Shown: positions 1 through 64,000 of the stretch, one piece after another | Numbering within the stretch: position 1 is the first letter of the stretch | How the letters are laid out: every line of letters starts with the position of its first letter | Assembly (NCBI GenBank): GCA_900315255.1 | Contig: OMYH01000007.1 | Location: forward strand, 32,512-96,511 | Source: an uncultured Eubacteriales bacterium | GTDB taxonomy: Bacteria > Bacillota > Clostridia > Oscillospirales > Acutalibacteraceae | Reading direction: 5' to 3' | DNA: 64,000 nucleotides | Made by a program: the position numbers and the translations under genes | The notes under the pieces: generated by a model | What the model saw: the letters and a program-made list of their open reading frames with translations, nothing else | Told to the model about the DNA's origin: nothing | Databases searched by the model: none

Positions 1-7
1 ATATTTA

Positions 8-171
8 CTCCCCATAAATCCAAAGCTTGGAATTATGTAAAAACCCTGATTCTATGCGGGTTTCTTCCATGAATCCAAAATAACTTACAGTCCTTAGGGA
101 CATTTGGAATATTGGGCAGACTTATTTCAATGCGAAATCCGGAATGTTTAATTCGGAATTAGAATTATAAA
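8..171 (+). repeat. diverged direct repeat, unit 1
   Basis: This unit runs from a CCATAAATCC phrase, through CTGATTCTATGCGGGTTT and TAACTTACAGTCCTTAGGG, to ATTCGGAATT..AATTATAA. All of these recur in the same order at 451-607. The match is visibly imperfect, so it is an old duplication or two members of a dispersed family. No coding sequence is carried. Confidence 0.7.
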
Positions 172-450
172 TCAGAGTCTGTAATGACCGAACATAGCAT
201 GATACCCTTCACTTTGAACTATGAGCTTTGAACTAATAACTTGCACAAATGACACAACAAAGCATGATCCCTCACCATTTTTAAGTTTTAAGTCTTAAGT
301 TTTCAGTTTTAAGTAGTATGTCACAGGCGGCGAGTCGCCTTTACTAAGTCATTGTCAGAACAAAGCTTCTGTGCGGGGATAAACGTTCGTCACGAATAAG
401 GCATGACGGAAATACCTGCGGCCGTTTGGCCGTCATGAATCCCATTTATA

Positions 451-607
451 TCTCCATAAATCCCATGATGGGACTTATGTAAAACCCCTGATTCTATGCG
501 GGTTTTCTCCATGAATCCCATATAACTTACAGTCCTTAGGGACGGTGAGATTCATGTGTTGATTCAATGCGGAATTCGGTATGCTTAATTCGGAATTGAA
601 ATTATAA
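451..607 (+). repeat. diverged direct repeat, unit 2
   Basis: This is the second copy of the unit at 8-171, with the same ordered phrases (CCATAAATCCC, CTGATTCTATGCGGGTTTT, AACTTACAGTCCTTAGGGAC, TTAATTCGGAATTG). The spacing between copies is about 440 bp. No coding sequence is carried. Confidence 0.7.
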
Positions 608-676
608 GTCGTGCTTTATTCTGTCATTTTCAGCGATAACTTTATCATAGAGTGTGAAAAACGCTGCCTCGCAGAT

Positions 677-771
677 ACCCCTCTGTCACTTCGTGACATC
701 TCCCCTTTCAGGTGAGACAAACAGAGCCGTCCCTGCAAGGGAAGGTGGCAGCCGTAAGGCTGACGGAAGGG
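677..771. repeat. imperfect palindromic intergenic element
   Basis: The left arm (CCCCTCTGTCAC, then GACATCTCCCCTTT) is the approximate reverse complement of the right arm (AAGGGAAGGTGGC, then GCTGACGGAAGGG). Each arm also contains its own small hairpin. The whole could fold into a long bulged stem. It resembles palindromic intergenic units common in gut Firmicutes; that comparison is from memory and no family name is claimed. Confidence 0.55.
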
Positions 772-878
772 TCAAATTTCACAACTTTGAACTATGAACT
801 TGCACAAATGACAGAAGAAACCATGATTCCCACACAATAATTCCTAATTTCTCACTCCTAATTCCTCATTTTCAATAA

Positions 879-930
879 TTGCACATTGCACATTGCTCAT
901 TGCCCACTGCTCATTGCCCACTGCACATTG
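879..930. repeat. degenerate microrepeat tract
   Basis: The tract is built from variants of a 9-10 base word, TTGCACA / TTGCTCA / TTGCCCACTG. The reverse complement word AATGTGCAATG appears again at 62130 and 63775. The units are too short and irregular for a CRISPR array. Confidence 0.6.
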
Positions 931-932
931 AA

Positions 933-1847
933 TCAATGCGTACTGTTATAGTTGAAATAATCCGAGCTTGAACAATCGAAGCACGGAACATACTCCTCGT
1001 CTGCCGCCGACAGCTCCTGAATAAATCCGTCCATGTCAAGCTCTATCGCATGATCGACTACCTCGTCGTATTCCTCCTGAGTGATCTTGCGGTTGATCTC
1101 GGGGTATTTGTATGCCTCGCCCGTGGGAATGTACTGCCCCATAACGCTGACGAGAACATTATCTCCGTAATATGCTCTGATAGTGTCGAGAATAGCGATG
1201 CTGTCTTTTGTATGGTTGGGCAGAACAAGCACACGAACGATCGTGCCCTTTTGGATGATCCCGTCTTTGTCTAATTTCACCTTGCCCGTCTGACGAACCA
1301 TTTCTTTTATCGCCGCCAATGCAACATTGGAGTAGTCATATGCGCTCGAATACTTTTCTGCAAGCCTGTTGTCGCTGTATTTAAAATCAGGCAGGTATAT
1401 ATCTATATAACCCTCAAGCCGCTTCAGGCTCTCTACCGTTTCATAGCCGCTTGAATTGTACAGCACGGGTATCTTTGGACGGTATATCTTGAAGCTCTCT
1501 ATAACAGCCTCGATGAAGTGGCTTGCACTCACCAGGTTAATGTTGTGAACACCCTGATCTTCAAGATTGCGGTAGCAGTTTGCAAGCTGCTGAGGGGTGA
1601 TGAATGTTCCTACATGGTTTACGCTGATCTCGTAATTTTGGCAGAAAACACATTTGAGAGTACAGCCGCTGAAAAAAATTGCGCCGCTGCCCCGGCTGCC
1701 GCTGATACAGGGTTCTTCCCAGTAGTGAGGGCCAACTCTTGCAACCTTCGGCTGCAAGCCCATGCCGCAAAAGCCGTTCCCTTCAAGCAGTGTTCTTTCA
1801 ACACCGCATTTGTGCGGACAGGCAACGCAGCTTTTTAAATAATCCAT
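933..1847 (-). CDS. radical SAM protein, PflX-like
   Basis: This 304-residue protein resembles the PflX / COG1313 group, homologues of pyruvate formate-lyase activating enzymes. The radical SAM cluster motif CxxxCxxC is seen as CTLKCVFCQNY at about residue 62. An extra N-terminal Cys group (CVACPHKCG) could bind another Fe-S cluster or zinc. The family should cleave S-adenosylmethionine reductively to activate a partner or modify a substrate, but no formate-lyase gene is nearby and the substrate is unknown. The start is supported by AAAGGAGGAG seven bases upstream. It is transcribed alone, with a MITE-like element between it and the next gene. Confidence 0.85.
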   Translation of the reverse strand: MDYLKSCVACPHKCGVERTLLEGNGFCGMGLQPKVARVGPHYWEEPCISGSRGSGAIFFSGCTLKCVFCQNYEISVNHVGTFITPQQLANCYRNLEDQGVHNINLVSASHFIEAVIESFKIYRPKIPVLYNSSGYETVESLKRLEGYIDIYLPDFKYSDNRLAEKYSSAYDYSNVALAAIKEMVRQTGKVKLDKDGIIQKGTIVRVLVLPNHTKDSIAILDTIRAYYGDNVLVSVMGQYIPTGEAYKYPEINRKITQEEYDEVVDHAIELDMDGFIQELSAADEEYVPCFDCSSSDYFNYNSTH

Positions 1848-1996
1848 TGTGGCTCCTCCTTTCGATGTTTAACTGCCAATGTAACGCCGGCAGTGTTGGA
1901 TCCTAATATATATTGTAACAGTGATTTGCGATTATGGCAATATCTGTTGGGAAAAAAGGAAAAAATAATTGAAGTTTTTCCCTGTTGATGATAAAA

Positions 1997-2162
1997 TTAA
2001 GGAGACACTGATTAAATTGAGCGCCGAAGTTGCGCTGTCAGATTTTTAGGCAAATTGTGCGAAAAATCCGCAGGAATACTGACGTATTTCAAGGATTTTG
2101 AGTGCAATTTGACAAAAAGATGCAAGCAAATTTGGGACGTGATTTAATCAGTGGTTCCTTAA
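1997..2162. mobile_element. MITE-like element, copy 1
   Basis: The element body is 2001-2158, flanked by TTAA at 1997-2000 and 2159-2162. The left end is GGAGACACTGATTAAAT and the inverted right end is GGAACCACTGATTAAAT, 15 of 17 identical. Inside, AAATTGTGCGAAAAATCC pairs with GGATTTTGAGTGCAATTT, so one strand could fold into a long hairpin. No reading frame is carried, so movement would need a transposase supplied elsewhere. The 4-bp YTAR-type duplication is typical of IS5-family transposition. Related copies lie at 46868-47058 and 58643-58754. Confidence 0.85.
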
Positions 2163-2172
2163 AATAATGAGG

Positions 2173-2382
2173 TCATAATTCAAAGTCCTCGGGATCGTAT
2201 TTCGGGAGAACAGGCGGCATGAACGGCTTCCTGAGAAGAGGATCATATGAGAACTTTCTACACTTGCCGTTTATTATCGCCTTGTTCTTTGTGCAGAACT
2301 GCGCTCCGTCTATGCTCTCGACACAATGCTCACAGTATGAACAGTCAACGGGAATGTTTTTGCCGAATAATCTGGGTGACAT
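2173..2382 (-). CDS. small Cys-rich hypothetical protein
   Basis: This 69-residue protein starts at the ATG preceded by AAGGAGG with good spacing; a longer in-frame start 51 bases upstream has no such site. The cysteine pattern CSYCEHC..FC..C suggests a small zinc- or iron-binding fold, followed by a Pro-rich acidic tail. Small proteins of this look occur in Clostridia, but I assign no function. It is divergent from pgeF, with 76 bases between the two starts. MITE copy 1 lies directly past its stop codon. Confidence 0.75.
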   Translation of the reverse strand: MSPRLFGKNIPVDCSYCEHCVESIDGAQFCTKNKAIINGKCRKFSYDPLLRKPFMPPVLPKYDPEDFEL

Positions 2383-2458
2383 ATGCTCTCCCTCCTTAAT
2401 TCCAACTAATATTATAATCTCATTTATGAACACTATATTTCTTCAGGAGAATGATAAC

Positions 2459-3286
2459 ATGATTTTTAACAGTAATACTATGAATTTGCATTTTAAAGAC
2501 GCTCTGGCATACCTTAGCTTTCGGGAGTTTGAAAAGCTCGGTTTTGTCAATCACGCTTTTTCGACAAGGCTCGGGGGAGTCAGTACGGGTGAGTTCAACT
2601 CGATGAATATGTCCTTTGGCAGAGGGGATACCGATGAAAATGTGCATGAGAACTACCGCAGACTTTGCGAAGCGATAGGAACTGATTACAATGATCTTGT
2701 TGCGTCTGCGCAGGATCATAAAACCTTTGTTCGCAGAGTAACAAAAGACGATCGTGGAATAGGAATATACCGTCCGAGAGATATGGAGAGTGTTGACGGA
2801 CTGATCACAAACGAAAAAGGCGTGGCATTGGTGACGTACTTCGCAGACTGTACGCCTGTACTCCTTGCGGATACGAAAAATCATGCGATAGGGTCGTGTC
2901 ATGCGGGCTGGAGAGGTACGGTAGGGAAGATAGCAGGGATCACCGTCCGCAGAATGTGCGAGGAGTTTGGAACAGACCCTGCCGATATAAAAGCGGCGAT
3001 AGGGCCTGCAATATCAAAATGCTGCTATGAGGTAGACGAGCCGGTTGCACGCAGGTTTATGGAGCTTGGTCTTGATACCGGAAAAATTGTGTTCCCTAAG
3101 GATAACGGGAAGTATGTGATCGACCTTTTGGAAACCAACAAGCAGATACTGATGAGTGCTGGAGTGAAAGAAAGTAACATTACTGTAAGCGATGTGTGTA
3201 CACGCTGTAACCATGATCTGATCTGGTCGCACCGTGCCACAAACGGCAGAAGAGGCGGTATGTGTGCAATTATAGAAATTGTGTGA
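2459..3286 (+). CDS. pgeF: peptidoglycan editing factor PgeF (YfiH/LACC1 family)
   Basis: This 275-residue protein has the usual family length. The metal-site signature is visible as TYFADCTPVLLAD and SCHAGWRGT, with a later CYEVDEPV segment and CTRCN near the C-terminus. Family members are multicopper-oxidase-like cytosolic enzymes reported to act on purine nucleosides; in E. coli the protein keeps wrong amino acids out of peptidoglycan stem peptides. AGGAGA eight bases upstream supports the chosen ATG. The open frame extends 80 codons further upstream across the neighbouring minus-strand gene, which is a chance extension. Confidence 0.93.
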   Translation: MIFNSNTMNLHFKDALAYLSFREFEKLGFVNHAFSTRLGGVSTGEFNSMNMSFGRGDTDENVHENYRRLCEAIGTDYNDLVASAQDHKTFVRRVTKDDRGIGIYRPRDMESVDGLITNEKGVALVTYFADCTPVLLADTKNHAIGSCHAGWRGTVGKIAGITVRRMCEEFGTDPADIKAAIGPAISKCCYEVDEPVARRFMELGLDTGKIVFPKDNGKYVIDLLETNKQILMSAGVKESNITVSDVCTRCNHDLIWSHRATNGRRGGMCAIIEIV

Positions 3287-3377
3287 AGACTGCGTGAATA
3301 ATATTGTGTAATCTTCTAAAATTATTTTCCCTGATATGTGTAAATAAACGAAATTCAATTCAATTAATAAAAGGTAG

Positions 3378-3406
3378 TTGAATATGTAAATTATATATGT
3401 TAAAAT
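3378..3406 (+). promoter_or_regulatory. sigma-A promoter of the amylase gene
   Basis: TTGAAT at 3378-3383 and TAAAAT at 3401-3406 are separated by 17 bases, about 80 bases ahead of the amylase start. The surroundings are very AT-rich. No clear catabolite-repression (cre) site was recognised. Confidence 0.55.
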
Positions 3407-3484
3407 TAAACAGTAAAAGTGGGTGCTTGAACTTGCGCCCGAACATCTATAATGCTTCAATTAATTACTGAAAGGGAGAGTAAA

Positions 3485-6442
3485 ATGAAACATACAAAGG
3501 CTTTATTGTCTGCGGTTTTGTCTGTAGCATTGCTTGCAAGCGCTGCGTCGCCTGCATATGCCGCAACACAGACTAACGCAGCTTCAGGTGCTCAGGTAAC
3601 AGTTAACACATCTTCCGCAGACGCATCTACGTTCTCGTGGGACAATGCTACTGTATACTTCCTGCTTACCGACAGATTCAAGAACGGCGATACTTCAAAT
3701 GACGGAGCGTACGGACGTATGAAAACGGTTAGCGGTGACAGCAGAGCTACATTCCACGGCGGTGACTTTGCAGGTATTACACAGGAGATAGAGGCAGGCT
3801 ACTTCAATGACCTCGGTGTTAACGCTATCTGGCTGACAGCTCCTTACGAGCAGCTTCACGGCTATCTTCTCGGCGGAGATGACGGCTCGCATTTTGCACA
3901 CTATTCCTATCACGGATATTATGTTCTTGACTATACAGAAGCTGATCAGGCATACGGCAGCAAGGAAGAATTTAAAAAGCTGGTAGACACTGCTCACGAA
4001 CACGGTATCCGTATAGTAATGGATATAGTTATGAACCACGCAGGCTACAACAATATGATCGATATGGACGAGTATGGCTATGGTACTCTCAAGGACGGCT
4101 GGAAGCAGGTTTACGATTCCGGTAACTTTGATTCGTATCACTCACACATAGATTATACAGCTAATACCTGGACAACATGGTGGGGCGGCGACTGGATACG
4201 TGCAGGACTTCCTGGATATACTCCCGGCGGCAGCGACGAACAGACACGTACGCTTGACGGACTTCCGGACTTTAAGACTGAGCAGACATCTTCTGTCGGA
4301 CTTCCTCAGCTCCTTATTACAAAGTGGACAAAGGAAGGCACACTTTCAGCAAAACAGTCTAAGTACGGTACGTCAAATACTGTAACAGGCTACATTTCCA
4401 CATGGCTTGCAGAGTGGGTAAGAGAATTTGGTGTTGACGGTTTCCGCTGCGATACTGCTAAACACGTTGCATTCGGAGATTGGAAACAGCTTAAAGACGC
4501 AGGTACAAAGGCACTTGCAGAGTGGAAAGCAGCTAACCCCGACAAGAAGCTCGACGATCTCCCATTCTGGATGACAGGCGAGTGTTGGGATCATAAGCTT
4601 GGTTATGGCTATGACGGTTACTTTACCCAGGGCGGTTTTGACTCCATGATCAACTTTGAAACACAGGGCGGCGGCTTGCTTGCTGCAGGAAAGCTTGCCG
4701 GTGTTTATCAGAATTACGCAGATTCTATTAACACAAATGATAAATTCAATCAGCTTTCTTATATTTCTTCACATGACACAACACTTGCAAGAGGCGATAA
4801 GGATAACCAGTATCACCTCGGTTCGGCACTTCTCATGCTTCCGGGCGGCGTACAGATCTACTACGGCGATGAAACAAGCAGAGATTTCGTTCCGGGAATT
4901 CCGGTTACAGGCGACGGTCACGCTGTAAGAAGCGACATGAACTGGGATTCAATGGATAAAGACCTTCTTGCACACTGGCAGAAGGTCGGCACATTCCGTA
5001 ATAACCATATTGCAGTCGGCGCAGGCGCAAACGTTGCTCTGACATCTACAAGCGGTACTGCATTCGGCAGAACATACGACAAGAACGGCATTACAGATAA
5101 GATCGCAGCAGTAGTTGACGCTGACGCAAATACAAGCGTTACAATAGATGTAAAAGGTATATTTGATGACGGCGCTACACTTAAAAACTGGTACGATGAG
5201 GAAACATACGATGTATCGGGCGGCAAGGTAACAGTAAACAGCGGCGCTCACGGTACTATTCTTCTTGAACAGGGCGAGAATGATTCCGTTAAGGCTAAGG
5301 TCGAAGGCGGAGCAACATTTGATACAAACGAGGAAGTTACAGTTACACTTGAGGGCGTTGATTCGGCAGTTCTCACAATAGACGGCGTCAAGAAGATCAA
5401 CGTTAAGAATGGTGACAAGGTAACTATCGGCGACGCTTCATATCCCGGCGATACGGTTGAGGTCACACTCACATACACACACCCCGCAAAAGGCGAGCTT
5501 ACAAAGAAGTTCTCCTTCAAGAAGAACGGCAGCACAGACGGCAAGGGCGGCGGACGCTCCGATTCGGCTATCGTTCACGTTTTGACCGATCTCACAGGTG
5601 TAAATCTCTACGCTTGGCAGGGAGACGGCGAAACAGCTACAAAGCTCGCAGGCGAATGGCCCGGCACACCGCTTTCTTCAAAGGATGACGACGGCTGGTA
5701 TGTAATGGATCTCAAGACCACCGATAAGTTCAACGCTATCGTGGATCAGGAAACAAACAAGCAGACTGAAGATCTTAAGGGTCTCCAGGGCGAAACATGG
5801 ATCATCTGTGATTCAAGCTATAAGACAAAAATCTTCACGGATAGGGTCGAGGCGCTCAAGGCATCCGGCAAGGATATTCCGGAATCTGATTTTGATAAGC
5901 TCAAGCAGGAGTGTAAGTCGATTAAGCTCCTTGACACTGCAGGCTATTCTGCAGACAGCTACGCAGCAGCTATGGCAGTAGTAACAGAGGCGGATAAGCT
6001 CATTTCTCAGGGTAAGAGTGAGGCTGATCCCGCAGCAGTAACCGAGATGTATAACAAGGTCAAGGCTGCAAAAGAAGCTCTTCTCAGCGGTCAGAAGATC
6101 GATACACAGACCGATACGTCAACTGATACGGGTACGGATACTACAACAGATACAGGCACAGACACAAGCACAGATACCTCAACGGATACATCAACCGACA
6201 CAAGTACAGACACAAGCACTGATACATCAAGCGATATTATTGTAACTCCAGGCAAGGGCGATGTAAACAACGACGGTAAGGTTTCTCTTAAGGACGCTTC
6301 TCTGGTACAGAGAGCAGACGTCGGATTGGAAACACTCAGTGCAGCACAGCAGAGTGCAGCAGATATGAACGGTGACGGAGCAGCTAATCTGAAGGACGCT
6401 TACATCATTCAGGCAGCTGTAACCGCAAATTACGGTAAATAA
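3485..6442 (+). CDS. secreted dockerin-bearing alpha-amylase (GH13, MalS-like)
   Basis: This 985-residue protein hydrolyses internal alpha-1,4 bonds of starch by family assignment. A signal peptide spans residues 1-26. The GH13 domain (about 35-490) keeps DIVMNH (180-185), FRCDTAKH with nucleophile D323, GECWD with acid/base E366, and HD 430-431. The DTAKH and GECWDHKLGYG stretches resemble the E. coli MalS group. A beta-sandwich region follows, then a CBM26-like starch-binding module (about 693-790, with YAWQGDG and WPGTPL), a helical stretch, a Thr-Asp repeat linker (about 874-917), and a C-terminal type I dockerin (about 925-985) with two GDVNNDGKVSLKDA / DMNGDGAANLKDA calcium loops. It should dock onto a cohesin scaffold. 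GGGAG sits before the ATG. Confidence 0.95.
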   Translation: MKHTKALLSAVLSVALLASAASPAYAATQTNAASGAQVTVNTSSADASTFSWDNATVYFLLTDRFKNGDTSNDGAYGRMKTVSGDSRATFHGGDFAGITQEIEAGYFNDLGVNAIWLTAPYEQLHGYLLGGDDGSHFAHYSYHGYYVLDYTEADQAYGSKEEFKKLVDTAHEHGIRIVMDIVMNHAGYNNMIDMDEYGYGTLKDGWKQVYDSGNFDSYHSHIDYTANTWTTWWGGDWIRAGLPGYTPGGSDEQTRTLDGLPDFKTEQTSSVGLPQLLITKWTKEGTLSAKQSKYGTSNTVTGYISTWLAEWVREFGVDGFRCDTAKHVAFGDWKQLKDAGTKALAEWKAANPDKKLDDLPFWMTGECWDHKLGYGYDGYFTQGGFDSMINFETQGGGLLAAGKLAGVYQNYADSINTNDKFNQLSYISSHDTTLARGDKDNQYHLGSALLMLPGGVQIYYGDETSRDFVPGIPVTGDGHAVRSDMNWDSMDKDLLAHWQKVGTFRNNHIAVGAGANVALTSTSGTAFGRTYDKNGITDKIAAVVDADANTSVTIDVKGIFDDGATLKNWYDEETYDVSGGKVTVNSGAHGTILLEQGENDSVKAKVEGGATFDTNEEVTVTLEGVDSAVLTIDGVKKINVKNGDKVTIGDASYPGDTVEVTLTYTHPAKGELTKKFSFKKNGSTDGKGGGRSDSAIVHVLTDLTGVNLYAWQGDGETATKLAGEWPGTPLSSKDDDGWYVMDLKTTDKFNAIVDQETNKQTEDLKGLQGETWIICDSSYKTKIFTDRVEALKASGKDIPESDFDKLKQECKSIKLLDTAGYSADSYAAAMAVVTEADKLISQGKSEADPAAVTEMYNKVKAAKEALLSGQKIDTQTDTSTDTGTDTTTDTGTDTSTDTSTDTSTDTSTDTSTDTSSDIIVTPGKGDVNNDGKVSLKDASLVQRADVGLETLSAAQQSAADMNGDGAANLKDAYIIQAAVTANYGK
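6105..6235 (+). repeat. Thr/Asp/Ser linker repeat within the amylase gene
   Basis: This is a degenerate DNA repeat coding for T-D-T-S-T-D-T units between the helical region and the dockerin. Such linkers are typical spacers in cellulosomal and amylosomal proteins and are prone to copy-number change. Confidence 0.8.
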
Positions 6443-6513
6443 TCTAAAAAGATTGACAGAATATTCTGGCGGGGGACTTCGGGTTAACGGGGTCCTCTGC
6501 TGTTGTATTTCAA

Positions 6514-6570
6514 ACAAAAAAACGCCGTGCAGTATGACGAAATGTCACCGGCTGCACGGCATTGTGTTTT
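6514..6570. terminator. bidirectional terminator
   Basis: GCCGTGCAG (6524-6532) pairs with CTGCACGGC (6552-6560). An A-run precedes it and a T-rich stretch follows. It separates the convergent amylase and 6583-7242 genes and can serve both. Confidence 0.85.
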
Positions 6571-6582
6571 TGTGAGAGAAGG

Positions 6583-7242
6583 TCAGATCAGGAATAATAA
6601 AGCAATGACGATGAATGTGATCAGAAGGTTCTTGTTTGTGAACAGATAAGCCATACCGAACATAACGGACAGTATAATGTAGCATATGCCGACAAGGAGA
6701 TTTCCCTGTGTGATGATATGTGATACTCCCCATGTCAGGGCAAAGATAATTCCCCCGTAGGGTATGCTTTTGATCTTGAATATTTCCTCGCACCATTCCT
6801 GGAGAAGTGCGATTGTTATTGCGGTGAGGAAAACCTCAAACAGGTAGTATATATACTGAAAAATAAACTGGAACCATCCCGAGCTTATAAAATCAAGCTG
6901 TACCCGCCAGCCGCCGTATATTTCAAACTTGAGTATGACTGCCGCAATGATAATCAGCAGACAAGCGGCAGCACCCCTTTTTGCGGGAAGTCTGTTCCTT
7001 TTTGTAATATCGAATGCGAACATTCTCACGGCAGCGTAAAACATCATCAGACCTATCAGCCCCCAAAGAACACATACCATGACCCAGTGCATAATGCTTT
7101 CGGTAATGGTAAAGCTGTAATAATGCTTGTTGTAGAGAAGCTGCTCGGATTGAAGCATTAAGAATTCTGCCAGAAACCCCAACAGACAGATAACACCCAT
7201 CATAAAGAAAGATGAGGGCTTTGCTTTGTATTGTTTTGCCAT
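6583..7242 (-). CDS. polytopic membrane protein, possible divergent CPBP-type protease
   Basis: This 219-residue protein is mostly hydrophobic with about six predicted membrane spans. I do not recognise it firmly. The segment EWCEEIF, followed about 20 residues later by LTWGVSH, resembles motifs 1 and 2 of CPBP intramembrane proteases (Glu-Glu, then a conserved His), and a PYGGI turn sits between them. The usual Arg of EExxxR is absent, so catalytic activity is uncertain. It is a single gene facing the amylase and sharing its terminator. GGTGG lies just upstream of the ATG. Confidence 0.75.
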   Translation of the reverse strand: MAKQYKAKPSSFFMMGVICLLGFLAEFLMLQSEQLLYNKHYYSFTITESIMHWVMVCVLWGLIGLMMFYAAVRMFAFDITKRNRLPAKRGAAACLLIIIAAVILKFEIYGGWRVQLDFISSGWFQFIFQYIYYLFEVFLTAITIALLQEWCEEIFKIKSIPYGGIIFALTWGVSHIITQGNLLVGICYIILSVMFGMAYLFTNKNLLITFIVIALLFLI

Positions 7243-7445
7243 TGTAAACCACCTTTCGAAATATTTTTCTTATTAAGCAAGTATAACATAAAAATCAAAT
7301 AATGTCTATTGTTAAATTAATGGTTTATTAATAGCAACATGAAAGATTTTTGGGATTTTTACAATTAAATGTCAGAAAGAGAAAAAATGTATAAAAATGG
7401 AAGAAAGAATTGTAACATTTATTTCTAAAAATTTAAAAATACTAT

Positions 7446-7474
7446 TTGCAATTATGTTCATATTGTGATATAAT
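7446..7474 (+). promoter_or_regulatory. sigma-A promoter
   Basis: TTGCAA (7446-7451) and TATAAT (7469-7474) are separated by 17 bases, about 60 bases ahead of the membrane-protein gene at 7534. The rest of the divergent gap 7243-7533 is AT-rich with nothing else recognised. Confidence 0.75.
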
Positions 7475-7533
7475 ACATATAGTTGAATTTCATAAAATTT
7501 TGACTCGAAAATTTATTCAGGAGGATAATATAA

Positions 7534-8481
7534 ATGGAAAAATTAACAAGCGAAGAAATATCGAATAAAACCATGGGATACACAATACTAAAGGCGGCTG
7601 TACCTATAGCGGAGCTTGTAATTTCACTGATCGCTATGGCAATACTCACAAAGGTATTTAAAGACGGATTCAATCTCATAGCTGCTGCGATATGGCTTGT
7701 AATAACCGTAGCTGCTGCGTTCATGATTGATTTTATGGTTGGATATAAGTTCCGTGCCGCACAAGTTGCTGCCGTAATGGACGCAGTTACCGTTGGTGAG
7801 ATCTCCGAGGATATGAAGAGCATGGCGAACGAGCTTGTACAGGAGAGATTCCCGTCCTGCAACGAGTATCTCGGCTACAGAAACAGAGTTGTTGGCGCAT
7901 TGTCACAGCTTCAGAAAAAGGTCAACACATTTGCAGAGCATAGGATGAAGCATCCCGTGTTCGGCAAGCTGATCGCACTTGCGCAGGTTTTCATAGGAAG
8001 GGCACTTAGCTTTACATACGATCTTATTCTTGCTTACACATTCTGGCGTGACGGCAAGCCGCTCAATACGAGTGCTTCAGATGCTCTTGCTGCATATTAT
8101 TACAGATGGCAGAGCATTGTTGAGAATATCATCAAAGTAGCATTGATGCTGATCGGTATCATCGTGTTTGTATTTATAGTAATATTTGCATTTACAGCAC
8201 CTGTGTTCACACAGTCTTTTGGCAGCATTCTTGCAGGCGGTCTTGCTGCTGCTGCTTGCGGTGTGTTTGTTGCCCGTGCGATAAAGGTGTTCTTTGAGAG
8301 CAATTACATGATCAGGATGATGCCTGCATTCTTTGAAGAGGCTAAGTATCTGGAGCTTAACGACGAGGAATATGGTGTAGTATGCAGAGAAAGCTCAAAG
8401 TACAGAAAACTTTATAGTATGGCAGCTAACGAGCCTAAGCAGACTGCTGCTCCTGTAGAAAATTATAACACAGTCGAATAA
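7534..8481 (+). CDS. membrane protein of unknown function
   Basis: I do not recognise this 315-residue protein. Two adjacent hydrophobic helices lie at about residues 22-65 and a second strongly hydrophobic pair at about 195-245. Between them is an amphipathic, Arg/Lys-containing region rich in helix formers. The N-terminus (EKLTSEEISNK) and the Pro/Thr tail are predicted cytoplasmic or loose. No catalytic motif is visible. AGGAGG lies before the ATG, a good sigma-A promoter is upstream and a clear terminator is downstream, so the gene forms its own transcription unit. Confidence 0.8.
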   Translation: MEKLTSEEISNKTMGYTILKAAVPIAELVISLIAMAILTKVFKDGFNLIAAAIWLVITVAAAFMIDFMVGYKFRAAQVAAVMDAVTVGEISEDMKSMANELVQERFPSCNEYLGYRNRVVGALSQLQKKVNTFAEHRMKHPVFGKLIALAQVFIGRALSFTYDLILAYTFWRDGKPLNTSASDALAAYYYRWQSIVENIIKVALMLIGIIVFVFIVIFAFTAPVFTQSFGSILAGGLAAAACGVFVARAIKVFFESNYMIRMMPAFFEEAKYLELNDEEYGVVCRESSKYRKLYSMAANEPKQTAAPVENYNTVE

Positions 8482-8521
8482 TATCTATGAAAAGTTTCTT
8501 TTTCATGTTCTCCTTTCATTT

Positions 8522-8553
8522 ATCCCCGACGGAGCGATCTGTCGGGGATTCTT
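8522..8553 (+). terminator. Rho-independent terminator
   Basis: ATCCCCGAC (8522-8530) pairs with GTCGGGGAT (8541-8549) and is followed by CTTTTG. It ends the unit at 7534-8481. Confidence 0.85.
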
Positions 8554-8691
8554 TTGTCTGAAAGTATGACAGGAATGCACTTGTTACGAATTTATGCTTG
8601 TATTTGTTAAAGACACTAAGAATAAGACGGATTTGTGAAGCGGCTCTCAAACATAATGCTGTTTAGAATATAAATATTTCCGTAACGTAAG

Positions 8692-8737
8692 AACACCCCG
8701 AAAGTATATCGCAAGCGAGTAATACTTTTGGGGTGTT
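8692..8737 (-). terminator. stem-loop after the metallopeptidase gene
   Basis: AACACCCC (8692-8699) pairs with GGGGTGTT (8730-8737), and the stem continues through AAAGTAT / ATACTTT. It lies just past the stop of the minus-strand dockerin peptidase. The T-run on that strand is weak. Between here and 8553 nothing else is seen. Confidence 0.7.
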
Positions 8738-8741
8738 GCTG

Positions 8742-11309
8742 CTATGGTGCAAGGTTTGTTATTTTTCCGTTTTTGATACCGAAGACTCCTGCTCCTACAG
8801 AATAGTTTTTCTCTCCGTTATTATCCCAGTTATTTGATCCGTCATTGAAGCAGGTTAAAATATTAGCTGCATTATCAAGCCTGATCGTGTATTTGTGGGT
8901 GTATCCGTTGTAGTTGTTTGACTGTTTCATCGGTACTCCGGGTACGGCGGTCCACGTGCCGTTCAGTTTGTAGTGGATATTTGGATTGTTATATCCCGCA
9001 TAATAGATCGTGACGGCTCTCTTGACGTAGAGGGTGTAAATATTCGTCATGATTTCGGTGCCGTCCGTATCTTTTACAAATGCGTAGATCTCGTTGTTTC
9101 CTTCCTTTGTAACGGAGAATGACTGAACGGAGCTTGTTGTGTAGCCGCTGTCAAAGGTTGTGTTTCCTGCGGCTTTACATATGATCCTGTACTGCGATGA
9201 CGCACCGAAAGGACTTGTCACGGAAACCGTTACACTGTCGCCCTGCAGCGCCTGCGTTTCGTCAGTATATGTCTGCTCGAAGCTTATTCTGATGTCTGCG
9301 CCGGAATCAAAGCCGTCGTAAACAGGCGTTACTATCATATCTGTCGTAACGTTGCCGAGGTCTGCCGACCAGCCTGCTGCAGCGCCGTATTTGTCGGAAT
9401 AGGGGAGTTCGGGCGTATGAGCTGCTTTGCCGTATGGTACAAATTCAAAGCCTATGTTATTGCCGCTGAGATCCTTGAACTGCACCATGAAGATATCCTG
9501 CTCGGGAGTATAGGCGGCCGTGTCACGTTTCGCTAAGACTGATCTGACGTACTCAAAGTCCCCCTGCGGGAACGAATCGTAAACCTCGCGGCCTGTGGCG
9601 TCAGTGTGCAGCTCATTGTATGTATTCTGGAGGGTCATCATAAAGTACATGAATTTGCCGACATCGCATGAGTAGAGCGGATCGTAGTATTGACTGAATT
9701 TCCTGAATGCAGCTTTGGTCGTATCCCAGCCGACAGCTTCGGCAGTCCTGTATATCGTGTAATTCATGGCGTCTAGTGAGTATTGACCGTCATGCTTTGC
9801 GAAGGTGTTGTCGTATGATATCTTGCTCGTCTTACTGATGTAATTGATGTATTCAGAGGTGGGATAAATATCAAGAGTACCTCTGGGGTCGAATGTGCTG
9901 CCGTCTGTATATTGTGAAATAACGTATACTGCCTTGAACTCCGCTGTTGCTTCTCCGTCGAATCTCCATGGGTACATGAGGTCGAAGTTGTGACCCATCT
10001 CGTGGAACGCTACTCTTGCTTTGCGGTTTTCCAGACACCTTGCACGGGAGGAGATCGCCATGTATTTATGCGACCATTTGATCGGATTTATCATACCAAG
10101 TGCCTGGTACTGAGTGACATACGGCTCGTCTGATGAGAGATAGAATATCTTGTCGCCGTTATGCGGAATACCGCCCATCAGATCGGCAAGCATTTCGTAA
10201 CCATCGTCAATTTCGCCGATCCATTCGTAGATTTTGCTTTCGTCCAGGTCGGCAACGTCTGATTTAAACATGATCAGTCCGATGTGTTCGCCCTCGAATT
10301 TGATCTTATCTGTCGGTTCGCTGTTATAGTCAACCTTTTCGATCATCAGGTCGTCAAAATATGCCGTGCCTTTTCCGTGAAGACCGCACACGATGTCAGC
10401 CTTGCCCTGACTGTCCGCTATAAAATAGCAGGTGACCTCGACCCAGTCAAACGTACCCTTCAGCCAGTTGTTGTTCGGGTCGATCATATATCCTCTGCCG
10501 AAATTCTTTGTTATGCCGTCATCAAGATAGCCCAGATAGTAGTTGCCGCCGAGGATACTGCCCACGTCTAAGAAGGCACCATTCTGATGATCATCTGCGG
10601 TAATATCCTTTCCTCTGATCTTGCCCGTGAGCTTGTATTCTCCCAGTGGTTCAAATCCCGAAAGCTCGTTCGTAACACGGCTCACTACGGTGTTCTGATT
10701 GTATAACTTGAGCGATGTTGAGTTGTTTACACCCGTGTATTGATCGGCATACATATTGCCTCTGTCCTCGTAGGGAGTCCAGTTATCGGGGAATACGTTC
10801 TCCCTCTCAAAATCTCCGTTCAGGTTGTATTGTATTTCGGACAGAGAGATCACAACAGGGGGTTCTTCGGTGTCGGATTCGGTACCAAAAATATTGGAAT
10901 AAGTATCTGTATCGGTATTCTTGCTGTCGGTATCGCTGTCACTGCCGAAGCCGAGCGGTACTCTGTCGCCAATGCGGAAACCATCTTTGTTGACAGGATA
11001 GTCTGTTTCGATCCCGAGAGTATACTTTTGAATAAGATATGCGTCGCTGAGCGTGCAGCTGTTATCGCCGTCAACGTCACAAATGGGGTACTGCGATTCT
11101 GCAATGAATTCAAGCCCTACGTCTACCCGCTGTATGACAGACGCATCTTTGAGCGTTACCGTGCCATCGCTGTTGATGTTGCCGAGAATATATAAATAAG
11201 CGGGTTCGTCGGTTTCATCTGCGGCTGCCCTTGAAAATGTGGGTAGGGAACAGGCGATAAGAATGACTGACAGAAAAACACTTATTGCTTTTTGGAAATA
11301 GTTGTTCAT
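8742..11309 (-). CDS. secreted dockerin-bearing M60-like metallopeptidase with CBM25-like module
   Basis: This 855-residue protein has a signal peptide (about 1-28), then an N-terminal type I dockerin (about 36-105) with NINSDGTVTLKDA and DVDGDNSCTLSDA loops. A Ser/Asp/Thr linker follows, then a jelly-roll-like module (about 158-335) of CBM4/9 character. The peptidase domain has HEMGH at 436-440 and candidate third ligand E453 or E457 in FDGEATAEF, matching the HExxH-x(8-28)-E pattern of M60/enhancin-like enzymes, many of which cut mucins. After an Ig-like stretch, a C-terminal module (about 765-855) with YYAGYNNPNIHYK, GVPM, CFNDGSNNWDNN and NYSVGAG looks like starch-binding CBM25. GGAGG precedes the ATG. 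The pairing of protease, dockerin and starch module is unusual. Substrate is unknown. Confidence 0.88.
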   Translation of the reverse strand: MNNYFQKAISVFLSVILIACSLPTFSRAAADETDEPAYLYILGNINSDGTVTLKDASVIQRVDVGLEFIAESQYPICDVDGDNSCTLSDAYLIQKYTLGIETDYPVNKDGFRIGDRVPLGFGSDSDTDSKNTDTDTYSNIFGTESDTEEPPVVISLSEIQYNLNGDFERENVFPDNWTPYEDRGNMYADQYTGVNNSTSLKLYNQNTVVSRVTNELSGFEPLGEYKLTGKIRGKDITADDHQNGAFLDVGSILGGNYYLGYLDDGITKNFGRGYMIDPNNNWLKGTFDWVEVTCYFIADSQGKADIVCGLHGKGTAYFDDLMIEKVDYNSEPTDKIKFEGEHIGLIMFKSDVADLDESKIYEWIGEIDDGYEMLADLMGGIPHNGDKIFYLSSDEPYVTQYQALGMINPIKWSHKYMAISSRARCLENRKARVAFHEMGHNFDLMYPWRFDGEATAEFKAVYVISQYTDGSTFDPRGTLDIYPTSEYINYISKTSKISYDNTFAKHDGQYSLDAMNYTIYRTAEAVGWDTTKAAFRKFSQYYDPLYSCDVGKFMYFMMTLQNTYNELHTDATGREVYDSFPQGDFEYVRSVLAKRDTAAYTPEQDIFMVQFKDLSGNNIGFEFVPYGKAAHTPELPYSDKYGAAAGWSADLGNVTTDMIVTPVYDGFDSGADIRISFEQTYTDETQALQGDSVTVSVTSPFGASSQYRIICKAAGNTTFDSGYTTSSVQSFSVTKEGNNEIYAFVKDTDGTEIMTNIYTLYVKRAVTIYYAGYNNPNIHYKLNGTWTAVPGVPMKQSNNYNGYTHKYTIRLDNAANILTCFNDGSNNWDNNGEKNYSVGAGVFGIKNGKITNLAP

Positions 11310-11448
11310 GGGTTCCTCCGTGTGGTTATTTTACTTTATTATACATCATAAATGGATATAATTACAACCTTTATATTGATGTTACTATACAAAAGATTTT
11401 TTAATGTATATTTTTATTATACCAAGAAAAAATAAAAACGGTGATATT

Positions 11449-12126
11449 ATGTTTATAGCAGTGATCAGAACGGTGATCTTATATACATCTATTATTATAG
11501 CGGTGCGTCTGATGGGAAAAAGGCAGATAAGCGAGCTTCAGACAAGCGAGCTTGTTGTGACAATGCTGATCTCGGATATTGCTTCGATAGCCGTTGAAAA
11601 CACATCAAAGCCTCTTTTAGGCGGGTTGATACCAATGACCGTACTTGTTGTGTGCGAGATACTGATCTCGGCGGTTATGATAAAAAGTCCGCTTTTAAGG
11701 AAATTGATAAGCGGCAGTCCTATTGTTGTTATCGCAAAGGGAAAGATCGTGCAGCATGAACTGAAGCGTCTGCGAATGAGCGTTGATGAATTATCAGAGT
11801 CGCTAAGACAGCAGGACGTATTCTCTTTTGATGAAGTTATGTATGCAATAGTCGAAACCAACGGTCAGCTGAGTATTATGAAAAAGCCTGAATATGATAC
11901 GCCCTCTGTACAAGATCTGAAGCTCACGCCTGACAGCAGCGGTATCGAAGCGGTTGTGATAAGCGACGGTGCGGTCTCTGATTTCGGGGTGAGGCTTTGC
12001 GGTACGTCAAAGGAGAAAGTAACAAAAATAGTAGATAAGAAAAAGTATAATATAAAAGATGTTTTTATTATGACCATGAATGAGCAGGGACAGTATACAA
12101 TAGTAAAGAGAAGTGATGAAGCATGA
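11449..12126 (+). CDS. DUF421 (YetF-like) membrane protein
   Basis: This 225-residue protein has three N-terminal hydrophobic helices carrying the family signature RLMGKRQISELQTSELVVTM, then a soluble alpha/beta part with SPIVVIAKGKI and DEVMYAIVETNG. The family is common in spore formers and its biochemical role is not settled. The chosen ATG follows GGTGAT; a frame 15 codons longer upstream lacks a ribosome site. The stop overlaps the next start by four bases (ATGA), so the two genes are translationally coupled. It is divergent from the metallopeptidase gene. Confidence 0.88.
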   Translation: MFIAVIRTVILYTSIIIAVRLMGKRQISELQTSELVVTMLISDIASIAVENTSKPLLGGLIPMTVLVVCEILISAVMIKSPLLRKLISGSPIVVIAKGKIVQHELKRLRMSVDELSESLRQQDVFSFDEVMYAIVETNGQLSIMKKPEYDTPSVQDLKLTPDSSGIEAVVISDGAVSDFGVRLCGTSKEKVTKIVDKKKYNIKDVFIMTMNEQGQYTIVKRSDEA

Positions 12127-12494
12127 CAAGAGTATGGATAGCATTCGGGCTGATAGGCGTGATCTTAACACTGTCGTTCACGGAATATCATTTGTGTAAG
12201 GATACATCAGACAAGCTGCTCGAAATAGTCGGGCAGCTCGAAACAACGGACGATCCAACCGCTATAAAAGAATATTGTGATAAAATGAAGAATATATGGA
12301 ACAGCCGGAAAGCTGCCCTGGAAGTGTTCTTGTATCACAGCGACGCCGATTCGATAGAGAGCAGTCTTGAGATGATAAAGCGGCTTGCAAAAATTAACAA
12401 TACGGATACGATTTATACGGAGTGCGGACAGCTGAGAAACAAACTCACAGCAATGGAAGAAGCGGAGAATGTCTGCCCGCATAATATTCTTTGA
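12123..12494 (+). CDS. DUF4363 family protein
   Basis: This 123-residue protein has one N-terminal hydrophobic anchor (about 3-22) and a helical, charged remainder, matching the DUF4363 family that usually sits directly after DUF421 genes. Function is unknown. The conserved pairing suggests that it works with the YetF-like protein at the membrane. Its start overlaps the DUF421 stop (ATGA). Confidence 0.82.
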   Translation: MTRVWIAFGLIGVILTLSFTEYHLCKDTSDKLLEIVGQLETTDDPTAIKEYCDKMKNIWNSRKAALEVFLYHSDADSIESSLEMIKRLAKINNTDTIYTECGQLRNKLTAMEEAENVCPHNIL

Positions 12495-12538
12495 TTAACT
12501 TTAAAGGCAATAACTATGTGAATTTTTCTTTGATTTTT

Positions 12539-12705
12539 AAACGAGGAGCTAAGCTCCAACAAGCTCGTTTGATTGGAGCGAGCGACGACGTCAACAAACG
12601 TCGGGGAGCGTTAGTTCCTGCGGGCGTCGGTGGGGGATTTTGACCCACCACCGACGTACATATGTCACCCGCCTATAGAGGCGGGTGACATCGACGTTTG
12701 TTATA
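12539..12705 (-). repeat. palindromic intergenic element, copy A (longest)
   Basis: Read on the minus strand it begins TATAACAAACGTCGATG. It then carries a hairpin made of CACCCGCCT/AGGCGGGTG, a second hairpin CGTCGGTGG..CCACCGACG, and a GGAGC..GCTCC palindrome near its far end. Copies B (22139), C (29893) and D (48669) share the first and last segments. Part of the element seems duplicated inside (AACAAACGTCG recurs at 12593). It lies downstream of the DUF4363 gene, where it may also stop transcription. Confidence 0.8.
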
Positions 12706-12722
12706 ATAATATAAAAAACCTC

Positions 12723-12751
12723 TTTACAAATCGACCGAAATGATATATAAT
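12723..12751 (+). promoter_or_regulatory. sigma-A promoter of perR
   Basis: TTTACA (12723-12728) and TATAAT (12746-12751) are 17 bases apart. Just downstream, 12779-12798 holds an AT-rich inverted repeat (TTATTACTAA / TTCATAATAA). Its arms resemble PerR-box half sites but with the wrong spacing, so autoregulation is only a suggestion. Confidence 0.65.
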
Positions 12752-12885
12752 AAAGAAAAGATAATAATTCTTGATTTGTTATTACTAATTCATAATAAAT
12801 GTGCGGATTATATCGTTCTGTTATATAAAACTTAACATATGTCATAACTTTTTTTGATAGCAAAGTCGAAAAGGGGGTGGTGAAT

Positions 12886-13278
12886 ATGAGAACTCAGAAC
12901 TACTCGCGTAAACGGCAGGCGATATTTGATCTTATGCTCTCTACGGCGGAGCATCCGAGCGCAGAATGGATATACTCCAGACTCAAGCACGAGTTTCCGG
13001 ATTTAAGCTTAGGTACGGTATATCGGAATCTCAAGCTGTTGGAATCAAACGGAAAGATAAAATCGGTCGCAGTTATCTCAGGTTCGGAGCATTACGATGC
13101 GATTATGGCGGAACACCCGCATTTCATATGCAGATCTTGCGGAAAGATCCGAGATTTCCCTACGATGTTTCTTCTTCCTGAGCTTACGAATGTAAAAAGC
13201 GTGCGAGGAGTAGGCAAGGTAGAATCAACAAGTTTGATCTACTACGGTAAATGTGAGGATTGTATGTCTGAAGAATAA
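12886..13278 (+). CDS. perR: Fur-family peroxide regulator PerR
   Basis: This 130-residue DNA-binding repressor has a winged helix (about 5-80) with LSLGTVYRNLKLLESNGKI, followed by the dimer domain. EHPHFICRSCGK and KCEDC supply the structural zinc CxxC pairs and His ligands of the regulatory metal site. PerR proteins sense hydrogen peroxide by metal-catalysed His oxidation. The ATG after AAGGGGGTG was chosen; an upstream GTG in frame is too close to that site. The next gene, a rubrerythrin, is a classic PerR target and is probably co-transcribed, as no clear promoter lies between the two. Confidence 0.88.
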   Translation: MRTQNYSRKRQAIFDLMLSTAEHPSAEWIYSRLKHEFPDLSLGTVYRNLKLLESNGKIKSVAVISGSEHYDAIMAEHPHFICRSCGKIRDFPTMFLLPELTNVKSVRGVGKVESTSLIYYGKCEDCMSEE

Positions 13279-13337
13279 GTATAGAAGCTCATGATTGAGT
13301 TGATATAAATATGAATATGAAAATGGAGGAATATTTT

Positions 13338-13889
13338 ATGGCAAAGTTTGTATGCACAGTGTGCGGTTATGTTTATGAGGGAGATAAGGCTCCCGAGGTC
13401 TGTCCTATCTGTAAGGCACCCGCAGAGAAGTTCAACAAGGTAGAAGGCGAGATGTCCTACGCAACAGTACATATCATCGGCGAGGGCGCTAAGGGCAAGG
13501 TTGAAGACGATGTATATCAGGAGCTGGTTTCCAACTTCAACGGTGAGTGCAGCGAGGTTGGCATGTATCTTGCAATGGCAAGAGCAGCAGACAGAGAGGG
13601 TTATCCCGAAATCTCGGCAGCATTCACAAAGTATGCTTTTGAAGAGGCGGAGCACGCTGCTAAGTTTGCGGAGCTTTTAGGCGAGGTAGTTACACCCGAT
13701 ACAAAGAAGAATCTGCAGATGAGAGCAGACGCAGAGGCAGGCGCTTGCGCAGGCAAGTTTGAGCTTGCAAAGAGAGCAAAGGCTCTTGGCTACGACGCTA
13801 TCCATGATACCGTTCACGAGATGGCTAAGGACGAGGCAAGACACGGCGCAGGATTTGCCGGTCTGCTCAAGAGATATTTCGGCGAGTAA
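13338..13889 (+). CDS. reverse rubrerythrin (NADH-dependent peroxidase component)
   Basis: This 183-residue protein has the rubredoxin domain first (CTVCGY near residue 5 and CPICKAP near 25), followed by a four-helix ferritin-like di-iron domain with EAEHAAKF and DEARHGAGF motifs. This order is the reverse of classical rubrerythrin and matches the highly expressed peroxide-reducing proteins of Clostridia. It detoxifies hydrogen peroxide in the cytoplasm using electrons from NADH via a reductase encoded elsewhere. GGAGG before the ATG sets the start; a frame nine codons longer has no such site. Confidence 0.93.
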
Positions 13890-13911
13890 TATCATTTTAA
13901 TCTAAAAGTAT

Positions 13912-13945
13912 ATCCCCCGAATTGGTTTATACCGGTTCGGGGGAT
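13912..13945. terminator. stem-loop terminator between convergent genes
   Basis: ATCCCCCGAA (13912-13921) pairs with TTCGGGGGAT (13936-13945). The T-rich tail is weak on the plus side. It lies between the convergent rubrerythrin and 13969-14538 genes. Confidence 0.75.
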
Positions 13946-13968
13946 TAGTTTATAGCGTTAATCTAAGT

Positions 13969-14538
13969 CTATGCGCAGCGCTTTTGTGAGAGTACGGCTG
14001 CGAGCATTCCTGAATTGAAAAGAAAAAATATTACATAAACTACTACCGATGTGTTCAGAGTAAAAACGTAAGGGTCAGGTATTATTTTTACTGCATGGTC
14101 ATACACTATTAGAGTTCTGCCGTCAATTGCGGTTGTGTGATCAGTATTAAAATTTTTTGATGAATCGTTCTCTGTGTAAATTATCACATAAGGATAAAAT
14201 TTAGTGATTGCAGGAATTTGTATAGTATCGGGTACGGCTATTGTACTGCTATCAATCACATATGATTTCTCAAACAGATTATATCCGTCTTTAGAAGATT
14301 CGTATCGTATGAATTTGAATAATCTTCCGCCTTCCGACGAATAGTTAGTATCATTATTATTCATGTGCGAAGCTCCCGAATTAATCAGAAAAAGTCCGAT
14401 AAATACAGCCGCAATAGAAAAATTAACTATGAGTGTTATTTTCCTCAGCTTATCTCTGTTTGCAGTAAGATTATATAAAGAAAAAAATATAGGGGAAATA
14501 AGCAACACAATTACGACAGCAGCGAGGAATGCGTACAT
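13969..14538 (-). CDS. small membrane protein of unknown function
   Basis: I do not recognise this 189-residue protein. Hydrophobic helices lie at about residues 3-22, 36-56 and 160-182. Between the second and third is a roughly 100-residue polar domain, probably extracytoplasmic, rich in Asp, Asn, Ser and Thr. GGAGG precedes the ATG. It lies just past the end of the fatty-acid operon and is separated from it by a stem-loop, so it is likely its own unit. No function is claimed. Confidence 0.7.
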   Translation of the reverse strand: MYAFLAAVVIVLLISPIFFSLYNLTANRDKLRKITLIVNFSIAAVFIGLFLINSGASHMNNNDTNYSSEGGRLFKFIRYESSKDGYNLFEKSYVIDSSTIAVPDTIQIPAITKFYPYVIIYTENDSSKNFNTDHTTAIDGRTLIVYDHAVKIIPDPYVFTLNTSVVVYVIFFLFNSGMLAAVLSQKRCA

Positions 14539-14557
14539 GGTTATTTACCTCCATATA

Positions 14558-14591
14558 AAGAACAGAGCCTCCTGATGCGGTATCTGTTCTT
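14558..14591 (-). terminator. stem-loop after the fatty acid operon
   Basis: AAGAACAGA (14558-14566) pairs with TCTGTTCTT (14583-14591). On the minus strand it follows accA by 15 bases, with a short T-run. It probably ends the fab/acc transcript. Confidence 0.7.
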
Positions 14592-14606
14592 ATTTTAATA
14601 TGTTTA

Positions 14607-15398
14607 TTATTCTTCTCTTGTAAAATAACCGATTTTTCTGAAACGATAGTATCTGTTGTCAAGCAGCTTTGATCTTGACTGTGAGAGCAGTTCTTTCAGA
14701 TCCTTTTTCAGCTGATGTCTGATGGAATTGCACATCTTGTCGAAGTGGTCAAAGTCCTCTGTAATTATACCTTCGATTACCTTGAACTCTCTCATGTCTG
14801 CGGCGGTGATCTTCAGACAAGCGGCTGCGTCTGCAACCTTTCCGCTGTCCTTCCAGAGAATACTTGCGCAGCCCTCGGGGGAGATAACGGAGTAAACGGC
14901 ATTTTCAAGCATATATACCTTATCTGCGGTCGCAAGACCCAATGCGCCGCCCGAGCCGCCTTCACCGATTATAATAGTAATAACGGGCGTATTCAGACCC
15001 ATCATTTCAAGAATATTCTCTGCGATAGCCTGACCCTGACCTCTTTCTTCTGCCTCTGCGCCGCAGTATGCGCCGAGAGTGTCTACAAAGCAGATAACGG
15101 GGCGGTGGAATTTTTCCGCCTGCTTCATTAGTCGCAGAGCCTTGCGGTAGCCTTCCGGCTTCGGGCAGCCGAAGTTCTTCTGTATTCTTGACTGGAGATC
15201 TGTGCCCTTGTCGATAGCGATAAAGGTTGCGGGCAGATCATCTGCAAGATAGCCGATACCGCTGTATATTGCTGCGTCGTCACCGAAGCGGCGGTCGCCG
15301 TGAAATTCGATAATATTCTTAAATATCTGATTTACATAAGCACTGCCCGTAGGACGAGTGCTTGCTCGTGCTGTTTTCAGCTTTTCATACGGTGTCAT
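14607..15398 (-). CDS. accA: acetyl-CoA carboxylase carboxyltransferase subunit alpha
   Basis: This 263-residue subunit transfers the carboxyl group from biotin to acetyl-CoA with AccD, giving malonyl-CoA for fatty acid synthesis. Family stretches seen are FHGDRRFGDD, KNFGCPKPEGYRKALRLM, DTLGAYCGAEAEERGQ and IGEGGSGGALGL. It is shorter than the ~315-residue E. coli form because the N-terminal extension is reduced, as often in Firmicutes. It is the last gene of the operon and its start overlaps the accD stop by four bases. Confidence 0.96.
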   Translation of the reverse strand: MTPYEKLKTARASTRPTGSAYVNQIFKNIIEFHGDRRFGDDAAIYSGIGYLADDLPATFIAIDKGTDLQSRIQKNFGCPKPEGYRKALRLMKQAEKFHRPVICFVDTLGAYCGAEAEERGQGQAIAENILEMMGLNTPVITIIIGEGGSGGALGLATADKVYMLENAVYSVISPEGCASILWKDSGKVADAAACLKITAADMREFKVIEGIITEDFDHFDKMCNSIRHQLKKDLKELLSQSRSKLLDNRYYRFRKIGYFTREE

Positions 15399-16264
15399 GC
15401 TTTAGCCCCCTTTACGGAATGGATATTGAGAATGTTGATCAGTGTTTCTCTCATTTTTTCTCTGGGAACAATAGCGTCGATGAAGCCGTGTTCGAGGAGA
15501 AATTCCGCACTCTGGAAATTGTCGGGCAGTTTTGATTTTGTGGTCTGTTCAACTACTCTTCTGCCTGCAAAGCCGACAAGCGCCTTGGGTTCTGCAAGGA
15601 TAATATCTCCCTGCATAGCAAAGCTTGCCGTACAGCCGCCTGTTGTGGGGTCGGTAAGGACGGTAACATAAAGATTACCCTCGTTTGAATGACGCTTTAC
15701 CGCACCGCTGACCTTAGCCATCTGCATCAGAGAAACGATACCCTCCTGCATTCTTGCGCCGCCTGAAGCCGTGAATCCGATCACGGGCAGACTGTGTTCG
15801 GTTGCATACTCAAAAATAGAGGTGATCTTCTCACCGAGTACCGAACCCATGCTTGCCATCATGAAGCGTGAGTCCATGACAAAGTATGCAAATTCGTTTC
15901 CTCCGAGTTTTGCCGTACCGACTGTCACAGCGTCCTTTTCAGATGTTGCTTTCTTCGATTTTTCGAGCTTTTCGGCATATCCCGGGAACTCAAGAAAATC
16001 AACGCTTTCAAAGTGATCGAACATATCCGTGCGTGATTTTCTGTCGGCAAGGAGTCTTATTCTTTCTTTGCCGCCGAGTCTGAAATATTTGCCGCACTGC
16101 GGACAGATCATATTGTTTCTGAGCAGCTGGTGCTTGCTCGCCTCGTTGTTGCAGCCCTTGCATACAAGTGTGACGTTCTCGGTCTTTCTGATGAGAGCCT
16201 CAACATCGGGCATCTGACTTGTGCTTTGTATAAAATTAGAAATATTCGTAAAAATATTAGCCAT
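15395..16264 (-). CDS. accD: acetyl-CoA carboxylase carboxyltransferase subunit beta
   Basis: This 289-residue partner of AccA has an N-terminal zinc ribbon (CKGCNNEASKHQL, then MICPQCGKYF) followed by the crotonase-like carboxyltransferase domain (FTASGGARMQEG, LTDPTTGGCTASFAM). The ATG after AAGGGAAG was chosen over a GTG five codons upstream. Together accD and accA give only the carboxyltransferase half of acetyl-CoA carboxylase; the biotin carrier (accB) and biotin carboxylase (accC), usually between fabF and accD, are absent from this cluster. Confidence 0.96.
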   Translation of the reverse strand: MANIFTNISNFIQSTSQMPDVEALIRKTENVTLVCKGCNNEASKHQLLRNNMICPQCGKYFRLGGKERIRLLADRKSRTDMFDHFESVDFLEFPGYAEKLEKSKKATSEKDAVTVGTAKLGGNEFAYFVMDSRFMMASMGSVLGEKITSIFEYATEHSLPVIGFTASGGARMQEGIVSLMQMAKVSGAVKRHSNEGNLYVTVLTDPTTGGCTASFAMQGDIILAEPKALVGFAGRRVVEQTTKSKLPDNFQSAEFLLEHGFIDAIVPREKMRETLINILNIHSVKGAKA

Positions 16265-16289
16265 AATACTTCCCTTCACATCCTAAAGA

Positions 16290-16700
16290 TCATTTAATGA
16301 GAGCAAACGAGAACTGAGCCGATACGCAGAGCTTTCCTTCAACGTATGCCTTGCCCTCCGCAAAATAGAACGGCGCTTTGACCTTCGTTATTTTGCATTC
16401 TGTTTCGATCGTATCTCCCGGGAGAACCTTGTTCTTGAATTTGACCTTGTCAAGCCCCGTAAAGTAAGGCGTCTGTCCTTCTGCGACATCTGCAAGCAGA
16501 ACGCAGCTTGACTGCGCCATTATTTCGCAGAGTATAACGCCCGGAACAACGGGATTGCCGGGGAAATGCCCCTGAAGGAAAAACTCGTCGCCTGTGATGT
16601 GCTTCTTTCCGTATGCAATGCCATCTCTGACCTCCGCTTCGTCTATAAGCAGCATATTGTCACGATGGGGGATGATCTTCATTATTTCTTCTTTATTCAT
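16290..16700 (-). CDS. fabZ: 3-hydroxyacyl-ACP dehydratase FabZ
   Basis: This 136-residue hot-dog-fold enzyme removes water from 3-hydroxyacyl-ACP in the elongation cycle. The active-site segment HFPGNPVVPGVILCEIMAQ is intact, with the catalytic His and the later Glu. Length is standard. It lies between fabF (12-base gap) and accD, where accB and accC would flank it in many Firmicutes. Confidence 0.96.
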   Translation of the reverse strand: MNKEEIMKIIPHRDNMLLIDEAEVRDGIAYGKKHITGDEFFLQGHFPGNPVVPGVILCEIMAQSSCVLLADVAEGQTPYFTGLDKVKFKNKVLPGDTIETECKITKVKAPFYFAEGKAYVEGKLCVSAQFSFALIK

Positions 16701-16712
16701 TTCGTGTACCTC

Positions 16713-17942
16713 TTACTTTACAGCAGTGAACGCAAGGCAGGTGTTGTGTCCGCCGAAACCGAGATTTGTCGAAAGAGCAAGCTCGATAGGTGTTTCGACA
16801 GCCTTGTTGGGCGTATAGTTGAGATCACACTCTTCATCGGGTTCAACGTAGTTGATCGTAGGCGGAACAATTCCTGTTCTGAGAGCATTTATTGCGGCGA
16901 TAGCCTCGATTGCTCCCGCTGCTCCGAGCATATGACCCGTCATAGACTTTGTTGAACTGATGTGAAGCTTATATGCGTCATCTCCGAACACGTTCTTGAA
17001 CGTCCTTGTTTCGGTGAGATCGTTGTAATGAGTGCTTGTGCCGTGCGCATTGATGTATATCCTGTCCGCTTCGACCGAGGGAATATCCTTGATAGCTTCC
17101 TTTACGGCATTTGCTGTGTATACAGCGTCGGGGTCGGGCGATGTCACATGATATGCGTCGCAGGTAGAGCCGTAGCCCGCAATCTCTGCATAGATCTTTG
17201 CACCTCTTGCTTTGGCGTGTTCGTACTCCTCAAGAACCAACGCTGCTCCGCCTTCTCCGAGTACAAAGCCCGAACGTCTTTTGTCAAAGGGAATGGAAGC
17301 CGTGTCTTTTGTTTCAGCCGTTGAGAGAGCCTTCATGTTGCCGAAGCCTGCAGCCGCTAAGGGATTGATGGTTGCCTCGCTGCCGCCGCAGATAACAGCG
17401 TCTGCATAGCCGTGCTTTATTGCTCTGTAAGCCTCGCCGATAGCGGTAGCGCCTGTTGCGCAGGCTGTTGACACGCACATATTTACTCCGTGCGCCCTGT
17501 ATTTGATGGCAATATTACCTGCTGCGATATTGACGATCATCTTCGGGATAAAGTACGGCGATACTCTTCTTGCGCCCTTCTCGAGCAATGTTGTATGATC
17601 GGCGCAGAATGTATCGAATCCGCCGACTCCCGTACCGAAGTATACGCCGAATCGTGTTTCGTCTATATTGCCGACAATGCCGCTGTCTTTTACGGCTTCA
17701 TCCGCTGCGTACAACGCATACTGAGAGAAAAGATCCATCTTTCTGAGCTGACTCTTTTCAATAACCTTTGTAAAGTCAACATTTTTGACCTCACCTGCGA
17801 ATTTGTATTTAAGATCGGTCGTATCAAATCTTGTGATACGATCAATACCGTTGACACCGTTTACGGCATTTTCCCAAAACTCGGGAACACTGTTTCCGAT
17901 AGGAGTGAGCGCTCCCATACCTGTTACTACAACTCTGTTCAT
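16713..17942 (-). CDS. fabF: 3-oxoacyl-ACP synthase II FabF
   Basis: This 409-residue condensing enzyme elongates acyl-ACP with malonyl-ACP. The catalytic Cys lies in STACATGA (about residue 162). The two His are in NAHGTSTHYND and SMTGHMLGAAG. The Gly-rich FGFGGHN end motif appears as LGFGGHNTCLAF. The thiolase-fold protein has standard length. CGGAGG precedes the ATG, and fabG ends 12 bases upstream. Confidence 0.97.
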   Translation of the reverse strand: MNRVVVTGMGALTPIGNSVPEFWENAVNGVNGIDRITRFDTTDLKYKFAGEVKNVDFTKVIEKSQLRKMDLFSQYALYAADEAVKDSGIVGNIDETRFGVYFGTGVGGFDTFCADHTTLLEKGARRVSPYFIPKMIVNIAAGNIAIKYRAHGVNMCVSTACATGATAIGEAYRAIKHGYADAVICGGSEATINPLAAAGFGNMKALSTAETKDTASIPFDKRRSGFVLGEGGAALVLEEYEHAKARGAKIYAEIAGYGSTCDAYHVTSPDPDAVYTANAVKEAIKDIPSVEADRIYINAHGTSTHYNDLTETRTFKNVFGDDAYKLHISSTKSMTGHMLGAAGAIEAIAAINALRTGIVPPTINYVEPDEECDLNYTPNKAVETPIELALSTNLGFGGHNTCLAFTAVK

Positions 17943-17954
17943 ATTTTCCTCCGT

Positions 17955-18701
17955 TTACATAGCAAGGCCGCCGTCAACACGGATTACCTCGCCTGTTACA
18001 TATGCTGCGTCGTCCGAGCAAAGGAACGAGATAACGTTCGCTACGTCTTCGGGCTTGCCGCCTTTTCTCATGGGTATAGCGTTCTCGAACTGTTCCTTCA
18101 TCTTGTCGGTGAAATTGCTGGTCATATCTGTCATGATATATCCCGGGGCAACTGCGTTTACCGTTATTCCTCTCGGGGCAAGCTCTTTTGCGATAGATTT
18201 AGTTATACCCACGACACCTGCCTTTGAAGCGGAATAATTCGCCTGTCCTGCATTGCCTGTCAGACCTACTATTGAAGATACATTAACGATCCTGCCTGCT
18301 CGTTTTCTCATAAAATGAGTGTATGTGTGCTTTATCATATTGAACGTACCCTTGAGGTTAACATTGATGACTGCGTCAAAATCTGCTTCCGTCATTTTGA
18401 GAGCAAGCTTGTCACGGACAATACCTGCGTTGTTTACAAGAATATCTATGCCGCCGCATTCATCTATTATCTTATCGACTGTTTCTTTCGACTTTTCAAA
18501 ATCGGAAACATCGCAGCGGTAGAAGCTGACCTTTACTCCAAAGCTGTCGCCAAGCTGCCTTGCAGACTTCAGACCGTCCTCTTCGGGACAATAGTCCACT
18601 ATCACTATATTGGCGCCCTGAGATGCAAGTTTTGTGGCAACAGCATAGCCTATTCCTCTTGAAGCGCCTGTGATAACTGCTGTTTTGTTTTCAAAGCTCA
18701 T
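17955..18701 (-). CDS. fabG: 3-oxoacyl-ACP reductase FabG
   Basis: This 248-residue short-chain dehydrogenase reduces 3-oxoacyl-ACP with NADPH. TGASRGIGYA is the cofactor loop, NNAGI the structural motif, and S-Y-K are visible in NVSSIVG and YSASKAG. Length is standard. It belongs to the fab operon between fabD and fabF, and GGAGG precedes the ATG. Confidence 0.96.
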   Translation of the reverse strand: MSFENKTAVITGASRGIGYAVATKLASQGANIVIVDYCPEEDGLKSARQLGDSFGVKVSFYRCDVSDFEKSKETVDKIIDECGGIDILVNNAGIVRDKLALKMTEADFDAVINVNLKGTFNMIKHTYTHFMRKRAGRIVNVSSIVGLTGNAGQANYSASKAGVVGITKSIAKELAPRGITVNAVAPGYIMTDMTSNFTDKMKEQFENAIPMRKGGKPEDVANVISFLCSDDAAYVTGEVIRVDGGLAM

Positions 18702-18716
18702 AATGTACCTCCGTGT

Positions 18717-19619
18717 TTATAATTCAAGAGCGTCAAGTGTTTCTTTGTTTTCAACATTGAATACCCTGACATTCGGATCGATTTTCTTGATAAGTCCCGA
18801 AAGTGTTTTTCCCGGACCTGCTTCTATGAATGTATCGACTCCCTCGGCGATAAGATTTTCTACTATCTTCTGCCACCTTACGGGATTCTCCGTCTGCTTG
18901 ACAAGCAGATTTTTATAGTCGCCGCTGTACGGCTCGCCCGTGTAGTTACTGTATATTGGGATCGACGGATCTTTAAATTCTACATTTTTGACATAGTCGG
19001 CAAGGTATACCGCCGCAGAGTGCATGAAGGGTGAGTGGAACGCTCCGCTCACCGCAAGCTTTACGCCTCTGCCTTTTTCGGCTTTAGCGGCTTCGACTAT
19101 CTTGTCGGCATTTTCCGGAGTTGTTGCAAGCACCGTCTGTGCAGGACCATTGTAGTTTACGGGATAAGTTTCATCGAAACGAGAAGCTATCTCCTCTGCC
19201 TTTTCAGGGGAGAGCTTTATGACTGCGACCATTGTGCCCTCTTTTTCAAGCGAAGCTTTGTCCATCGCCTGCGCTCTTGCCGTGACAAGTCTGAATGCGT
19301 CTTCATATGAAAGCATACCCGAGAAGCCGAGCGCTGCGATCTCTCCGAGAGAAAAGCCTGCTATATAATCGGGAGTCATGCCCTTTTCTTTCACAGCTTC
19401 GGCAGCCGCAAGATCGACCGTCATTACGCAGGGCTGAGTGTTGCACGTTTTGGTCAAAAGCTCTTTATCGCCCTCAAAGCACTGAATGCTTGTTCCGGGG
19501 CGAACGCTGTCGGCAATATCAAATATTCTCTTCGCTGAAGGAGAGTTATCGCAAAGCTCTTTTCCCATGCCTGTATACTGTGCGCCCTGACCCGAGAATA
19601 CAAATGCTATTTTACCCAT
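18717..19619 (-). CDS. fabD: malonyl-CoA:ACP transacylase FabD
   Basis: This 300-residue enzyme loads malonate onto acyl carrier protein. FSGQGAQYTGMG opens the protein, the nucleophile elbow reads GFSLGE (GHSLGE in most homologues), and SGAFHSPFM holds the catalytic His. GGGAGGTG before the ATG lies inside the end of fabK, and the two genes overlap by 13 bases, suggesting coupled translation. Confidence 0.96.
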   Translation of the reverse strand: MGKIAFVFSGQGAQYTGMGKELCDNSPSAKRIFDIADSVRPGTSIQCFEGDKELLTKTCNTQPCVMTVDLAAAEAVKEKGMTPDYIAGFSLGEIAALGFSGMLSYEDAFRLVTARAQAMDKASLEKEGTMVAVIKLSPEKAEEIASRFDETYPVNYNGPAQTVLATTPENADKIVEAAKAEKGRGVKLAVSGAFHSPFMHSAAVYLADYVKNVEFKDPSIPIYSNYTGEPYSGDYKNLLVKQTENPVRWQKIVENLIAEGVDTFIEAGPGKTLSGLIKKIDPNVRVFNVENKETLDALEL

Positions 19620-20557
19620 TTTGGAGCACCTCCCAAAAGTTCTTCTGCTTCGGCGAATATCTCTGTCACGATCTCTTCGGCTGTCTGTTCTTTATTCACC
19701 ATTCCCGAGATCTGACCCGCAAGAACACAGCCAAACTTTGTGTCGCCTTCAACGGCGGCCTTCCTTAGTGCGCCTACGCCTAAATTTGCTACGCTTTCTG
19801 CGGTAGCTTCGGGAGCGTATTCCTCTTTGGTGAAGTTCCTTGTAAAGCTGTTCTTGATACTGCGGCAGGTGTTCCCTCCGAAGCGTCTGCCTGTTGTCAC
19901 GGTAGAGATGTCGTTTGCTTTGAGTACGGCGTCCTTGTAATTCTGATGTACACCGCATTCTTTTGCAACCAGGAATCGTGTTCCGAGCTGTACTCCCACT
20001 GCGCCCAGCATGAACGCAGCCGCAACGCCTCTGCCGTCTGCAATGCCGCCTGCTGCGATAACGGGGATATTAACTGCGTCAGCGACCTGCGGAACAATAG
20101 CCATTGTGGTAAGCTCGCCTATGTGACCTCCGGATTCCTGTCCCTCGGCAATGACTGCCGCAGCTCCGCATTTTTCCATTTTCTTAGCCATAGCGACCGA
20201 TGCGATAACGGGGATCACCTTTATCCCTGATTCATGCCACATCTCCATGAATTTCGCAGGACTTCCAGCGCCTGTTGTCACAACGGGAACCTTCTCTTCC
20301 GCAACGACCTTTGCCACCTCTTCGGCGTGAGGGCTTTGAAGCATTATATTTACACCGAACGGCTTGTCGGTCAGTTTTCTTGCTGTATTGATCTGCTCAC
20401 GCAAGTAATCACTGTCGGCGTTCATTGCCGAAATTATACCCAATCCGCCTGCGTTTGACACTGCAGCGGCAAGCTTGCCGTCTGCGATCCATGCCATACC
20501 GCCCTGAAAGATCGGATATTGTATCCCTAATATTTCACAAATAGGAGAATTTATCAT
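19607..20557 (-). CDS. fabK: enoyl-ACP reductase II FabK
   Basis: This 316-residue FMN-dependent TIM-barrel enzyme reduces trans-2-enoyl-ACP at the last step of each elongation cycle. It belongs to the nitronate monooxygenase-like superfamily: QGGMAWIADGKLAAAVSNAGGLG at the N-terminus, EGQESGGHIGE in the catalytic region, and AAGGIADGRG and LGTRFL as phosphate-binding loops. FabK-type reductases are naturally insensitive to triclosan. No fabI or fabL is present here. A stem-loop separates it from acpP. Confidence 0.95.
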   Translation of the reverse strand: MINSPICEILGIQYPIFQGGMAWIADGKLAAAVSNAGGLGIISAMNADSDYLREQINTARKLTDKPFGVNIMLQSPHAEEVAKVVAEEKVPVVTTGAGSPAKFMEMWHESGIKVIPVIASVAMAKKMEKCGAAAVIAEGQESGGHIGELTTMAIVPQVADAVNIPVIAAGGIADGRGVAAAFMLGAVGVQLGTRFLVAKECGVHQNYKDAVLKANDISTVTTGRRFGGNTCRSIKNSFTRNFTKEEYAPEATAESVANLGVGALRKAAVEGDTKFGCVLAGQISGMVNKEQTAEEIVTEIFAEAEELLGGAPKWVK

Positions 20558-20588
20558 AAAGTTTACCTCTTTTATACTATTAATCGAA

Positions 20589-20612
20589 CTGCCCCGGAAA
20601 GTCCCGAGGCAG
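20589..20612 (-). terminator. stem-loop between acpP and fabK
   Basis: CTGCCCCGG pairs with CCGAGGCAG around an AAAGTC loop. There is no strong T-run on the minus strand, so it is more likely a leaky attenuator or an mRNA-stabilising end that keeps acpP transcripts more abundant than the downstream genes. Confidence 0.55.
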
Positions 20613-20633
20613 TGATGTTTGATTATCGGGTAA

Positions 20634-20855
20634 TCAGCCTACCTTTTTCTCAACAGCAGCTACGATGTCAGCAACTGTTGTCATGGAAGCGTCAGCCTCG
20701 AACTCAATGTCGAATTCTGATTCGATATCCATAGCGATCTCCGTAACGTCAAGAGAGTCTATTCCGAGATCCTCAAGTGTTGTTTCGGGCTTGATCTCCG
20801 ATACGTCCATGTCAACCTTGTCTGCGATCATTTCTGCGATTTTCTCGAATACCAT
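20634..20855 (-). CDS. acpP: acyl carrier protein
   Basis: This 73-residue acidic helical protein carries acyl chains on a 4'-phosphopantetheine arm attached to the Ser of GIDSLDVTEI (about residue 35). Length and charge are typical. It lies between fabH and fabK, with AAAGGAG before the ATG. Confidence 0.97.
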   Translation of the reverse strand: MVFEKIAEMIADKVDMDVSEIKPETTLEDLGIDSLDVTEIAMDIESEFDIEFEADASMTTVADIVAAVEKKVG

Positions 20856-20917
20856 AATAATTACTCCTTTAATCTTATTTATTTAAACGGTATAAATGCA
20901 CCGTTATTGACTTATCA

Positions 20918-21874
20918 TTACCACTCTATGATGGTCGAAGCGCTTGAAAGTCCTCCGCCGAATGCCGTGAAGAGGATCTTGTCGCCTCTTTTGAGCAGTC
21001 CTTTTTTGTTCATCTCGTTGAGCGCTATCGGAATGCTTGCGCCCGATACGTTGCCGAATCTCTCTATATTTACATACCACTTCTCACGGGCAATGCCTGT
21101 CTTGGGCTGCGCAAAATCTATGATACGCTTGTTTGCCTGATGTGGTACAACGACATCAATGTCGTCCTTTGTGAACCCTGTTTTCTCAAACAGCTCGTTT
21201 ACGTCATGTATAATGGAATTAACGGCAAACTTGAAGGTTGCCTGTCCGTTCATGAACAGATACGGGTGCTGCGGCTCGTTCTTATAGAACGGTGAACAGC
21301 CGTCACGCGCAGGAATATTGATAACGTCGTTTCCGCCCTTTGTGTGGATAACGGAATCGTAGAATCCGCCCTCTGTTGCTTCGAGTACAACGGCAGCTGC
21401 ACCGTCGCCGAAAATAACGCAGGTGCTTCTGTCAGACCAGTCAAGCAGCTTGCTCATTCTGTCTGCGCATACAACGAGAACCTTCTTCGCTCTGCCTCTT
21501 GCGATATAACCTGCGGCAGTTTCAAGCGCAAACAAAAATCCTGCGCACGCTGCGCTTATGTCAAATGCCATGCACTGCGCCTCAATCCTGTTTTGTATCA
21601 GACACGCAAGCGAAGGGCATGCCGTATCGCTTGAGATGGTAGCAGTGATGATGAGGTCAAGCTCCTTGGGGTCTGTGCCTGCGTCTTTGAGGGCTTCAAA
21701 AGCTGCATTCGCTCCCATATCAAGAGTGGTGTCGGTGACACTTATGTGTCTTTCTTTAATGCCTACTCTTTTTGTGATCCATTCGTCTGATGTTTCGACA
21801 ATCTTCGCCATGTCGTCATTTGTAACTACATTATCGGGAACATAGCTTCCTGTTCCGATGATCTTGAAATTCAT
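20918..21874 (-). CDS. fabH: 3-oxoacyl-ACP synthase III FabH
   Basis: This 318-residue enzyme starts chains by condensing acetyl-CoA (or a branched primer) with malonyl-ACP. The catalytic Cys is in ISAACAGFLFAL (about residue 112), the His in VVPHQANKRII and the Asn in GNVSGASIP. It is the first gene of the nine-gene operon. The ribosome site AAGGAGAG overlaps a FapR-box-like sequence at 21887-21903. No fapR or fabT gene occurs in the window. Confidence 0.97.
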   Translation of the reverse strand: MNFKIIGTGSYVPDNVVTNDDMAKIVETSDEWITKRVGIKERHISVTDTTLDMGANAAFEALKDAGTDPKELDLIITATISSDTACPSLACLIQNRIEAQCMAFDISAACAGFLFALETAAGYIARGRAKKVLVVCADRMSKLLDWSDRSTCVIFGDGAAAVVLEATEGGFYDSVIHTKGGNDVINIPARDGCSPFYKNEPQHPYLFMNGQATFKFAVNSIIHDVNELFEKTGFTKDDIDVVVPHQANKRIIDFAQPKTGIAREKWYVNIERFGNVSGASIPIALNEMNKKGLLKRGDKILFTAFGGGLSSASTIIEW

Positions 21875-21886
21875 GTATTTCTCTCC

Positions 21887-21949
21887 TTAATATCGGGTAT
21901 TGATAATTTGATCTGTTTTCCTACCATAATTATTAGTACCCGAATATGG
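21887..21949 (-). promoter_or_regulatory. possible FapR-like operator pair ahead of fabH
   Basis: TCAATACCCGATATTAA (minus strand, 21887-21903) agrees with the FapR consensus TTAGTACCTGATACTAA at 13 of 17 positions by eye. TTAGTACCCGAATATGG (plus strand, 21933-21949) agrees at about 11. They face each other just upstream of fabH. FapR binding is inferred from memory of the consensus, and the regulator gene is not in view. Confidence 0.4.
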
Positions 21950-22138
21950 TAAAAGGTTACACAGTTTCTGAAAAAAATAAAAAAACATCTAAAAAGTGTA
22001 ATCCGCTTTGAGGTGTGTCGATACTCCCCTAATAAAGTATAAATGATTATAATGGATAACTCAACCAATTATATATAAATAAATTATGAACAAAAACTCA
22101 CTATAGTATGAATGATTTGTTACATGACAAGTTTTTAA

Positions 22139-22237
22139 TATAACAAACGTCGATGCCCCCGGTTCTATAGGTGTCGGGTGCCATACCTGCGTCGGTGGGT
22201 GGTCAAGATCCCCCATCGACGTTTACCTCCTTGTTTA
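22139..22237 (+). repeat. palindromic intergenic element, copy B
   Basis: It starts TATAACAAACGTCGATG, continues with a CCCGGTTCTATAGGTGTCGGG-like stem region and then CGTCGGTGGG..CCCATCGACG, and ends CCTCCTTGTTTAA. It lies in the divergent gap between fabH and the ECF sigma gene, about 20 bases upstream of the sigma gene promoter. The remainder of 21904-22138 is AT-rich and shows no gene. Confidence 0.8.
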
Positions 22238-22256
22238 ATGTGATAACTTGTTTTTA

Positions 22257-22285
22257 TTGACACGCTCTCCGTTTTATTTTATAAT
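22257..22285 (+). promoter_or_regulatory. consensus sigma-A promoter of the sigma-factor gene
   Basis: TTGACA (22257-22262) and TATAAT (22280-22285) are separated by 17 bases, a perfect consensus. The expected transcript start near 22292 lies after the upstream ATG candidate at 22290, which helps fix the real start at 22323. Confidence 0.85.
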
Positions 22286-22322
22286 ATATATGTATAACTA
22301 TCGGGAGGAGGCGGTTATTGCA

Positions 22323-22835
22323 TTGAACGAGCAATACGAAGCGATTTATCGAAAATACTATAACCGCATATTCCTTTTCCTGAATAAATTATGCGGAAAT
22401 CGTACTCTTGCGGAGGATCTCACGCAGGAAACGTTCTATCAGACTTTTTTGTCTGTTGACAGATTCAGGGGTGAGAGTGATATATACACCTTCATAGCGG
22501 CTATTGCGAAGTATACATATCTGAAATATCTCAGAAAAAACAAGCATTATGCAAATACGGTGAGCCTTACCGATCTTGAAGAAATGCTGTGTGACAGCGA
22601 AGAGTGTTCCCCGTGCTTTGTTTTCGAGTACGAATATGAGCAGGCAAATATCAGATCCTTGCTTGAAAAGCTTCCCGATAAATACAGAGATGTTATCATG
22701 TACAGGATATATGCCGATATGAGTTATGCTCAGACAGCGCAGGCAATGGGGATCACCGAAAATTCCGCCAAGGTGCTGTTTTTCAGAGCGAAGAAAAGAT
22801 TATTGGAGGATTTACAAAATGGAGATTACCTGTGA
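22323..22835 (+). CDS. ECF-type RNA polymerase sigma factor
   Basis: This ~170-residue sigma factor has region 2 (YRKYYNRIFLFLNKLCGNRTLAEDLTQETFYQTF) and region 4 (LPDKYRDVIMYRIYADMSYAQTAQAMGITENSAKVLFFRAKKRL). The start is placed at a TTG eleven bases after AGGAGG, because earlier ATG codons precede or coincide with the predicted transcript start. The anti-sigma gene overlaps its end by 17 bases, the usual arrangement for a sigma factor held inactive by a membrane partner. The stress sensed is unknown. Confidence 0.87.
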   Translation: MNEQYEAIYRKYYNRIFLFLNKLCGNRTLAEDLTQETFYQTFLSVDRFRGESDIYTFIAAIAKYTYLKYLRKNKHYANTVSLTDLEEMLCDSEECSPCFVFEYEYEQANIRSLLEKLPDKYRDVIMYRIYADMSYAQTAQAMGITENSAKVLFFRAKKRLLEDLQNGDYL

Positions 22836-23163
22836 TATAGTAATGGATCTCGTTGATGTTTATACAAACGGGATAGCAAGTGAGGATACTGCAAATGCGG
22901 TCAGAGAGCATCTGAAAACCTGCCCTGACTGCCGCAGGCATTATGATGAATACAAAAAGACGCTGGATAATGAAAAAAAGAATAAATATTTTGTTGTCGA
23001 AAAATCTCCTGATTTCTGCGATGACATTATCCTCGAAAGCGTGAACAAGATCTCAAAAAGATTGAAAGTAAGGAGAACGATTCGCAACGTTACAAGCGTA
23101 GTTGCTGTGATCGTTAGTTTGACGGTACTGTTAAAGGGAGTTTTCGGAGAAGACAAAAAGTGA
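22819..23163 (+). CDS. zinc-finger anti-sigma factor
   Basis: This 114-residue protein has an N-terminal ZAS-type motif (HLKTCPDCRRHY, His-x3-Cys-x2-Cys), a charged helical middle, and one membrane helix near residues 88-105 (TSVVAVIVSLTVLLKGVF). It likely binds the preceding ECF sigma factor at the membrane. TTGGAGGA lies before the ATG, inside the sigma gene. The extracytoplasmic tail is only a few residues long, so signal sensing may need another protein. Confidence 0.85.
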   Translation: MEITCDIVMDLVDVYTNGIASEDTANAVREHLKTCPDCRRHYDEYKKTLDNEKKNKYFVVEKSPDFCDDIILESVNKISKRLKVRRTIRNVTSVVAVIVSLTVLLKGVFGEDKK

Positions 23164-23189
23164 TCTTATTATGAAGAGAGGGTTGTTTT

Positions 23190-23822
23190 ATGACGGGTAC
23201 ACAAAAGGCAGAGTTTGTTATGCTCGCTGTTGCCGCAGTGCTGTTTTGCTTTTTGAGCGTCTATTGCGGGATCAGACTCAAAATACAGAAAAAGAAGTTT
23301 GAACGCAGGATAAAGGTTCTTGAAAAGGAGCTTCGCTATGACGAACTGACAGGAGTACTGACAAGAAGGGCGTTCGTCAACGAGGTGGGCGAGGAGATCG
23401 CTCAGAACGGCGTCGGTACGCTGCTGATTTTTGATATTAACGGCTTTAAGCAGGTCAACGACACATACGGTCACATCGCAGGAGACGAGCTGATAAAGCG
23501 TTATTCCGCAAGACTTGAAAAGGCATTCGGCAAAGAAAACACCGGCAGGCTCGGCGGAGATGAGTTCATGGTATTTGTAGAGGGCGAATGCGACCGTGAA
23601 AAGATAGCTGCCTGCATCAAAAAATCGGGCGTAATATCCTTTATCGACAAGCAGACAAAGGTTGAGATAACATCATGCTGCGGGGCGTCGCTGTCAAGGA
23701 GCTGCCGCGAAAGGTTTGAGGAGTTATACGATAAGGCGGACAAAGCCCTTTATTCTTCAAAAAAGAGCGGAGCAGCGATAACCTATTATACAGATGAAGA
23801 CGATAATGAAAAAAATGAATAA
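23190..23822 (+). CDS. membrane-anchored GGDEF protein (diguanylate cyclase)
   Basis: This 210-residue protein has one N-terminal membrane helix (about 9-28), a basic coiled segment, then a GGDEF domain with DELTGVLTRR, FDINGFKQVNDTYGH and an intact GRLGGDEF active site. By family it makes cyclic di-GMP from two GTP. No RxxD inhibitory site is obvious before the active site. It follows the anti-sigma gene by 26 bases, so all three are probably co-transcribed, linking the sigma pathway to c-di-GMP. Confidence 0.9.
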   Translation: MTGTQKAEFVMLAVAAVLFCFLSVYCGIRLKIQKKKFERRIKVLEKELRYDELTGVLTRRAFVNEVGEEIAQNGVGTLLIFDINGFKQVNDTYGHIAGDELIKRYSARLEKAFGKENTGRLGGDEFMVFVEGECDREKIAACIKKSGVISFIDKQTKVEITSCCGASLSRSCRERFEELYDKADKALYSSKKSGAAITYYTDEDDNEKNE

Positions 23823-23969
23823 TTTATTCATAAAAATTTCACTGCAATTTATTATATTTTATTTCTTTGGATTGTATAATGATATTTGTATGAGTGTAAT
23901 TATTTTATGTTGTAAACATATCATTCCAAAACTATAGAAAGGACGCTGTGTTTTCCAAGGTGAGTGGAT

Positions 23970-24968
23970 ATGATAAAAAAGCGCAATAAAAAAAATGCTC
24001 CGCCTTACGGGGAACACGCAGCTTCGAACGGGCAGAAAGTCGGTGAGGATAAAGGCAGACATCACCGCTTCAGGAGACGATTTATTAAAAGCCCGAAGTT
24101 CAAAAAGTATCTTGAGCTTCATACGGCAAAGGATAAGTATTCGGAGGACGATCTCGGTTCGCTGTATTCGGCGTATACGATGCTTACGAAAAAAGAGCCT
24201 TATATTATCACGGCCGCAGATTCACGGATCGGCGACAGGCTGAGTCAGCAGGACGCATATTTCGTCAGCAGGACAGTTCCGCTTTCACCTTTTCGCCTGA
24301 AGAGAACGCTTGCCGTTGTATGTGACGGAATGGGCGGACTTGACTGCGGAGACAGAGCGAGCGAAACGGCTGTTTCTATGCTCAGGCTTGCATTCGGGAA
24401 GCTGCCTACAAAAAAGGTAGATATCCCTCATTTCTTTTCGCAGATGACGGATTATATAGATTTTGAGATCAACCACTGGGAAGATCTCCCGAGCGACCGA
24501 GGGGCAGGCACTACGATGGTTGCGGTCATTTTAGAGAACCGCAGGCTGTACTGGGTGAGCGTAGGCGACAGCTCGATATATATTTTTCAGGATAACACAC
24601 TAAAAAGGATTACCACACGTCACAATTACCGTAATGTTCTGGAGAAGCTCGTTGAAGAAGGGAAGCTTACAAAACAGCAGGCCGACAGTGATCCGCAGAA
24701 GGATTCTCTGATGAGCTATCTCGGTATGGGAGATATAGAATACAGAGATATTAATTCCAAACCGTACGTTATGCGTGACGGTGATATGCTGATATTATGC
24801 ACCGACGGCGTGACAAATGCTTTGGACGAGTCGGAAATGACAGAAATAATCAAGGATAATATAGACGATCCCTACCGCTGTTCGATGGAGCTTAATCGGA
24901 TAGCCTCGGAGAAAAAGGGGATCGTACATGATAATTCTACTGTTGTGATCGTGCAGTACGTTGAATAG
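23970..24968 (+). CDS. PP2C-type Ser/Thr protein phosphatase
   Basis: This ~332-residue protein has a basic, His/Arg/Lys-rich N-terminal extension (about 1-75) and a PP2C domain. Metal-binding and family motifs are visible: RLSQQDAYFV, VVCDGMGGLDCGDRAS, RGAGTTMVAVIL, WVSVGDSSIYIF and LILCTDGVTNAL. It removes phosphate from Ser/Thr, presumably from targets of the kinase encoded 24 bases downstream. The ATG after AAGGTGAG was chosen, with an in-frame GTG two codons earlier as alternative. The gap after the GGDEF gene is 147 bases, so a separate promoter is possible. Confidence 0.9.
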   Translation: MIKKRNKKNAPPYGEHAASNGQKVGEDKGRHHRFRRRFIKSPKFKKYLELHTAKDKYSEDDLGSLYSAYTMLTKKEPYIITAADSRIGDRLSQQDAYFVSRTVPLSPFRLKRTLAVVCDGMGGLDCGDRASETAVSMLRLAFGKLPTKKVDIPHFFSQMTDYIDFEINHWEDLPSDRGAGTTMVAVILENRRLYWVSVGDSSIYIFQDNTLKRITTRHNYRNVLEKLVEEGKLTKQQADSDPQKDSLMSYLGMGDIEYRDINSKPYVMRDGDMLILCTDGVTNALDESEMTEIIKDNIDDPYRCSMELNRIASEKKGIVHDNSTVVIVQYVE

Positions 24969-24992
24969 ACCATTTTACGGAGGAGAGCATTT

Positions 24993-26966
24993 ATGAAAAG
25001 ATGTCTTAATTGCCGCAGAACCTATGATGATAAGCTGACAAGATGTCCGTTTTGCGGATATAGACCTCGCACTAAAACTAACACTAATACTAATATTAAT
25101 ATTAATAATGAGAATACAAAGACTGTAAGGCACAGATCTGACGACCGTTCGGTGATCGACAGCGGCAGGGTGCTGGAATATGACGTGCCGAGTGAAAGTA
25201 CCGTAGTTCCTCATTCTGCACCAATCCAAAAGAAGCCCGAGCCGAAACCGCAGCCACAGGTAAGGCCGCTGCCAAAAACACAATATGCAGGGCCGGAGCC
25301 GGATCCGCATGATATTTACAGCTATTCGCATAACGTCAGGGTCAACAGGAGCATAGGCTCCAATTCGCCGCACGTCGGAGAGTTTTATCTGCAGAGCGGC
25401 GAGATGATAGACGGAAGATACTCTGTAATGAATGTAATGGGCTTCGGCGCATTCGGTGTGGCATATGAATGCTTTGACTCGCACACCAGATCAAATGTTG
25501 TGGTCAAGGAGTATTTCCCGTCGTTTACGGCGACTCGCAGCAGAAGAGGCCGTGATATCGAGGCGATGAACGAGCAGTCGGAGGCTTCGTTTGAAATAGG
25601 CATAGAAAGGTTCATTGATGAGAATCAGAAGCTGCTGGACAACGACGTTCGCTGCGTGCCGATGATGAAGGACTGCTTCAGAGAGAACAACACCTCTTAT
25701 GTTGTGACCGAGCTTGTCAGAGGAGAGGCGCTCAGCTCCATCATCAGACGAAAGGGCAAGCTGCCCTATCAGGGCACGATTAATATAATAACAGGTGTTC
25801 TGCAGGGACTTCGTCAGCTCAACAGACTGGGAATAATACACGGAGATATCTGCCCGGAGAATATTATTGTAACGAATGACGGTAATGTTTATCTGCTTGA
25901 TTATAACCTGTCCGATTTCAACCGCACTGTTTATACACAGAAGGATATCGGCAAGCTCAGAGCAGGCTACAGCGCTCTGGAGCTTTATTATCTCAATATG
26001 GAGCAGGGGCCGTGGTCGGATGTTTATGCTGCCGCTGCAGTTATGTATAAGATGATGACTGGAATAACGATTCCGTCATCTATAAAAAGAAAGACGAACG
26101 ATACGCTTACACCGCCGTCAAAGCTGGGTGTACAGATAACCCAGGGAGCGGAGAAGGCTATGCTCAAGGCGCTTCGTGTGGATTACGAGAAGCGCACGCA
26201 GAATCCCGAGGATTTCCTCAACGGACTAACGGGTGACGGCTTTGAGGATATGGCTATCGCAAAGTCTTCGGGTTCGTCTTCGGCCGGGAAAACAAAGGCA
26301 TATACCGATTATAACCGCCGGGATTCCAAAGATCATCTGGTCAGAGCATTGACCGCTGCGATCATTTTTATCATAACTGCAATAATCGGTGTGATCATTT
26401 TTATTTTTGCGTTCAATGGATCTAAGACCGATTCGGCAAAGAAGAACGTGAGTTCGTCGGAATCGTCGAGTGTGAGCAGCATGGCAGAAAGCTCTACCGT
26501 GGAATCGTCGGAGAGTTCGGGCAGTGAAGAGAGTCCAAGCAGTGATGAGAGTCCAAGCAGTGAAGAGAGTCCAAGCAGTGAAGAGAGTCCGAGCAGTGAA
26601 GAGAGTTCGAGTGGTGAAGAAGAGCCAAGCGATGACGATACAAAAAAATGGTATGATATTGATCCAATGCAAAGTCAGTCTAACCCATATGATGATTCGG
26701 ATTCTGATGATGAAGATACATATTCAGATTATACCGGTACAGATCCAGGCTATGATGGTGGATCGACTCCTCCAGACGGAGAAGAGGGTGATCCGGAAGG
26801 AGATTACGATAATTCATTCGATGACAATATTGATGGTGAAGAATCAGATATGGATACTGCAGGATTAACCCAGATCTTCGACTTCTTCACCAACCTGTAC
26901 GACCAAGCCACTGACGCATTCAACAATATAACCGGGTGGCTTGATCAAATGAACACCCTTTCTTAA
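24993..26966 (+). CDS. membrane Ser/Thr protein kinase with N-terminal zinc ribbon
   Basis: This 657-residue protein has a zinc ribbon (CLNC..CPFC, residues 4-21), an Asn/Thr-rich microsatellite-coded spacer, and a kinase domain (about 140-415). GFGAFG is the Gly loop and VVVKE supplies the lysine. The catalytic loop reads HGDICPENI (HGD for HRD) and the metal motif DYN replaces DFG; the key Lys, Asp, Asn and Asp remain, so activity is plausible. One membrane helix (about 450-472) precedes a Ser/Glu repeat and a very acidic external tail of about 150 residues. No PASTA domains are seen. It pairs with the PP2C gene just upstream. GGAGGAG precedes the ATG. Confidence 0.88.
   Translation: MKRCLNCRRTYDDKLTRCPFCGYRPRTKTNTNTNININNENTKTVRHRSDDRSVIDSGRVLEYDVPSESTVVPHSAPIQKKPEPKPQPQVRPLPKTQYAGPEPDPHDIYSYSHNVRVNRSIGSNSPHVGEFYLQSGEMIDGRYSVMNVMGFGAFGVAYECFDSHTRSNVVVKEYFPSFTATRSRRGRDIEAMNEQSEASFEIGIERFIDENQKLLDNDVRCVPMMKDCFRENNTSYVVTELVRGEALSSIIRRKGKLPYQGTINIITGVLQGLRQLNRLGIIHGDICPENIIVTNDGNVYLLDYNLSDFNRTVYTQKDIGKLRAGYSALELYYLNMEQGPWSDVYAAAAVMYKMMTGITIPSSIKRKTNDTLTPPSKLGVQITQGAEKAMLKALRVDYEKRTQNPEDFLNGLTGDGFEDMAIAKSSGSSSAGKTKAYTDYNRRDSKDHLVRALTAAIIFIITAIIGVIIFIFAFNGSKTDSAKKNVSSSESSSVSSMAESSTVESSESSGSEESPSSDESPSSEESPSSEESPSSEESSSGEEEPSDDDTKKWYDIDPMQSQSNPYDDSDSDDEDTYSDYTGTDPGYDGGSTPPDGEEGDPEGDYDNSFDDNIDGEESDMDTAGLTQIFDFFTNLYDQATDAFNNITGWLDQMNTLS
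26518..26625 (+). repeat. 18-bp tandem repeat in the kinase gene
   Basis: Units of AGTGAAGAGAGTCCAAGC repeat about five times with few changes, coding SEESPS blocks right after the membrane helix. In-frame 18-bp steps allow length change without frameshift. Confidence 0.85.
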
Positions 26967-27038
26967 TGATAATTGTTTTTAACTAAGTGTAAAAGCATAA
27001 CAGCGTGTCAAAAAGTGTCGGGAGAAATATGTCAGAGG

Positions 27039-27066
27039 TTGACAAATGCTTCGTTTGTGGTACAAT
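27039..27066 (+). promoter_or_regulatory. sigma-A promoter of a small membrane-protein gene
   Basis: TTGACA (27039-27044) and TACAAT (27061-27066) are 16 bases apart, about 35 bases before the ATG at 27101. Expected transcription from near 27073 rules out the longer open frame that begins at 27005. Confidence 0.8.
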
Positions 27067-27100
27067 AGAATTATCAGTAGTATTTGAAAGAGGGGTTTGT

Positions 27101-27310
27101 ATGAAAAAGATGAATTATTTGCTTGCCTTTGTGATGATGATCATCGCTTCGATATTAACGTTCGGCACGGCGGCTTCCGCATACAGCGGTATTTCAGGTA
27201 CGCTGCCTACAGGCGACGGCAGGATCTATACCGCAATAGGCGTACTCGCTGTGGCGATAATCGTAGTCGTTCTGATGATCATATTCAGAAAAAAAGATAA
27301 CGATGAATAA
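27101..27310 (+). CDS. tiny secreted/membrane protein with LPTG-like sorting segment
   Basis: This 69-residue protein has a signal peptide ending at about ASA-YS (27/28), then a short polar stretch ISGTLPTGDGR, a hydrophobic helix (about 42-61) and a basic tail RKKDNDE. The layout copies a C-terminal sortase signal, but the motif reads LPTG, one residue short of LPxTG, so sortase recognition is doubtful. It has its own consensus promoter and a strong terminator, suggesting high independent expression. Function is unknown. AGAGGGG lies before the ATG. Confidence 0.75.
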   Translation: MKKMNYLLAFVMMIIASILTFGTAASAYSGISGTLPTGDGRIYTAIGVLAVAIIVVVLMIIFRKKDNDE

Positions 27311-27315
27311 AAATT

Positions 27316-27352
27316 CTCTCCTGTCGTAAATACAGACAGGAGAGCTTTTTTT
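27316..27352 (+). terminator. Rho-independent terminator
   Basis: CTCTCCTGTC (27316-27325) pairs with GACAGGAGAG (27335-27344), followed by CTTTTTTT. Confidence 0.92.
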
Positions 27353-27650
27353 AGTGTTTTTATTCAAACTTGAACAGGGCGTTTGAATGAGTTAATAACA
27401 TAACATTTATTATCCAACAATAAAAAACATTGTGGCAGTGCAGAAGGTAAACGTTGAATTATATCTGCAGGGTCAGGCAGGGGTGCGCAGCACCCCTGCC
27501 CCAAAAGCCCCCTTCTTCCTTGAGGAAGGAGGGGGTTGGGGGTGGATGGTGATGACAATAATGCGGATTTATAGTATAGATTACGATTATCTGTTATTAA
27601 TGTGTTAACAATTGTTTTATTCGTACAAAAACTATTCAAACTTGCAAAAC
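27353..27650. other. intergenic region with two strong palindromes
   Basis: No gene is supported here. CAGGGGTGC/GCACCCCTG around a three-base loop (about 27478-27498) is followed directly by CCCCCTTCTTCC/GGAAGGAGGGGG (about 27508-27535). The GC-rich core stands out from its AT-rich surroundings and looks like an inserted or repeated palindromic unit. Confidence 0.6.
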
Positions 27651-27654
27651 TCAC

Positions 27655-27683
27655 TTGTATATAACCATTTTTTGTGTTATACT
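27655..27683 (+). promoter_or_regulatory. promoter of nadB-nadC
   Basis: TTGTAT (27655-27660) and TATACT (27678-27683) are separated by 17 bases, about 55 bases before nadB. No NiaR or other operator was recognised. Confidence 0.65.
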
Positions 27684-27739
27684 GAAATAAGTATAGTTTC
27701 TGACTGAAAAGAGCATTTATTCCGAGGAGCAGTATTATC

Positions 27740-29050
27740 ATGAAAAAAGCAGACATTTTAATTATAGGAACAGGCGTCGGCGGCTTGTTTTGCGCGCTCA
27801 ATCTACCCGAGGATAAGAATATTCTTATCATAACAAAAGACATCTGCGAAAACAGCGACTCATTTTTGGCGCAGGGCGGCATCTGTATGCTGAAGGATGA
27901 GAACGATTACGACAGCTACTATGAGGATACCATGAAAGCGGGTCATTACGAGAACCGCCCCGAATCGGTAGATATAATGATACGTTCCTCCAGAGAGATA
28001 ATATGCGACCTGATCAATTTCGGCGTTGAGTTCGAGAGGAACAAAGCCGATAACGATTTTGCGTTTACAAGAGAGGGTGCGCATTCCCGTCCGAGGATCC
28101 TTTTCCATAAGGATATTACCGGTAAGGAGATAACCTCAAAGCTTCTGGGACAGGCTCGTTTGAGGAAAAATATCGAGATCAGAGAATTTAATGCGATGAT
28201 CGATCTTATAGTGGAAAATAACCGCTGCCTGGGCGCTGTTGTAAAGGATAAGGACGGCGTGATTTACAATGCATTTGCCGATTATACGGTCATAGCTACA
28301 GGCGGTATCGGCGGACTTTATGTCCATTCCACGAACTTCCGCCATCTGACAGGCGATGCACTCGGCGTATGTATGGAGCATAACATCGAGCTTGAAAACA
28401 TCGACTATGTACAGATCCACCCCACAACTCTGTATGCGTCTGAAAGAGGCAGACGTTTCCTCATTTCAGAATCTGTCAGGGGAGAGGGAGCAGTTCTGCT
28501 TGACGCAAACGGCAACAGGTTCACCGACGAATTGCAGCCCAGAGATGTCGTGACGCAGGCGATACGAGAGCAGATGAAAAAGGATTCCACACTGTATGTG
28601 AAGCTTTCGATGAAAAACATCGGCAGCGAGGAGATCAAGAAGCATTTCCCGAATATCTACAAGCACTGTCTTGAACAGGGATACGATGTAACAAAGGAGA
28701 GTATCCCCGTTGTGCCGGCACAGCATTATTTCATGGGCGGAGTTCATGTTGATTCCGACAGCAAAACCTCGTGTGATAATCTGTATGCAGTCGGCGAGGC
28801 AAGCTGCAACGGCGTTCACGGCAAAAACCGACTGGCAAGTAATTCACTTCTGGAAAGTCTTGTGTTTGCAAAGCGTGCGGCACTTGATATAGCCGCCAAG
28901 GCTGCGCCCGAACCGATCAATGAAGAAATAATTGACAAGTATGAACAGCAGCTGAAAACACGGACGGATTATTTCCTGCTGCGTGACGATTATACAGTTG
29001 TTATGAGAAACGAAATAGAAAAAGAAAGAGAGAGGAAGCTCAATGAATAA
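27740..29050 (+). CDS. nadB: L-aspartate oxidase (short form)
   Basis: This 436-residue flavoprotein oxidises L-aspartate to iminoaspartate, the first step of de novo NAD synthesis (in anaerobes with fumarate rather than oxygen as acceptor). The FAD-binding start ADILIIGTGVGGLFCAL, the substrate-loop region REGAHSRPRILFHKDITGKEI, HPTTLY and the HYFMGGVHVD and GEASCNGVHGKNRLASNSLLE segments are typical. The helical C-terminal domain of ~530-residue forms is mostly missing, as in some Clostridia. It overlaps nadC by eight bases. nadA, its usual partner, is not in the window. Confidence 0.93.
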   Translation: MKKADILIIGTGVGGLFCALNLPEDKNILIITKDICENSDSFLAQGGICMLKDENDYDSYYEDTMKAGHYENRPESVDIMIRSSREIICDLINFGVEFERNKADNDFAFTREGAHSRPRILFHKDITGKEITSKLLGQARLRKNIEIREFNAMIDLIVENNRCLGAVVKDKDGVIYNAFADYTVIATGGIGGLYVHSTNFRHLTGDALGVCMEHNIELENIDYVQIHPTTLYASERGRRFLISESVRGEGAVLLDANGNRFTDELQPRDVVTQAIREQMKKDSTLYVKLSMKNIGSEEIKKHFPNIYKHCLEQGYDVTKESIPVVPAQHYFMGGVHVDSDSKTSCDNLYAVGEASCNGVHGKNRLASNSLLESLVFAKRAALDIAAKAAPEPINEEIIDKYEQQLKTRTDYFLLRDDYTVVMRNEIEKERERKLNE

Positions 29051-29897
29051 TTCAATAACAATGATCCTTAATGCAGACGAACTCATTCTGTCGGCACTGA
29101 GAGAGGATATTTCCGGGGAGGACGTGTCTACAAATGCGGTCATGCCGTATTACAGAGAGGGTACGGTCAACCTGATAGCAAAGCAGGACGGTATCATTTG
29201 CGGACTGTATGTGTTCAGACGTGTGTTTGAGCTTCTTGACAGAAACACAAGAGTTGAGTTCTTCTTCAAGGACGGCGACAGAGTGGAGAATAAAGACCTC
29301 GTGGCTACGGTTACGGGCGATATTAGAGTGCTTCTGTCGGGCGAGAGAACCGCTCTCAACTATCTCCAGAGAATGAGCGGTATCGCTACATATACAAGCG
29401 AGGTAGCCGAGCTTTTCAAGAATACCAAAACAAAGCTTGTTGACACAAGAAAAACAACACCAAATATGAGAGTGTTCGAGAAATATGCCGTTAAGGTCGG
29501 AGGCGGCAATAACCACAGATATAATTTATCTGACGGTGTACTGCTGAAAGACAATCATATCGGCGCTGCGGGCAGCGTAGCAAAGGCTGTCGCTATGGCT
29601 AAGGAGTACGCTCCGTTTGTCAGAAAGATAGAGGTAGAGGTCGAAAGCCTCAATATGGTCAGAGAGGCAGTAGAAGCCGGAGCAGATATTATCATGCTCG
29701 ACAATATGCCGATAGACATGATGAAGGAGGCTATCGCTATTATTGACGGCAGAGCAGAAACGGAATGCTCAGGTAATGTGACGAAAGAAAACGTTGCCGC
29801 ACTGACGCAGATAGGCGTTGATTATATCTCGAGCGGTGCGCTCACACATTCCGCTCCGATACTTGATCTGTCACTTAAAAACCTGCACGCAATATAA
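29043..29897 (+). CDS. nadC: nicotinate-nucleotide diphosphorylase (quinolinate phosphoribosyltransferase)
   Basis: This 284-residue enzyme converts quinolinate and PRPP to nicotinate mononucleotide. Family stretches include ALREDISGEDVST, GERTALNYLQRMSGIAT, DTRKTTPNMRVFEKYAVKVGGGNNHRYNLSDGVLLKDNH and EVEVESL. Length is standard. RBS and start lie inside the end of nadB. The stop codon TAA at 29895-29897 lies within the first bases of intergenic repeat copy C, so the element has supplied or replaced the gene end. Confidence 0.96.
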   Translation: MNNSITMILNADELILSALREDISGEDVSTNAVMPYYREGTVNLIAKQDGIICGLYVFRRVFELLDRNTRVEFFFKDGDRVENKDLVATVTGDIRVLLSGERTALNYLQRMSGIATYTSEVAELFKNTKTKLVDTRKTTPNMRVFEKYAVKVGGGNNHRYNLSDGVLLKDNHIGAAGSVAKAVAMAKEYAPFVRKIEVEVESLNMVREAVEAGADIIMLDNMPIDMMKEAIAIIDGRAETECSGNVTKENVAALTQIGVDYISSGALTHSAPILDLSLKNLHAI

Positions 29898-29962
29898 CAA
29901 ACGTAAGTGGTTGATTAAGATCCTCCATCGACGTACTCCGGAGCTTGACTCCTTGTTTAACA
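29893..29962 (+). repeat. palindromic intergenic element, copy C
   Basis: It starts TATAACAAACGTAAGTGG and ends ATCGACGTACTCCGGAGC, then TTGACTCCTTGTTTAA. It lacks the middle hairpins of copies A and B. Its TAA is the stop codon of nadC. Confidence 0.8.
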
Positions 29963-29986
29963 TCAGAGTTTTTAACCTGAATGAAC

Positions 29987-30022
29987 AGTCATACATGGCA
30001 TCAGCTTTGTATGACTTTTTTT
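29987..30022 (+). terminator. terminator of nadB-nadC
   Basis: AGTCATAC (29987-29994) pairs with GTATGACT (30009-30016), followed by seven T. The convergent sigE gene ends at 30025. Confidence 0.88.
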
Positions 30023-30024
30023 AT

Positions 30025-30744
30025 TCAGACTGCTTTTTCAAGCTCTTTGCGAAGCTTGCCGATGATCTTCTTTTCGAGTCTGGAGATGTATGACTGCGAT
30101 ATCCCCAACATATCTGCGACCTCCTTTTGCGTATGCACGCTTTTGCCGCCAAGACCGAACCGCAGCTCCATGATCTCTTTCTCACGCTCATTAAGCCGTG
30201 ATACCGCCGAAAGAACCAGATTGTATTCAAGCTCCTGTTCTATGTTTATATTGACTGCGTCCGCATCGCTGCCGAGAATATCGCTGAGCAAAAGCTCGTT
30301 GCCGTCCCAGTCTACGTTCAGTGGTTCGTCGATCGAAACCTCCTGCCGAAGCTGAGAGCTTTTCCGCAGATACATGAGTATTTCGTTTTCGATACAGCGT
30401 GAAGCGTAGGTCGCAAGCTTGATATTCTTTTCGGGACGGAAGGTGTTTACTGCCTTTATAAGCCCAATAGTGCCTATGCTTATCAGATCCTCCGAAGAAG
30501 CGTTCGCCGTTTCAAATTTCTTTGCGATATACACAACGAGCCGCAGATTATGAGTGATGAGCGGCTGCCGCGCACTTTCATCGCCGTTCTTAATACGCTC
30601 GAATATCTCCTCTTCGGCTTCTTTTGACAGAGGCGGCGGGAGCGTCTGCGATCCGTTTATGTAATAGACGGGGTCTGTATCGAAAGAGAGTTTCAGCCGT
30701 AACAGCATGAGCCTTAATGATGGGATAATTGAATTGATCTTCAT
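30025..30744 (-). CDS. sigE: sporulation sigma factor SigE
   Basis: This 239-residue sigma-70 protein matches pro-sigma-E of the mother cell: a short hydrophobic pro-sequence at the N-terminus ([14 protein letters not shown]), region 2 ([58 protein letters not shown]) and region 4 ([38 protein letters not shown]). The pro-sequence is removed by SpoIIGA, whose gene lies 15 bases upstream. sigG, often next in Bacilli and Clostridia, is not downstream here. Confidence 0.95.
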
Positions 30745-30759
30745 ATCGTATTTCCTTTC

Positions 30760-31605
30760 CTAAATAATATCACTCGGCACTATAGCCTGATAATCGCCGC
30801 TGATGTATTCATCATCGCATAAAGCAATATATGCGGATATATCGCATGGGCGGTCGTTGATGAGTATTTCGGACGCAGTGAAGCAGGGCATTATTCCTTT
30901 GCCGCCGACAGACGTGAACGGAACGAACCTCACGTTGTTTATGCTTTCTCTGTATTTAAGTGTGGTCACGCATTCGTAGTCCTCGATTGCCTTCGGCGTA
31001 ACGGGAACGGCTATACTGCGTGGAATTATGATAACGGGTGACTGAGAGAACGGCTCTTTCAGGGAGTTCCCCGTATCGATCAGCGCCTTCACACGCACTG
31101 CACTGTGATCCTGTTTTACGGTCAGGATACATACCGTATCCTTTGTGTTAATTTTTCCTGCCAGTCTGTGAATAAGCTTAAACAGGATATAACATATCAG
31201 TGAACACAATATCAGCTTTACGGGGGATATGTTCAGATAGATCACACTGTTTTTGATTATGAGATCCTTTGGGGTAAACAGATACCATAATGCTATCATT
31301 ATGCCGCAGAAGAAAAATGTCGCCGTCAGGAATACCGCATACAATCGCACAAGTGTCTTTCTTGGCTTTAGTCCGTATGCAGAGATCACAGTCGCTGCGC
31401 CGACAGCGAGTTTCAACGCCGAGTCGGGCAGAAAAGACAGCTTTGGCAGCAGGATAGTCAAGGAACAGATAGCGCCCACACCTGCGCCGAGAAGCAAACG
31501 TAAAACCGTGATCTTCGTCTGGGTATAAAATCCAACGGCAGAGAGCAGCAGATAATTGATAACAAGATTAACGCAAAGGAGTACGTCTATGTAAATAGTC
31601 TGCAT
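30760..31605 (-). CDS. spoIIGA: sigma-E processing peptidase SpoIIGA
   Basis: This 281-residue protein has five hydrophobic helices in the N-terminal half (about 1-150) and an aspartic-protease domain after that, with the catalytic motif seen as ALIDTGNSLKEPFSQSPVIII. It cleaves pro-sigma-E at the septum in response to the forespore signal SpoIIR. GAGGTGAG precedes the ATG. TTGTCGCTT at about 31649 loosely resembles a Spo0A box, but a single weak match is not firm evidence. Confidence 0.94.
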   Translation of the reverse strand: MQTIYIDVLLCVNLVINYLLLSAVGFYTQTKITVLRLLLGAGVGAICSLTILLPKLSFLPDSALKLAVGAATVISAYGLKPRKTLVRLYAVFLTATFFFCGIMIALWYLFTPKDLIIKNSVIYLNISPVKLILCSLICYILFKLIHRLAGKINTKDTVCILTVKQDHSAVRVKALIDTGNSLKEPFSQSPVIIIPRSIAVPVTPKAIEDYECVTTLKYRESINNVRFVPFTSVGGKGIMPCFTASEILINDRPCDISAYIALCDDEYISGDYQAIVPSDII

Positions 31606-31675
31606 ATTCTCACCTCGATATTATTATCTCATAAAAACTGAATAAAGATTGTCGCTTTAAGAGGTGCAAAAAAAT

Positions 31676-31712
31676 AGTGTGAGAACTGATCTGTCCTCAC
31701 ACTTTTTAGTAT
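31676..31712 (-). terminator. terminator after tadA
   Basis: AGTGTGAG (31676-31683) pairs with CTCACACT (31696-31703). On the minus strand TATTTTTTT follows, and on the plus strand TTTTTAG. It separates tadA from spoIIGA. Confidence 0.85.
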
Positions 31713-31752
31713 ATAGTATATATTTTGAACTATGATCTATATACTATACATT

Positions 31753-32229
31753 TTATTGTTTTTTTCTCAATTCTCTGAAAAAATCTCTGAGCAGAGCGCT
31801 GCATTCCTCTTCCATAACGCCGCCCTTTAGCTCGGGCTTGTGATTGTACGGAAGGTCAAACAGGTTAATCACACTACCGCACGATCCTGCTTTGCGGTCG
31901 TATGCGCCGAACACCACTCGCCTGATACGTGAATTGATGATCGCTCCTGCGCACATCGGGCATGGTTCGAGAGTAACAAACAGCTCGCATTCCCATAATC
32001 TCCAGCCTTGAAGTACCGTACAGGCTTTTTGAATAGCTTCAAGCTCGGCGTGTGAAGCTGCGCTTCGTACCGTTTCACGTCTGTTGAAAGCCGTGGCGAT
32101 GATGACGTCGTTTCTTGTGACAACAGCACCAACGGGAACCTCTCCGATCGACTTTGCAAGCTCAGCCTGTTCTATGCATTTTTTCATGAAATACTCGCAG
32201 CGTTCGTTATCGTCGTTAAACAGTGTCAT
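31753..32229 (-). CDS. tadA: tRNA-specific adenosine deaminase TadA
   Basis: This ~158-residue enzyme changes adenosine to inosine at the wobble base of tRNA-Arg(ACG). The zinc and proton-shuttle motif HAE (SHAELEAIQ) and LEPCPMCAGAI are intact. The ATG at 32229 was chosen; the open frame reaches a TTG seven codons upstream that would overlap the protease gene. Neither start has a strong ribosome site, so translation may be coupled to the gene four bases upstream. Confidence 0.93.
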   Translation of the reverse strand: MTLFNDDNERCEYFMKKCIEQAELAKSIGEVPVGAVVTRNDVIIATAFNRRETVRSAASHAELEAIQKACTVLQGWRLWECELFVTLEPCPMCAGAIINSRIRRVVFGAYDRKAGSCGSVINLFDLPYNHKPELKGGVMEEECSALLRDFFRELRKKQ

Positions 32230-32233
32230 ATTA

Positions 32234-33592
32234 TTATATTGCGGAAACAAGAAACAGAGATGAGAGTATCAGCACTACCATGCATACGATAACGGTAGCC
32301 GATGACAGGAACATCTTGTTAAGCTCTTTGAAGGAATAGTTCGTTCCCGGCTTTTTCTGTTCAAAGATCTCATTGTGATTTTTCACGAGGTAGTAAACAG
32401 CGAATATTCCGGCAATTATCAGAACAAACATTACTGCATTTTCTATCAGAGAGCTTAGCGATGATTCAAGCAGGTCGGACATCGCTGTCATGATCACGGC
32501 AAAGAAATTGTTGCCAAAGTGTATTAAAATGCTCGGCAGCATAGAATCGGATTTAACTCTTACAAACGCTGCGACCAAGCCTACAATAAACGCAAACGGG
32601 ATCTGAACAAAGTTGCCGTGAAGAAGTCCGAAAAGGAATGCGCTTGCGAAAATAGCGAACATTTCATCGTGCTTTTTAAGAACTCCGAGCACAACGCCTC
32701 TGAATGCGAATTCCTCCACAAGAGCAGGGATAACAGCGGTGCATATCGAGCCGAATATAATATCTGCCAGACCCGAAGCGCTTTTCTGGTCAAGGGAGGA
32801 TTCGAGGTCTATGCCGAATAGAGTCATGTTCTGTATGAGAACCGATACGGCGATCTGGGCTATCATGCAAACTGACATACCTGCTACGACAAGCGCAGCG
32901 AGATATTTCCCTTCGAGCTTCTTAAACGGGAACAACTCGTTCATGGGGATCTTTGAAGCCTTTGCCAGAATAACAGACGGGATAAATATACCGAGCAGCG
33001 ACGCCAGACCTTCATATGCGTAAAAACCGATAGGCGAAAAGCCCATATAAGGATCGTCGGTCGTCGGCGTGTTTTCGATAACTCCCGATATAAAGCTGAT
33101 TACCATGATGATTATTCCGACAAGGAAAAGCGAGCCTAACAGCACAAGAGTAGCTGTGCCGGAGAAGGTAAAGGATTTCTTTATCTCGTTTTTCTTGATT
33201 TCTTCGGGACTCGGCTGATAATAATAACGGTAGCCGTTCGGTACATTCGTGTATGCAGGCTGCATAGGCGGACGATACATATTGTTCGGCACGTTCTGTA
33301 CCGTAGGACGGTACATATTGTTCGGTATGTTCTGAACGGGCGGACGATATACATTGTTGGGTTCGTTCTGTACCGGAGGACGGTACAGATTGTTCGGTAC
33401 ATTCTGCATAGGCGGTCTGTACATATTGTTGGGAACGTTCTGTACAGGCGGAGTGTCGGGCTGCGACACAGGTGCCTGCGGATAATCAGGTCTGATCTGC
33501 TGTGGCTTACGCATGGTGTAAACCTTCTCTTCAAATGACTTTCCGTCGGGAACGTTGTTCTGTGGTAAGCTGTTCATACTTTCGTCGTTCAT
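32234..33592 (-). CDS. CPBP-family intramembrane protease with N-terminal Pro/Asn/Tyr repeats
   Basis: This 452-residue protein has a hydrophilic N-terminal third (about 1-140) dominated by 12-residue repeats of the type RPPVQNVPNNMY. About eight membrane helices follow. CPBP (Abi) motifs are present: EEFAFRG (EExxxR), FLFGLLHGNF and IHFGNNF. The family cleaves or processes membrane substrates and in some bacteria gives bacteriocin immunity. The repeat head is probably cytoplasmic and could bind partners. The ATG after AAGGAG was chosen over a GTG two codons upstream. tadA follows with a four-base gap. Confidence 0.88.
   Translation of the reverse strand: MNDESMNSLPQNNVPDGKSFEEKVYTMRKPQQIRPDYPQAPVSQPDTPPVQNVPNNMYRPPMQNVPNNLYRPPVQNEPNNVYRPPVQNIPNNMYRPTVQNVPNNMYRPPMQPAYTNVPNGYRYYYQPSPEEIKKNEIKKSFTFSGTATLVLLGSLFLVGIIIMVISFISGVIENTPTTDDPYMGFSPIGFYAYEGLASLLGIFIPSVILAKASKIPMNELFPFKKLEGKYLAALVVAGMSVCMIAQIAVSVLIQNMTLFGIDLESSLDQKSASGLADIIFGSICTAVIPALVEEFAFRGVVLGVLKKHDEMFAIFASAFLFGLLHGNFVQIPFAFIVGLVAAFVRVKSDSMLPSILIHFGNNFFAVIMTAMSDLLESSLSSLIENAVMFVLIIAGIFAVYYLVKNHNEIFEQKKPGTNYSFKELNKMFLSSATVIVCMVVLILSSLFLVSAI
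33250..33456 (-). repeat. 36-bp tandem repeat in the CPBP gene
   Basis: About five to six diverged 36-bp units code for RPPVQNVPNNMY. Third-position changes among units show that the protein repeat is conserved while the DNA drifts. Confidence 0.85.
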
Positions 33593-33733
33593 TTTCACAT
33601 CTCCTTCTTAATAATCTTCTATAATTCGGGAATTATCGGAAAAAGGGGATTTCAGGGTGATAGATTCTCTATATTATATATAACTTTACAAACCTATCCC
33701 CGATTTTCCCGAATCCCGTTTTTCGGTTTAAGA

Positions 33734-35476
33734 TTACATACTCTCGGGTACGGTAATATTGAACATGGTCAAAACGTTGGCAATCACGGATCTTACAGCA
33801 ATACAAAGCGTAAGCCTTGCCTGCATAAGCGGCTCGTCCTCGCCCTTTACACGGCAGGCGTTGTAGAACTTATGGAACAGCGTCGCAAGCTCGGTGACAT
33901 ACCTTGTGATCTTCGTCGGGTCATAGCTCTTGGCTGAGCTTATTATCTCCTCGGTGTATGCGGCTAAATGTGTGATAAGGTCGATTTCCTCGGGTTCTCT
34001 GAGCAGCTCAAGCTCCTCGGCAGTGCATTCTCTCTGTGAGATTCCCTCAGCTGCAAGCGCTTTGATAATTGAGCAGATTCTTGCATGGGCATACTGTACA
34101 TAGTATACAGGGTTCTGATTATCCTGAGTTACTGCGAGACCCAGGTCGAAATCCATCTGAGTGTTTGCCTCTCTTGTGTTGAAGAGAAATCTTGCGGAAT
34201 CAACGGGTACTTCCTCAAGGAGATCGCCAAGCTGGATAGCCTTACCTGTACGCTTGCTCATTCTGACAAGCTCGCCGTCACGCATGAGCTTAACAAGCTG
34301 CATGAGCACAACATAAACGCTGTCACCGTCGTAGCCTATTGCATTCATAGCGCCTTTAAGCCGTGCAACGTGACCGTGATGATCTGCGCCCCATACGTTT
34401 ATGAGAGTTTTGAATCCCCTGTCGAATTTGTTTTTATGATATGCTATATCGGCGGTGAAGTAGGTAGGATTGCCGTTTGCACGAATAATAACATCGTCCT
34501 TTAATTCAAGCTTTTCTATTTCTTCGGCAGTTTTTCCCTGCTTCTCCAAAAGCTCTGTTACGACCTGCTTGTTTTTATACCACACAGCGCCGTCTTTCTC
34601 ATAGGTGAGTCCCTTATTCTTCAGAATTTCTACGACCTCTTTAACAGCTCCGCTCTTATGAAGCTCGCTTTCGAAGAACCATTTGTCATATTCTATTCTG
34701 TACTTCTTCATATCCGCCTGCATTTTGGCTATATTTTTCGGTAAGGCAAAATCAACAAGAGCTTGCTTGCGGACGCCCTCTTCGGCATTGATCAGATCCT
34801 TTCCGTTTTCTTCTATATACAGTTTAACTGCGTCGATAATGTCCGCTCCCTGATAGCCGTCCTCGGGAAATTCTATCGAATCGTATCCGTTGACCTCCTG
34901 AATAAAACGCGCGTTCAGGGAATTTGCAAATTTTTCGATCTGATTACCTGCGTCGTTTACGTAGAATTCTCTCCAGACATCATATCCGGCTTTGTCAAGT
35001 ACCGCTGCCAGGCAGTCGCCCAATGCGCCGCCTCTTGCGTTGCCCATGTGCATGGGACCTGTAGGATTGGCGGATACGAACTCTACCATCACCTTTTCAT
35101 TCCTGCCGTAATCGCTGCGGCCGTAATTGTCGCCGGAGTCTGTTACTTCCTTCAGGACATCGGAGTAGTACCTCGGGGAAAGAAAAAAATTGATGAATCC
35201 CGGACCTGCGATCTCGCAGCGGTCGATGTATGTGTCCGAAAGATCGATGTTTCCGACAACAGCGGCTGCGATCTTCTGAGGAGCTGTGCGGAACACCCTT
35301 GCGCAGGCCATCGCTGCGTTGGTTGCAAAATCGCCGTTTTTCTTGTCGGCAGGCTTTTCTATAATGAAATCAGGCAGCTCGGCTTTGATAAGCTCGCCAT
35401 TCTCCATAGCCTTGTCAAAAGCACGGGCAACGGCAGCCTTCAGCTTGCTTGCTGCATTAATTGCTGTTTTAGACAT
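33734..35476 (-). CDS. argS: arginyl-tRNA synthetase
   Basis: This 580-residue class I synthetase attaches arginine to tRNA-Arg. The HIGH-type motif appears as ANPTGPMHMGNARGGALGD, the KMSKS region as RMSKRTGK, and the C-terminal DALR anticodon-binding domain covers about 460-580 (YAHARICSIIKAL). Length is standard. AAAAGGAG precedes the ATG. It is the last gene of the murI-DUF1934-argS unit. Confidence 0.97.
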   Translation of the reverse strand: MSKTAINAASKLKAAVARAFDKAMENGELIKAELPDFIIEKPADKKNGDFATNAAMACARVFRTAPQKIAAAVVGNIDLSDTYIDRCEIAGPGFINFFLSPRYYSDVLKEVTDSGDNYGRSDYGRNEKVMVEFVSANPTGPMHMGNARGGALGDCLAAVLDKAGYDVWREFYVNDAGNQIEKFANSLNARFIQEVNGYDSIEFPEDGYQGADIIDAVKLYIEENGKDLINAEEGVRKQALVDFALPKNIAKMQADMKKYRIEYDKWFFESELHKSGAVKEVVEILKNKGLTYEKDGAVWYKNKQVVTELLEKQGKTAEEIEKLELKDDVIIRANGNPTYFTADIAYHKNKFDRGFKTLINVWGADHHGHVARLKGAMNAIGYDGDSVYVVLMQLVKLMRDGELVRMSKRTGKAIQLGDLLEEVPVDSARFLFNTREANTQMDFDLGLAVTQDNQNPVYYVQYAHARICSIIKALAAEGISQRECTAEELELLREPEEIDLITHLAAYTEEIISSAKSYDPTKITRYVTELATLFHKFYNACRVKGEDEPLMQARLTLCIAVRSVIANVLTMFNITVPESM

Positions 35477-35491
35477 GATATATAACTCCTT

Positions 35492-35950
35492 TTAACTGTG
35501 TTTATTTTCTCTCAATGAAATATCAAGCCGATGATGACGGATATTTTCCTTTTCGATATCGGTGGTGTAGCATACCGATATCCTGCACTCGTTTTCTTTT
35601 GCCCTGACGATTAAAGACGTGGTGAATATCCCCATCTCAAACGACCCGAACGGCGTGTTGTAAACACATAAATGCCGCATATCCTTCTCAAGCACAAGGA
35701 TCGACGAAATACCGTCCTTTGTTGATTTTGTGAGTGTAAGTCTGTTGTCCGGGTGTACGGTGATAGTGTTGAGAATAAAGTCATCGGATTTTTTGTTTAC
35801 GTTGTTTTCTTCAGGGTATTCTTTGTATGTGAGCTTAATCTCGCTGTCACCGTAAATGTATTCCGCAATTGATGTGAGTCCTATTTCCTCGGTGTCACCG
35901 TCGTCATCATAGGTTATTTTTCCTTTCATATTAATGATGTATTCTTTCAA
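35492..35950 (-). CDS. DUF1934 (YwiB-like) protein
   Basis: This 152-residue beta-rich, lipocalin-like small protein of the DUF1934 family is commonly found just upstream of argS in Firmicutes. Its function is not established. The start is a TTG with AAGGACGTG upstream; an in-frame ATG seven codons later has no ribosome site. It lies 15 bases before argS and 12 bases after murI, so all three are co-transcribed. Confidence 0.85.
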   Translation of the reverse strand: MKEYIINMKGKITYDDDGDTEEIGLTSIAEYIYGDSEIKLTYKEYPEENNVNKKSDDFILNTITVHPDNRLTLTKSTKDGISSILVLEKDMRHLCVYNTPFGSFEMGIFTTSLIVRAKENECRISVCYTTDIEKENIRHHRLDISLRENKHS

Positions 35951-35962
35951 GCTTTCACGTCC

Positions 35963-36775
35963 TTAATAATTATGAATATCGACACGGCTAACATTTTCCC
36001 CGATGTTGGAACGCAAAAAGATAGTTGCGATCCTGGAGAAGCTTTCTGTTCTGTCGCTTACAAAAAAACCGCACTCTCCGGGTTGTTCGGAGTCGTTGAG
36101 CAGCGATTTCTCTGCAAGTATGGAGGCGGCAAAACGAGCCGTTTCCTTACCGCTGTCGATGAGCTTTACATCGGGACCCACATATTCTCCGATAACAGGT
36201 TTGAGGATTGGATAATGGGTGCAGCCGAGAATTATAGTGTCTACCTTCTGCTCTTTCAGAATGCCGAGGTATCTCTCTACTGTAAGCGAGGCGATCGGAT
36301 CGTCTGTTCCGAAAAAGCCCTCTTCGACAATAGGCACGAACAGCGGACAGTCCTTCTGAAACACACGAATGCCTGCGTCAAGCTTCTCTATTTCTTTTTT
36401 ATATGCCCCTGCCGAAATTGTGGCACGAGTGCCTATTACACCGATCCTGCCGTTTTTTGTTGCCTCAACTGCCGCTTTTGCGGTTGGTGCAATAACATTG
36501 ATATACGGAACGGGAAGCTCCTCTCCCAGTTCGGTTGCGGTAGAGCTTACCGTACCGCAGGCAGCGATCACCATCTTGACATTCTTGCTTAACAAGAAAC
36601 GGGCGTCTTGTGAGGCGTATCGCTTGATCGTTTCAACACTCCTGTTTCCGTAGGGAACTCTGCCCGTATCTCCGAAATATATAATATTCTCATGCGGCAT
36701 GATCTCTCTGAGCTGCTTTACGGCAGTAAGACCGCCCAGTCCCGAATCAAATACTCCGATAGGTTGATTGGACAT
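35963..36775 (-). CDS. murI: glutamate racemase
   Basis: This 270-residue enzyme makes D-glutamate for peptidoglycan. The two catalytic cysteines lie in MVIAACGTVSST and IILGCTHYPIL. GVFDSGLGGLTAVKQL opens the protein and the DTGRVPYG loop is present. Length is standard. GGAGG precedes the ATG. It is the first gene of the argS unit. Confidence 0.96.
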   Translation of the reverse strand: MSNQPIGVFDSGLGGLTAVKQLREIMPHENIIYFGDTGRVPYGNRSVETIKRYASQDARFLLSKNVKMVIAACGTVSSTATELGEELPVPYINVIAPTAKAAVEATKNGRIGVIGTRATISAGAYKKEIEKLDAGIRVFQKDCPLFVPIVEEGFFGTDDPIASLTVERYLGILKEQKVDTIILGCTHYPILKPVIGEYVGPDVKLIDSGKETARFAASILAEKSLLNDSEQPGECGFFVSDRTESFSRIATIFLRSNIGENVSRVDIHNY

Positions 36776-36943
36776 AAATAAACCTCCGATCGTGTTAATA
36801 GATTACTCTCAATAACTCATTTTACCATAAACAAGCCCCTTGTGCAATTATTATTTCAAATTTTCGGGATAAAAAGTAGTGACAAATAAACATTTATGAG
36901 TTATAATCATATTATTATATGAAAAAGGAAAGGAAAGCTTGCT

Positions 36944-37771
36944 ATGATAAACAAGGCGTTTGATATTGTAAACAGAAAGGTCGAGGCAACTCTGTCAGAA
37001 CAGGGATATGTCCGCAAGAATGTTACCGGAACGGATTCAAACGAGCTGGTAACTCTTTATACAGGAGAGAGTACCGCATATTCCGTTTTGTATTATAAAG
37101 ATAAAAAGCATATGGTAATGAGAAGCTGCTCCATGACGGAGGACGGTCCCGACAATGAATGGAAAACAATAGGCACATGGATTTTTGACCCGTCCACAGA
37201 CGGAGAACGAGAGGCTGAGTCGATCGGAAACGATTTCGCCGAGAATGTATCGTCTCCGCTGTTCGTGCAGGCCTCTAAGGTACAGAAGAAAAAGAAAAAG
37301 AACAGCGATGACGGCAGCGGCGATCCGCTGTTTTTCTCCAAAAGACTCGTTGCGGTATTCCCCGAGCTGAAAGACGAGATCAAAGCAGAGGAGGACGGAT
37401 ACGAGCAGTTCAGAGGCGTGTTGTTTGCAAGAGAATTCATCGTACCGAAGATCGACAGGCTGCTCAGAGAAAACAAGAAGAGCGACATCGACAAGCTTGC
37501 TGATATTTTGTCGGCACAGTACGGCTACTGCGATCTCGACACACGCTCGATCATTACCATCGTTATACTTAATTCCATTACCAATGAGGATCAGAAAGAG
37601 ACTCTCAGAGAGAACATGAGCAGCGAGCTTATCAAAGCGTGGAAGGCCGCAGAGAAGTACAGAGGGAAAAAGGTCAAGCCCGCAAAGAAGAAGAAACAGT
37701 CATTTATGCAGAGAATGGCAGATCAGAGCATAGAGAACAGGAAGGCTTATATGAATCAGCTCAATCAGTAA
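36944..37771 (+). CDS. hypothetical hydrophilic protein
   Basis: I do not recognise this 275-residue protein. No signal peptide or membrane segment is visible. The N-terminal ~95 residues look like a compact alpha/beta fold, a Lys-rich patch KKKKKNSDDGSGD separates it from a mostly helical C-terminal half, and the end is again basic (KVKPAKKKKQSF). Basic patches might bind nucleic acid, but that is conjecture. AAAGGAAAG precedes the ATG. Its likely terminator contains the promoter of the next operon. Confidence 0.75.
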   Translation: MINKAFDIVNRKVEATLSEQGYVRKNVTGTDSNELVTLYTGESTAYSVLYYKDKKHMVMRSCSMTEDGPDNEWKTIGTWIFDPSTDGEREAESIGNDFAENVSSPLFVQASKVQKKKKKNSDDGSGDPLFFSKRLVAVFPELKDEIKAEEDGYEQFRGVLFAREFIVPKIDRLLRENKKSDIDKLADILSAQYGYCDLDTRSIITIVILNSITNEDQKETLRENMSSELIKAWKAAEKYRGKKVKPAKKKKQSFMQRMADQSIENRKAYMNQLNQ

Positions 37772-37822
37772 ATGATGCAAATTTGTCCCGCAGAAATTAC
37801 GGGCAGCGACAAAAATATTCTG

Positions 37823-37889
37823 AAAACCCCTTGACAGTTTCCGTTAACTGTGGTAAGATTAATTTACCTCGCAAGGGGTTTTATTTTTT
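37823..37889 (+). terminator. terminator of the upstream gene, enclosing the rpmG promoter
   Basis: AAAACCCCTTG (37823-37833) is the exact reverse complement of CAAGGGGTTTT (37872-37882), followed by ATTTTTTG. A nested hairpin ACAGTT/AACTGT lies at 37834-37851. The rpmG promoter -35 box begins inside the left arm. Confidence 0.7.
37831..37859 (+). promoter_or_regulatory. promoter of rpmG-secE-nusG
   Basis: TTGACA (37831-37836) and TAAGAT (37854-37859) are separated by 17 bases, about 83 bases upstream of rpmG. Confidence 0.8.
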
Positions 37890-37941
37890 GTGCCCTTTTG
37901 AGGGAGGCTAAATTTACCGCAAAAACGGAGGTGCCGCTACA

Positions 37942-38091
37942 ATGAGAGTGAAAATTACACTAGCCTGCACTGAGTGCAAACAGCGAAACTACAACACCAT
38001 GAAGAACAAAAAGAACGATCCCGACAGACTTGAAATGAACAAGTACTGCAGATTCTGCAAGAAGCATACTCTGCATAAGGAAACAAAGTAA
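37942..38091 (+). CDS. rpmG: 50S ribosomal protein L33
   Basis: This 49-residue protein reads [19 protein letters not shown] at the start and [16 protein letters not shown] at the end, the zinc-binding (C+) form with two CxxC pairs. It binds 23S rRNA near the E site. It is short but unmistakable. CGGAGGTG precedes the ATG. secE follows after 16 bases, the standard rpmG-secE-nusG order. Confidence 0.96.
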
Positions 38092-38107
38092 TAACGGAGG
38101 GGACACT

Positions 38108-38458
38108 ATGGCTGAAAAAAAGAATAAGGCCGCAGCAAAGGATGACAGCAAGAAGGCAGCAGAGATGAAAGAATCCAAGGCAGCTAAGGAAACAAAGGCA
38201 GCCAAGGATACCGCATCGTCAAAAGCGAAGTCATCCGATAAGAAAGCAGCCGAGAAGAAGCCGTCTGTTTTTTCCAGAATCGCTAAGTATTTCAGAGAAT
38301 GCAAGAGTGAAGTAAAGAAGATCGTATGGCCGACTCCGAAGGCTACATTCAAGAACACGGGCATTGTGCTCGCAGTTCTGATTGTGATCGGACTGCTGAT
38401 ATTCGGTCTTGATACCGGCTTGGTAGCTTTGCTTCGTCTGATAATGAACATCGGATAA
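38108..38458 (+). CDS. secE: preprotein translocase subunit SecE
   Basis: This 116-residue protein has the conserved SecE core at the C-terminus (FFRECKSEVKKIVWPTPKATFKNT-like segment, then one membrane helix). An unusually long N-terminal extension of about 55 residues is almost entirely Lys, Ala, Glu, Asp and Ser. The core clamps SecY in the membrane. The role of the charged extension is unknown; similar low-complexity heads occur on SecE in other Firmicutes. GGAGGGG precedes the ATG. Confidence 0.94.
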   Translation: MAEKKNKAAAKDDSKKAAEMKESKAAKETKAAKDTASSKAKSSDKKAAEKKPSVFSRIAKYFRECKSEVKKIVWPTPKATFKNTGIVLAVLIVIGLLIFGLDTGLVALLRLIMNIG

Positions 38459-38497
38459 GACAATCGGTTGCGTTTGATTATGAAAGGATGATGTTCA

Positions 38498-39028
38498 GTG
38501 TCTGACAACGAAGATTTGGGATTCAGATGGTATGTTGTTCATACCTACTCCGGTTATGAGGACAAGGTTGCCTCAACACTTGAAACAACTATAAAGAACA
38601 GAGCCTTGCATGATCTTTTTGAAGAAGTCAAGGTTCCGACAGAGTTAGTTCAGGAAACTGTCGATGGTAAGACAAAAGAGGTTAAACGCAAGATTTACCC
38701 GGGATATGTTTTTATCAAAATGGTGCATACGGACGAGTCCTGGCATATTGTCAAAAACATCAGAGGATGTACAGGATTTGTCGGTCCCGAATCAAAGCCC
38801 GTGCCGCTGACGGACACCGAGGCAGAGAAGATGGGAGTCGAAGCTCGCCGCGTTGAGCTTCCGTTCAATATCGGAGATTCGGTTCGCATTATCGGCGGAT
38901 ATCTGAAGGGTCAGATAGGCCGTGTGTTGGAGATCGATATTGAGAATAACGTGGTAAAGCTGAGCATAGATATGCTCGGACGTGCAACAACAGAGATTGA
39001 TCTTGATATGGTGGATACACTGGAATAA
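38498..39028 (+). CDS. nusG: transcription termination/antitermination factor NusG
   Basis: This 176-residue protein has the NGN domain (RWYVVHTYSGYEDKVA, KRKIYPGYVFIKM, GCTGFVGPESKPVPLT) and a C-terminal KOW domain (GDSVRIIGGYLKGQIGRVLEID). It binds RNA polymerase and couples it to Rho or to ribosomes. The start codon is GTG, with AAAGGATG upstream. It is followed by rplK after about 90 bases. Confidence 0.96.
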   Translation: MSDNEDLGFRWYVVHTYSGYEDKVASTLETTIKNRALHDLFEEVKVPTELVQETVDGKTKEVKRKIYPGYVFIKMVHTDESWHIVKNIRGCTGFVGPESKPVPLTDTEAEKMGVEARRVELPFNIGDSVRIIGGYLKGQIGRVLEIDIENNVVKLSIDMLGRATTEIDLDMVDTLE

Positions 39029-39120
39029 GATCAAAGGCAGTCGGAAGACTGCTTGCGTGGGAGGAATGAAATTTATTTAAGCATTCCGTTATACCACATA
39101 TTATGGAGGTGCGAATTAAA

Positions 39121-39546
39121 ATGGCTCAGAAGGTAACAGGATTTATTAAGCTCCAGATACCTGCCGGTAAAGCAACACCGGCTCCGCCTGTTGGTCCTGC
39201 ATTAGGTCAGCATGGCGTAAACATTATGGCGTTCACAAAGGAATTCAACGAGCGCACAAAGAATGACGTTGGCATGATCATTCCTGTAGTTATTACAGTT
39301 TATGCAGACCGTTCTTTCACATTCGTTACAAAGACCCCGCCGGCAGCAGTTCTTATCAAGAAGGCTTGCAACATCAACAGCGGCTCGGGCGTACCGAACA
39401 AGAACAAGGTTGCAAATATTACCCGTGAGCAGGTCAGAAAGATTGCCGAGCAGAAGATGCCTGACTTGAATGCGTCAAGCGTTGAGTCTGCTATGAGCAT
39501 GATAGCGGGTACAGCACGCAGTATGGGTGTTGTAGTAGTTGACTAA
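39121..39546 (+). CDS. rplK: 50S ribosomal protein L11
   Basis: This 141-residue protein forms the GTPase-associated centre with 23S r[32 protein letters not shown] is the N-terminal thiostrepton-loop region and SMGVVVVD the end. TGGAGGTG precedes the chosen ATG; six extra in-frame codons upstream are not translated by this site. rplA follows. Confidence 0.97.
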
Positions 39547-39616
39547 CTGACTAAACCCGGGTGGGAGGACGCAATCCCGCAATCCGCAATTACCACTCAA
39601 TAGGGAGGATAACTAA

Positions 39617-40312
39617 ATGAAACACGGTAAGAAGTATGTTGACGCTGCTAAGCAGATCGACAGAGCAAAATTTTATGAAACAAACGAGGCTTTTGACGCA
39701 GTGATTAAGACTGCGACGGCTAAGTTCGACGAAACAGTAGAAGTACACGTAAAGCTCGGCGTTGACGGCAGACATGCCGATCAGCAGGTAAGAGGCGCAA
39801 TCGTTCTTCCGAACGGTACAGGTAAGAACGTAAGAGTTCTTTGCATCTGCAAGGGCGATAAGGAAGAGATCGCTCGCGAGGCAGGAGCAGATTACGTTGG
39901 CGCAGAGGATATGACTCAGAAGATCCAGCAGGAAGGCTGGATGGATTTTGACGTCATCGTAACAACACCCGACTGCATGGGTCTTGTTGGCCGTCTTGGT
40001 AAGATCTTAGGACCCAGAGGTCTTATGCCGAACCCGAAGGCAGGTACTGTAACTCCCGATGTTGCAAAGGCGATTAAAGAGGCTAAGGCAGGTAAGATCG
40101 AGTATCGTCTTGATAAGACAAACATCATTCACTGCCCGATCGGCAAGGTTTCTTTCGGCTCAGAGAAGCTCCAGGAGAACTTTGACACACTGCTCGGTGC
40201 AATAGTTAAGGCTAAGCCTGCTGCTGCAAAGGGTCAGTATATCAAGTCCTGCGCAGTTGCATCAACAATGGGACCGTCTGTAAGAATTAATCCGAGCAAG
40301 TTTCAGGGTTGA
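39617..40312 (+). CDS. rplA: 50S ribosomal protein L1
   Basis: This 231-residue protein forms the L1 stalk. [46 protein letters not shown] and [15 protein letters not shown] are typical. L1 often represses its own operon by binding mRNA; the spacer ahead of it (39547-39616) has no obvious L1 mimic that I can confirm. GGGAGGAT precedes the ATG. Confidence 0.97.
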
Positions 40313-40329
40313 TTTTTTCAAAAAAACAC

Positions 40330-40359
40330 TTGACACACATCTGTGGAGTGTGATATAAT
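40330..40359 (+). promoter_or_regulatory. promoter of rplJ-rplL
   Basis: TTGACA (40330-40335) and TATAAT (40354-40359) are separated by 18 bases. Transcription starts about 150 bases ahead of rplJ and covers the L10 leader. Confidence 0.85.
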
Positions 40360-40365
40360 AATTAA

Positions 40366-40490
40366 GCTGTTCCAAAGACAGCAGGTACTTTATGTATAAA
40401 GGGTTAAACCGCCTGCCGAGGATGTGCGTTTTAAGTGTATTATCATTGACTTAATATGCCTTTCTCGTGCTGCGGGAAAGGCTCTTTTGT
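40366..40490 (+). ncRNA. L10 leader (ribosomal protein autoregulatory element)
   Basis: The transcribed leader between the promoter and rplJ holds paired segments (GCAGG..CCTGC across 40381-40416) and ends in a Rho-independent hairpin, GCCTTTC (40458-40464) with GAAAGGC (40476-40482), followed by TCTTTTGTTT. Position, layout and terminator match L10 leaders, where the L10-L12 complex binds and promotes premature termination. Confidence 0.8.
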
Positions 40491-40518
40491 TTGAATAAAT
40501 TTCGGAGGTGAATTAATT

Positions 40519-41076
40519 TTGCCAAGTCAGAAGGTTCTTGAACAAAAGCAGGCAGTTGTTGCTGCTCTTACAGAACGTTTGCAGAACTCCGTTGCAGGTG
40601 TTGTTGTAAGCTATAAGGGTATCAATGTTGCCGACGATACAAAGCTCAGAAAGGATCTGCGTGAGGCAGGCGTTCAGTACACAGTTGTAAAGAACACATT
40701 GCTTTCCCGTGCAGCTGATAACGCAGGACTCAGCGACCTCAACGCTGTACTCGAGGGTACAACAGCTATCGCTACAAGCACCGAGGATCATGTTGCAGCA
40801 GCAAGAATTCTTTCTAAGTTCGCAGACAAGAATAAGGAATTTAAGATCAAGAGCGGTTACCTTGACGGTGCTGTAATAGGTCTTGAAACAATTTCAAGTC
40901 TTGCTAAGCTCCCGAGCAGAGAGGTGCTCCTTGCTACGGTATGCAACGCATTCAACGCTCCTATCGCAAGCCTCGCTCGCGCATTGCAGGCTATTGTTGA
41001 TAACGGCGGTGTTGAAGAGTCACTCGCTAAGAAGGCAGCAGGCGCAGACGCTGCCGAAGCACCTGCAGAGGCTTGA
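40519..41076 (+). CDS. rplJ: 50S ribosomal protein L10
   Basis: This 185-residue protein is the base of the ribosomal stalk that holds L7/L12 dimers. SYKGINVADDTKLRKDLREAGVQYTVVKNTLLSRA is typical. The start codon is TTG with GGAGGTG upstream, a weak initiation codon that may help set stoichiometry. The C-terminus is Ala/Glu-rich. It is controlled by the leader at 40366-40490. Confidence 0.96.
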   Translation: MPSQKVLEQKQAVVAALTERLQNSVAGVVVSYKGINVADDTKLRKDLREAGVQYTVVKNTLLSRAADNAGLSDLNAVLEGTTAIATSTEDHVAAARILSKFADKNKEFKIKSGYLDGAVIGLETISSLAKLPSREVLLATVCNAFNAPIASLARALQAIVDNGGVEESLAKKAAGADAAEAPAEA

Positions 41077-41135
41077 TCAGTCATTGCAGACATATTGTAT
41101 TAAAAATAAAATTTATTTTACGGAGGTAAATTATC

Positions 41136-41474
41136 ATGGCATCTGAGAAGATTACTGCTATTATTGAAGAAGTTAAGACACTCACAGTTCTTGAACTGTC
41201 TGAGCTTGTACACGCTATTGCAGTTGCTGCTCCGACAGAGGCTGCTGCTGCAGCTGAGGAGAAGACAGAGTTTGACGTAATTCTTAAGGCTGCAGGCCCT
41301 GAGAAGATCAAGGTTATCAAGGTTGTAAGAGAGATCACAGGTCTTGGTCTTAAGGAAGCTAAGGCTCTCGTTGACGGCGCTCCGAAGCCCGTTAAGGAAG
41401 GCGTTTCAAAGGACGACGCTGAGTCTATGAAGGCTAAGCTCGAAGAGGTTAAGGCTGAGGTTGAGATTAAGTAA
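41136..41474 (+). CDS. rplL: 50S ribosomal protein L7/L12
   Basis: This 112-residue protein has an N-terminal dimer domain, a short Ala/Glu hinge ([14 protein letters not shown]) and a C-terminal factor-binding domain ([45 protein letters not shown]). It recruits translational GTPases. It is slightly shorter than the common ~120 residues, mostly in the hinge. ACGGAGG precedes the ATG and a strong terminator follows. Confidence 0.97.
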
Positions 41475-41508
41475 TCTCATTTCCGGATACTTATTCTATT
41501 CAAACATT

Positions 41509-41549
41509 ACGGGTTGTCGTATGGCAGCCCGTTTTTTTTATTTTTTTTT
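41509..41549 (+). terminator. terminator of rplJ-rplL
   Basis: ACGGGTTG (41509-41516) pairs with CAGCCCGT (41525-41532), followed by a long T tract. Confidence 0.93.
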
Positions 41550-41684
41550 GAAATAGTATGCCCCTGCAAGGAGATTTGGGTTGTTATTAATAGTGAAAGT
41601 ACTTGAGAGGGAATGAATGACCTCTGATGATTCATCAGAACTCTGCAAAAAACAAGTTGTTAATCTTGAACGTTGGTGAAAATT

Positions 41685-42230
41685 ATGGAAATGGAAAAGC
41701 TCGCAGAACAACTCATACAAGGTGATGTAAAGGCTTTTGAAACTATAGTCGACCGTTTTACACCACTGGTGTCAACGATCGTCTATAATCTGGCAAACGG
41801 TTCTCTTAGCGTACCGGATATTGAGGATCTTACTTCTGATACGTTTATTACACTGTGGTATAACCGAGAGAAGGTTCAGCCGGATAAGCTGAAGGGCTAC
41901 ATATGCTGTATAGCAAAAAACAAAGCAAAAAACAAACTGAAATTGGTGTTCCGTCATAAGATAGTGAATATCGATGAGGTGAATTACGAAGACGGACTTG
42001 TTGTATCAGAGGAGATTGAAAACAAGATCGTCTCAGAAGTTTTGAAAGAAGCTCTTGATATTATAGGAGAACCTGACAAGGAGATAATAGTTCGGCATTA
42101 TTACTACTATCAGTCTTCTACAGAGATTTCCGAGAAAATGGGAATGAAAAGCGAAACGGTCAAATCGAGGATCAAGCGAGCCAGAGAAAAACTGAAAACT
42201 ATCCTTGCAGAAAGAGGGTATACAAGATGA
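41685..42230 (+). CDS. ECF-type RNA polymerase sigma factor
   Basis: This ~181-residue sigma factor has region 2 (GDVKAFETIVDRFTPLVSTIVYNL..DIEDLTSDTFITLW) and region 4 (EPDKEIIVRHYYYYQSSTEISEKMGMKSETVKSRIKRAREKL). The ATG at 41685 is one of two nearby candidates; neither has a strong ribosome site. The next gene overlaps its stop by four bases (ATGA), so this is a coupled sigma/regulator pair. Confidence 0.86.
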   Translation: MEMEKLAEQLIQGDVKAFETIVDRFTPLVSTIVYNLANGSLSVPDIEDLTSDTFITLWYNREKVQPDKLKGYICCIAKNKAKNKLKLVFRHKIVNIDEVNYEDGLVVSEEIENKIVSEVLKEALDIIGEPDKEIIVRHYYYYQSSTEISEKMGMKSETVKSRIKRAREKLKTILAERGYTR

Positions 42231-43507
42231 AAAAGATATTTGTATTTGATAAGTGTGAGGACGAGCTTTTAAGCGTTGATGAAAGCACGGTGCTGATTGA
42301 CACAGGCATAGATGCCGAAAGAGTAAAGGGGATGATAATGAAAGAGATAAAAGGTGGCAAAAAGAAGGCTTCTGTAAAGAAGCTCTTCTCGATAGTATTT
42401 ATTGCCGCAGCGATCACAGCGGCTGCTACTGTGACGGCGATGGCAGCAACAGGAGGCTTTAATACGGTCTTTGGAGCTCTTTTTGCCGGAGAACCCGCCA
42501 ACGGCGTTTTTCCCGGAACGGATATATCGGTGAAAAGCGATACTCTTGACATTGAGTTCTTAGGCGTAACGGGAGATGAAATGAGTATGATTTCTGTCTA
42601 TGACATCAGAAAGAAGGACGGAAGCAATTTTGTGGATACTTTTGATACTCCTGAAGATTACCGTTTTCTGAACGTAAGAGCGAAAGTGGATCTAACCGAG
42701 AGTGAATACAGAAAGCTAAAAGAGATGATAGAAGGCGGAGCCTGCGGCAGATACGGCTATGTACTCTATCAACTTCTTGATGAAAAAACAATTCGTGCGT
42801 GGGCACTCTTTGAAGACGACAAAGGCTGTATAAGGGGCGAAAGGCTTACTGTGACCGATAAGGAAACGATAATCTACCATATTGATGAAGTCCTTTATGA
42901 CGGTTCGGATGATACTTATACGGATTGGCTTGATTATGAGAAAAAAAATAAGGATCTCATTCTCAGCAGGGAAGCTGCATTTGAAGAGAATCAGCAATTT
43001 TTCCCGATCGGAGAAGTGGATCGTACGATACTTGCCGTAACATCGGCAACTACGATCCCACTTGAATACGAGCTTGATGTAACGCTGAATTACAGAACGA
43101 TAGAGAAAACCTTCCCGAAAGCTAAAGGCAAGGTTTTCAGCGAACAAAACACGGAGTGGAAGGTAAATAAGATCAAAGCGGGAGCGTTTGGAATGACGAT
43201 AGAAGCTGTAACGGATCATGTTGTAGAGATGGACGGAATTGACGTTATGAACAGCGCAAACTGGAGCCCCGAAGAAGCGCACGATTACATGGAAGCGTGC
43301 CACACCGAAGTGAGTGTTGAGATCACTCTGAAGGACGGAACAAAGATCCGTGCAGAGGGAAGTGGGGAACATCATTGGGATCCGAACGGAAAAACCAAAT
43401 CATCATGGAGCTGCTCATATTGTAAAGACGGAGATATGTCTAAACCATATACACTTGATCCACATGATATAATTTCGATTACTTGCAACGGTACGGAGCT
43501 GCTCTGA
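42227..43507 (+). CDS. putative membrane anti-sigma regulator (DUF4179-like)
   Basis: This 426-residue protein has a short cytoplasmic part (about 1-50, presumed sigma-binding), one membrane helix (about 52-72, VKKLFSIVFIAAAITAAATVTAMAA) and a long external domain rich in Asp, Glu and aromatic residues. The layout fits DUF4179-type partners of ECF sigma factors in Clostridia. No zinc-finger motif is seen. It is translationally coupled to the sigma gene. The external signal is unknown, and GDGDMSKPYT-like acidic loops might bind cations. Confidence 0.75.
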   Translation: MKKIFVFDKCEDELLSVDESTVLIDTGIDAERVKGMIMKEIKGGKKKASVKKLFSIVFIAAAITAAATVTAMAATGGFNTVFGALFAGEPANGVFPGTDISVKSDTLDIEFLGVTGDEMSMISVYDIRKKDGSNFVDTFDTPEDYRFLNVRAKVDLTESEYRKLKEMIEGGACGRYGYVLYQLLDEKTIRAWALFEDDKGCIRGERLTVTDKETIIYHIDEVLYDGSDDTYTDWLDYEKKNKDLILSREAAFEENQQFFPIGEVDRTILAVTSATTIPLEYELDVTLNYRTIEKTFPKAKGKVFSEQNTEWKVNKIKAGAFGMTIEAVTDHVVEMDGIDVMNSANWSPEEAHDYMEACHTEVSVEITLKDGTKIRAEGSGEHHWDPNGKTKSSWSCSYCKDGDMSKPYTLDPHDIISITCNGTELL

Positions 43508-43535
43508 GTCAATACTAAAAATCAATGTTCCGGAT

Positions 43536-43580
43536 AGAAGCGGAGCGGGGATTTACCTTCCTCGGCTCTGCTTCTGTTTT
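43536..43580 (+). terminator. terminator of the sigma/anti-sigma pair
   Basis: AGAAGCGGAGC (43536-43546) pairs with GCTCTGCTTCT (43565-43575), followed by GTTTT. Confidence 0.85.
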
Positions 43581-43611
43581 GAGCGTCTTGAAATTTTTTT
43601 ACTTTTTGCTA

Positions 43612-43640
43612 TTGACATTCGGAAAGCGTTGTGCTAAAAT
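43612..43640 (+). promoter_or_regulatory. promoter of the T-box operon
   Basis: TTGACA (43612-43617) and TAAAAT (43635-43640) are separated by 17 bases. Transcription would begin near 43647, just at the T-box leader. Confidence 0.8.
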
Positions 43641-43647
43641 CATAATT

Positions 43648-43932
43648 GTTAATAAACAAACCTACAAACCTGTGAGAAAGAATAGTAGCTTAAGCAATGT
43701 GCTTACAGAGAGCCGATGATGGTGGGATTTCGGCAGCGGCGGTTTAGGTGAATGGACTTTTGAGGGCGAACCGAGCAGAGCCTGTCTGTTAGGGGAGACG
43801 GGTGTGACCGTTATATCGCAGATGTATGTCAGTACATCGTGAGTGCGTACCTTTTTGGTGCGAATATGGGTGGTACCGCAAGGAATTTTAATGTCCCTGT
43901 CCCATTGTTTTGTGGGGCAGGATTTTTGTTGT
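43648..43932 (+). ncRNA. T-box riboswitch, Trp specifier
   Basis: The T-box sequence GGGTGGTACCGC lies at 43868-43879. A terminator hairpin follows, CCCTGTCCCA (43895-43904) with GGGGCAGG (43914-43921), then ATTTTTG. In the stem I 3' side, GTGAATGGACTTTTGAG places UGG (43753-43755) in the specifier position, so uncharged tRNA-Trp would pair and prevent termination. This regulates the ABC transporter operon 30 bases downstream. Confidence 0.92.
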
Positions 43933-43961
43933 CCCGAAAATCAAGAAAAGAGGTAATCAAA

Positions 43962-45014
43962 ATGAAAAAGTCAACCAAATTAATTGCATTCCTTATGTCC
44001 GTGCTGCTTATAGCCGCATTTGTCTTTGCAGGCTGTGACAGTAAAACTCAACCCGCTGCAGCTGAAAGCAGCGTCCCGAATACCCGGGCTGTGAGCGAAA
44101 CTACAGATGTTCCTGCGCAGTATAAGGTGGGTATCATACAATTCATGCCGCATTCTTCACTCGATAACTGCTGTCAGGGTATTAAAAATGCGCTCGATGA
44201 AGCAAAGATCGACTATGATGTTCAGGTGGGTTCGACCGCTTCCGCAGTTGATGATTGTCAGAACTATGCCGCAAGAATGGCTTCTTCAGGCGAATATGAT
44301 GTTATCATCGCAATAGCTACTCCGTCTGCCGCAGCCGCATATTCTGCCGTAAGGAACGCTTCCGCAGATATTCCCGTTGTATTCTGCGCAGTATCTGACC
44401 CTGTTGCCGCAAAGCTTGTTGAATCTATCGAGAAACCCGGCAATAACTGCACAGGAACTTCCGATTCATTTGACATTGTATCTCAGATCGAGATAATCAA
44501 GGCTGTTCAGCCAGAACTTACTAAGCTCGGCGTGTTCTATACAACAACAGAGCCTAATTCTCTCTCTCAGCTAAAAATATTGAAAGATGAGTGTGAGAAA
44601 AACGGTATAGAACTTATTGATCAGGGTATCAACGACGCAACAGAGCTTCCCGCAGCAGCCGCAGCGCTTATTCCGCAGGTCGAAGCTGTAACGAATCTTA
44701 CCGATAATAATGTTGTAGATAATATGGCAACGGTTCTTGAGCAGGCAAAGGCTGCGAATATTCCCGTATACGGTTCTGAGATAGAACAGGTTAGGAAGGG
44801 CTGTCTTGCAGCGGCGTCTATCGACTATGTAGCTTTGGGCGAGCAAACAGGAAAAATGGCTGTCGAGATACTCGGCGGTAAATCTGCCGCTGAAATGCCC
44901 GTTTCGGTAGTATCCGACAGCACACCGGTATTCAATACAGATGCTGCAAAAGAACTCGGACTTGAGATTCCCGAAGTTTATGCAGACGCAGAAAAAGTAA
45001 CAACAGCCGAATAA
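43962..45014 (+). CDS. trpX: tryptophan ABC transporter substrate-binding lipoprotein (TrpX-like)
   Basis: This 350-residue lipoprotein has a signal peptide with lipobox FVFAGC, then a linker and two-lobed periplasmic-binding fold of the ABC_sub_bind type (KVGIIQFMPHSSLDNCCQGIKNALDEA, VFCAVSDPVAAKLV, NNCTGTSD, EIPEVYADAEK). With the following permease and ATPase, and a UGG T-box upstream, it matches the TrpXYP transporter predicted to import tryptophan. Tryptophan specificity is inferred from the T-box and family. The ATG after AGAGGT was chosen; the longer frame runs back into the T-box. Confidence 0.9.
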   Translation: MKKSTKLIAFLMSVLLIAAFVFAGCDSKTQPAAAESSVPNTRAVSETTDVPAQYKVGIIQFMPHSSLDNCCQGIKNALDEAKIDYDVQVGSTASAVDDCQNYAARMASSGEYDVIIAIATPSAAAAYSAVRNASADIPVVFCAVSDPVAAKLVESIEKPGNNCTGTSDSFDIVSQIEIIKAVQPELTKLGVFYTTTEPNSLSQLKILKDECEKNGIELIDQGINDATELPAAAAALIPQVEAVTNLTDNNVVDNMATVLEQAKAANIPVYGSEIEQVRKGCLAAASIDYVALGEQTGKMAVEILGGKSAAEMPVSVVSDSTPVFNTDAAKELGLEIPEVYADAEKVTTAE

Positions 45015-45072
45015 ATCAAACTGCCGACAGTGCTTTTTTGCGCTGTCGGCACAGCCGCAAAGAGGGAAGAAA

Positions 45073-45993
45073 ATGGAAACGATAAATATTATCAAAATCA
45101 TCTTGGAAGAGGGAGCTAAATATGCTATACTTGCTATGGGAGTCTATCTCACATACAGTATACTTGATTTCCCCGATCTCAGTGTTGACGGAACAATGCC
45201 GCTGGGAGCTATCGTGTCTGCTGTGCTTATTGCGCAGGGCTTTCACCCGATACTCAGTATTGCCGCCGCTGTCTTGGCGGGAGGTATCGCAGGGTGTATA
45301 ACGGGACTGCTGCACGTGAAGCTGAAGATCAGACCCTTGCTTTGCGGAATACTGGTGTTCACCGCTCTTCTGTCGATTAACCTGCTAATAGCAAAAGCAG
45401 GCACGGGCGGTCAGTCGATAGTATCAGTTTTCGGTGAAGATACGATTTTTACGGGTAAGCTTGCTTCGCTTATCCCCGAATCCGCAGGCGGTGTTACCAT
45501 ACGTAAGCTGATAATACTGTTTATCATAATGATAATAGTCAAGCTGCTGATAGATCTTTATCTGAAAACCAAAAACGGTATGCTTCTGCAGGCAACGGGC
45601 GCAAACGAACAGTTCGTTATCATGCTTGCAAAAGACCCGGGCAAAATGAAGATACTCGGTCTGTCAATCGGCAATGCTCTTGCGGCGCTTTCGGGTGCAA
45701 TTATTGCTCAGGCTAACGAAACAGCCAACACTACTATGGGTACGGGTATGGTCGTATTCGGACTTTCAAGCGTTATTATAGGTCTGACGCTGTTCAGGAA
45801 GGTTAGATTCATGAAAGCTACAACCATGGTGATACTCGGAACGATGATCTATAAGGCTTGCCTGCAGATTGCAGTGTCCTTAGGACTTGCTTCGGATTAC
45901 AACAAGCTTCTTATGGTGATATTATTTATTATCGCTCTGGTACTCAGCGGAAAACTCAACAGAAAAGGCGGTAACGATAATGCTAAGGCTTGA
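45073..45993 (+). CDS. trpY: ABC transporter permease (TrpY-like)
   Basis: This 306-residue protein has about eight to nine hydrophobic helices of the branched-chain-type permease family (Gly-rich SNLDFPDLSVDG-like start seen as SILDFPDLSVDG, TKNGMLLQATGANEQFV, LGLSIGNALAALSGAIIAQ). It forms the membrane channel for the preceding binding protein. GAGGGAAG precedes the ATG. It overlaps the ATPase gene by 14 bases. Confidence 0.9.
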   Translation: METINIIKIILEEGAKYAILAMGVYLTYSILDFPDLSVDGTMPLGAIVSAVLIAQGFHPILSIAAAVLAGGIAGCITGLLHVKLKIRPLLCGILVFTALLSINLLIAKAGTGGQSIVSVFGEDTIFTGKLASLIPESAGGVTIRKLIILFIIMIIVKLLIDLYLKTKNGMLLQATGANEQFVIMLAKDPGKMKILGLSIGNALAALSGAIIAQANETANTTMGTGMVVFGLSSVIIGLTLFRKVRFMKATTMVILGTMIYKACLQIAVSLGLASDYNKLLMVILFIIALVLSGKLNRKGGNDNAKA

Positions 45994-46753
45994 TAATATC
46001 AACAAAACATTTAATGCCGGAACAATAGACGAATGCAGGCTCTTCAATGATTTTTCGCTCCATATAGAAAAGGGCGAGTTCGTATCAGTGATAGGCTCAA
46101 ACGGCAGCGGAAAAACGACTATGCTGAATATCATCTGCGGTTCAATGCCGATAGATTCGGGCAGTATTATTTTTGACGGAAAAGATATAACAAAGCTGTC
46201 GGAATACAAAAGAGCAAAATACATGGGAAGAGTGTTTCAGTCACCCGGTATGGGTACTTGCCCGAACTTGACTATCCTTGAAAATATGTCACTTGCAGAT
46301 AATAAAAACAAGACCTTTGGCTTGTCAAAGGGTGTGAACAAGAAAAGGATAGATTACTATAGATCGCTTGTTGAGGAATGCGGTATCGGACTTGAAAACA
46401 GAATGAATGTACCTGTGGGAAGTCTCAGCGGAGGTCAAAGGCAGGCTCTGGCGCTTGTTGTTGCGAACATGGCGGATATAGATTTTCTTGTACTCGATGA
46501 ACATACGGCAGCGCTTGACCCGAAGTCATCACAGCTTGTTATGCAGCTGACGGATAAATTTGTGAAGAAAAGCAATATCACTACCCTTATGGTAACTCAT
46601 AATCTGCGTTTTGCCGTAGAGTACGGCAGCAGACTGCTTATGATGCATGAGGGTAACTGCATTGTCGATATCAAGGGCGAAGAAAAGAAAAACTGTGATG
46701 TCGATGATTTGCTCAGGAAATTCAACGAGATAAGCATAGAAAAAGGTAATTAG
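45980..46753 (+). CDS. ABC transporter ATP-binding protein (TrpP-like)
   Basis: This 257-residue ATPase has Walker A GSNGSGKTT, the Q-loop in GRVFQSPGMG, signature LSGGQRQAL, Walker B FLVLDEH and the H-switch THN. It powers the transporter encoded by the two genes before it. The start lies inside the permease gene, so translation is coupled. Two small stem-loops without T-runs follow (46758-46772 and 46818-46848), then MITE copy 2. Confidence 0.93.
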   Translation: MLRLDNINKTFNAGTIDECRLFNDFSLHIEKGEFVSVIGSNGSGKTTMLNIICGSMPIDSGSIIFDGKDITKLSEYKRAKYMGRVFQSPGMGTCPNLTILENMSLADNKNKTFGLSKGVNKKRIDYYRSLVEECGIGLENRMNVPVGSLSGGQRQALALVVANMADIDFLVLDEHTAALDPKSSQLVMQLTDKFVKKSNITTLMVTHNLRFAVEYGSRLLMMHEGNCIVDIKGEEKKNCDVDDLLRKFNEISIEKGN

Positions 46754-46867
46754 AAGGGCGGCAAGTTGCCGCTGACGTTACGCAGTCGCAGCTTGTTGTG
46801 ATACTTGCTCAGAACTCGCATCATACCATAAGAGGTAAAGTATGATGCAGCCTATAAAATAATAAAA

Positions 46868-47058
46868 CTAAGGAGACACTGATTAAATCGAGTGCCGAAG
46901 TTGCGCCGTCAGATTTTTAGGCAAATTGTGCGAAAAATCCGCAGGAATACTGACGTATTTCAAGGCAGAAGCACCGATCGAGCCGGCAGGCGAGACTAAA
47001 GATGCAAGCAAATTTGGTGCTCAGTCCGAAGGACGTGATTTAATCAGTGGTTCCCTAA
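46868..47058. mobile_element. MITE-like element, copy 2 (longest)
   Basis: The body is 46872-47054 with CTAA on both sides (46868-46871, 47055-47058), an exact target duplication that differs from the TTAA of the other copies. The ends are GGAGACACTGATTAAAT and the inverse of GGAACCACTGATTAAAT. It has an extra GC-richer insert (about 46966-46999) not present in copy 1. It separates the tryptophan transporter operon from aroQ. The rest of 46754-47123 holds small stem-loops only. Confidence 0.88.
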
Positions 47059-47123
47059 CTTAATCAGAGTGAGAAATACCTACCGGCGGCGTGTTGCTGT
47101 GGATAGTTAAAAGGAGGATTTAT

Positions 47124-47564
47124 ATGAGAAAAAACATACTTATGATACTCGGTCCGAACCTTAATATGGTAGGACTGCGAGAAAAAAATGTATATGGCGA
47201 AGAAACAGCAGAAAGCATAAACGAAGATGTTCGTTCTTTGGCAGAAGAGCTCGACATGAATATAGAAATATTCCAGTCAAACAGCGAGGGCGAGATAATC
47301 AGCAAGATTCACTCTGCTTTAGGGAAACACGACGGCATAATTATCAATGCGGGCGCATACACGCATTACAGCTATGCTATCCGTGACGCAATAGCCTGCG
47401 TTCCGTCTATACCGGTAATAGAGGTTCATATGTCGAATATCCATGCAAGAGAAGAATTCCGTCATAAAACAGTGATAGGTGCAGTGTGCAGGGGACAGAT
47501 ATGCGGTTTCGGAAAATACAGCTATCATCTGGCACTGTATGCGTTAAAGGAGGCAGAACTGTGA
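47124..47564 (+). CDS. aroQ: 3-dehydroquinate dehydratase, type II
   Basis: This 146-residue enzyme converts 3-dehydroquinate to 3-dehydroshikimate in aromatic amino acid synthesis. GPNLNMVGLRE, the catalytic Tyr in VYG, FQSNSEGEII, INAGAYTHYSYAIRDAI and EVHMSNIHAREEFRHKTVI are typical. AAAGGAGGAT precedes the ATG; the longer frame starts eleven codons upstream without a site. The next gene starts inside its stop. Confidence 0.96.
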   Translation: MRKNILMILGPNLNMVGLREKNVYGEETAESINEDVRSLAEELDMNIEIFQSNSEGEIISKIHSALGKHDGIIINAGAYTHYSYAIRDAIACVPSIPVIEVHMSNIHAREEFRHKTVIGAVCRGQICGFGKYSYHLALYALKEAEL

Positions 47565-48673
47565 ACAATCCCGATGTCAGTGAAAAATTGAGATATTTTG
47601 TCCGCCTTAAGAAGCTTGCTTCAAAGCTTGATGTGTCCGGCAGGCAGGCGGCTCTCATAACAAGTGAAACAAATATATTCTATCTGACAGACTTTGCAAA
47701 CAGCGAGGGTACGCTTTTTATTACAAGAGATAAGACATATTTCCTGGTGGACTTTCGCTACGGCGAGGCTGTGAAGAAAAGTGTGGCAAACTGCGAAGTT
47801 GTGGTATACAATAAATTCTACGAAACGCTGAAGGAGCTTGCAGAACGTCACGGCATAAAGGAAATACTTACCGAAACAGAGAACATTACTGTAAAAAGGT
47901 TTGAGAGCTTTAAGACAATATTTTCGGAGTGCGGCTGCGAGCTGTCGAAGTCAGATATGCTCGACAAGATGCTTGTTAACCTTCGCATAATCAAATCCCG
48001 TGAGGAGATAAAGAAGATCAGGCAGGCTCAAAAAATTGCAGAAGAGGCGTATACCGAGCTGCTGAATTATGTGAAGGTCGGAGCCATCGAGCGTGACCTT
48101 GCATTCGAGCTTGAATTCCTCATGAGGAAAAAGGGAGCGAGCGGAGTGTCGTTTGACCTTATCACTATCGCAGGAAAGAATACATCAAAGCCCCACGGCG
48201 TACCCGGTGATTATGCTATACAGAGCGGCGATTTCGTCACCTTTGACATAGGCGCACTGTATGAAGGCTACCACAGTGATATGACAAGAACTGTAGCTGT
48301 CGGCGAAGTCAGCGATTTTCAGCGGGAGATATACAATATAGTTTATACGGCGCAGAATGTCGCCGCAGCCGCCGTAAAGCCGGGCGTAAAGGCAAGCTAT
48401 ATTGACAAGGTCGCAAGGGATATTATCACCGAGCACGGCTATGGGGAGTGCTTCGGGCATTCAACGGGACACGGAGTCGGACTTGATATACACGAGAACC
48501 CGTTTGTGTCGTCCCGCTCCGATGTGATACTCAGCGAGGGCATGGTGATAACCGTTGAGCCGGGAATCTATATTCCCGAAAAATTCGGTGTCAGGATTGA
48601 AGATATGGGAGAGGTGACGTCGAAGGGTTACGATAACTTTGCCTCTCTTCCGAAAGAACTGATAATTTTATAA
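47561..48673 (+). CDS. Xaa-Pro aminopeptidase-like M24 metallopeptidase
   Basis: This ~370-residue protein has an N-terminal creatinase-like domain (about 1-130) and a C-terminal M24 pita-bread domain. The dinuclear metal ligands are visible in FDIGALYEGYHSDMTRT (two Asp), FGHSTGHGVGLDIHE (His), VEPGIY (Glu) and RIEDM (Glu). It removes N-terminal residues before proline, probably in peptide turnover. The start is GTG after AAAGGAGG, overlapping the aroQ stop. Its own stop codon TAA is part of repeat copy D. Confidence 0.92.
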   Translation: MNNPDVSEKLRYFVRLKKLASKLDVSGRQAALITSETNIFYLTDFANSEGTLFITRDKTYFLVDFRYGEAVKKSVANCEVVVYNKFYETLKELAERHGIKEILTETENITVKRFESFKTIFSECGCELSKSDMLDKMLVNLRIIKSREEIKKIRQAQKIAEEAYTELLNYVKVGAIERDLAFELEFLMRKKGASGVSFDLITIAGKNTSKPHGVPGDYAIQSGDFVTFDIGALYEGYHSDMTRTVAVGEVSDFQREIYNIVYTAQNVAAAAVKPGVKASYIDKVARDIITEHGYGECFGHSTGHGVGLDIHENPFVSSRSDVILSEGMVITVEPGIYIPEKFGVRIEDMGEVTSKGYDNFASLPKELIIL

Positions 48674-48736
48674 CAAACGTCGATGGTGAAGAAAAATCCC
48701 CCTCCGACGTATGCCGGAGCTTAGCTCCTTGTATAA
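48669..48736 (+). repeat. palindromic intergenic element, copy D
   Basis: It starts TATAACAAACGTCGATGG and ends CCGACGTATGCCGGAGC, TTAGCTCCTTGTATAA, with the GGAGCTTAGCTCC palindrome intact. Its TAA (48671-48673) is the stop codon of the M24 peptidase gene, and the next gene begins 16 bases after its end. Confidence 0.82.
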
Positions 48737-48751
48737 GGGAAAGGTGATCTT

Positions 48752-49180
48752 GTGATATATACATACCTTACCAAAAAAGCACTGCTGATCTGCTATAACG
48801 CACATAAAAATCAGCTTGACAAGAGCGGCGTTCCGTATGTTTTCCACCCGTATCATTTATCGGAGCAGATGAACGATGAATATTCAGTTTGCACCGCCCT
48901 GCTGCACGATGTGGTTGAAGATACGCCGGTCACTTTAGATTATCTGAAAAAAGAAGGGTTTCCGAATGAGGTTCTTGAAGCGATCGCCCTGATGACACAC
49001 GACAAGAACGAGCCGTATTTTGATTATGTGCGGCGTATAAAGAATAACCCGATCGCAAAGAAGGTAAAGCTTGCCGATCTGAAGCACAACAGCGACACAA
49101 GCCGTTTGAATTATGTTGACGAGAAGACTCTCGCACGCTGCGAGAAATATAAGCAGGCTATCCGCATACTTGAAGAATAA
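48752..49180 (+). CDS. stand-alone HD hydrolase, RelA/SpoT hydrolase-like
   Basis: This 142-residue protein is a single HD domain with the motifs of the ppGpp hydrolase part of RelA/SpoT: a YVFHP segment, ALLHDVVEDTPVT (HD plus Glu-Asp), and KLADLKHNSD. No synthetase or TGS domain is present, so it looks like a small alarmone hydrolase. Removal of ppGpp or a related nucleotide is inferred. The start is GTG after AAGGTGAT. It lies between repeat copy D and a terminator. Confidence 0.85.
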   Translation: MIYTYLTKKALLICYNAHKNQLDKSGVPYVFHPYHLSEQMNDEYSVCTALLHDVVEDTPVTLDYLKKEGFPNEVLEAIALMTHDKNEPYFDYVRRIKNNPIAKKVKLADLKHNSDTSRLNYVDEKTLARCEKYKQAIRILEE

Positions 49181-49185
49181 GAAAT

Positions 49186-49221
49186 CTCCTGTTCGCATTA
49201 TCGGACAGGAGTATTATTTTT
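49186..49221 (+). terminator. Rho-independent terminator
   Basis: CTCCTGT (49186-49192) pairs with ACAGGAG (49205-49211), followed by a T-rich run. The convergent cca gene ends at 49231. Confidence 0.85.
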
Positions 49222-49230
49222 ATAATAATA

Positions 49231-50562
49231 TTATTTTATTGATCTTGCCCAATCAAGCAGCGCTTGTTTTTCATTAGGCAGATGTTCGGCTATGACTTCT
49301 TCAAGCAGACGGTCCAGTATCAGCCCGAGTTCACGTCCGGGTGTAAATCCTTCGGCGATGAGATCGCCGCCCTTGACAGCGAGGTCTTTCTTTGAGAAAC
49401 ACGCCTGTTCGGAGAGAATTTCCTTTCCGAGTTTTTCCATTCTTTCAAGAGCCGCAAGACGTTCGCTCACATCTGTACCCTTTCCCAGATCGTCCGCACG
49501 CTTCATTTTAAGCAGCATAAAAAACAATTCGGGAGTGCGCCTGTTCATGAATTTCTTTATGGAGTATTTGTTCTCGTTAATCTGCGCATCATGCAGCCGG
49601 ATAATATCGAGAACTGTGTCCTTTGTGTAATTATCGAGCTTTAGTCTGTTGAGAACAGCTCTTGTAATATCACAGCTCACCTTTGCGTGACCGTAGAAAT
49701 GTCCTCTCCCTTCCTTTTCGGTGTATGACAGTGGCTTTCCGATGTCGTGGAAGAGTGCGGCAAGCCGCAGCACAGGGGAATTACCGGCATTCGCAACCAC
49801 TCTTGCGGTGTGATTCCATACGTCGTATTTGTGGTGAGGGCTGTTCTGGTTGAAGCCTTTCATCGGCATTAGTTCGGGTATGACCGCTGCGAGAATGTCG
49901 ATGTACTCCATAAGTACGGAGTATACATTCCTGCCGCACAGCAGCTTGATAAGCTCGCTTGCTATCCTCTCGGCGGAGATGTTTTTCAGCAATTCTTTAT
50001 TCCTGAATAATGCCGCTTTGGTTTTCTCCTCAATCTCAAAACCCAATACCGACGAAAAACGGATCGCCCTCATAATACGAAGCGCGTCTTCGCCGAATCT
50101 CTTATCAGGGTCGCCTACGCAGCGGATAAGCTTGTTTTGAATATCCTCATGCCCTCCGTGAAAATCCGCAATTCCGTTTTCTTCGTCATAGGCGATCGCA
50201 TTCATCGTGAAGTCACGTCTGGCGGTATCCTCTTCAAGGCTTGATGTGAACGTAACAAATTCCGGGTGCCTGTTGTCCTTATATTCCGAGTCGATCCGAT
50301 ATGTCGTTATTTCGAGCGGCATTCTGTTTATCAGCACTGTTACCGTACCGTGCTTGATTCCTGTTTCTATTACACGGTAATGTTTGAAAACTTCCTTTGT
50401 CTGCTCAGGCAGAGCGTTTGTTGTGATGTCATAATCCTTAGGCGGAACGCCCATCAGACTGTCACGAACACAGCCGCCTACTATATATCCCTCATACCCT
50501 CTGCGGTGGAGGGTGTCAAGCGCCCGTTTAACTTCATCGGGCAGTATTATCCTATTATCCAT
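49231..50562 (-). CDS. cca: CCA tRNA nucleotidyltransferase
   Basis: This 443-residue class II enzyme adds or repairs the 3' CCA of tRNA. The nucleotidyltransferase head has GGCVRDSLMG and DYDITTNALPEQ (metal-binding Asp pair) and the RRDFTMNAIAYD motif. A C-terminal HD domain is present (LAALFHDIGKP), which in some bacteria has phosphatase/phosphodiesterase activity. It is followed on the minus strand by the terminator at 49186-49221. tcdA ends 20 bases upstream, so the two are probably co-transcribed. Confidence 0.95.
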   Translation of the reverse strand: MDNRIILPDEVKRALDTLHRRGYEGYIVGGCVRDSLMGVPPKDYDITTNALPEQTKEVFKHYRVIETGIKHGTVTVLINRMPLEITTYRIDSEYKDNRHPEFVTFTSSLEEDTARRDFTMNAIAYDEENGIADFHGGHEDIQNKLIRCVGDPDKRFGEDALRIMRAIRFSSVLGFEIEEKTKAALFRNKELLKNISAERIASELIKLLCGRNVYSVLMEYIDILAAVIPELMPMKGFNQNSPHHKYDVWNHTARVVANAGNSPVLRLAALFHDIGKPLSYTEKEGRGHFYGHAKVSCDITRAVLNRLKLDNYTKDTVLDIIRLHDAQINENKYSIKKFMNRRTPELFFMLLKMKRADDLGKGTDVSERLAALERMEKLGKEILSEQACFSKKDLAVKGGDLIAEGFTPGRELGLILDRLLEEVIAEHLPNEKQALLDWARSIK

Positions 50563-50582
50563 TTTGTTTCCTTTCAGTCAGA

Positions 50583-51353
50583 TCATTCTATTCCCGTAAG
50601 GTCGTTGATCACTTCTCCTGCTATTATCAGTCCGACAACAGACGGAACAAATGCGCTGCTGCCGGGGGCTTGTTTTATGTATGTGCCGTTTTTGTTTCTG
50701 TCATTCGGGAGAGTATCGGAGGAGGCGGAGATCTTTGTTTCCGGTTTGCGGGGCTGCTCCTTTGAATATACGACCTTCAGCTTTTTAATGCCTCGCTTTT
50801 TCAGCTCCGACCTCATAACACGCGCAAGCGGACAGACGGAGGTCTTGTAGATGTCGGATACCTCGAACATATCGGCATGGAGCTTGTTGCCTGCGCCCAT
50901 AGATGATATTATGGGTGTTCCTGCTTTTTCGCATAACTCAACAAGGGCAAGCTTCCCCGATACGGAATCTATTGCGTCAACAACATAATCATAGTCGGAG
51001 AAGTTAAAGCTGTCTGCCGTATCGGCTGTGAAAAACATTTTGCGGTTGTTCACCTTTATATCGGGATTAATGTCGAGCAGGCGTTCCTGCATGACGTCTG
51101 TTTTGTATTTTCCGACAGTGCTGTGAAGGGCGATTATCTGTCGGTTGATGTTTGACGCCGCTACTCTGTCATCGTCTATAATGTCAATAGAGCCAATGCC
51201 GCTTCGAGCCAGTGCTTCGCAGACATATCCGCCGACTCCGCCTATGCCGAATACAGCAACACGGCATTCCGAGAGTTTCCTGACGGCGTTCTCTCCGTAA
51301 AGCAAAGCAGTTCGGTTGAACTGCTCGCCGAGCGTAGCTTGTGATCGTTCCAT
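50583..51353 (-). CDS. tcdA: tRNA threonylcarbamoyladenosine dehydratase (TcdA/CsdL)
   Basis: This 256-residue E1/ThiF-like ATPase cyclises t6A to ct6A at tRNA position 37. The Rossmann start VAVFGIGGVGGYVCEALARSGIG, the adenylation residues in DDDRVAASNINRQIIAL, and the DAIDSVSGKLAL segment are present. CPLARVMRSELKKRGIKKLKVVYS resembles the YgdL family end. It is upstream of cca; both act on tRNA. AAAGGAG precedes the ATG. Confidence 0.92.
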   Translation of the reverse strand: MERSQATLGEQFNRTALLYGENAVRKLSECRVAVFGIGGVGGYVCEALARSGIGSIDIIDDDRVAASNINRQIIALHSTVGKYKTDVMQERLLDINPDIKVNNRKMFFTADTADSFNFSDYDYVVDAIDSVSGKLALVELCEKAGTPIISSMGAGNKLHADMFEVSDIYKTSVCPLARVMRSELKKRGIKKLKVVYSKEQPRKPETKISASSDTLPNDRNKNGTYIKQAPGSSAFVPSVVGLIIAGEVINDLTGIE

Positions 51354-51422
51354 ATATTTTTAACTCCTTTTTTCATACAAAAAGCGTTATCGGCATATTC
51401 ATGTTAAGGGAGGGTGAGTCAA

Positions 51423-51683
51423 ATGAATATGCCGAAATTATTTCTGATATTAGCCGTAACATGGTTTGTTTATTCGATAGTAAATGCCGGAGCAGGCTTT
51501 GAAAAACCCCTTCGCAAAAGCTTGTACAGTATCCTGTTCGGTCTGGGATCGCTTGTTCTTGTTCACTGCATATCGCCGTTTACGGGTGTATCGGTGCCGA
51601 TAAGCGTGATGTCGATAACGGTATCATCGGTGATGGGAATTCCGGGAACTACTCTGCTGCTTTTATTAAATATGTTTTTTTGA
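51423..51683 (+). CDS. BofA-like pro-sigma-K processing inhibitor family protein
   Basis: This ~86-residue protein has two hydrophobic helices (about 5-25 and 32-50) and the BofA-type C-terminal segment (GVSVPISVMSITVSSVMGIPGTTLLLLL). In Bacillus, BofA holds SpoIVFB protease inactive until late sporulation. Family membership is clear in outline, but the exact partner here is unknown. AAGGGAGG precedes the chosen ATG. Its last 18 bases overlap the convergent DUF4364 gene. Confidence 0.85.
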   Translation: MNMPKLFLILAVTWFVYSIVNAGAGFEKPLRKSLYSILFGLGSLVLVHCISPFTGVSVPISVMSITVSSVMGIPGTTLLLLLNMFF

Positions 51684-52277
51684 ATTAGCTATCTCCTCAA
51701 GTGTCTGCGCCGCAAAGTCTGCGTTTCGTGTGATCGAAGCTATCATAGTCTTGTAGATCATTTCTGCATTTGACTGGAAATTCCTTTTCACAAGACGAGC
51801 CTGCTTTGAATCGGGAACATAAAGCTGAAAGCTGAACAGATCGGTTTCTTCATCGGTGATATGACAGTCCACAACATAGCCGTTGGACACCTTTTTGATC
51901 TCGACGGTATTCTCTTTTTTGTTTTTCTCTTCCATAATAAGCTCTGTCACAGCCGACATTGCGCGTTCCTTTATGACTAAGGGCAACTCGTCGCTCAGAC
52001 TTGAAGCGATGAGCTTGCCGCTTTTTGTAACGGTGTACAGATCTTTTTCGGGATCGGTAAGGGTGATGTTTTGTTTGTTTTCAAGGTCCATAAAAGCGTC
52101 TGTGATCTCAAAGTAATTTGCAATACCGTATTTTTGCATAGCGGTAATGACAAGGTCCTTTTTGATCGGCTTTTTTATACAATCGATAATGTAGCATATC
52201 AGCAGCCTGACGTTGCTGCGGTTTCTCAGTCCGCCCGGATCGATACCTGCGTCGATAGCGTCAAATTCATATTCCAT
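51666..52277 (-). CDS. DUF4364 family protein
   Basis: This 203-residue protein has an N-terminal winged-helix-like segment (RLLICYIIDCIKKPIKKDLVITAMQKYGIANYFEITDAFMDLEN..ITLTDPEKDLYTVTKSGK), suggesting DNA binding, and a C-terminal alpha/beta part. It matches the DUF4364 family of Clostridia, of unsettled function. It converges on the bofA-like gene with overlapping 3' ends. Confidence 0.82.
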   Translation of the reverse strand: MEYEFDAIDAGIDPGGLRNRSNVRLLICYIIDCIKKPIKKDLVITAMQKYGIANYFEITDAFMDLENKQNITLTDPEKDLYTVTKSGKLIASSLSDELPLVIKERAMSAVTELIMEEKNKKENTVEIKKVSNGYVVDCHITDEETDLFSFQLYVPDSKQARLVKRNFQSNAEMIYKTMIASITRNADFAAQTLEEIANSKKHI

Positions 52278-52373
52278 AATGTCACCGCCTTGTTTTATTA
52301 GTTGTTAATATTATACCACATTTTTATACTCTTTGTACATAGTTTTGAGATAAGAATTGAAGATTTTTAGATA

Positions 52374-52402
52374 TTGACGTAACAGAAAGAATGTGGTAGA
52401 AT
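52374..52402 (+). promoter_or_regulatory. promoter of nfeD-SPFH genes
   Basis: TTGACG (52374-52379) and TAGAAT (52397-52402) are separated by 17 bases. The transcript start near 52409 leaves a very short leader that just includes the AGGAGG site. Confidence 0.78.
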
Positions 52403-52423
52403 AGTCTCAAAGGAGGAATGTAT

Positions 52424-52864
52424 ATGGATTATTTACCGTACATATGGATAGCGGTCATGATAGTTATGGCTGTGTTTGAAGGTCTGACTACTCAGCTGGT
52501 GTCCGTTTGGTTTGTGATCGGCGCTTTAGCGGCAGCGATCGTGAGCTTTTTTGTGCCGAATTTTGCGGTGCAGTTTGCTCTGTTTGTCGGCGTATCGCTT
52601 GTAATGCTGCTTGTCACGAAGCCTTTTGTCAGCAAGATAAAAAGGGCAAAGGCAGAGCCTACAAACGCAGACATGAATATCGGAAAGACAGCGATCGTTA
52701 TTCAGCAGATCAACAATACCGAATCAACGGGACAGGTTAAGCTTGCCGGCAGCACATGGACTGCAAGGACCGTGAACGGCGAAGTCGTTGAAGAGGGGCA
52801 AAAGGTAATTGTGCAGGAAATATCCGGTGTTAAGCTGATGGTAACACCGCTTGCGCAGAAGTAA
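52424..52864 (+). CDS. NfeD-like membrane protein
   Basis: This ~146-residue protein has two or three N-terminal hydrophobic helices (about 5-75) and a C-terminal OB-fold domain (NIGKTAIVIQQINNTESTGQVKLAGSTWTARTVNGEVVEEGQKVIVQEISGVKLMVTPL). NfeD short forms work with SPFH proteins in membrane quality or lipid domains, and the partner gene follows by 30 bases. AGGAGG is one base from an earlier ATG, so the second ATG, seven bases away, is preferred. Confidence 0.9.
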   Translation: MDYLPYIWIAVMIVMAVFEGLTTQLVSVWFVIGALAAAIVSFFVPNFAVQFALFVGVSLVMLLVTKPFVSKIKRAKAEPTNADMNIGKTAIVIQQINNTESTGQVKLAGSTWTARTVNGEVVEEGQKVIVQEISGVKLMVTPLAQK

Positions 52865-52894
52865 CAGAGTTATTTTTTTCAGGAGGAGATATTT

Positions 52895-53821
52895 ATGGAA
52901 TTATCATTTGGAGTATTTATAGGAATTATTATTTTTGTTGCGCTGCTTGTGGTCATAGCCAATGTTAAGATCGTGCCGCAGGCTAATGCGTTCGTTATCG
53001 AGAAGCTCGGCACATACTCGGCTACATGGGGAACGGGTCTTCATGTGAAGATACCCTTCATCGACAGGATCGCAAAGAAGGTTTCTTTGAAGGAGCAGGT
53101 CGTTGATTTCCCGCCGCAGCAGGTTATCACGAAGGATAACGTAACCATGCAGATTGATACGGTCGTGTATTTCCAGATAACTGACCCAAAGCTTTACACA
53201 TACGGAGTTGAGCGTCCTATCTCGGCTATCGAGAATCTTACGGCGACAACTTTGCGAAACATCGTAGGCGAGCTGGAGCTTGACCATACTCTCACATCAC
53301 GTGACGTTATCAACAGCAATATCAGAACCATTCTTGACGAAGCAACAGACGCATGGGGAATTAAGGTCAACCGTGTGGAGCTGAAGAATATTCTCCCGCC
53401 GAGAGAGATCCAGGACGCCATGGAGAAGCAGATGAAGGCAGAGCGTGAGCGCCGTGCAAGGATCCTCGACGCAGAGGGTGAAAAGCAGGGGCAGATCCTC
53501 GTTGCTCAGGGTCACAAAGAGGCAGCTATCCTCCAGGCGGACGCTATCCGTGAATCGAAGATCAGAGAAGCGCAGGGCGAAGCAGAGGCTATCCTCACAG
53601 TGCAGAAGGCATACGCAGACGCACTCAGAATGCTCAACGAAGCTAATCCCTCAGATAAGGTTATTCAGCTGAAGAGCCTTGAGGCATTCCAGAAGGCAGC
53701 GGACGGCAAGGCTACCAAGATCATTATCCCGTCGGAGATACAGAGTCTTGCGGGTCTTGCAACGAGCGTGAAAGAGGTTGCTGATACCAACTTTAACCTC
53801 GATGTTGTGAAGAAGAAGTAA
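52895..53821 (+). CDS. SPFH/band 7 protein (stomatin/QmcA-like)
   Basis: This 308-residue protein has one N-terminal membrane helix (about 4-24), an SPFH domain (KIVPQANAFVIEKLGTYSATWGTGLHVKIPFIDRIAKKVSLKEQVVDFPPQQVITKDNV in the N-terminal part) and a long coiled coil (EKQMKAERERRARILDAEGEKQGQILVAQG). Such proteins form large oligomeric cages that organise membranes and proteases. It pairs with NfeD upstream. AGGAGGAG precedes the ATG. Confidence 0.93.
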   Translation: MELSFGVFIGIIIFVALLVVIANVKIVPQANAFVIEKLGTYSATWGTGLHVKIPFIDRIAKKVSLKEQVVDFPPQQVITKDNVTMQIDTVVYFQITDPKLYTYGVERPISAIENLTATTLRNIVGELELDHTLTSRDVINSNIRTILDEATDAWGIKVNRVELKNILPPREIQDAMEKQMKAERERRARILDAEGEKQGQILVAQGHKEAAILQADAIRESKIREAQGEAEAILTVQKAYADALRMLNEANPSDKVIQLKSLEAFQKAADGKATKIIIPSEIQSLAGLATSVKEVADTNFNLDVVKKK

Positions 53822-53858
53822 CATAACAACCAATACCAAAAACAATACAAAAAGAAAA

Positions 53859-53890
53859 GGGTACGGGAAAGCTTCCGTACCCTGATTTAT
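53859..53890. terminator. bidirectional terminator
   Basis: GGGTACGG (53859-53866) pairs with CCGTACCC (53875-53882). A T-rich run follows on the minus strand (TTTTCTTTTTG). It separates the SPFH gene from the convergent serine hydrolase. Confidence 0.85.
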
Positions 53891-53902
53891 TCACTTATCC
53901 AT

Positions 53903-55180
53903 CTATTTCTTAGCTTTCTTAACCTCGTCCACAAGCGGATAATATATCTTATATGATATCTCTCCGAGATCCTCATAGAAGGATACGTTTGTGAGTATCA
54001 CAAGCTGCGTGTCGGTTTTATAATCTGCGTATACCTGGGAGGAATATGCATAAGTCCTTCCGCTGTGGTGCCAGATATAATCGCCTGTGTTCCAGCCGTA
54101 ATTATACAGCCACGTTGAATGCTCCACTATCTTCCTGTCGGTTGCGTTGTACATCTCTTCGGACGATGAAACTACTCTCATCCACCTTAACACATCTTCT
54201 GCAGTAGATACTACCGAACCTGCCGAGAACAGGTATACATAAGAGCCCTCGGCTTTGCGGTATTTGTCATCATTGTCGGATATGTACTTTACCTGGGCAG
54301 GGGAGTAACCCTTGGAAAGATCCTTGCCGTCACCAACAAAATAGGTGTCCTTCATGTCTGCATAGTCAAAGAAGTTTTTCTGCAGATAATCACGGTAGCT
54401 CATTCCCGAAAGCTGCTCGATTATGATCCCCAGCAGATAATATGAAGAGTTGGAATATTTATAAACAGTACCGGGATCGGTGTAGATACCGTCCTTGAAA
54501 ATAGTTGATACTATGAACTTTTTGGCTTCATCCTCGGACTCCTTTGAAATCTTGACGAATTCGTTGTGAAGCTCCTCGTCACCCTCGATAGTCAACATAT
54601 AATCTCCGAAGCCTGCCGTCATCTGCAGAAGCTGGCTCACGGTGATGTTCCGGAGGTAACCTGCGTCGGTATACTCGGGAAAATATTTATCCAGAGTATC
54701 CGTTACGTCAAGCAGTCCCTGCTTTTCAAGCTGCAGGATAGCCGTTCCCGTGAACTGCTTTGTTACCGAACCGATCTGATATATGGTGTTATCCTCGTTG
54801 GGAGTTTTCCCGTCTGTTGTGCCGAATGATTTTTCATACACTATGCGGTTGCCCGACGACATCAGCACCGTACCCGAAAAGTCGGGATACTGGGCGATAA
54901 TGCTGTCTGCGTTGGTTGTGACATATTCGATAGCACTGTCGGACAGCGGGCAGGTGGTAGGCTCGATCATCTTAGGCAGAGAGTGATCCTTCGTGGGAGT
55001 GTCATCGTCGTTATTGCCGGAAAAGTGAAATTCCACCTCGCCGTCGTCACTCTCATCGTCCTGCGTAATAGGCGAAGAGGTTTCTTTTGTATTACTGTCA
55101 TTGACTATAAAGTCACAGCCCGAAAGCACCGCCGATGACAGCAGCGATGCAGTAATGATAAGGCTTAAAATTTTCTTCAT
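53903..55180 (-). CDS. beta-lactamase-fold serine hydrolase lipoprotein
   Basis: This ~425-residue protein has a lipoprotein signal (LLSSAVLSGC), an acidic linker rich in Asp/Glu, and a class C beta-lactamase/DD-peptidase fold. The SxxK nucleophile motif reads GSVTKQF and the YxN motif YSN in YKYSNSSYYLLG; WHHSGRT near the C-terminus matches the third HxG-type motif. Relatives include peptidases and esterases as well as lactamases, so resistance should not be assumed. The ATG two codons inside the longest frame has better spacing from GGGGAAA. Confidence 0.88.
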   Translation of the reverse strand: MKKILSLIITASLLSSAVLSGCDFIVNDSNTKETSSPITQDDESDDGEVEFHFSGNNDDDTPTKDHSLPKMIEPTTCPLSDSAIEYVTTNADSIIAQYPDFSGTVLMSSGNRIVYEKSFGTTDGKTPNEDNTIYQIGSVTKQFTGTAILQLEKQGLLDVTDTLDKYFPEYTDAGYLRNITVSQLLQMTAGFGDYMLTIEGDEELHNEFVKISKESEDEAKKFIVSTIFKDGIYTDPGTVYKYSNSSYYLLGIIIEQLSGMSYRDYLQKNFFDYADMKDTYFVGDGKDLSKGYSPAQVKYISDNDDKYRKAEGSYVYLFSAGSVVSTAEDVLRWMRVVSSSEEMYNATDRKIVEHSTWLYNYGWNTGDYIWHHSGRTYAYSSQVYADYKTDTQLVILTNVSFYEDLGEISYKIYYPLVDEVKKAKK

Positions 55181-55299
55181 AAGCATTTCCCCAAAACGTT
55201 ATAGTTATCGGTTCAAAGTCCAAAGAATAAGAGTAGTATCTGCATTCTTTGGACTTTAAGCTGTTACAGTAGTTATTTTATCAAAGTTTGGGGTATTAG

Positions 55300-56385
55300 T
55301 CAAGTTTTTTTGCTGTCTTTCTGCTCCGCAAGTGTTTTCAGAAACAGGTGAGAGAAAAACAGTTTTCCCGATTTTGTAGACAGATATTGCTCCGATAATT
55401 CTCCGTTTGCAATAAGCGTCATAAGCCTGACATAGGCTTCTCCGAGCACAGTGGTGAGTATTGCCGCAGAAGAGGCATTGATTGCATCGCCTGCAACTGT
55501 TCCGACTCCCGGCAGAAGCTTGATCACAGAGCCTGCAAGGGTCCTGCCTATGAGCGTTGTCCCCGAAGTGCCGAGAGCGCTTGTTATCAGAGCAGTGATG
55601 AGCGATTTTTTCAGCTTGAGTCCAAACACAGCGGTGATCCCCGAGATCATTCCGATCTGTATCGGGATCAGCACTGCTGCGTCCGCAAACGGAATCGGGA
55701 TCGCAGCGGCGGCTATCGCAGACGTTGACGAAGCCGCAATAATGCCCTTAGCCTGATGCTTTTTTCTGTCAATGGAAACGATCCCCGCACTGTAATCTAT
55801 GAACCTGCACAGGCTGTCTGTCAGATATTCAACGCCGTAAGAGAGTATCAGCTGATGTTCGTTTAGCATATAGTCCTCGGCGAGTACGGGGATAATGCTT
55901 TCCGCACCGAGAGAGAGCGTTTCGAGATGCTCCTTGATCTGCTGCGCCTTCGGTACGGAAAAGGCCTGTGTAAGCACTATCACAACGGGCGTGCGGTAAC
56001 GTTGTCCCGTACTTGTGAGCGTGCGTATCCACTTGATCTCGTCGTCTTCAACACGGTGAATGTTGGGATTGATACAGTAAAGTATACAGTGTATGCGTTC
56101 GTTTTCGTCCTTTGACAGCTTTTTTACTGTAGAGAATATTTCATCGAGAGTCTGCTTCTGCGCCCTTTGATCGATCTCAAAGCCACGGGTATCGTAGACG
56201 GTAAGCATAGAATACGGTCTGCTTATTTTTGTGATACCCATAGTGCCTGCGGTGAAAGCGTTTGTTTCAGCCACACGTTCGGAGAACAAAGCGTTGATCA
56301 GGGTGCTTTTGCCTGCGCCCGTTTTTCCGATAAGCATGATGTTAAGACGTGGGGGAGTTCTTCTTGCAAGAGGTGCGTTTGTCAT
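55300..56385 (-). CDS. Era-like GTPase with hydrophobic DUF697-like tail, paralogue 1
   Basis: This 361-residue protein has a P-loop GKTGAGKST (20-28), a switch Thr region (FTAGTMGIT), G3 as DTRG, and a G4 position that reads LTQAF rather than NKxD. The C-terminal half is Ala/Gly-rich and hydrophobic (IIAASSTSAIAAAAIPIPFADAAVLIPIQIGMISGITAVFG, then GTSGTTLIGR and GTVAGDAINA segments), like DUF697, and probably inserts in or bends membrane. Its close paralogue lies 24 bases upstream in the same direction. The role is unknown; related proteins are linked to stress or membrane events. Confidence 0.83.
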   Translation of the reverse strand: MTNAPLARRTPPRLNIMLIGKTGAGKSTLINALFSERVAETNAFTAGTMGITKISRPYSMLTVYDTRGFEIDQRAQKQTLDEIFSTVKKLSKDENERIHCILYCINPNIHRVEDDEIKWIRTLTSTGQRYRTPVVIVLTQAFSVPKAQQIKEHLETLSLGAESIIPVLAEDYMLNEHQLILSYGVEYLTDSLCRFIDYSAGIVSIDRKKHQAKGIIAASSTSAIAAAAIPIPFADAAVLIPIQIGMISGITAVFGLKLKKSLITALITSALGTSGTTLIGRTLAGSVIKLLPGVGTVAGDAINASSAAILTTVLGEAYVRLMTLIANGELSEQYLSTKSGKLFFSHLFLKTLAEQKDSKKT

Positions 56386-56409
56386 ATGATCACCTGTTAT
56401 TGTTATTTA

Positions 56410-57615
56410 TCACGATCTGTTTTTTTCGTTATCGCTTTCTTTGAGAAAAGCTGCGTCGATCACCGAGAGTATCTTCTCTATATTGATTTTTGAGTCAAGC
56501 TCCTCGGGGAGTATCTGCCCGTTGAGTATCATAGTCATGAGCCTGATATAAGCGTTTCCCATAGTTGTCGTAATTCCCGAAGCTACCGCAGCGTTTATCA
56601 TGCCGCCTGCAGCCGTACCGATCCCCGGAATAAGCTTTAGCGCAGACGCAAGCGCGCGGCCGCCGATCGTCGCTCCCGATGTACCCAGAGCGGTAGAGAG
56701 GAACAGCGATATGAACGACCTGTTGACCCCGAGTCCGAAAACAGTAGTGATCTCTGCGAGCATTTTTGCCTGTATTGCCACGAGCGCTGCGGAATCTGCG
56801 ACGGGCAGGGGAGTGAGGGCAACAGCGGCTGCCGCCTCGGCTGTGGAAGCGTTCACAATGAGGGACGCTTTACGCTGTTTCATCTCAGCAGAGGCTTTTT
56901 GTACATTGGCAAGAGTAGATGCAAGCTCGTCGGAAAGAGTGTGTTCGATCTCCGCTGTCAGATTGTCAAGTCCGTAGTGCTTGACTGATTGTCCCATGCC
57001 GAGATCATAGTCCTCTGCGAGTACGGGAACAACGGCGCTGACGCCTAAGCTCTGACTGTGGATAAAATCCGAAAGCTGTTTTGTATATGGCGCAGAGTAC
57101 GATTGTGTAAGCACGATTATCACGGGGACTTTGAGAATATAGCTCTCCGACGTGATCTCTCTGATCCACGAAAGCTCCTCGGGTTCGATCCTGCGTGATC
57201 CCGAATTTATGCAGTACAGCAGACAATGTATTGCGTCCTCTGTCCGTCCTGTCGAAGCGCATTTTGTGATGGTTGACATGATCTGCTTTTTGATATTCTT
57301 CTGGGCGGATCGGTTAAGCTCAAATCCCCTCGAATCATAGACCGTGAGAGGAAAGTTAGGCTTTGAATATCCCGTTATGTCGCTTGTAACGGGGCGGATG
57401 CCGCCTGTCTGAGCGAGCTTTTCTCTGAACAGGTTGTTGATAAGCGTACTTTTTCCGACGCCGCTTTTGCCGACAAGCATAATGTTGAGATGCTTTAAAT
57501 TATTTGTGCCGATCGCCATTCTGTCAAGGCAGCTTTTAACCGCCGACAGGAGATCGATCCCCGAAAATGAGTTGTTGTCCTTGTACATATTTGATGTGTT
57601 TGCGTATCCGTTCAT
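56410..57615 (-). CDS. Era-like GTPase with hydrophobic DUF697-like tail, paralogue 2
   Basis: This 401-residue protein has an N-terminal extension of about 45 residues, P-loop GKSGVGKST (49-57), G3 as DSRG, and LTQSY at the G4 position. The tail repeats the features of paralogue 1 (VALTPLPVADSAALVAIQAKMLAEITTVFGLG, ALGTSGATIGGRALASALKLIPGIGTAAGGMINAAVA). The start is at MNGYANTSN with AAAGGAATGG upstream; the frame extends 20 codons further without a site. It is the first gene of a two-gene unit with paralogue 1. Confidence 0.83.
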   Translation of the reverse strand: MNGYANTSNMYKDNNSFSGIDLLSAVKSCLDRMAIGTNNLKHLNIMLVGKSGVGKSTLINNLFREKLAQTGGIRPVTSDITGYSKPNFPLTVYDSRGFELNRSAQKNIKKQIMSTITKCASTGRTEDAIHCLLYCINSGSRRIEPEELSWIREITSESYILKVPVIIVLTQSYSAPYTKQLSDFIHSQSLGVSAVVPVLAEDYDLGMGQSVKHYGLDNLTAEIEHTLSDELASTLANVQKASAEMKQRKASLIVNASTAEAAAAVALTPLPVADSAALVAIQAKMLAEITTVFGLGVNRSFISLFLSTALGTSGATIGGRALASALKLIPGIGTAAGGMINAAVASGITTTMGNAYIRLMTMILNGQILPEELDSKINIEKILSVIDAAFLKESDNEKNRS

Positions 57616-57748
57616 ATAACCATTCCTTTCTTTTGATCTCAACATAATTATATCAATTATCCCGACAGATAACAAGACGATTAATCAAATTCTAATCTTA
57701 TTTTAACCCCAAAAGGCACACGCAAACCATGTCGCGTGTGCCTCTGTT

Positions 57749-58549
57749 TTATTCGTTCCCGATCGGTTGGTTCACAAGATGCTTCTTCCATACCGTGTAT
57801 GAAAAAATTGCTATTGTCAGGCTTAGTACAAAGAGGATAATTTCAAGAACAATATAGTTTATATTATTATGCTGCAGGATAACAAGCAAGCCGTCGACAA
57901 ATGCGTGTAAGAATATAGCAAGCGGATAAAAAATCGTTTTTCTCTTTACAACAGCCGTCCATACCAATACGGAAAAAGAAATATGAAGCATTACCGCGGT
58001 GATACGCTCAAATCCCGAAAGCAGGAACATATAGGACGGAGAATCCGTAAGCTGAGAGATAACGGTCTTCATTGCCTCCTGCTGTTCTGTCGGCAGCGAC
58101 CCGATCAGTAAGTCCGTTTGCCCTGCATTTATCATTAACGCATATACAATGTTGACTGTCATTGACAGACCGACAAGTGCAATCGCTTCAAAACAGCCGT
58201 GTCCTGCTCCGTACATCAGAGCGTTGCCTGCGTTTGAATGATGCTTCTTCATAACGAACTTCATCGCAAGGAATCTGCCTGTTTCTTCAAAGATACCCGC
58301 CGCAAATCCGCCGTACAGGGCATACAGCCACATATTGCCTGTTATCATAGCTCCCGTTGCCCCGAGGACAACATAGTGCATTATGCTTTCAAGAATAAGT
58401 GCAAATATCAGGAACACTGCCCAGCCGATAAAATAAGGCGATACGGCGGTGTTCTGCTTCTTTTTTATGACGATCGGCAGTGCGATCGCCAACACGATCA
58501 CGAACACAAGAGTTATGCACATGAATATAACAGAATTATTCGGTACCAT
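57749..58549 (-). CDS. YhfC-family intramembrane metalloprotease-like protein
   Basis: This ~266-residue protein has seven or eight membrane helices. Motifs of the YhfC/PF10086 group are seen: FEETGRFLAM, YGAGHGCFEA and HAFVDG, giving Glu-Glu and His residues at membrane positions as in CPBP-like glutamyl proteases. Substrates are unknown. The ATG after AAAGGAGC was chosen. MITE copy 3 lies about 95 bases upstream of the start. Confidence 0.86.
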   Translation of the reverse strand: MVPNNSVIFMCITLVFVIVLAIALPIVIKKKQNTAVSPYFIGWAVFLIFALILESIMHYVVLGATGAMITGNMWLYALYGGFAAGIFEETGRFLAMKFVMKKHHSNAGNALMYGAGHGCFEAIALVGLSMTVNIVYALMINAGQTDLLIGSLPTEQQEAMKTVISQLTDSPSYMFLLSGFERITAVMLHISFSVLVWTAVVKRKTIFYPLAIFLHAFVDGLLVILQHNNINYIVLEIILFVLSLTIAIFSYTVWKKHLVNQPIGNE

Positions 58550-58642
58550 AATTATTGCTCCTTTATTTTTTACTATAGGCAATGCCGCACATAGCCATCA
58601 ACCATACCTCCTACCCACGGATAATTACCCGTAAATCGGTAT

Positions 58643-58754
58643 TTAAGGAGACACTGATTAAATCGAGTGCCGAAGTTGCGCCGTCAGATTTTTAGGCAAA
58701 TTGTGCGAAAAATCCGCAGGAATACTGACGTATTTCAAGTCAGTGGTTCCTTAA
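58643..58754. mobile_element. MITE-like element, copy 3 (internally deleted)
   Basis: The body is 58647-58750 flanked by TTAA on both sides. The left 90 bases match copy 2 nearly base for base; then an internal deletion joins TATTTCAAG directly to TCAGTGGTTCC, so the right end has lost the ATTTAA part of its inverted repeat. It lies between tex and the YhfC gene. Confidence 0.88.
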
Positions 58755-58785
58755 ACCGGAAGTTTAATGGTTGTACAAATGCAGC

Positions 58786-60930
58786 TTAAATCTTCATCGA
58801 AAGACTGATCCTGTTTTTCTTCGTATCGACAGACAGTATTTTCACGTCTACGATATCTCCTACCTTAACGACCTCGCTCGGGTGCTTTATGTATCGGTTA
58901 CACATCTCGGATATATGCACAAGACCGTCCTGATGCACGCCGATATCGACAAATGCGCCGAAGTCGATAACATTTCTGACAGTGCCTTTGAGAGTCATGC
59001 CCTCTTTCAGGTCGTTGATGTCAAGCACGTCTGCCCGAAGCATAGGCTGCGGCAGTTCGTCACGGGGATCACGTCCGGGCTTTGCAAGCTCCTTTGCAAT
59101 GTCTTTAAGCGTCGGAACGCCCGTCCCGAGCCTGTCTGCAAGAGATGTTGTATTCTGCTTTTTCAGCCTGTCGTTTATGTCCGTGAATTTCCCGAGCTTT
59201 ATCTCGCTGTCCGTGTAGCCCAGTATCCCGAGCAGCTCTTCTGTCACCTTGTAGCTTTCGGGGTGAATACCGGTGTTGTCAAGAGGATTTTTCCCGCCCG
59301 ATACACGCAGGAAGCCTGCCGACTGTTCAAATGCCTTCGGACCTAATTTTGATACCTTTTTCAGCTGCGCTCTTGAGGTGAACGCTCCGTTTTCTTCCCT
59401 GTATTTTACAATATTGGCGCTGACTGTATTGCTCAGTCCGGACACCCTCGACAGCAGCGCCTGCGAGGCGGTGTTCAGATCGACCCCGACCGAGTTTACG
59501 CAGTCCTCAACTACTCCGTCAAGCGCTTCGCTAAGCCGCTTTTGCGGCATATCGTGCTGATACTGACCAACGCCGATCGCCTTCGGCTCGATCTTTACAA
59601 GCTCCGCAAGCGGATCCTGAAGACGTCTTGCAATAGACGCTGCGCTTCGAAGTGTCAGGTCAAGCTCGGGCAGCTCCTCTGCGGCGAGCTTCGAAGCAGA
59701 ATAAACGGACGCTCCCGCTTCGTTTACCACCATATAATATACCGTCCTCCCGCAGCTCTTGATGACGTCTGCGGCGAAAAGCTCCGTTTCCTTACTTGCA
59801 GTACCGTTCCCGATAGAGATAATATCGGCGTTATATTTATCTATCAGAAACAACAGCTTCTGTTTTGATCTCTCTATCTGCTCTTTTGAATGAGTGGGGT
59901 ACAATACGGCAGTATCGAGTATCTTTCCCGTAGCGTCAACGACCGCCGTCTTGCAGCCTGTTCTGTAACCCGGGTCAAGACCGATAACAACCTTGCCCTT
60001 TACGGGCGGCTGCATTAAAAGCTGTTTGAGATTATCGGCAAAAACCTTGATCGCATTTTCATTCGCCCGTTCGGTAAGCTCGGAGCGGATCTCTCTTTCG
60101 ATAGATGGGTAAATAAGACGTGAATATGCGTCCTCGCACGCAGCCTTGACTATATCGCTGCTCGGATTATTTCCGCGCACCATTTCTTTATATATTGCGT
60201 TAAGCGAGAGTTCGTCGTTGCCTGCGATACTCACCTTCAGCAGCTTTTCCTTTTCGCCTCTGTTTATGGCGAGTATCCTGTGATCGGGTATTTTTGACAC
60301 ACCCTGACTGAAATCGTAGTATTGAGTGTAAACGCTGTCCTGCTCGCTGTCTGCGGCTTTTACCTCAATAATGCCCGACCTGTTTGTATTCGATCTGACA
60401 GATTTGCGTATATCGGCATTGTCAGATACCATCTCGGCGATTATGTCCATAGCTCCCGAAACAGCGTCATCGGGACTTTCAACGCCCTTGTCAGAGCTTA
60501 CATACTTCTCACTTTCCTTTGCGGGGGAGAAGCCTTTCTCCTGCTTCAGTATGGCGATAGCCAGCGGTTCAAGACCTTTTTCTTTAGCGACAGACGCTCT
60601 TGTTTTCCTCTTCGGACGAAACGGTCTGTAGATATCTTCAAGCTCACTGAGCATTACGGCTTTGTCCAAAGCTGCGTTTACCTTGTCAGTGAGCTTTTCC
60701 TGCGATCTGATAAGCTCCCTTATTTCCTCTCGTCTGATGTCGAGATTGCGGTAATAGCTGAGCCTTTCGGAAAATGCTCTGATGAGCTGGTCGTCCATCG
60801 AACCGTGCATTTCTTTTCGGTAGCGGGCTATAAAAGGGATCGTGTTCCCCTCGTCGAGCAGGGTTATTACGTTTTTGGCATAATCCTCCCTGATACCAAG
60901 CTCCTGTGATAAAACCTTAGCGTAGTCCAT
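58786..60930 (-). CDS. tex: Tex-family RNA-binding transcription accessory protein
   Basis: This ~714-residue protein has an N-terminal helix-turn-helix-like Tex domain (GNTIPFIARYRKEMHGSMDD), a YqgF/RNase H-like central domain (VIGLDPGYRTGCKTAVVD), two helix-hairpin-helix repeats (VGVDLNTASQALLSRVSGLSNTVSANIVKYREENGAF) and a C-terminal S1 domain (GMTLKGTVRNVIDFGAFVDIGVHQDGLVHISEMCNRY). It binds nucleic acid and affects transcription fidelity and stress survival. ACGGAGG precedes the second ATG, which is preferred to one two codons upstream. Confidence 0.96.
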   Translation of the reverse strand: MDYAKVLSQELGIREDYAKNVITLLDEGNTIPFIARYRKEMHGSMDDQLIRAFSERLSYYRNLDIRREEIRELIRSQEKLTDKVNAALDKAVMLSELEDIYRPFRPKRKTRASVAKEKGLEPLAIAILKQEKGFSPAKESEKYVSSDKGVESPDDAVSGAMDIIAEMVSDNADIRKSVRSNTNRSGIIEVKAADSEQDSVYTQYYDFSQGVSKIPDHRILAINRGEKEKLLKVSIAGNDELSLNAIYKEMVRGNNPSSDIVKAACEDAYSRLIYPSIEREIRSELTERANENAIKVFADNLKQLLMQPPVKGKVVIGLDPGYRTGCKTAVVDATGKILDTAVLYPTHSKEQIERSKQKLLFLIDKYNADIISIGNGTASKETELFAADVIKSCGRTVYYMVVNEAGASVYSASKLAAEELPELDLTLRSAASIARRLQDPLAELVKIEPKAIGVGQYQHDMPQKRLSEALDGVVEDCVNSVGVDLNTASQALLSRVSGLSNTVSANIVKYREENGAFTSRAQLKKVSKLGPKAFEQSAGFLRVSGGKNPLDNTGIHPESYKVTEELLGILGYTDSEIKLGKFTDINDRLKKQNTTSLADRLGTGVPTLKDIAKELAKPGRDPRDELPQPMLRADVLDINDLKEGMTLKGTVRNVIDFGAFVDIGVHQDGLVHISEMCNRYIKHPSEVVKVGDIVDVKILSVDTKKNRISLSMKI

Positions 60931-61048
60931 ATTCATACCTCCGTATAATTACATCTGTTTCATTATAGCATAGTTTTGTAGGAATGTACAGCCTTTAGAA
61001 TTAGGAATAAGCTCCTCATTCCTAACTCCTGATTGAAAACAGTCTGCA

Positions 61049-61077
61049 TTTACAAACTCTCCGACTTGTGATACAAT
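61049..61077 (+). promoter_or_regulatory. promoter of the FliB-like gene
   Basis: TTTACA (61049-61054) and TACAAT (61072-61077) are separated by 17 bases, 18 bases before the ATG at 61095. That leaves an almost leaderless transcript. Confidence 0.7.
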
Positions 61078-61094
61078 TGTTACGGTGATGAAAA

Positions 61095-62129
61095 ATGAAA
61101 AGCTACATACCCGATTTTTATAAGGATTTCAAATGTACGGCCGATAAATGCCCGGATACCTGCTGCAAAGACTGGGAGATCGTCATAGACGAACTCACAG
61201 AAGCGCGCTATAAAACCGTGTCGGGCAGGCTCGGCGGTATGCTCAAAGAGAATATCGTGACCGACAGCGACGGAGACAGGATCTTCCGTCTGACCGATAA
61301 AAATGAGTGTCCGTTTCTGGACAGTGACAGACTCTGCATGATACAGAAGGATCTCGGCGAAGACGCCTTGTGCAGGACGTGCTTTGCGTTCCCGAAGCTT
61401 AAGTTTGATTTTACCGAATTTGCGGAGTTTGCCCTTTCCTTTGCCTGCCCCGAAGCGGTGAGAGCGATCATGCAGAGCGATAATTACAGTATTCCCGAGG
61501 TATCGCCCGTGTCATGCGATAATAACGGCTATTCAAACGAACTGATGAATTTCCTGCTCGCCGCCAGACGGCATACCGCAGACATTTTTATGTCTGATCT
61601 GCCCTATGAAGCAAAGCTTCGAAATGCCCTTGCGTTCACCGAATATGTGCAGGAGCTGATCTATAACGAAGCAGCCGATATTTCGCTTCTCTGTGATGTG
61701 GAGTTCACACTGCCCGAAAGTTCACATCGTGATAAGGAATTTGTCTTTGACCTGTTTTCAAGCTTGGATATAATGGATAAGTCTTTTTCCGATGATATAC
61801 AAAAATCACGCAGTTGTACCGTTAATAAAAACGACTTGCTCGGGCAGGAGTTTTCAAAGCTGTCGCTTTATTATCTGCACAGGTATTATCTCAATGCCGT
61901 CGTGAGCGAAGATGTCATCTCATGCGTGAAGAGTATTTACTGCGCATATATTATAATATCTTCACTTGCGGCTTATTACCGTGCCGAATACGATTTTCAC
62001 AGACGTGTGCTGATATATGAGAAGTATTCAAGAGAGATCGAGCATTCTTCAGAGAACGCAGAGATAACGGAGGACGCATTCTTTACACTCCCCGAATTCT
62101 CGACGATTAATCTGCTGAACACTCTGTGA
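61095..62129 (+). CDS. FliB-like Cys-rich protein (flagellin lysine-N-methylase family)
   Basis: This 344-residue protein has the N-terminal Cys cluster FKCTADKCPDTCCKDWEI and further cysteines in NECPFLDSDRLCMIQKDLGEDALCRTCFAFPK, as in FliB-type proteins annotated as flagellin lysine methylases. The cysteines may hold Fe-S or zinc. The rest is helical. No flagellar gene is in the window, and many homologues occur in non-motile bacteria, so the methylase name should be read as family only. GGTGATG precedes the ATG. Confidence 0.8.
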   Translation: MKSYIPDFYKDFKCTADKCPDTCCKDWEIVIDELTEARYKTVSGRLGGMLKENIVTDSDGDRIFRLTDKNECPFLDSDRLCMIQKDLGEDALCRTCFAFPKLKFDFTEFAEFALSFACPEAVRAIMQSDNYSIPEVSPVSCDNNGYSNELMNFLLAARRHTADIFMSDLPYEAKLRNALAFTEYVQELIYNEAADISLLCDVEFTLPESSHRDKEFVFDLFSSLDIMDKSFSDDIQKSRSCTVNKNDLLGQEFSKLSLYYLHRYYLNAVVSEDVISCVKSIYCAYIIISSLAAYYRAEYDFHRRVLIYEKYSREIEHSSENAEITEDAFFTLPEFSTINLLNTL

Positions 62130-62181
62130 TTCAATATGCAATGTGCATTTATTGTTCGTGGTCAGGCTGTTTTCGGTCATT
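62130..62181 (+). repeat. ~52-bp direct repeat flanking the NYN gene, left copy
   Basis: It starts TTCAATATGCAATGTGCATT and ends GTCAGGCTGTTTTCGGTCAT. About 40 of 52 positions match the copy at 63775-63826 by eye. It begins just past the stop of the FliB-like gene. Confidence 0.75.
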
Positions 62182-62289
62182 TGAGTTCTTAACCTTATCC
62201 GACATTAAAACCGTTTTATCTCCAAAATACAGTTTGATTCTGCTTAAGCTATGGGAAATTAAATTTACGATATGTACATTTTTTGCGTG

Positions 62290-62318
62290 TTGCGTTTATT
62301 ATTTTTTTGTGATATAAT
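62290..62318 (+). promoter_or_regulatory. promoter of the NYN-domain gene
   Basis: TTGCGT (62290-62295) and TATAAT (62313-62318) are separated by 17 bases. Transcription near 62325 is consistent with the ATG at 62350. Confidence 0.75.
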
Positions 62319-62349
62319 AATAGAAATATATGGTAAGGAGAGTCAGACC

Positions 62350-63750
62350 ATGGAAGCAGAACAAACCACTAACAATAACAATAATAATAACAATAATAAT
62401 AACATTAATAACCATAATAATATTTATTATCAATCCGTACAGAAAAACGTGTCGCTGACCGTATCATATCTTATAGGCACGAAAATGGAGCTGCTTGTAA
62501 ACTATAACCCCGAGTATACCGATCTTTTTGAAAAGCTCGATCAGGATCCGAAGGCATTGGCGATCAGAACGCTGTGTAATGTTAGAACGAATCTCATGCT
62601 TAATTTTTCCAATACCGAACGCAGCATAGTTTTTGATCTGACGAATCTTGACAGACAGCCCTTATATAGAGATGACATAAAAACACTCCAGAGGCTGGAT
62701 ATAAACATCATTAAAGCAAATTACAGAGTGTCAAGATATATCGCCGACCTCAATAACCTTATCGCCCAGAGAATCACCGATGTCAAAGATCTGTTCCCCG
62801 AATGGGTAAAGTGGGATTATATCAGGAATCTGTTTGTGATACCAAAGGGGCAGAGCGAAGACGTCATTAAATTTGAAACAAATAAATTCAGTCATAACCG
62901 AAACAGCTATCCGTTTACTCGCTATATCCACTGGAATCCGCAGGAGCTGGGGAATATCCTGCTCAATGACGAGAGATTCCTGAAGATACTGTATAAGCAG
63001 AACGGCGATGATTTCTATGATATATCAAAGGTAAAAGACGCAAGCGAAAGCGTCAAAACAAATATATATGATTTTATCAGGAATAACGAATCCACTGTAA
63101 TAGTGGTTGACTGCGAAAACTCCGACGCATATAAGCTTGCGTCTGTGCTCACACAGCTTGACAGAGATGAGATCTCTCACGTCAAGAAGATCATGCTCTA
63201 TGATGATGTTCATACAACCAGGGCATGGTCATTCTTGCAGAATATTACGTCCATACCCGTTGAGTATATTTTGGTTGACAGGATAAAGGAGAACAAATCG
63301 CTTGTCGATATGAAAATATGTGCGGGCGTAATGACGTCGTTCTATCGTGACGCTATATCGTCATTCATATTATGCTCGAGCGATTCCGATTTCTGGGGGC
63401 TTATCTCATCGCTGCCGCTTGCGAATTTCATAGTCATGATAGAGTATTCAAAGTGCGGTCCGGATATCAAGAACGCTCTGATCGAGAACGGAACATATTA
63501 CTGCTCTATAGATGATTTCTGTACGGGCAATATCAAAAAATTCAAAACGGCGATACTCCACAACGAGCTTGAAGCGAGAATGAAATCCTTGATAGAGGTG
63601 GATACAAAGAAGCTTACCGATGATATTTTCACCACACTAAGAATGGAGATATCCGATGCGGAGAAGCAGCATTTTTACAAAAAGTATATTCAGGGCATGA
63701 CCCTGACCATAGATAAAGACGGAGTTATGCGGATCAAAGTACCGGATTGA
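62350..63750 (+). CDS. NYN-domain protein with poly-Asn N-terminus
   Basis: This 466-residue protein begins with an Asn tract (about residues 8-27, coded by an AAT/AAC microsatellite). A middle domain of unknown type (about 35-240) follows. The second half has a PIN-like NYN nuclease core: VVDCENSDAYKLA near 252, a central Asp in KSLVDMKICAG, and FILCSSDSDFWGLI near 342, the usual acidic residues for metal. RNA cleavage is inferred from the family. AAGGAG precedes the chosen ATG; the longer frame has no site. It is a single gene with its own promoter, flanked by direct repeats. Confidence 0.82.
   Translation: MEAEQTTNNNNNNNNNNNINNHNNIYYQSVQKNVSLTVSYLIGTKMELLVNYNPEYTDLFEKLDQDPKALAIRTLCNVRTNLMLNFSNTERSIVFDLTNLDRQPLYRDDIKTLQRLDINIIKANYRVSRYIADLNNLIAQRITDVKDLFPEWVKWDYIRNLFVIPKGQSEDVIKFETNKFSHNRNSYPFTRYIHWNPQELGNILLNDERFLKILYKQNGDDFYDISKVKDASESVKTNIYDFIRNNESTVIVVDCENSDAYKLASVLTQLDRDEISHVKKIMLYDDVHTTRAWSFLQNITSIPVEYILVDRIKENKSLVDMKICAGVMTSFYRDAISSFILCSSDSDFWGLISSLPLANFIVMIEYSKCGPDIKNALIENGTYYCSIDDFCTGNIKKFKTAILHNELEARMKSLIEVDTKKLTDDIFTTLRMEISDAEKQHFYKKYIQGMTLTIDKDGVMRIKVPD
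62371..62425 (+). repeat. AAT/AAC microsatellite (poly-Asn tract)
   Basis: A run of AAC and AAT trinucleotides codes for Asn with a few Ile/His interruptions at the head of the NYN protein. It may vary in length by slippage, always in frame. Confidence 0.9.
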
Positions 63751-63774
63751 TCCAATTAGGAATGAGAAGCTTGC

Positions 63775-63826
63775 TTCAATGTGCAATGTGGATTTAATTG
63801 AGGGATCAGGCTGTATTAGGTCGTTA
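63775..63826 (+). repeat. ~52-bp direct repeat flanking the NYN gene, right copy
   Basis: It starts TTCAATGTGCAATGTGGATT and continues ATCAGGCTGTATTAGGTCGT, in the same orientation as the copy at 62130. Between 63827 and 64000 there is no gene, only a MITE-end-like sequence (63852-63871) and the phrase shared with 622-660 (63898-63933). Confidence 0.75.
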
Positions 63827-63851
63827 TAACGGAAAACTAAAGACTTACAAC

Positions 63852-63871
63852 TTAAGGAACTACTGATTAAA
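63852..63871. mobile_element. solitary MITE-end-like sequence
   Basis: TTAA is followed by GGAACTACTGATTAAA, close to the inverted end GGAACCACTGATTAAAT of the three full elements. The sequence after it does not match their interior, and no second end is seen before the window stops. Confidence 0.55.
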
Positions 63872-64000
63872 AATGATTTAGAGATCATGGTTTGTTGTGT
63901 CATTTTCAGCGATAACTTCATAGAGTGTGAAAACCGACAGCCTTCGATTTCAGCTTTAGTTGATGACATTACCCTTACGGGAGCAAACCGCCTGCCGCTG

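Follow-up and report, generated by a model that had tools for sequence, protein, structure and literature searches.

The gene at positions 8742..11309 (minus strand) of the window, the whole 64,000-nucleotide stretch of DNA that was analysed, encodes a secreted modular metallopeptidase of 855 amino acids, P0001, in which an M60-like peptidase domain is joined to a dockerin and to a CBM25 module. The reading we favour, with a probability of roughly 0.55, is that P0001 is an amylosome-type zinc protease of the M60 fold, plugged through its dockerin beside an amylase, held on starch by its CBM25, and cutting the protein that surrounds the granule. The architecture, the catalytic residues, the conserved starch-binding residues and the shared dockerin class on which this reading draws are all visible at the sequence level.

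Modular organization of P0001

P0001 is a complete open reading frame flanked by plus-strand genes, and therefore probably has its own transcript. All of its modules lie on the minus strand. The translation starts with a signal peptide, read from the sequence (approximately residues 1–28; 11226..11309), in which LIAC at residues 17–20 is also compatible with a lipobox that the paralogues lack. It is followed by a dockerin of the class LKDAS...LSDAY (residues 40–107; 10989..11192), delimited by Pfam and by the dockerin alignment, and by an Asp/Thr/Ser-rich linker evident in the translation (residues 108–147; 10869..10988). A CBM4/9-like jelly-roll module (approximately residues 148–327; 10329..10868), tentatively assigned from its fold and from profile matches in some family members and a relative, precedes the HExxH peptidase domain (approximately residues 328–595; 9525..10328), which was delimited by Pfam, the family profile and a domain model. 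The C-terminal part consists of an Ig-like, beta-rich region (approximately residues 612–762; 9024..9476), based on model strands and weak Y_Y_Y/PKD matches in the family, and the CBM25 (residues 765–851; 8757..9017), based on Pfam and an alignment to the solved CBM25 2c3v.

The combination of dockerin, CBM4/9-like module, HExxH peptidase and CBM25 in one secreted protein, as described in the earlier note, is confirmed, and paralogues and other species are built alike. Because the layout is conserved across paralogues and species in 14 members, chance or artefact is ruled out as its source. Every member, as far as its contig reaches, has the CBM4/9-like module, the peptidase, the Ig-like region and the CBM25.

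The C-terminal module, for which a CBM25 had been suggested, was identified as such by profile search with 65.9 bits (E 4.5e-18; cut-off 27.3). Residues H779, W786 and W828 align with H26, W34 and W74 of 2c3v, which we take to be starch-binding residues, and the His/Trp/Trp set is retained in full in 13 of the 14 members. The second copy in genome G403 (L095, 6102-8678) retains its CBM25 profile match and no longer has the His or the second Trp. Genome-wide, the only CBM25 modules above the cut-off are those of the five family copies. A Pfam scan of P0001 itself gave no match for the CBM4/9 module; the CBM4/9 profile matches four of 11 family members and exceeds its cut-off in one distant relative (31.8 bits), and by fold the module of P0001 resembles CBM16/22/4 structures (E ~1e-5).

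The peptidase domain and its sugar-contacting positions

P0001 contains the zinc motif HExxHx(8,28)E. The segment HEMGH (9990..10004) supplies the predicted zinc ligands H436 and H440 and the catalytic E437, and E453 (9951..9953) the third ligand. In an alignment of 24 homologues, nine columns are identical throughout, including H436, E437, H440, W448 and E453, and the ligand set H436/H440/E453 that had been predicted is accordingly invariant. The alternative third ligand, E457, was discarded because this position varies between E, D and N among the same homologues. In a model of the isolated domain, the HExxH and E453 lie in two successive helices, which is the arrangement described for M60 enzymes (PMC9266454).

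A fold search with this domain-only model (mean pLDDT 64) ranked 5ev7, a Bacillus protein of unknown function, first and the M60 enzyme BT_4244 second and third, followed by aureolysin, other gluzincins and AM0627 (M60). The matches to BT_4244 and AM0627 have probabilities of 0.96–1.00, yet their E-values exceed 1e-3 in a search with a model of pLDDT 64. The structure models are of modest confidence throughout (pLDDT 64–66); the full-length model of P0001 returned no peptidase fold among its top 50 matches, and such matches were obtained with the domain alone. A search for a direct sequence match between the peptidase of P0001 and a solved structure found none.

The match of P0001 to Peptidase_M60 (PF13402) amounts to 17.3 bits over residues 433–480, below the gathering cut-off of 25.8. 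A profile of the family's peptidase domain retrieves relatives in the same taxonomic family and class with E-values of 1e-16 to 1e-35, and three of the five relatives tested pass the PF13402 cut-off (L097, 31.9 bits; L160, 27.4; L162, 35.5); the other two, L164 and L165, fall below it. Relatives that join CBM4/9 and M60 exceed the Pfam cut-offs. By homology, and not by the Pfam cut-off, we take the peptidase of P0001 to be a divergent member of M60. The earlier assignment to an M60-like peptidase holds through the profile relatives and the zinc motif; the score of P0001 alone does not reach it.

Characterized M60 enzymes contact GalNAc through a Trp and an Asn (W321/N347 in AM0627, W570/N595 in BT4244, W752/N775 in ZmpB and W747/N770 in ZmpC; PMC9325726). 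W321 of AM0627 lies four residues before the first His of the motif, since E326 is the catalytic residue of that enzyme. The Asn was equated in our own alignment with the position four residues after the third ligand, a putative equivalence based on the E-x-x-x-N found at the third ligand in most Clostridia relatives. At the Trp position all 14 family members have R, A, D, G or M, and at the Asn position E or D; the relatives mostly have F and N, respectively. With both residues replaced in every member, a mucin-type GalNAc pocket is not conserved.

This result bears on the suggestion that the protein works where starch meets mucus, which is now disfavoured. A mucinase-type enzyme at a starch–mucus interface would agree with the characterized M60 enzymes, which are mucin O-glycopeptidases (PMC3267712, PMC9325726), and with the frequent joining of M60 to CBMs (PMC3267712). 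It is weakened by the replacement of the two residues that grip GalNAc and by a CBM of the starch-binding type, not CBM32 or CBM51, and we regard it as very improbable.

The changed GalNAc pocket of the family could also be an altered rather than a lost sugar pocket. P0001 might then belong to the starch complex as an O-glycopeptidase that reads plant sugars, for example on hydroxyproline-rich or alpha-galactosylated plant glycoproteins, instead of mucin GalNAc. Enzymes of the M60 fold generally read glycans, an M60-like protein of a plant pathogen, Svx, has been proposed to cut extensins (PMC9266454), and the CBM4/9-like module suggests plant-polysaccharide surroundings. The replaced sites, however, show no conserved new aromatic, and we hold this alternative to be unlikely.

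Dockerin class and the starch-degrading neighbourhood

The dockerin of P0001 comprises two calcium-binding repeats, as in type I dockerins. It scores 18.3 bits alone (residues 45–96; cut-off 22.9) and reaches 31.1 bits when neighbouring matches are counted in the scan of the whole genome, and it aligns with the other dockerins of the genome, which bears out the N-terminal dockerin of the earlier note. The genome has 73 dockerin matches; among the 72 dockerin proteins and fragments extracted (a few short or out-of-region fragments being left unclassified), eight contain DAY in a repeat, and all eight share the pattern LKDAS / L.DAY in the alignment. They are six family proteins, one of them cut by a contig end, a GH13-CBM26 amylase, and a CBM26 protein on contig C110. 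The first repeats read LKDASVIQRVDVGLE in P0001 and LKDASLVQRADVGLE in the amylase. Most of the remaining dockerins read like AKDS..IQR...NKDAL.ILR. Upstream of the window, on contig C70 (L067, 3263-18605), five consecutive dockerin genes, including those of serpin and LRR proteins, all carry this common dockerin class.

The amylase gene (3452..6442, plus strand), identified by Pfam and the dockerin alignment, lies 2.3 kb from P0001 and encodes a secreted protein whose true start is probably the internal ATG at 3485. Its C-terminal dockerin, LKDAS...LKDAY (6254..6415, plus strand; Pfam and dockerin alignment), is the nearest to that of P0001 apart from the closest paralogues of P0001. The C110 protein (471 amino acids; CBM26 31.6 bits, dockerin 32.5 bits) adjoins an amylase gene. 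Across the genus, most orthologues of the GH13-CBM26 amylase from other species retain the DAS/DAY pattern. The other GH13 proteins of the genome have dockerins of other classes, so that the DAY class marks starch-binding proteins and not all amylases. In-frame stops in amylase orthologues do not point to recoding, as they precede the true start codon at the four loci inspected. No upstream motif common to P0001 and the amylase was found; the shared blocks are those among the C63 and C122 paralogues. Cohesins were found in two single-cohesin proteins on C52, in a C81 dockerin protein with two matches, and as a weak match on C26. Two adjoining small genes (L144, 3443-5109) each encode a single cohesin together with a hydrophobic segment at the C-terminus, and their products are possible cell-surface anchors.

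That so rare a dockerin class is common to the P0001 family and to CBM26 proteins supports a starch complex. Together with the CBM25 of every member, it strengthens the part of the earlier note that placed the protein in such a complex. A starch-binding module and an amylase-type dockerin on each copy argue for probable proteolysis at starch that is being digested. P0001 would be a secreted, active zinc endopeptidase of the M60 fold, whose N-terminal dockerin plugs it into the cohesin or cohesins that also take the CBM26 amylase and the CBM26 starch-adhesion protein; the proteolytic activity, the substrate and this common cohesin partner are inferences. The starch-degrading, amylosome-type part would coexist with many further dockerin proteins. 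The C-terminal CBM25 would retain the enzyme on granular starch, where it most likely cleaves the storage-protein matrix or granule-associated proteins, and their removal would expose the starch to amylases. For ruminal amylolytic microbes, the protein around cereal starch has been described as an obstacle that limits starch digestion, and a relieving effect of added protease is reported (PMC10162983). If our reading is true, bacteria would counter this limit on ruminal starch digestion directly, with a protease tethered both to starch and to an amylase complex, and M60 peptidases would extend from mucus to plant storage material.

Family distribution and comparison with known systems

Five family copies are present in this genome, which belongs to a gut relative of Ruminococcus, namely P0001, a tandem of three on C63, and one on C36; a sixth family dockerin, on C122, consists of the dockerin start only and is cut by the contig end. 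The 14 members occur in seven of 22 genomes of the genus. A search of 398 genomes sampled from the taxonomic family gave matches in this genus and, apart from it, a single distant protein; the peptidase family is thus almost restricted to one genus. The amylase is present in 17 of the 22 genomes, against seven for the peptidase family, which is therefore an accessory and not a core part. The named contigs among the family matches belong to RUG-series assemblies (uncultured Ruminococcus or Clostridiales), which we take to be from the rumen.

Several features of individual copies were observed. The reading frame is interrupted in two of the five copies here (C63a, L070 2680-5666; C36, L071 995-4322) and in one G400 member (L033, gene start), through either assembly error or true breakage. 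In C36-type members (L071 995-2095, L034), additional domains that match nothing in Pfam lie between the dockerin and the CBM4/9 module. An element of about 100 bases with matching inverted ends, AAGGAGACACTGATTA...TAATCAGTGGTTCCTT, occurs in the window at 1999-2094, 46870-46965 and 58645-58739 and in about 40 copies genome-wide (98–100% identity), several at contig ends and one directly upstream of the C63b peptidase gene; it looks like a recently active MITE.

In the tree, the CBM25 members group in a single clade (support 0.999) comprising several older lineages that each occur in more than one species. Such lineages better fit varied external substrates than a housekeeping or remodelling peptidase that acts on its own complex, or on starch-stuck enzymes of rivals, by linker trimming or complex release. 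For the latter speak the long Asp/Thr/Ser linkers of several dockerin proteins here and the dockerin serpin gene on the same contig, whose presence means that protease control belongs to the system; we consider this alternative quite improbable. Returning to the protease of granule protein, a wider and tentative proposal is that a genus-specific, retargeted M60 expansion forms a protein-stripping branch of an amylosome, possibly separated by dockerin class from the large dockerin system that coexists with it. Whether two dockerin systems in one cell are separated by specificity could be put to the test here.

The fusion of M60 with CBM25 and the changed GalNAc pocket are new in the open-access literature that was searched. 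Dockerin-bearing peptidases as a kind are already known from the reports on Doc14 of R. bromii (PMC9112005) and on P. cellulosolvens, in which 71 proteins combine dockerins and putative peptidases with an undefined role (PMC5590126). As in P0001, a peptidase sits on a cohesin scaffold in the cellulosomes of Pseudobacteroides cellulosolvens and R. flavefaciens (PMC5590126); their peptidases, unlike P0001, have no reported starch-binding module, and the one named family is a papain-like cysteine peptidase (PMC5590126).

The M60-like (PF13402) enzymes BT4244, AM0627 and ZmpB resemble P0001 in their HExxH...E gluzincin site, their secretion and their joining to CBMs. P0001 differs in that CBM25 replaces CBM32, CBM51 or CBM5/12, in the replaced Trp and Asn, and in scoring below the Pfam cut-off alone. 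A table of M60-like domains in 415 proteins contains CBM32, CBM5/12, CBM51 and two dockerins and no CBM25 (PMC3267712, Table 4). The Clostridia CBM4/9-M60 proteins L160–L163 share the N-terminal jelly roll and the homologous peptidase domain, but lack both CBM25 and dockerin; the M60-like L164 has a dockerin, at its C-terminus, and no CBM25. Most of L160–L164 retain the Asn, with Phe at the Trp position, in contrast to P0001.

The R. bromii amylosome differs from the present system in that the text of PMC9112005 contains no M60 or CBM25 protein, and in that starch-type dockerins are here a minority of the 72. Both systems have dockerin amylases with CBM26 and starch-binding dockerin proteins, which in R. 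bromii include Sas20/Doc22 (PMC9112005). Doc14, like P0001, combines a signal peptide, a peptidase and a dockerin, and it elutes with the amylosome (PMC9112005).
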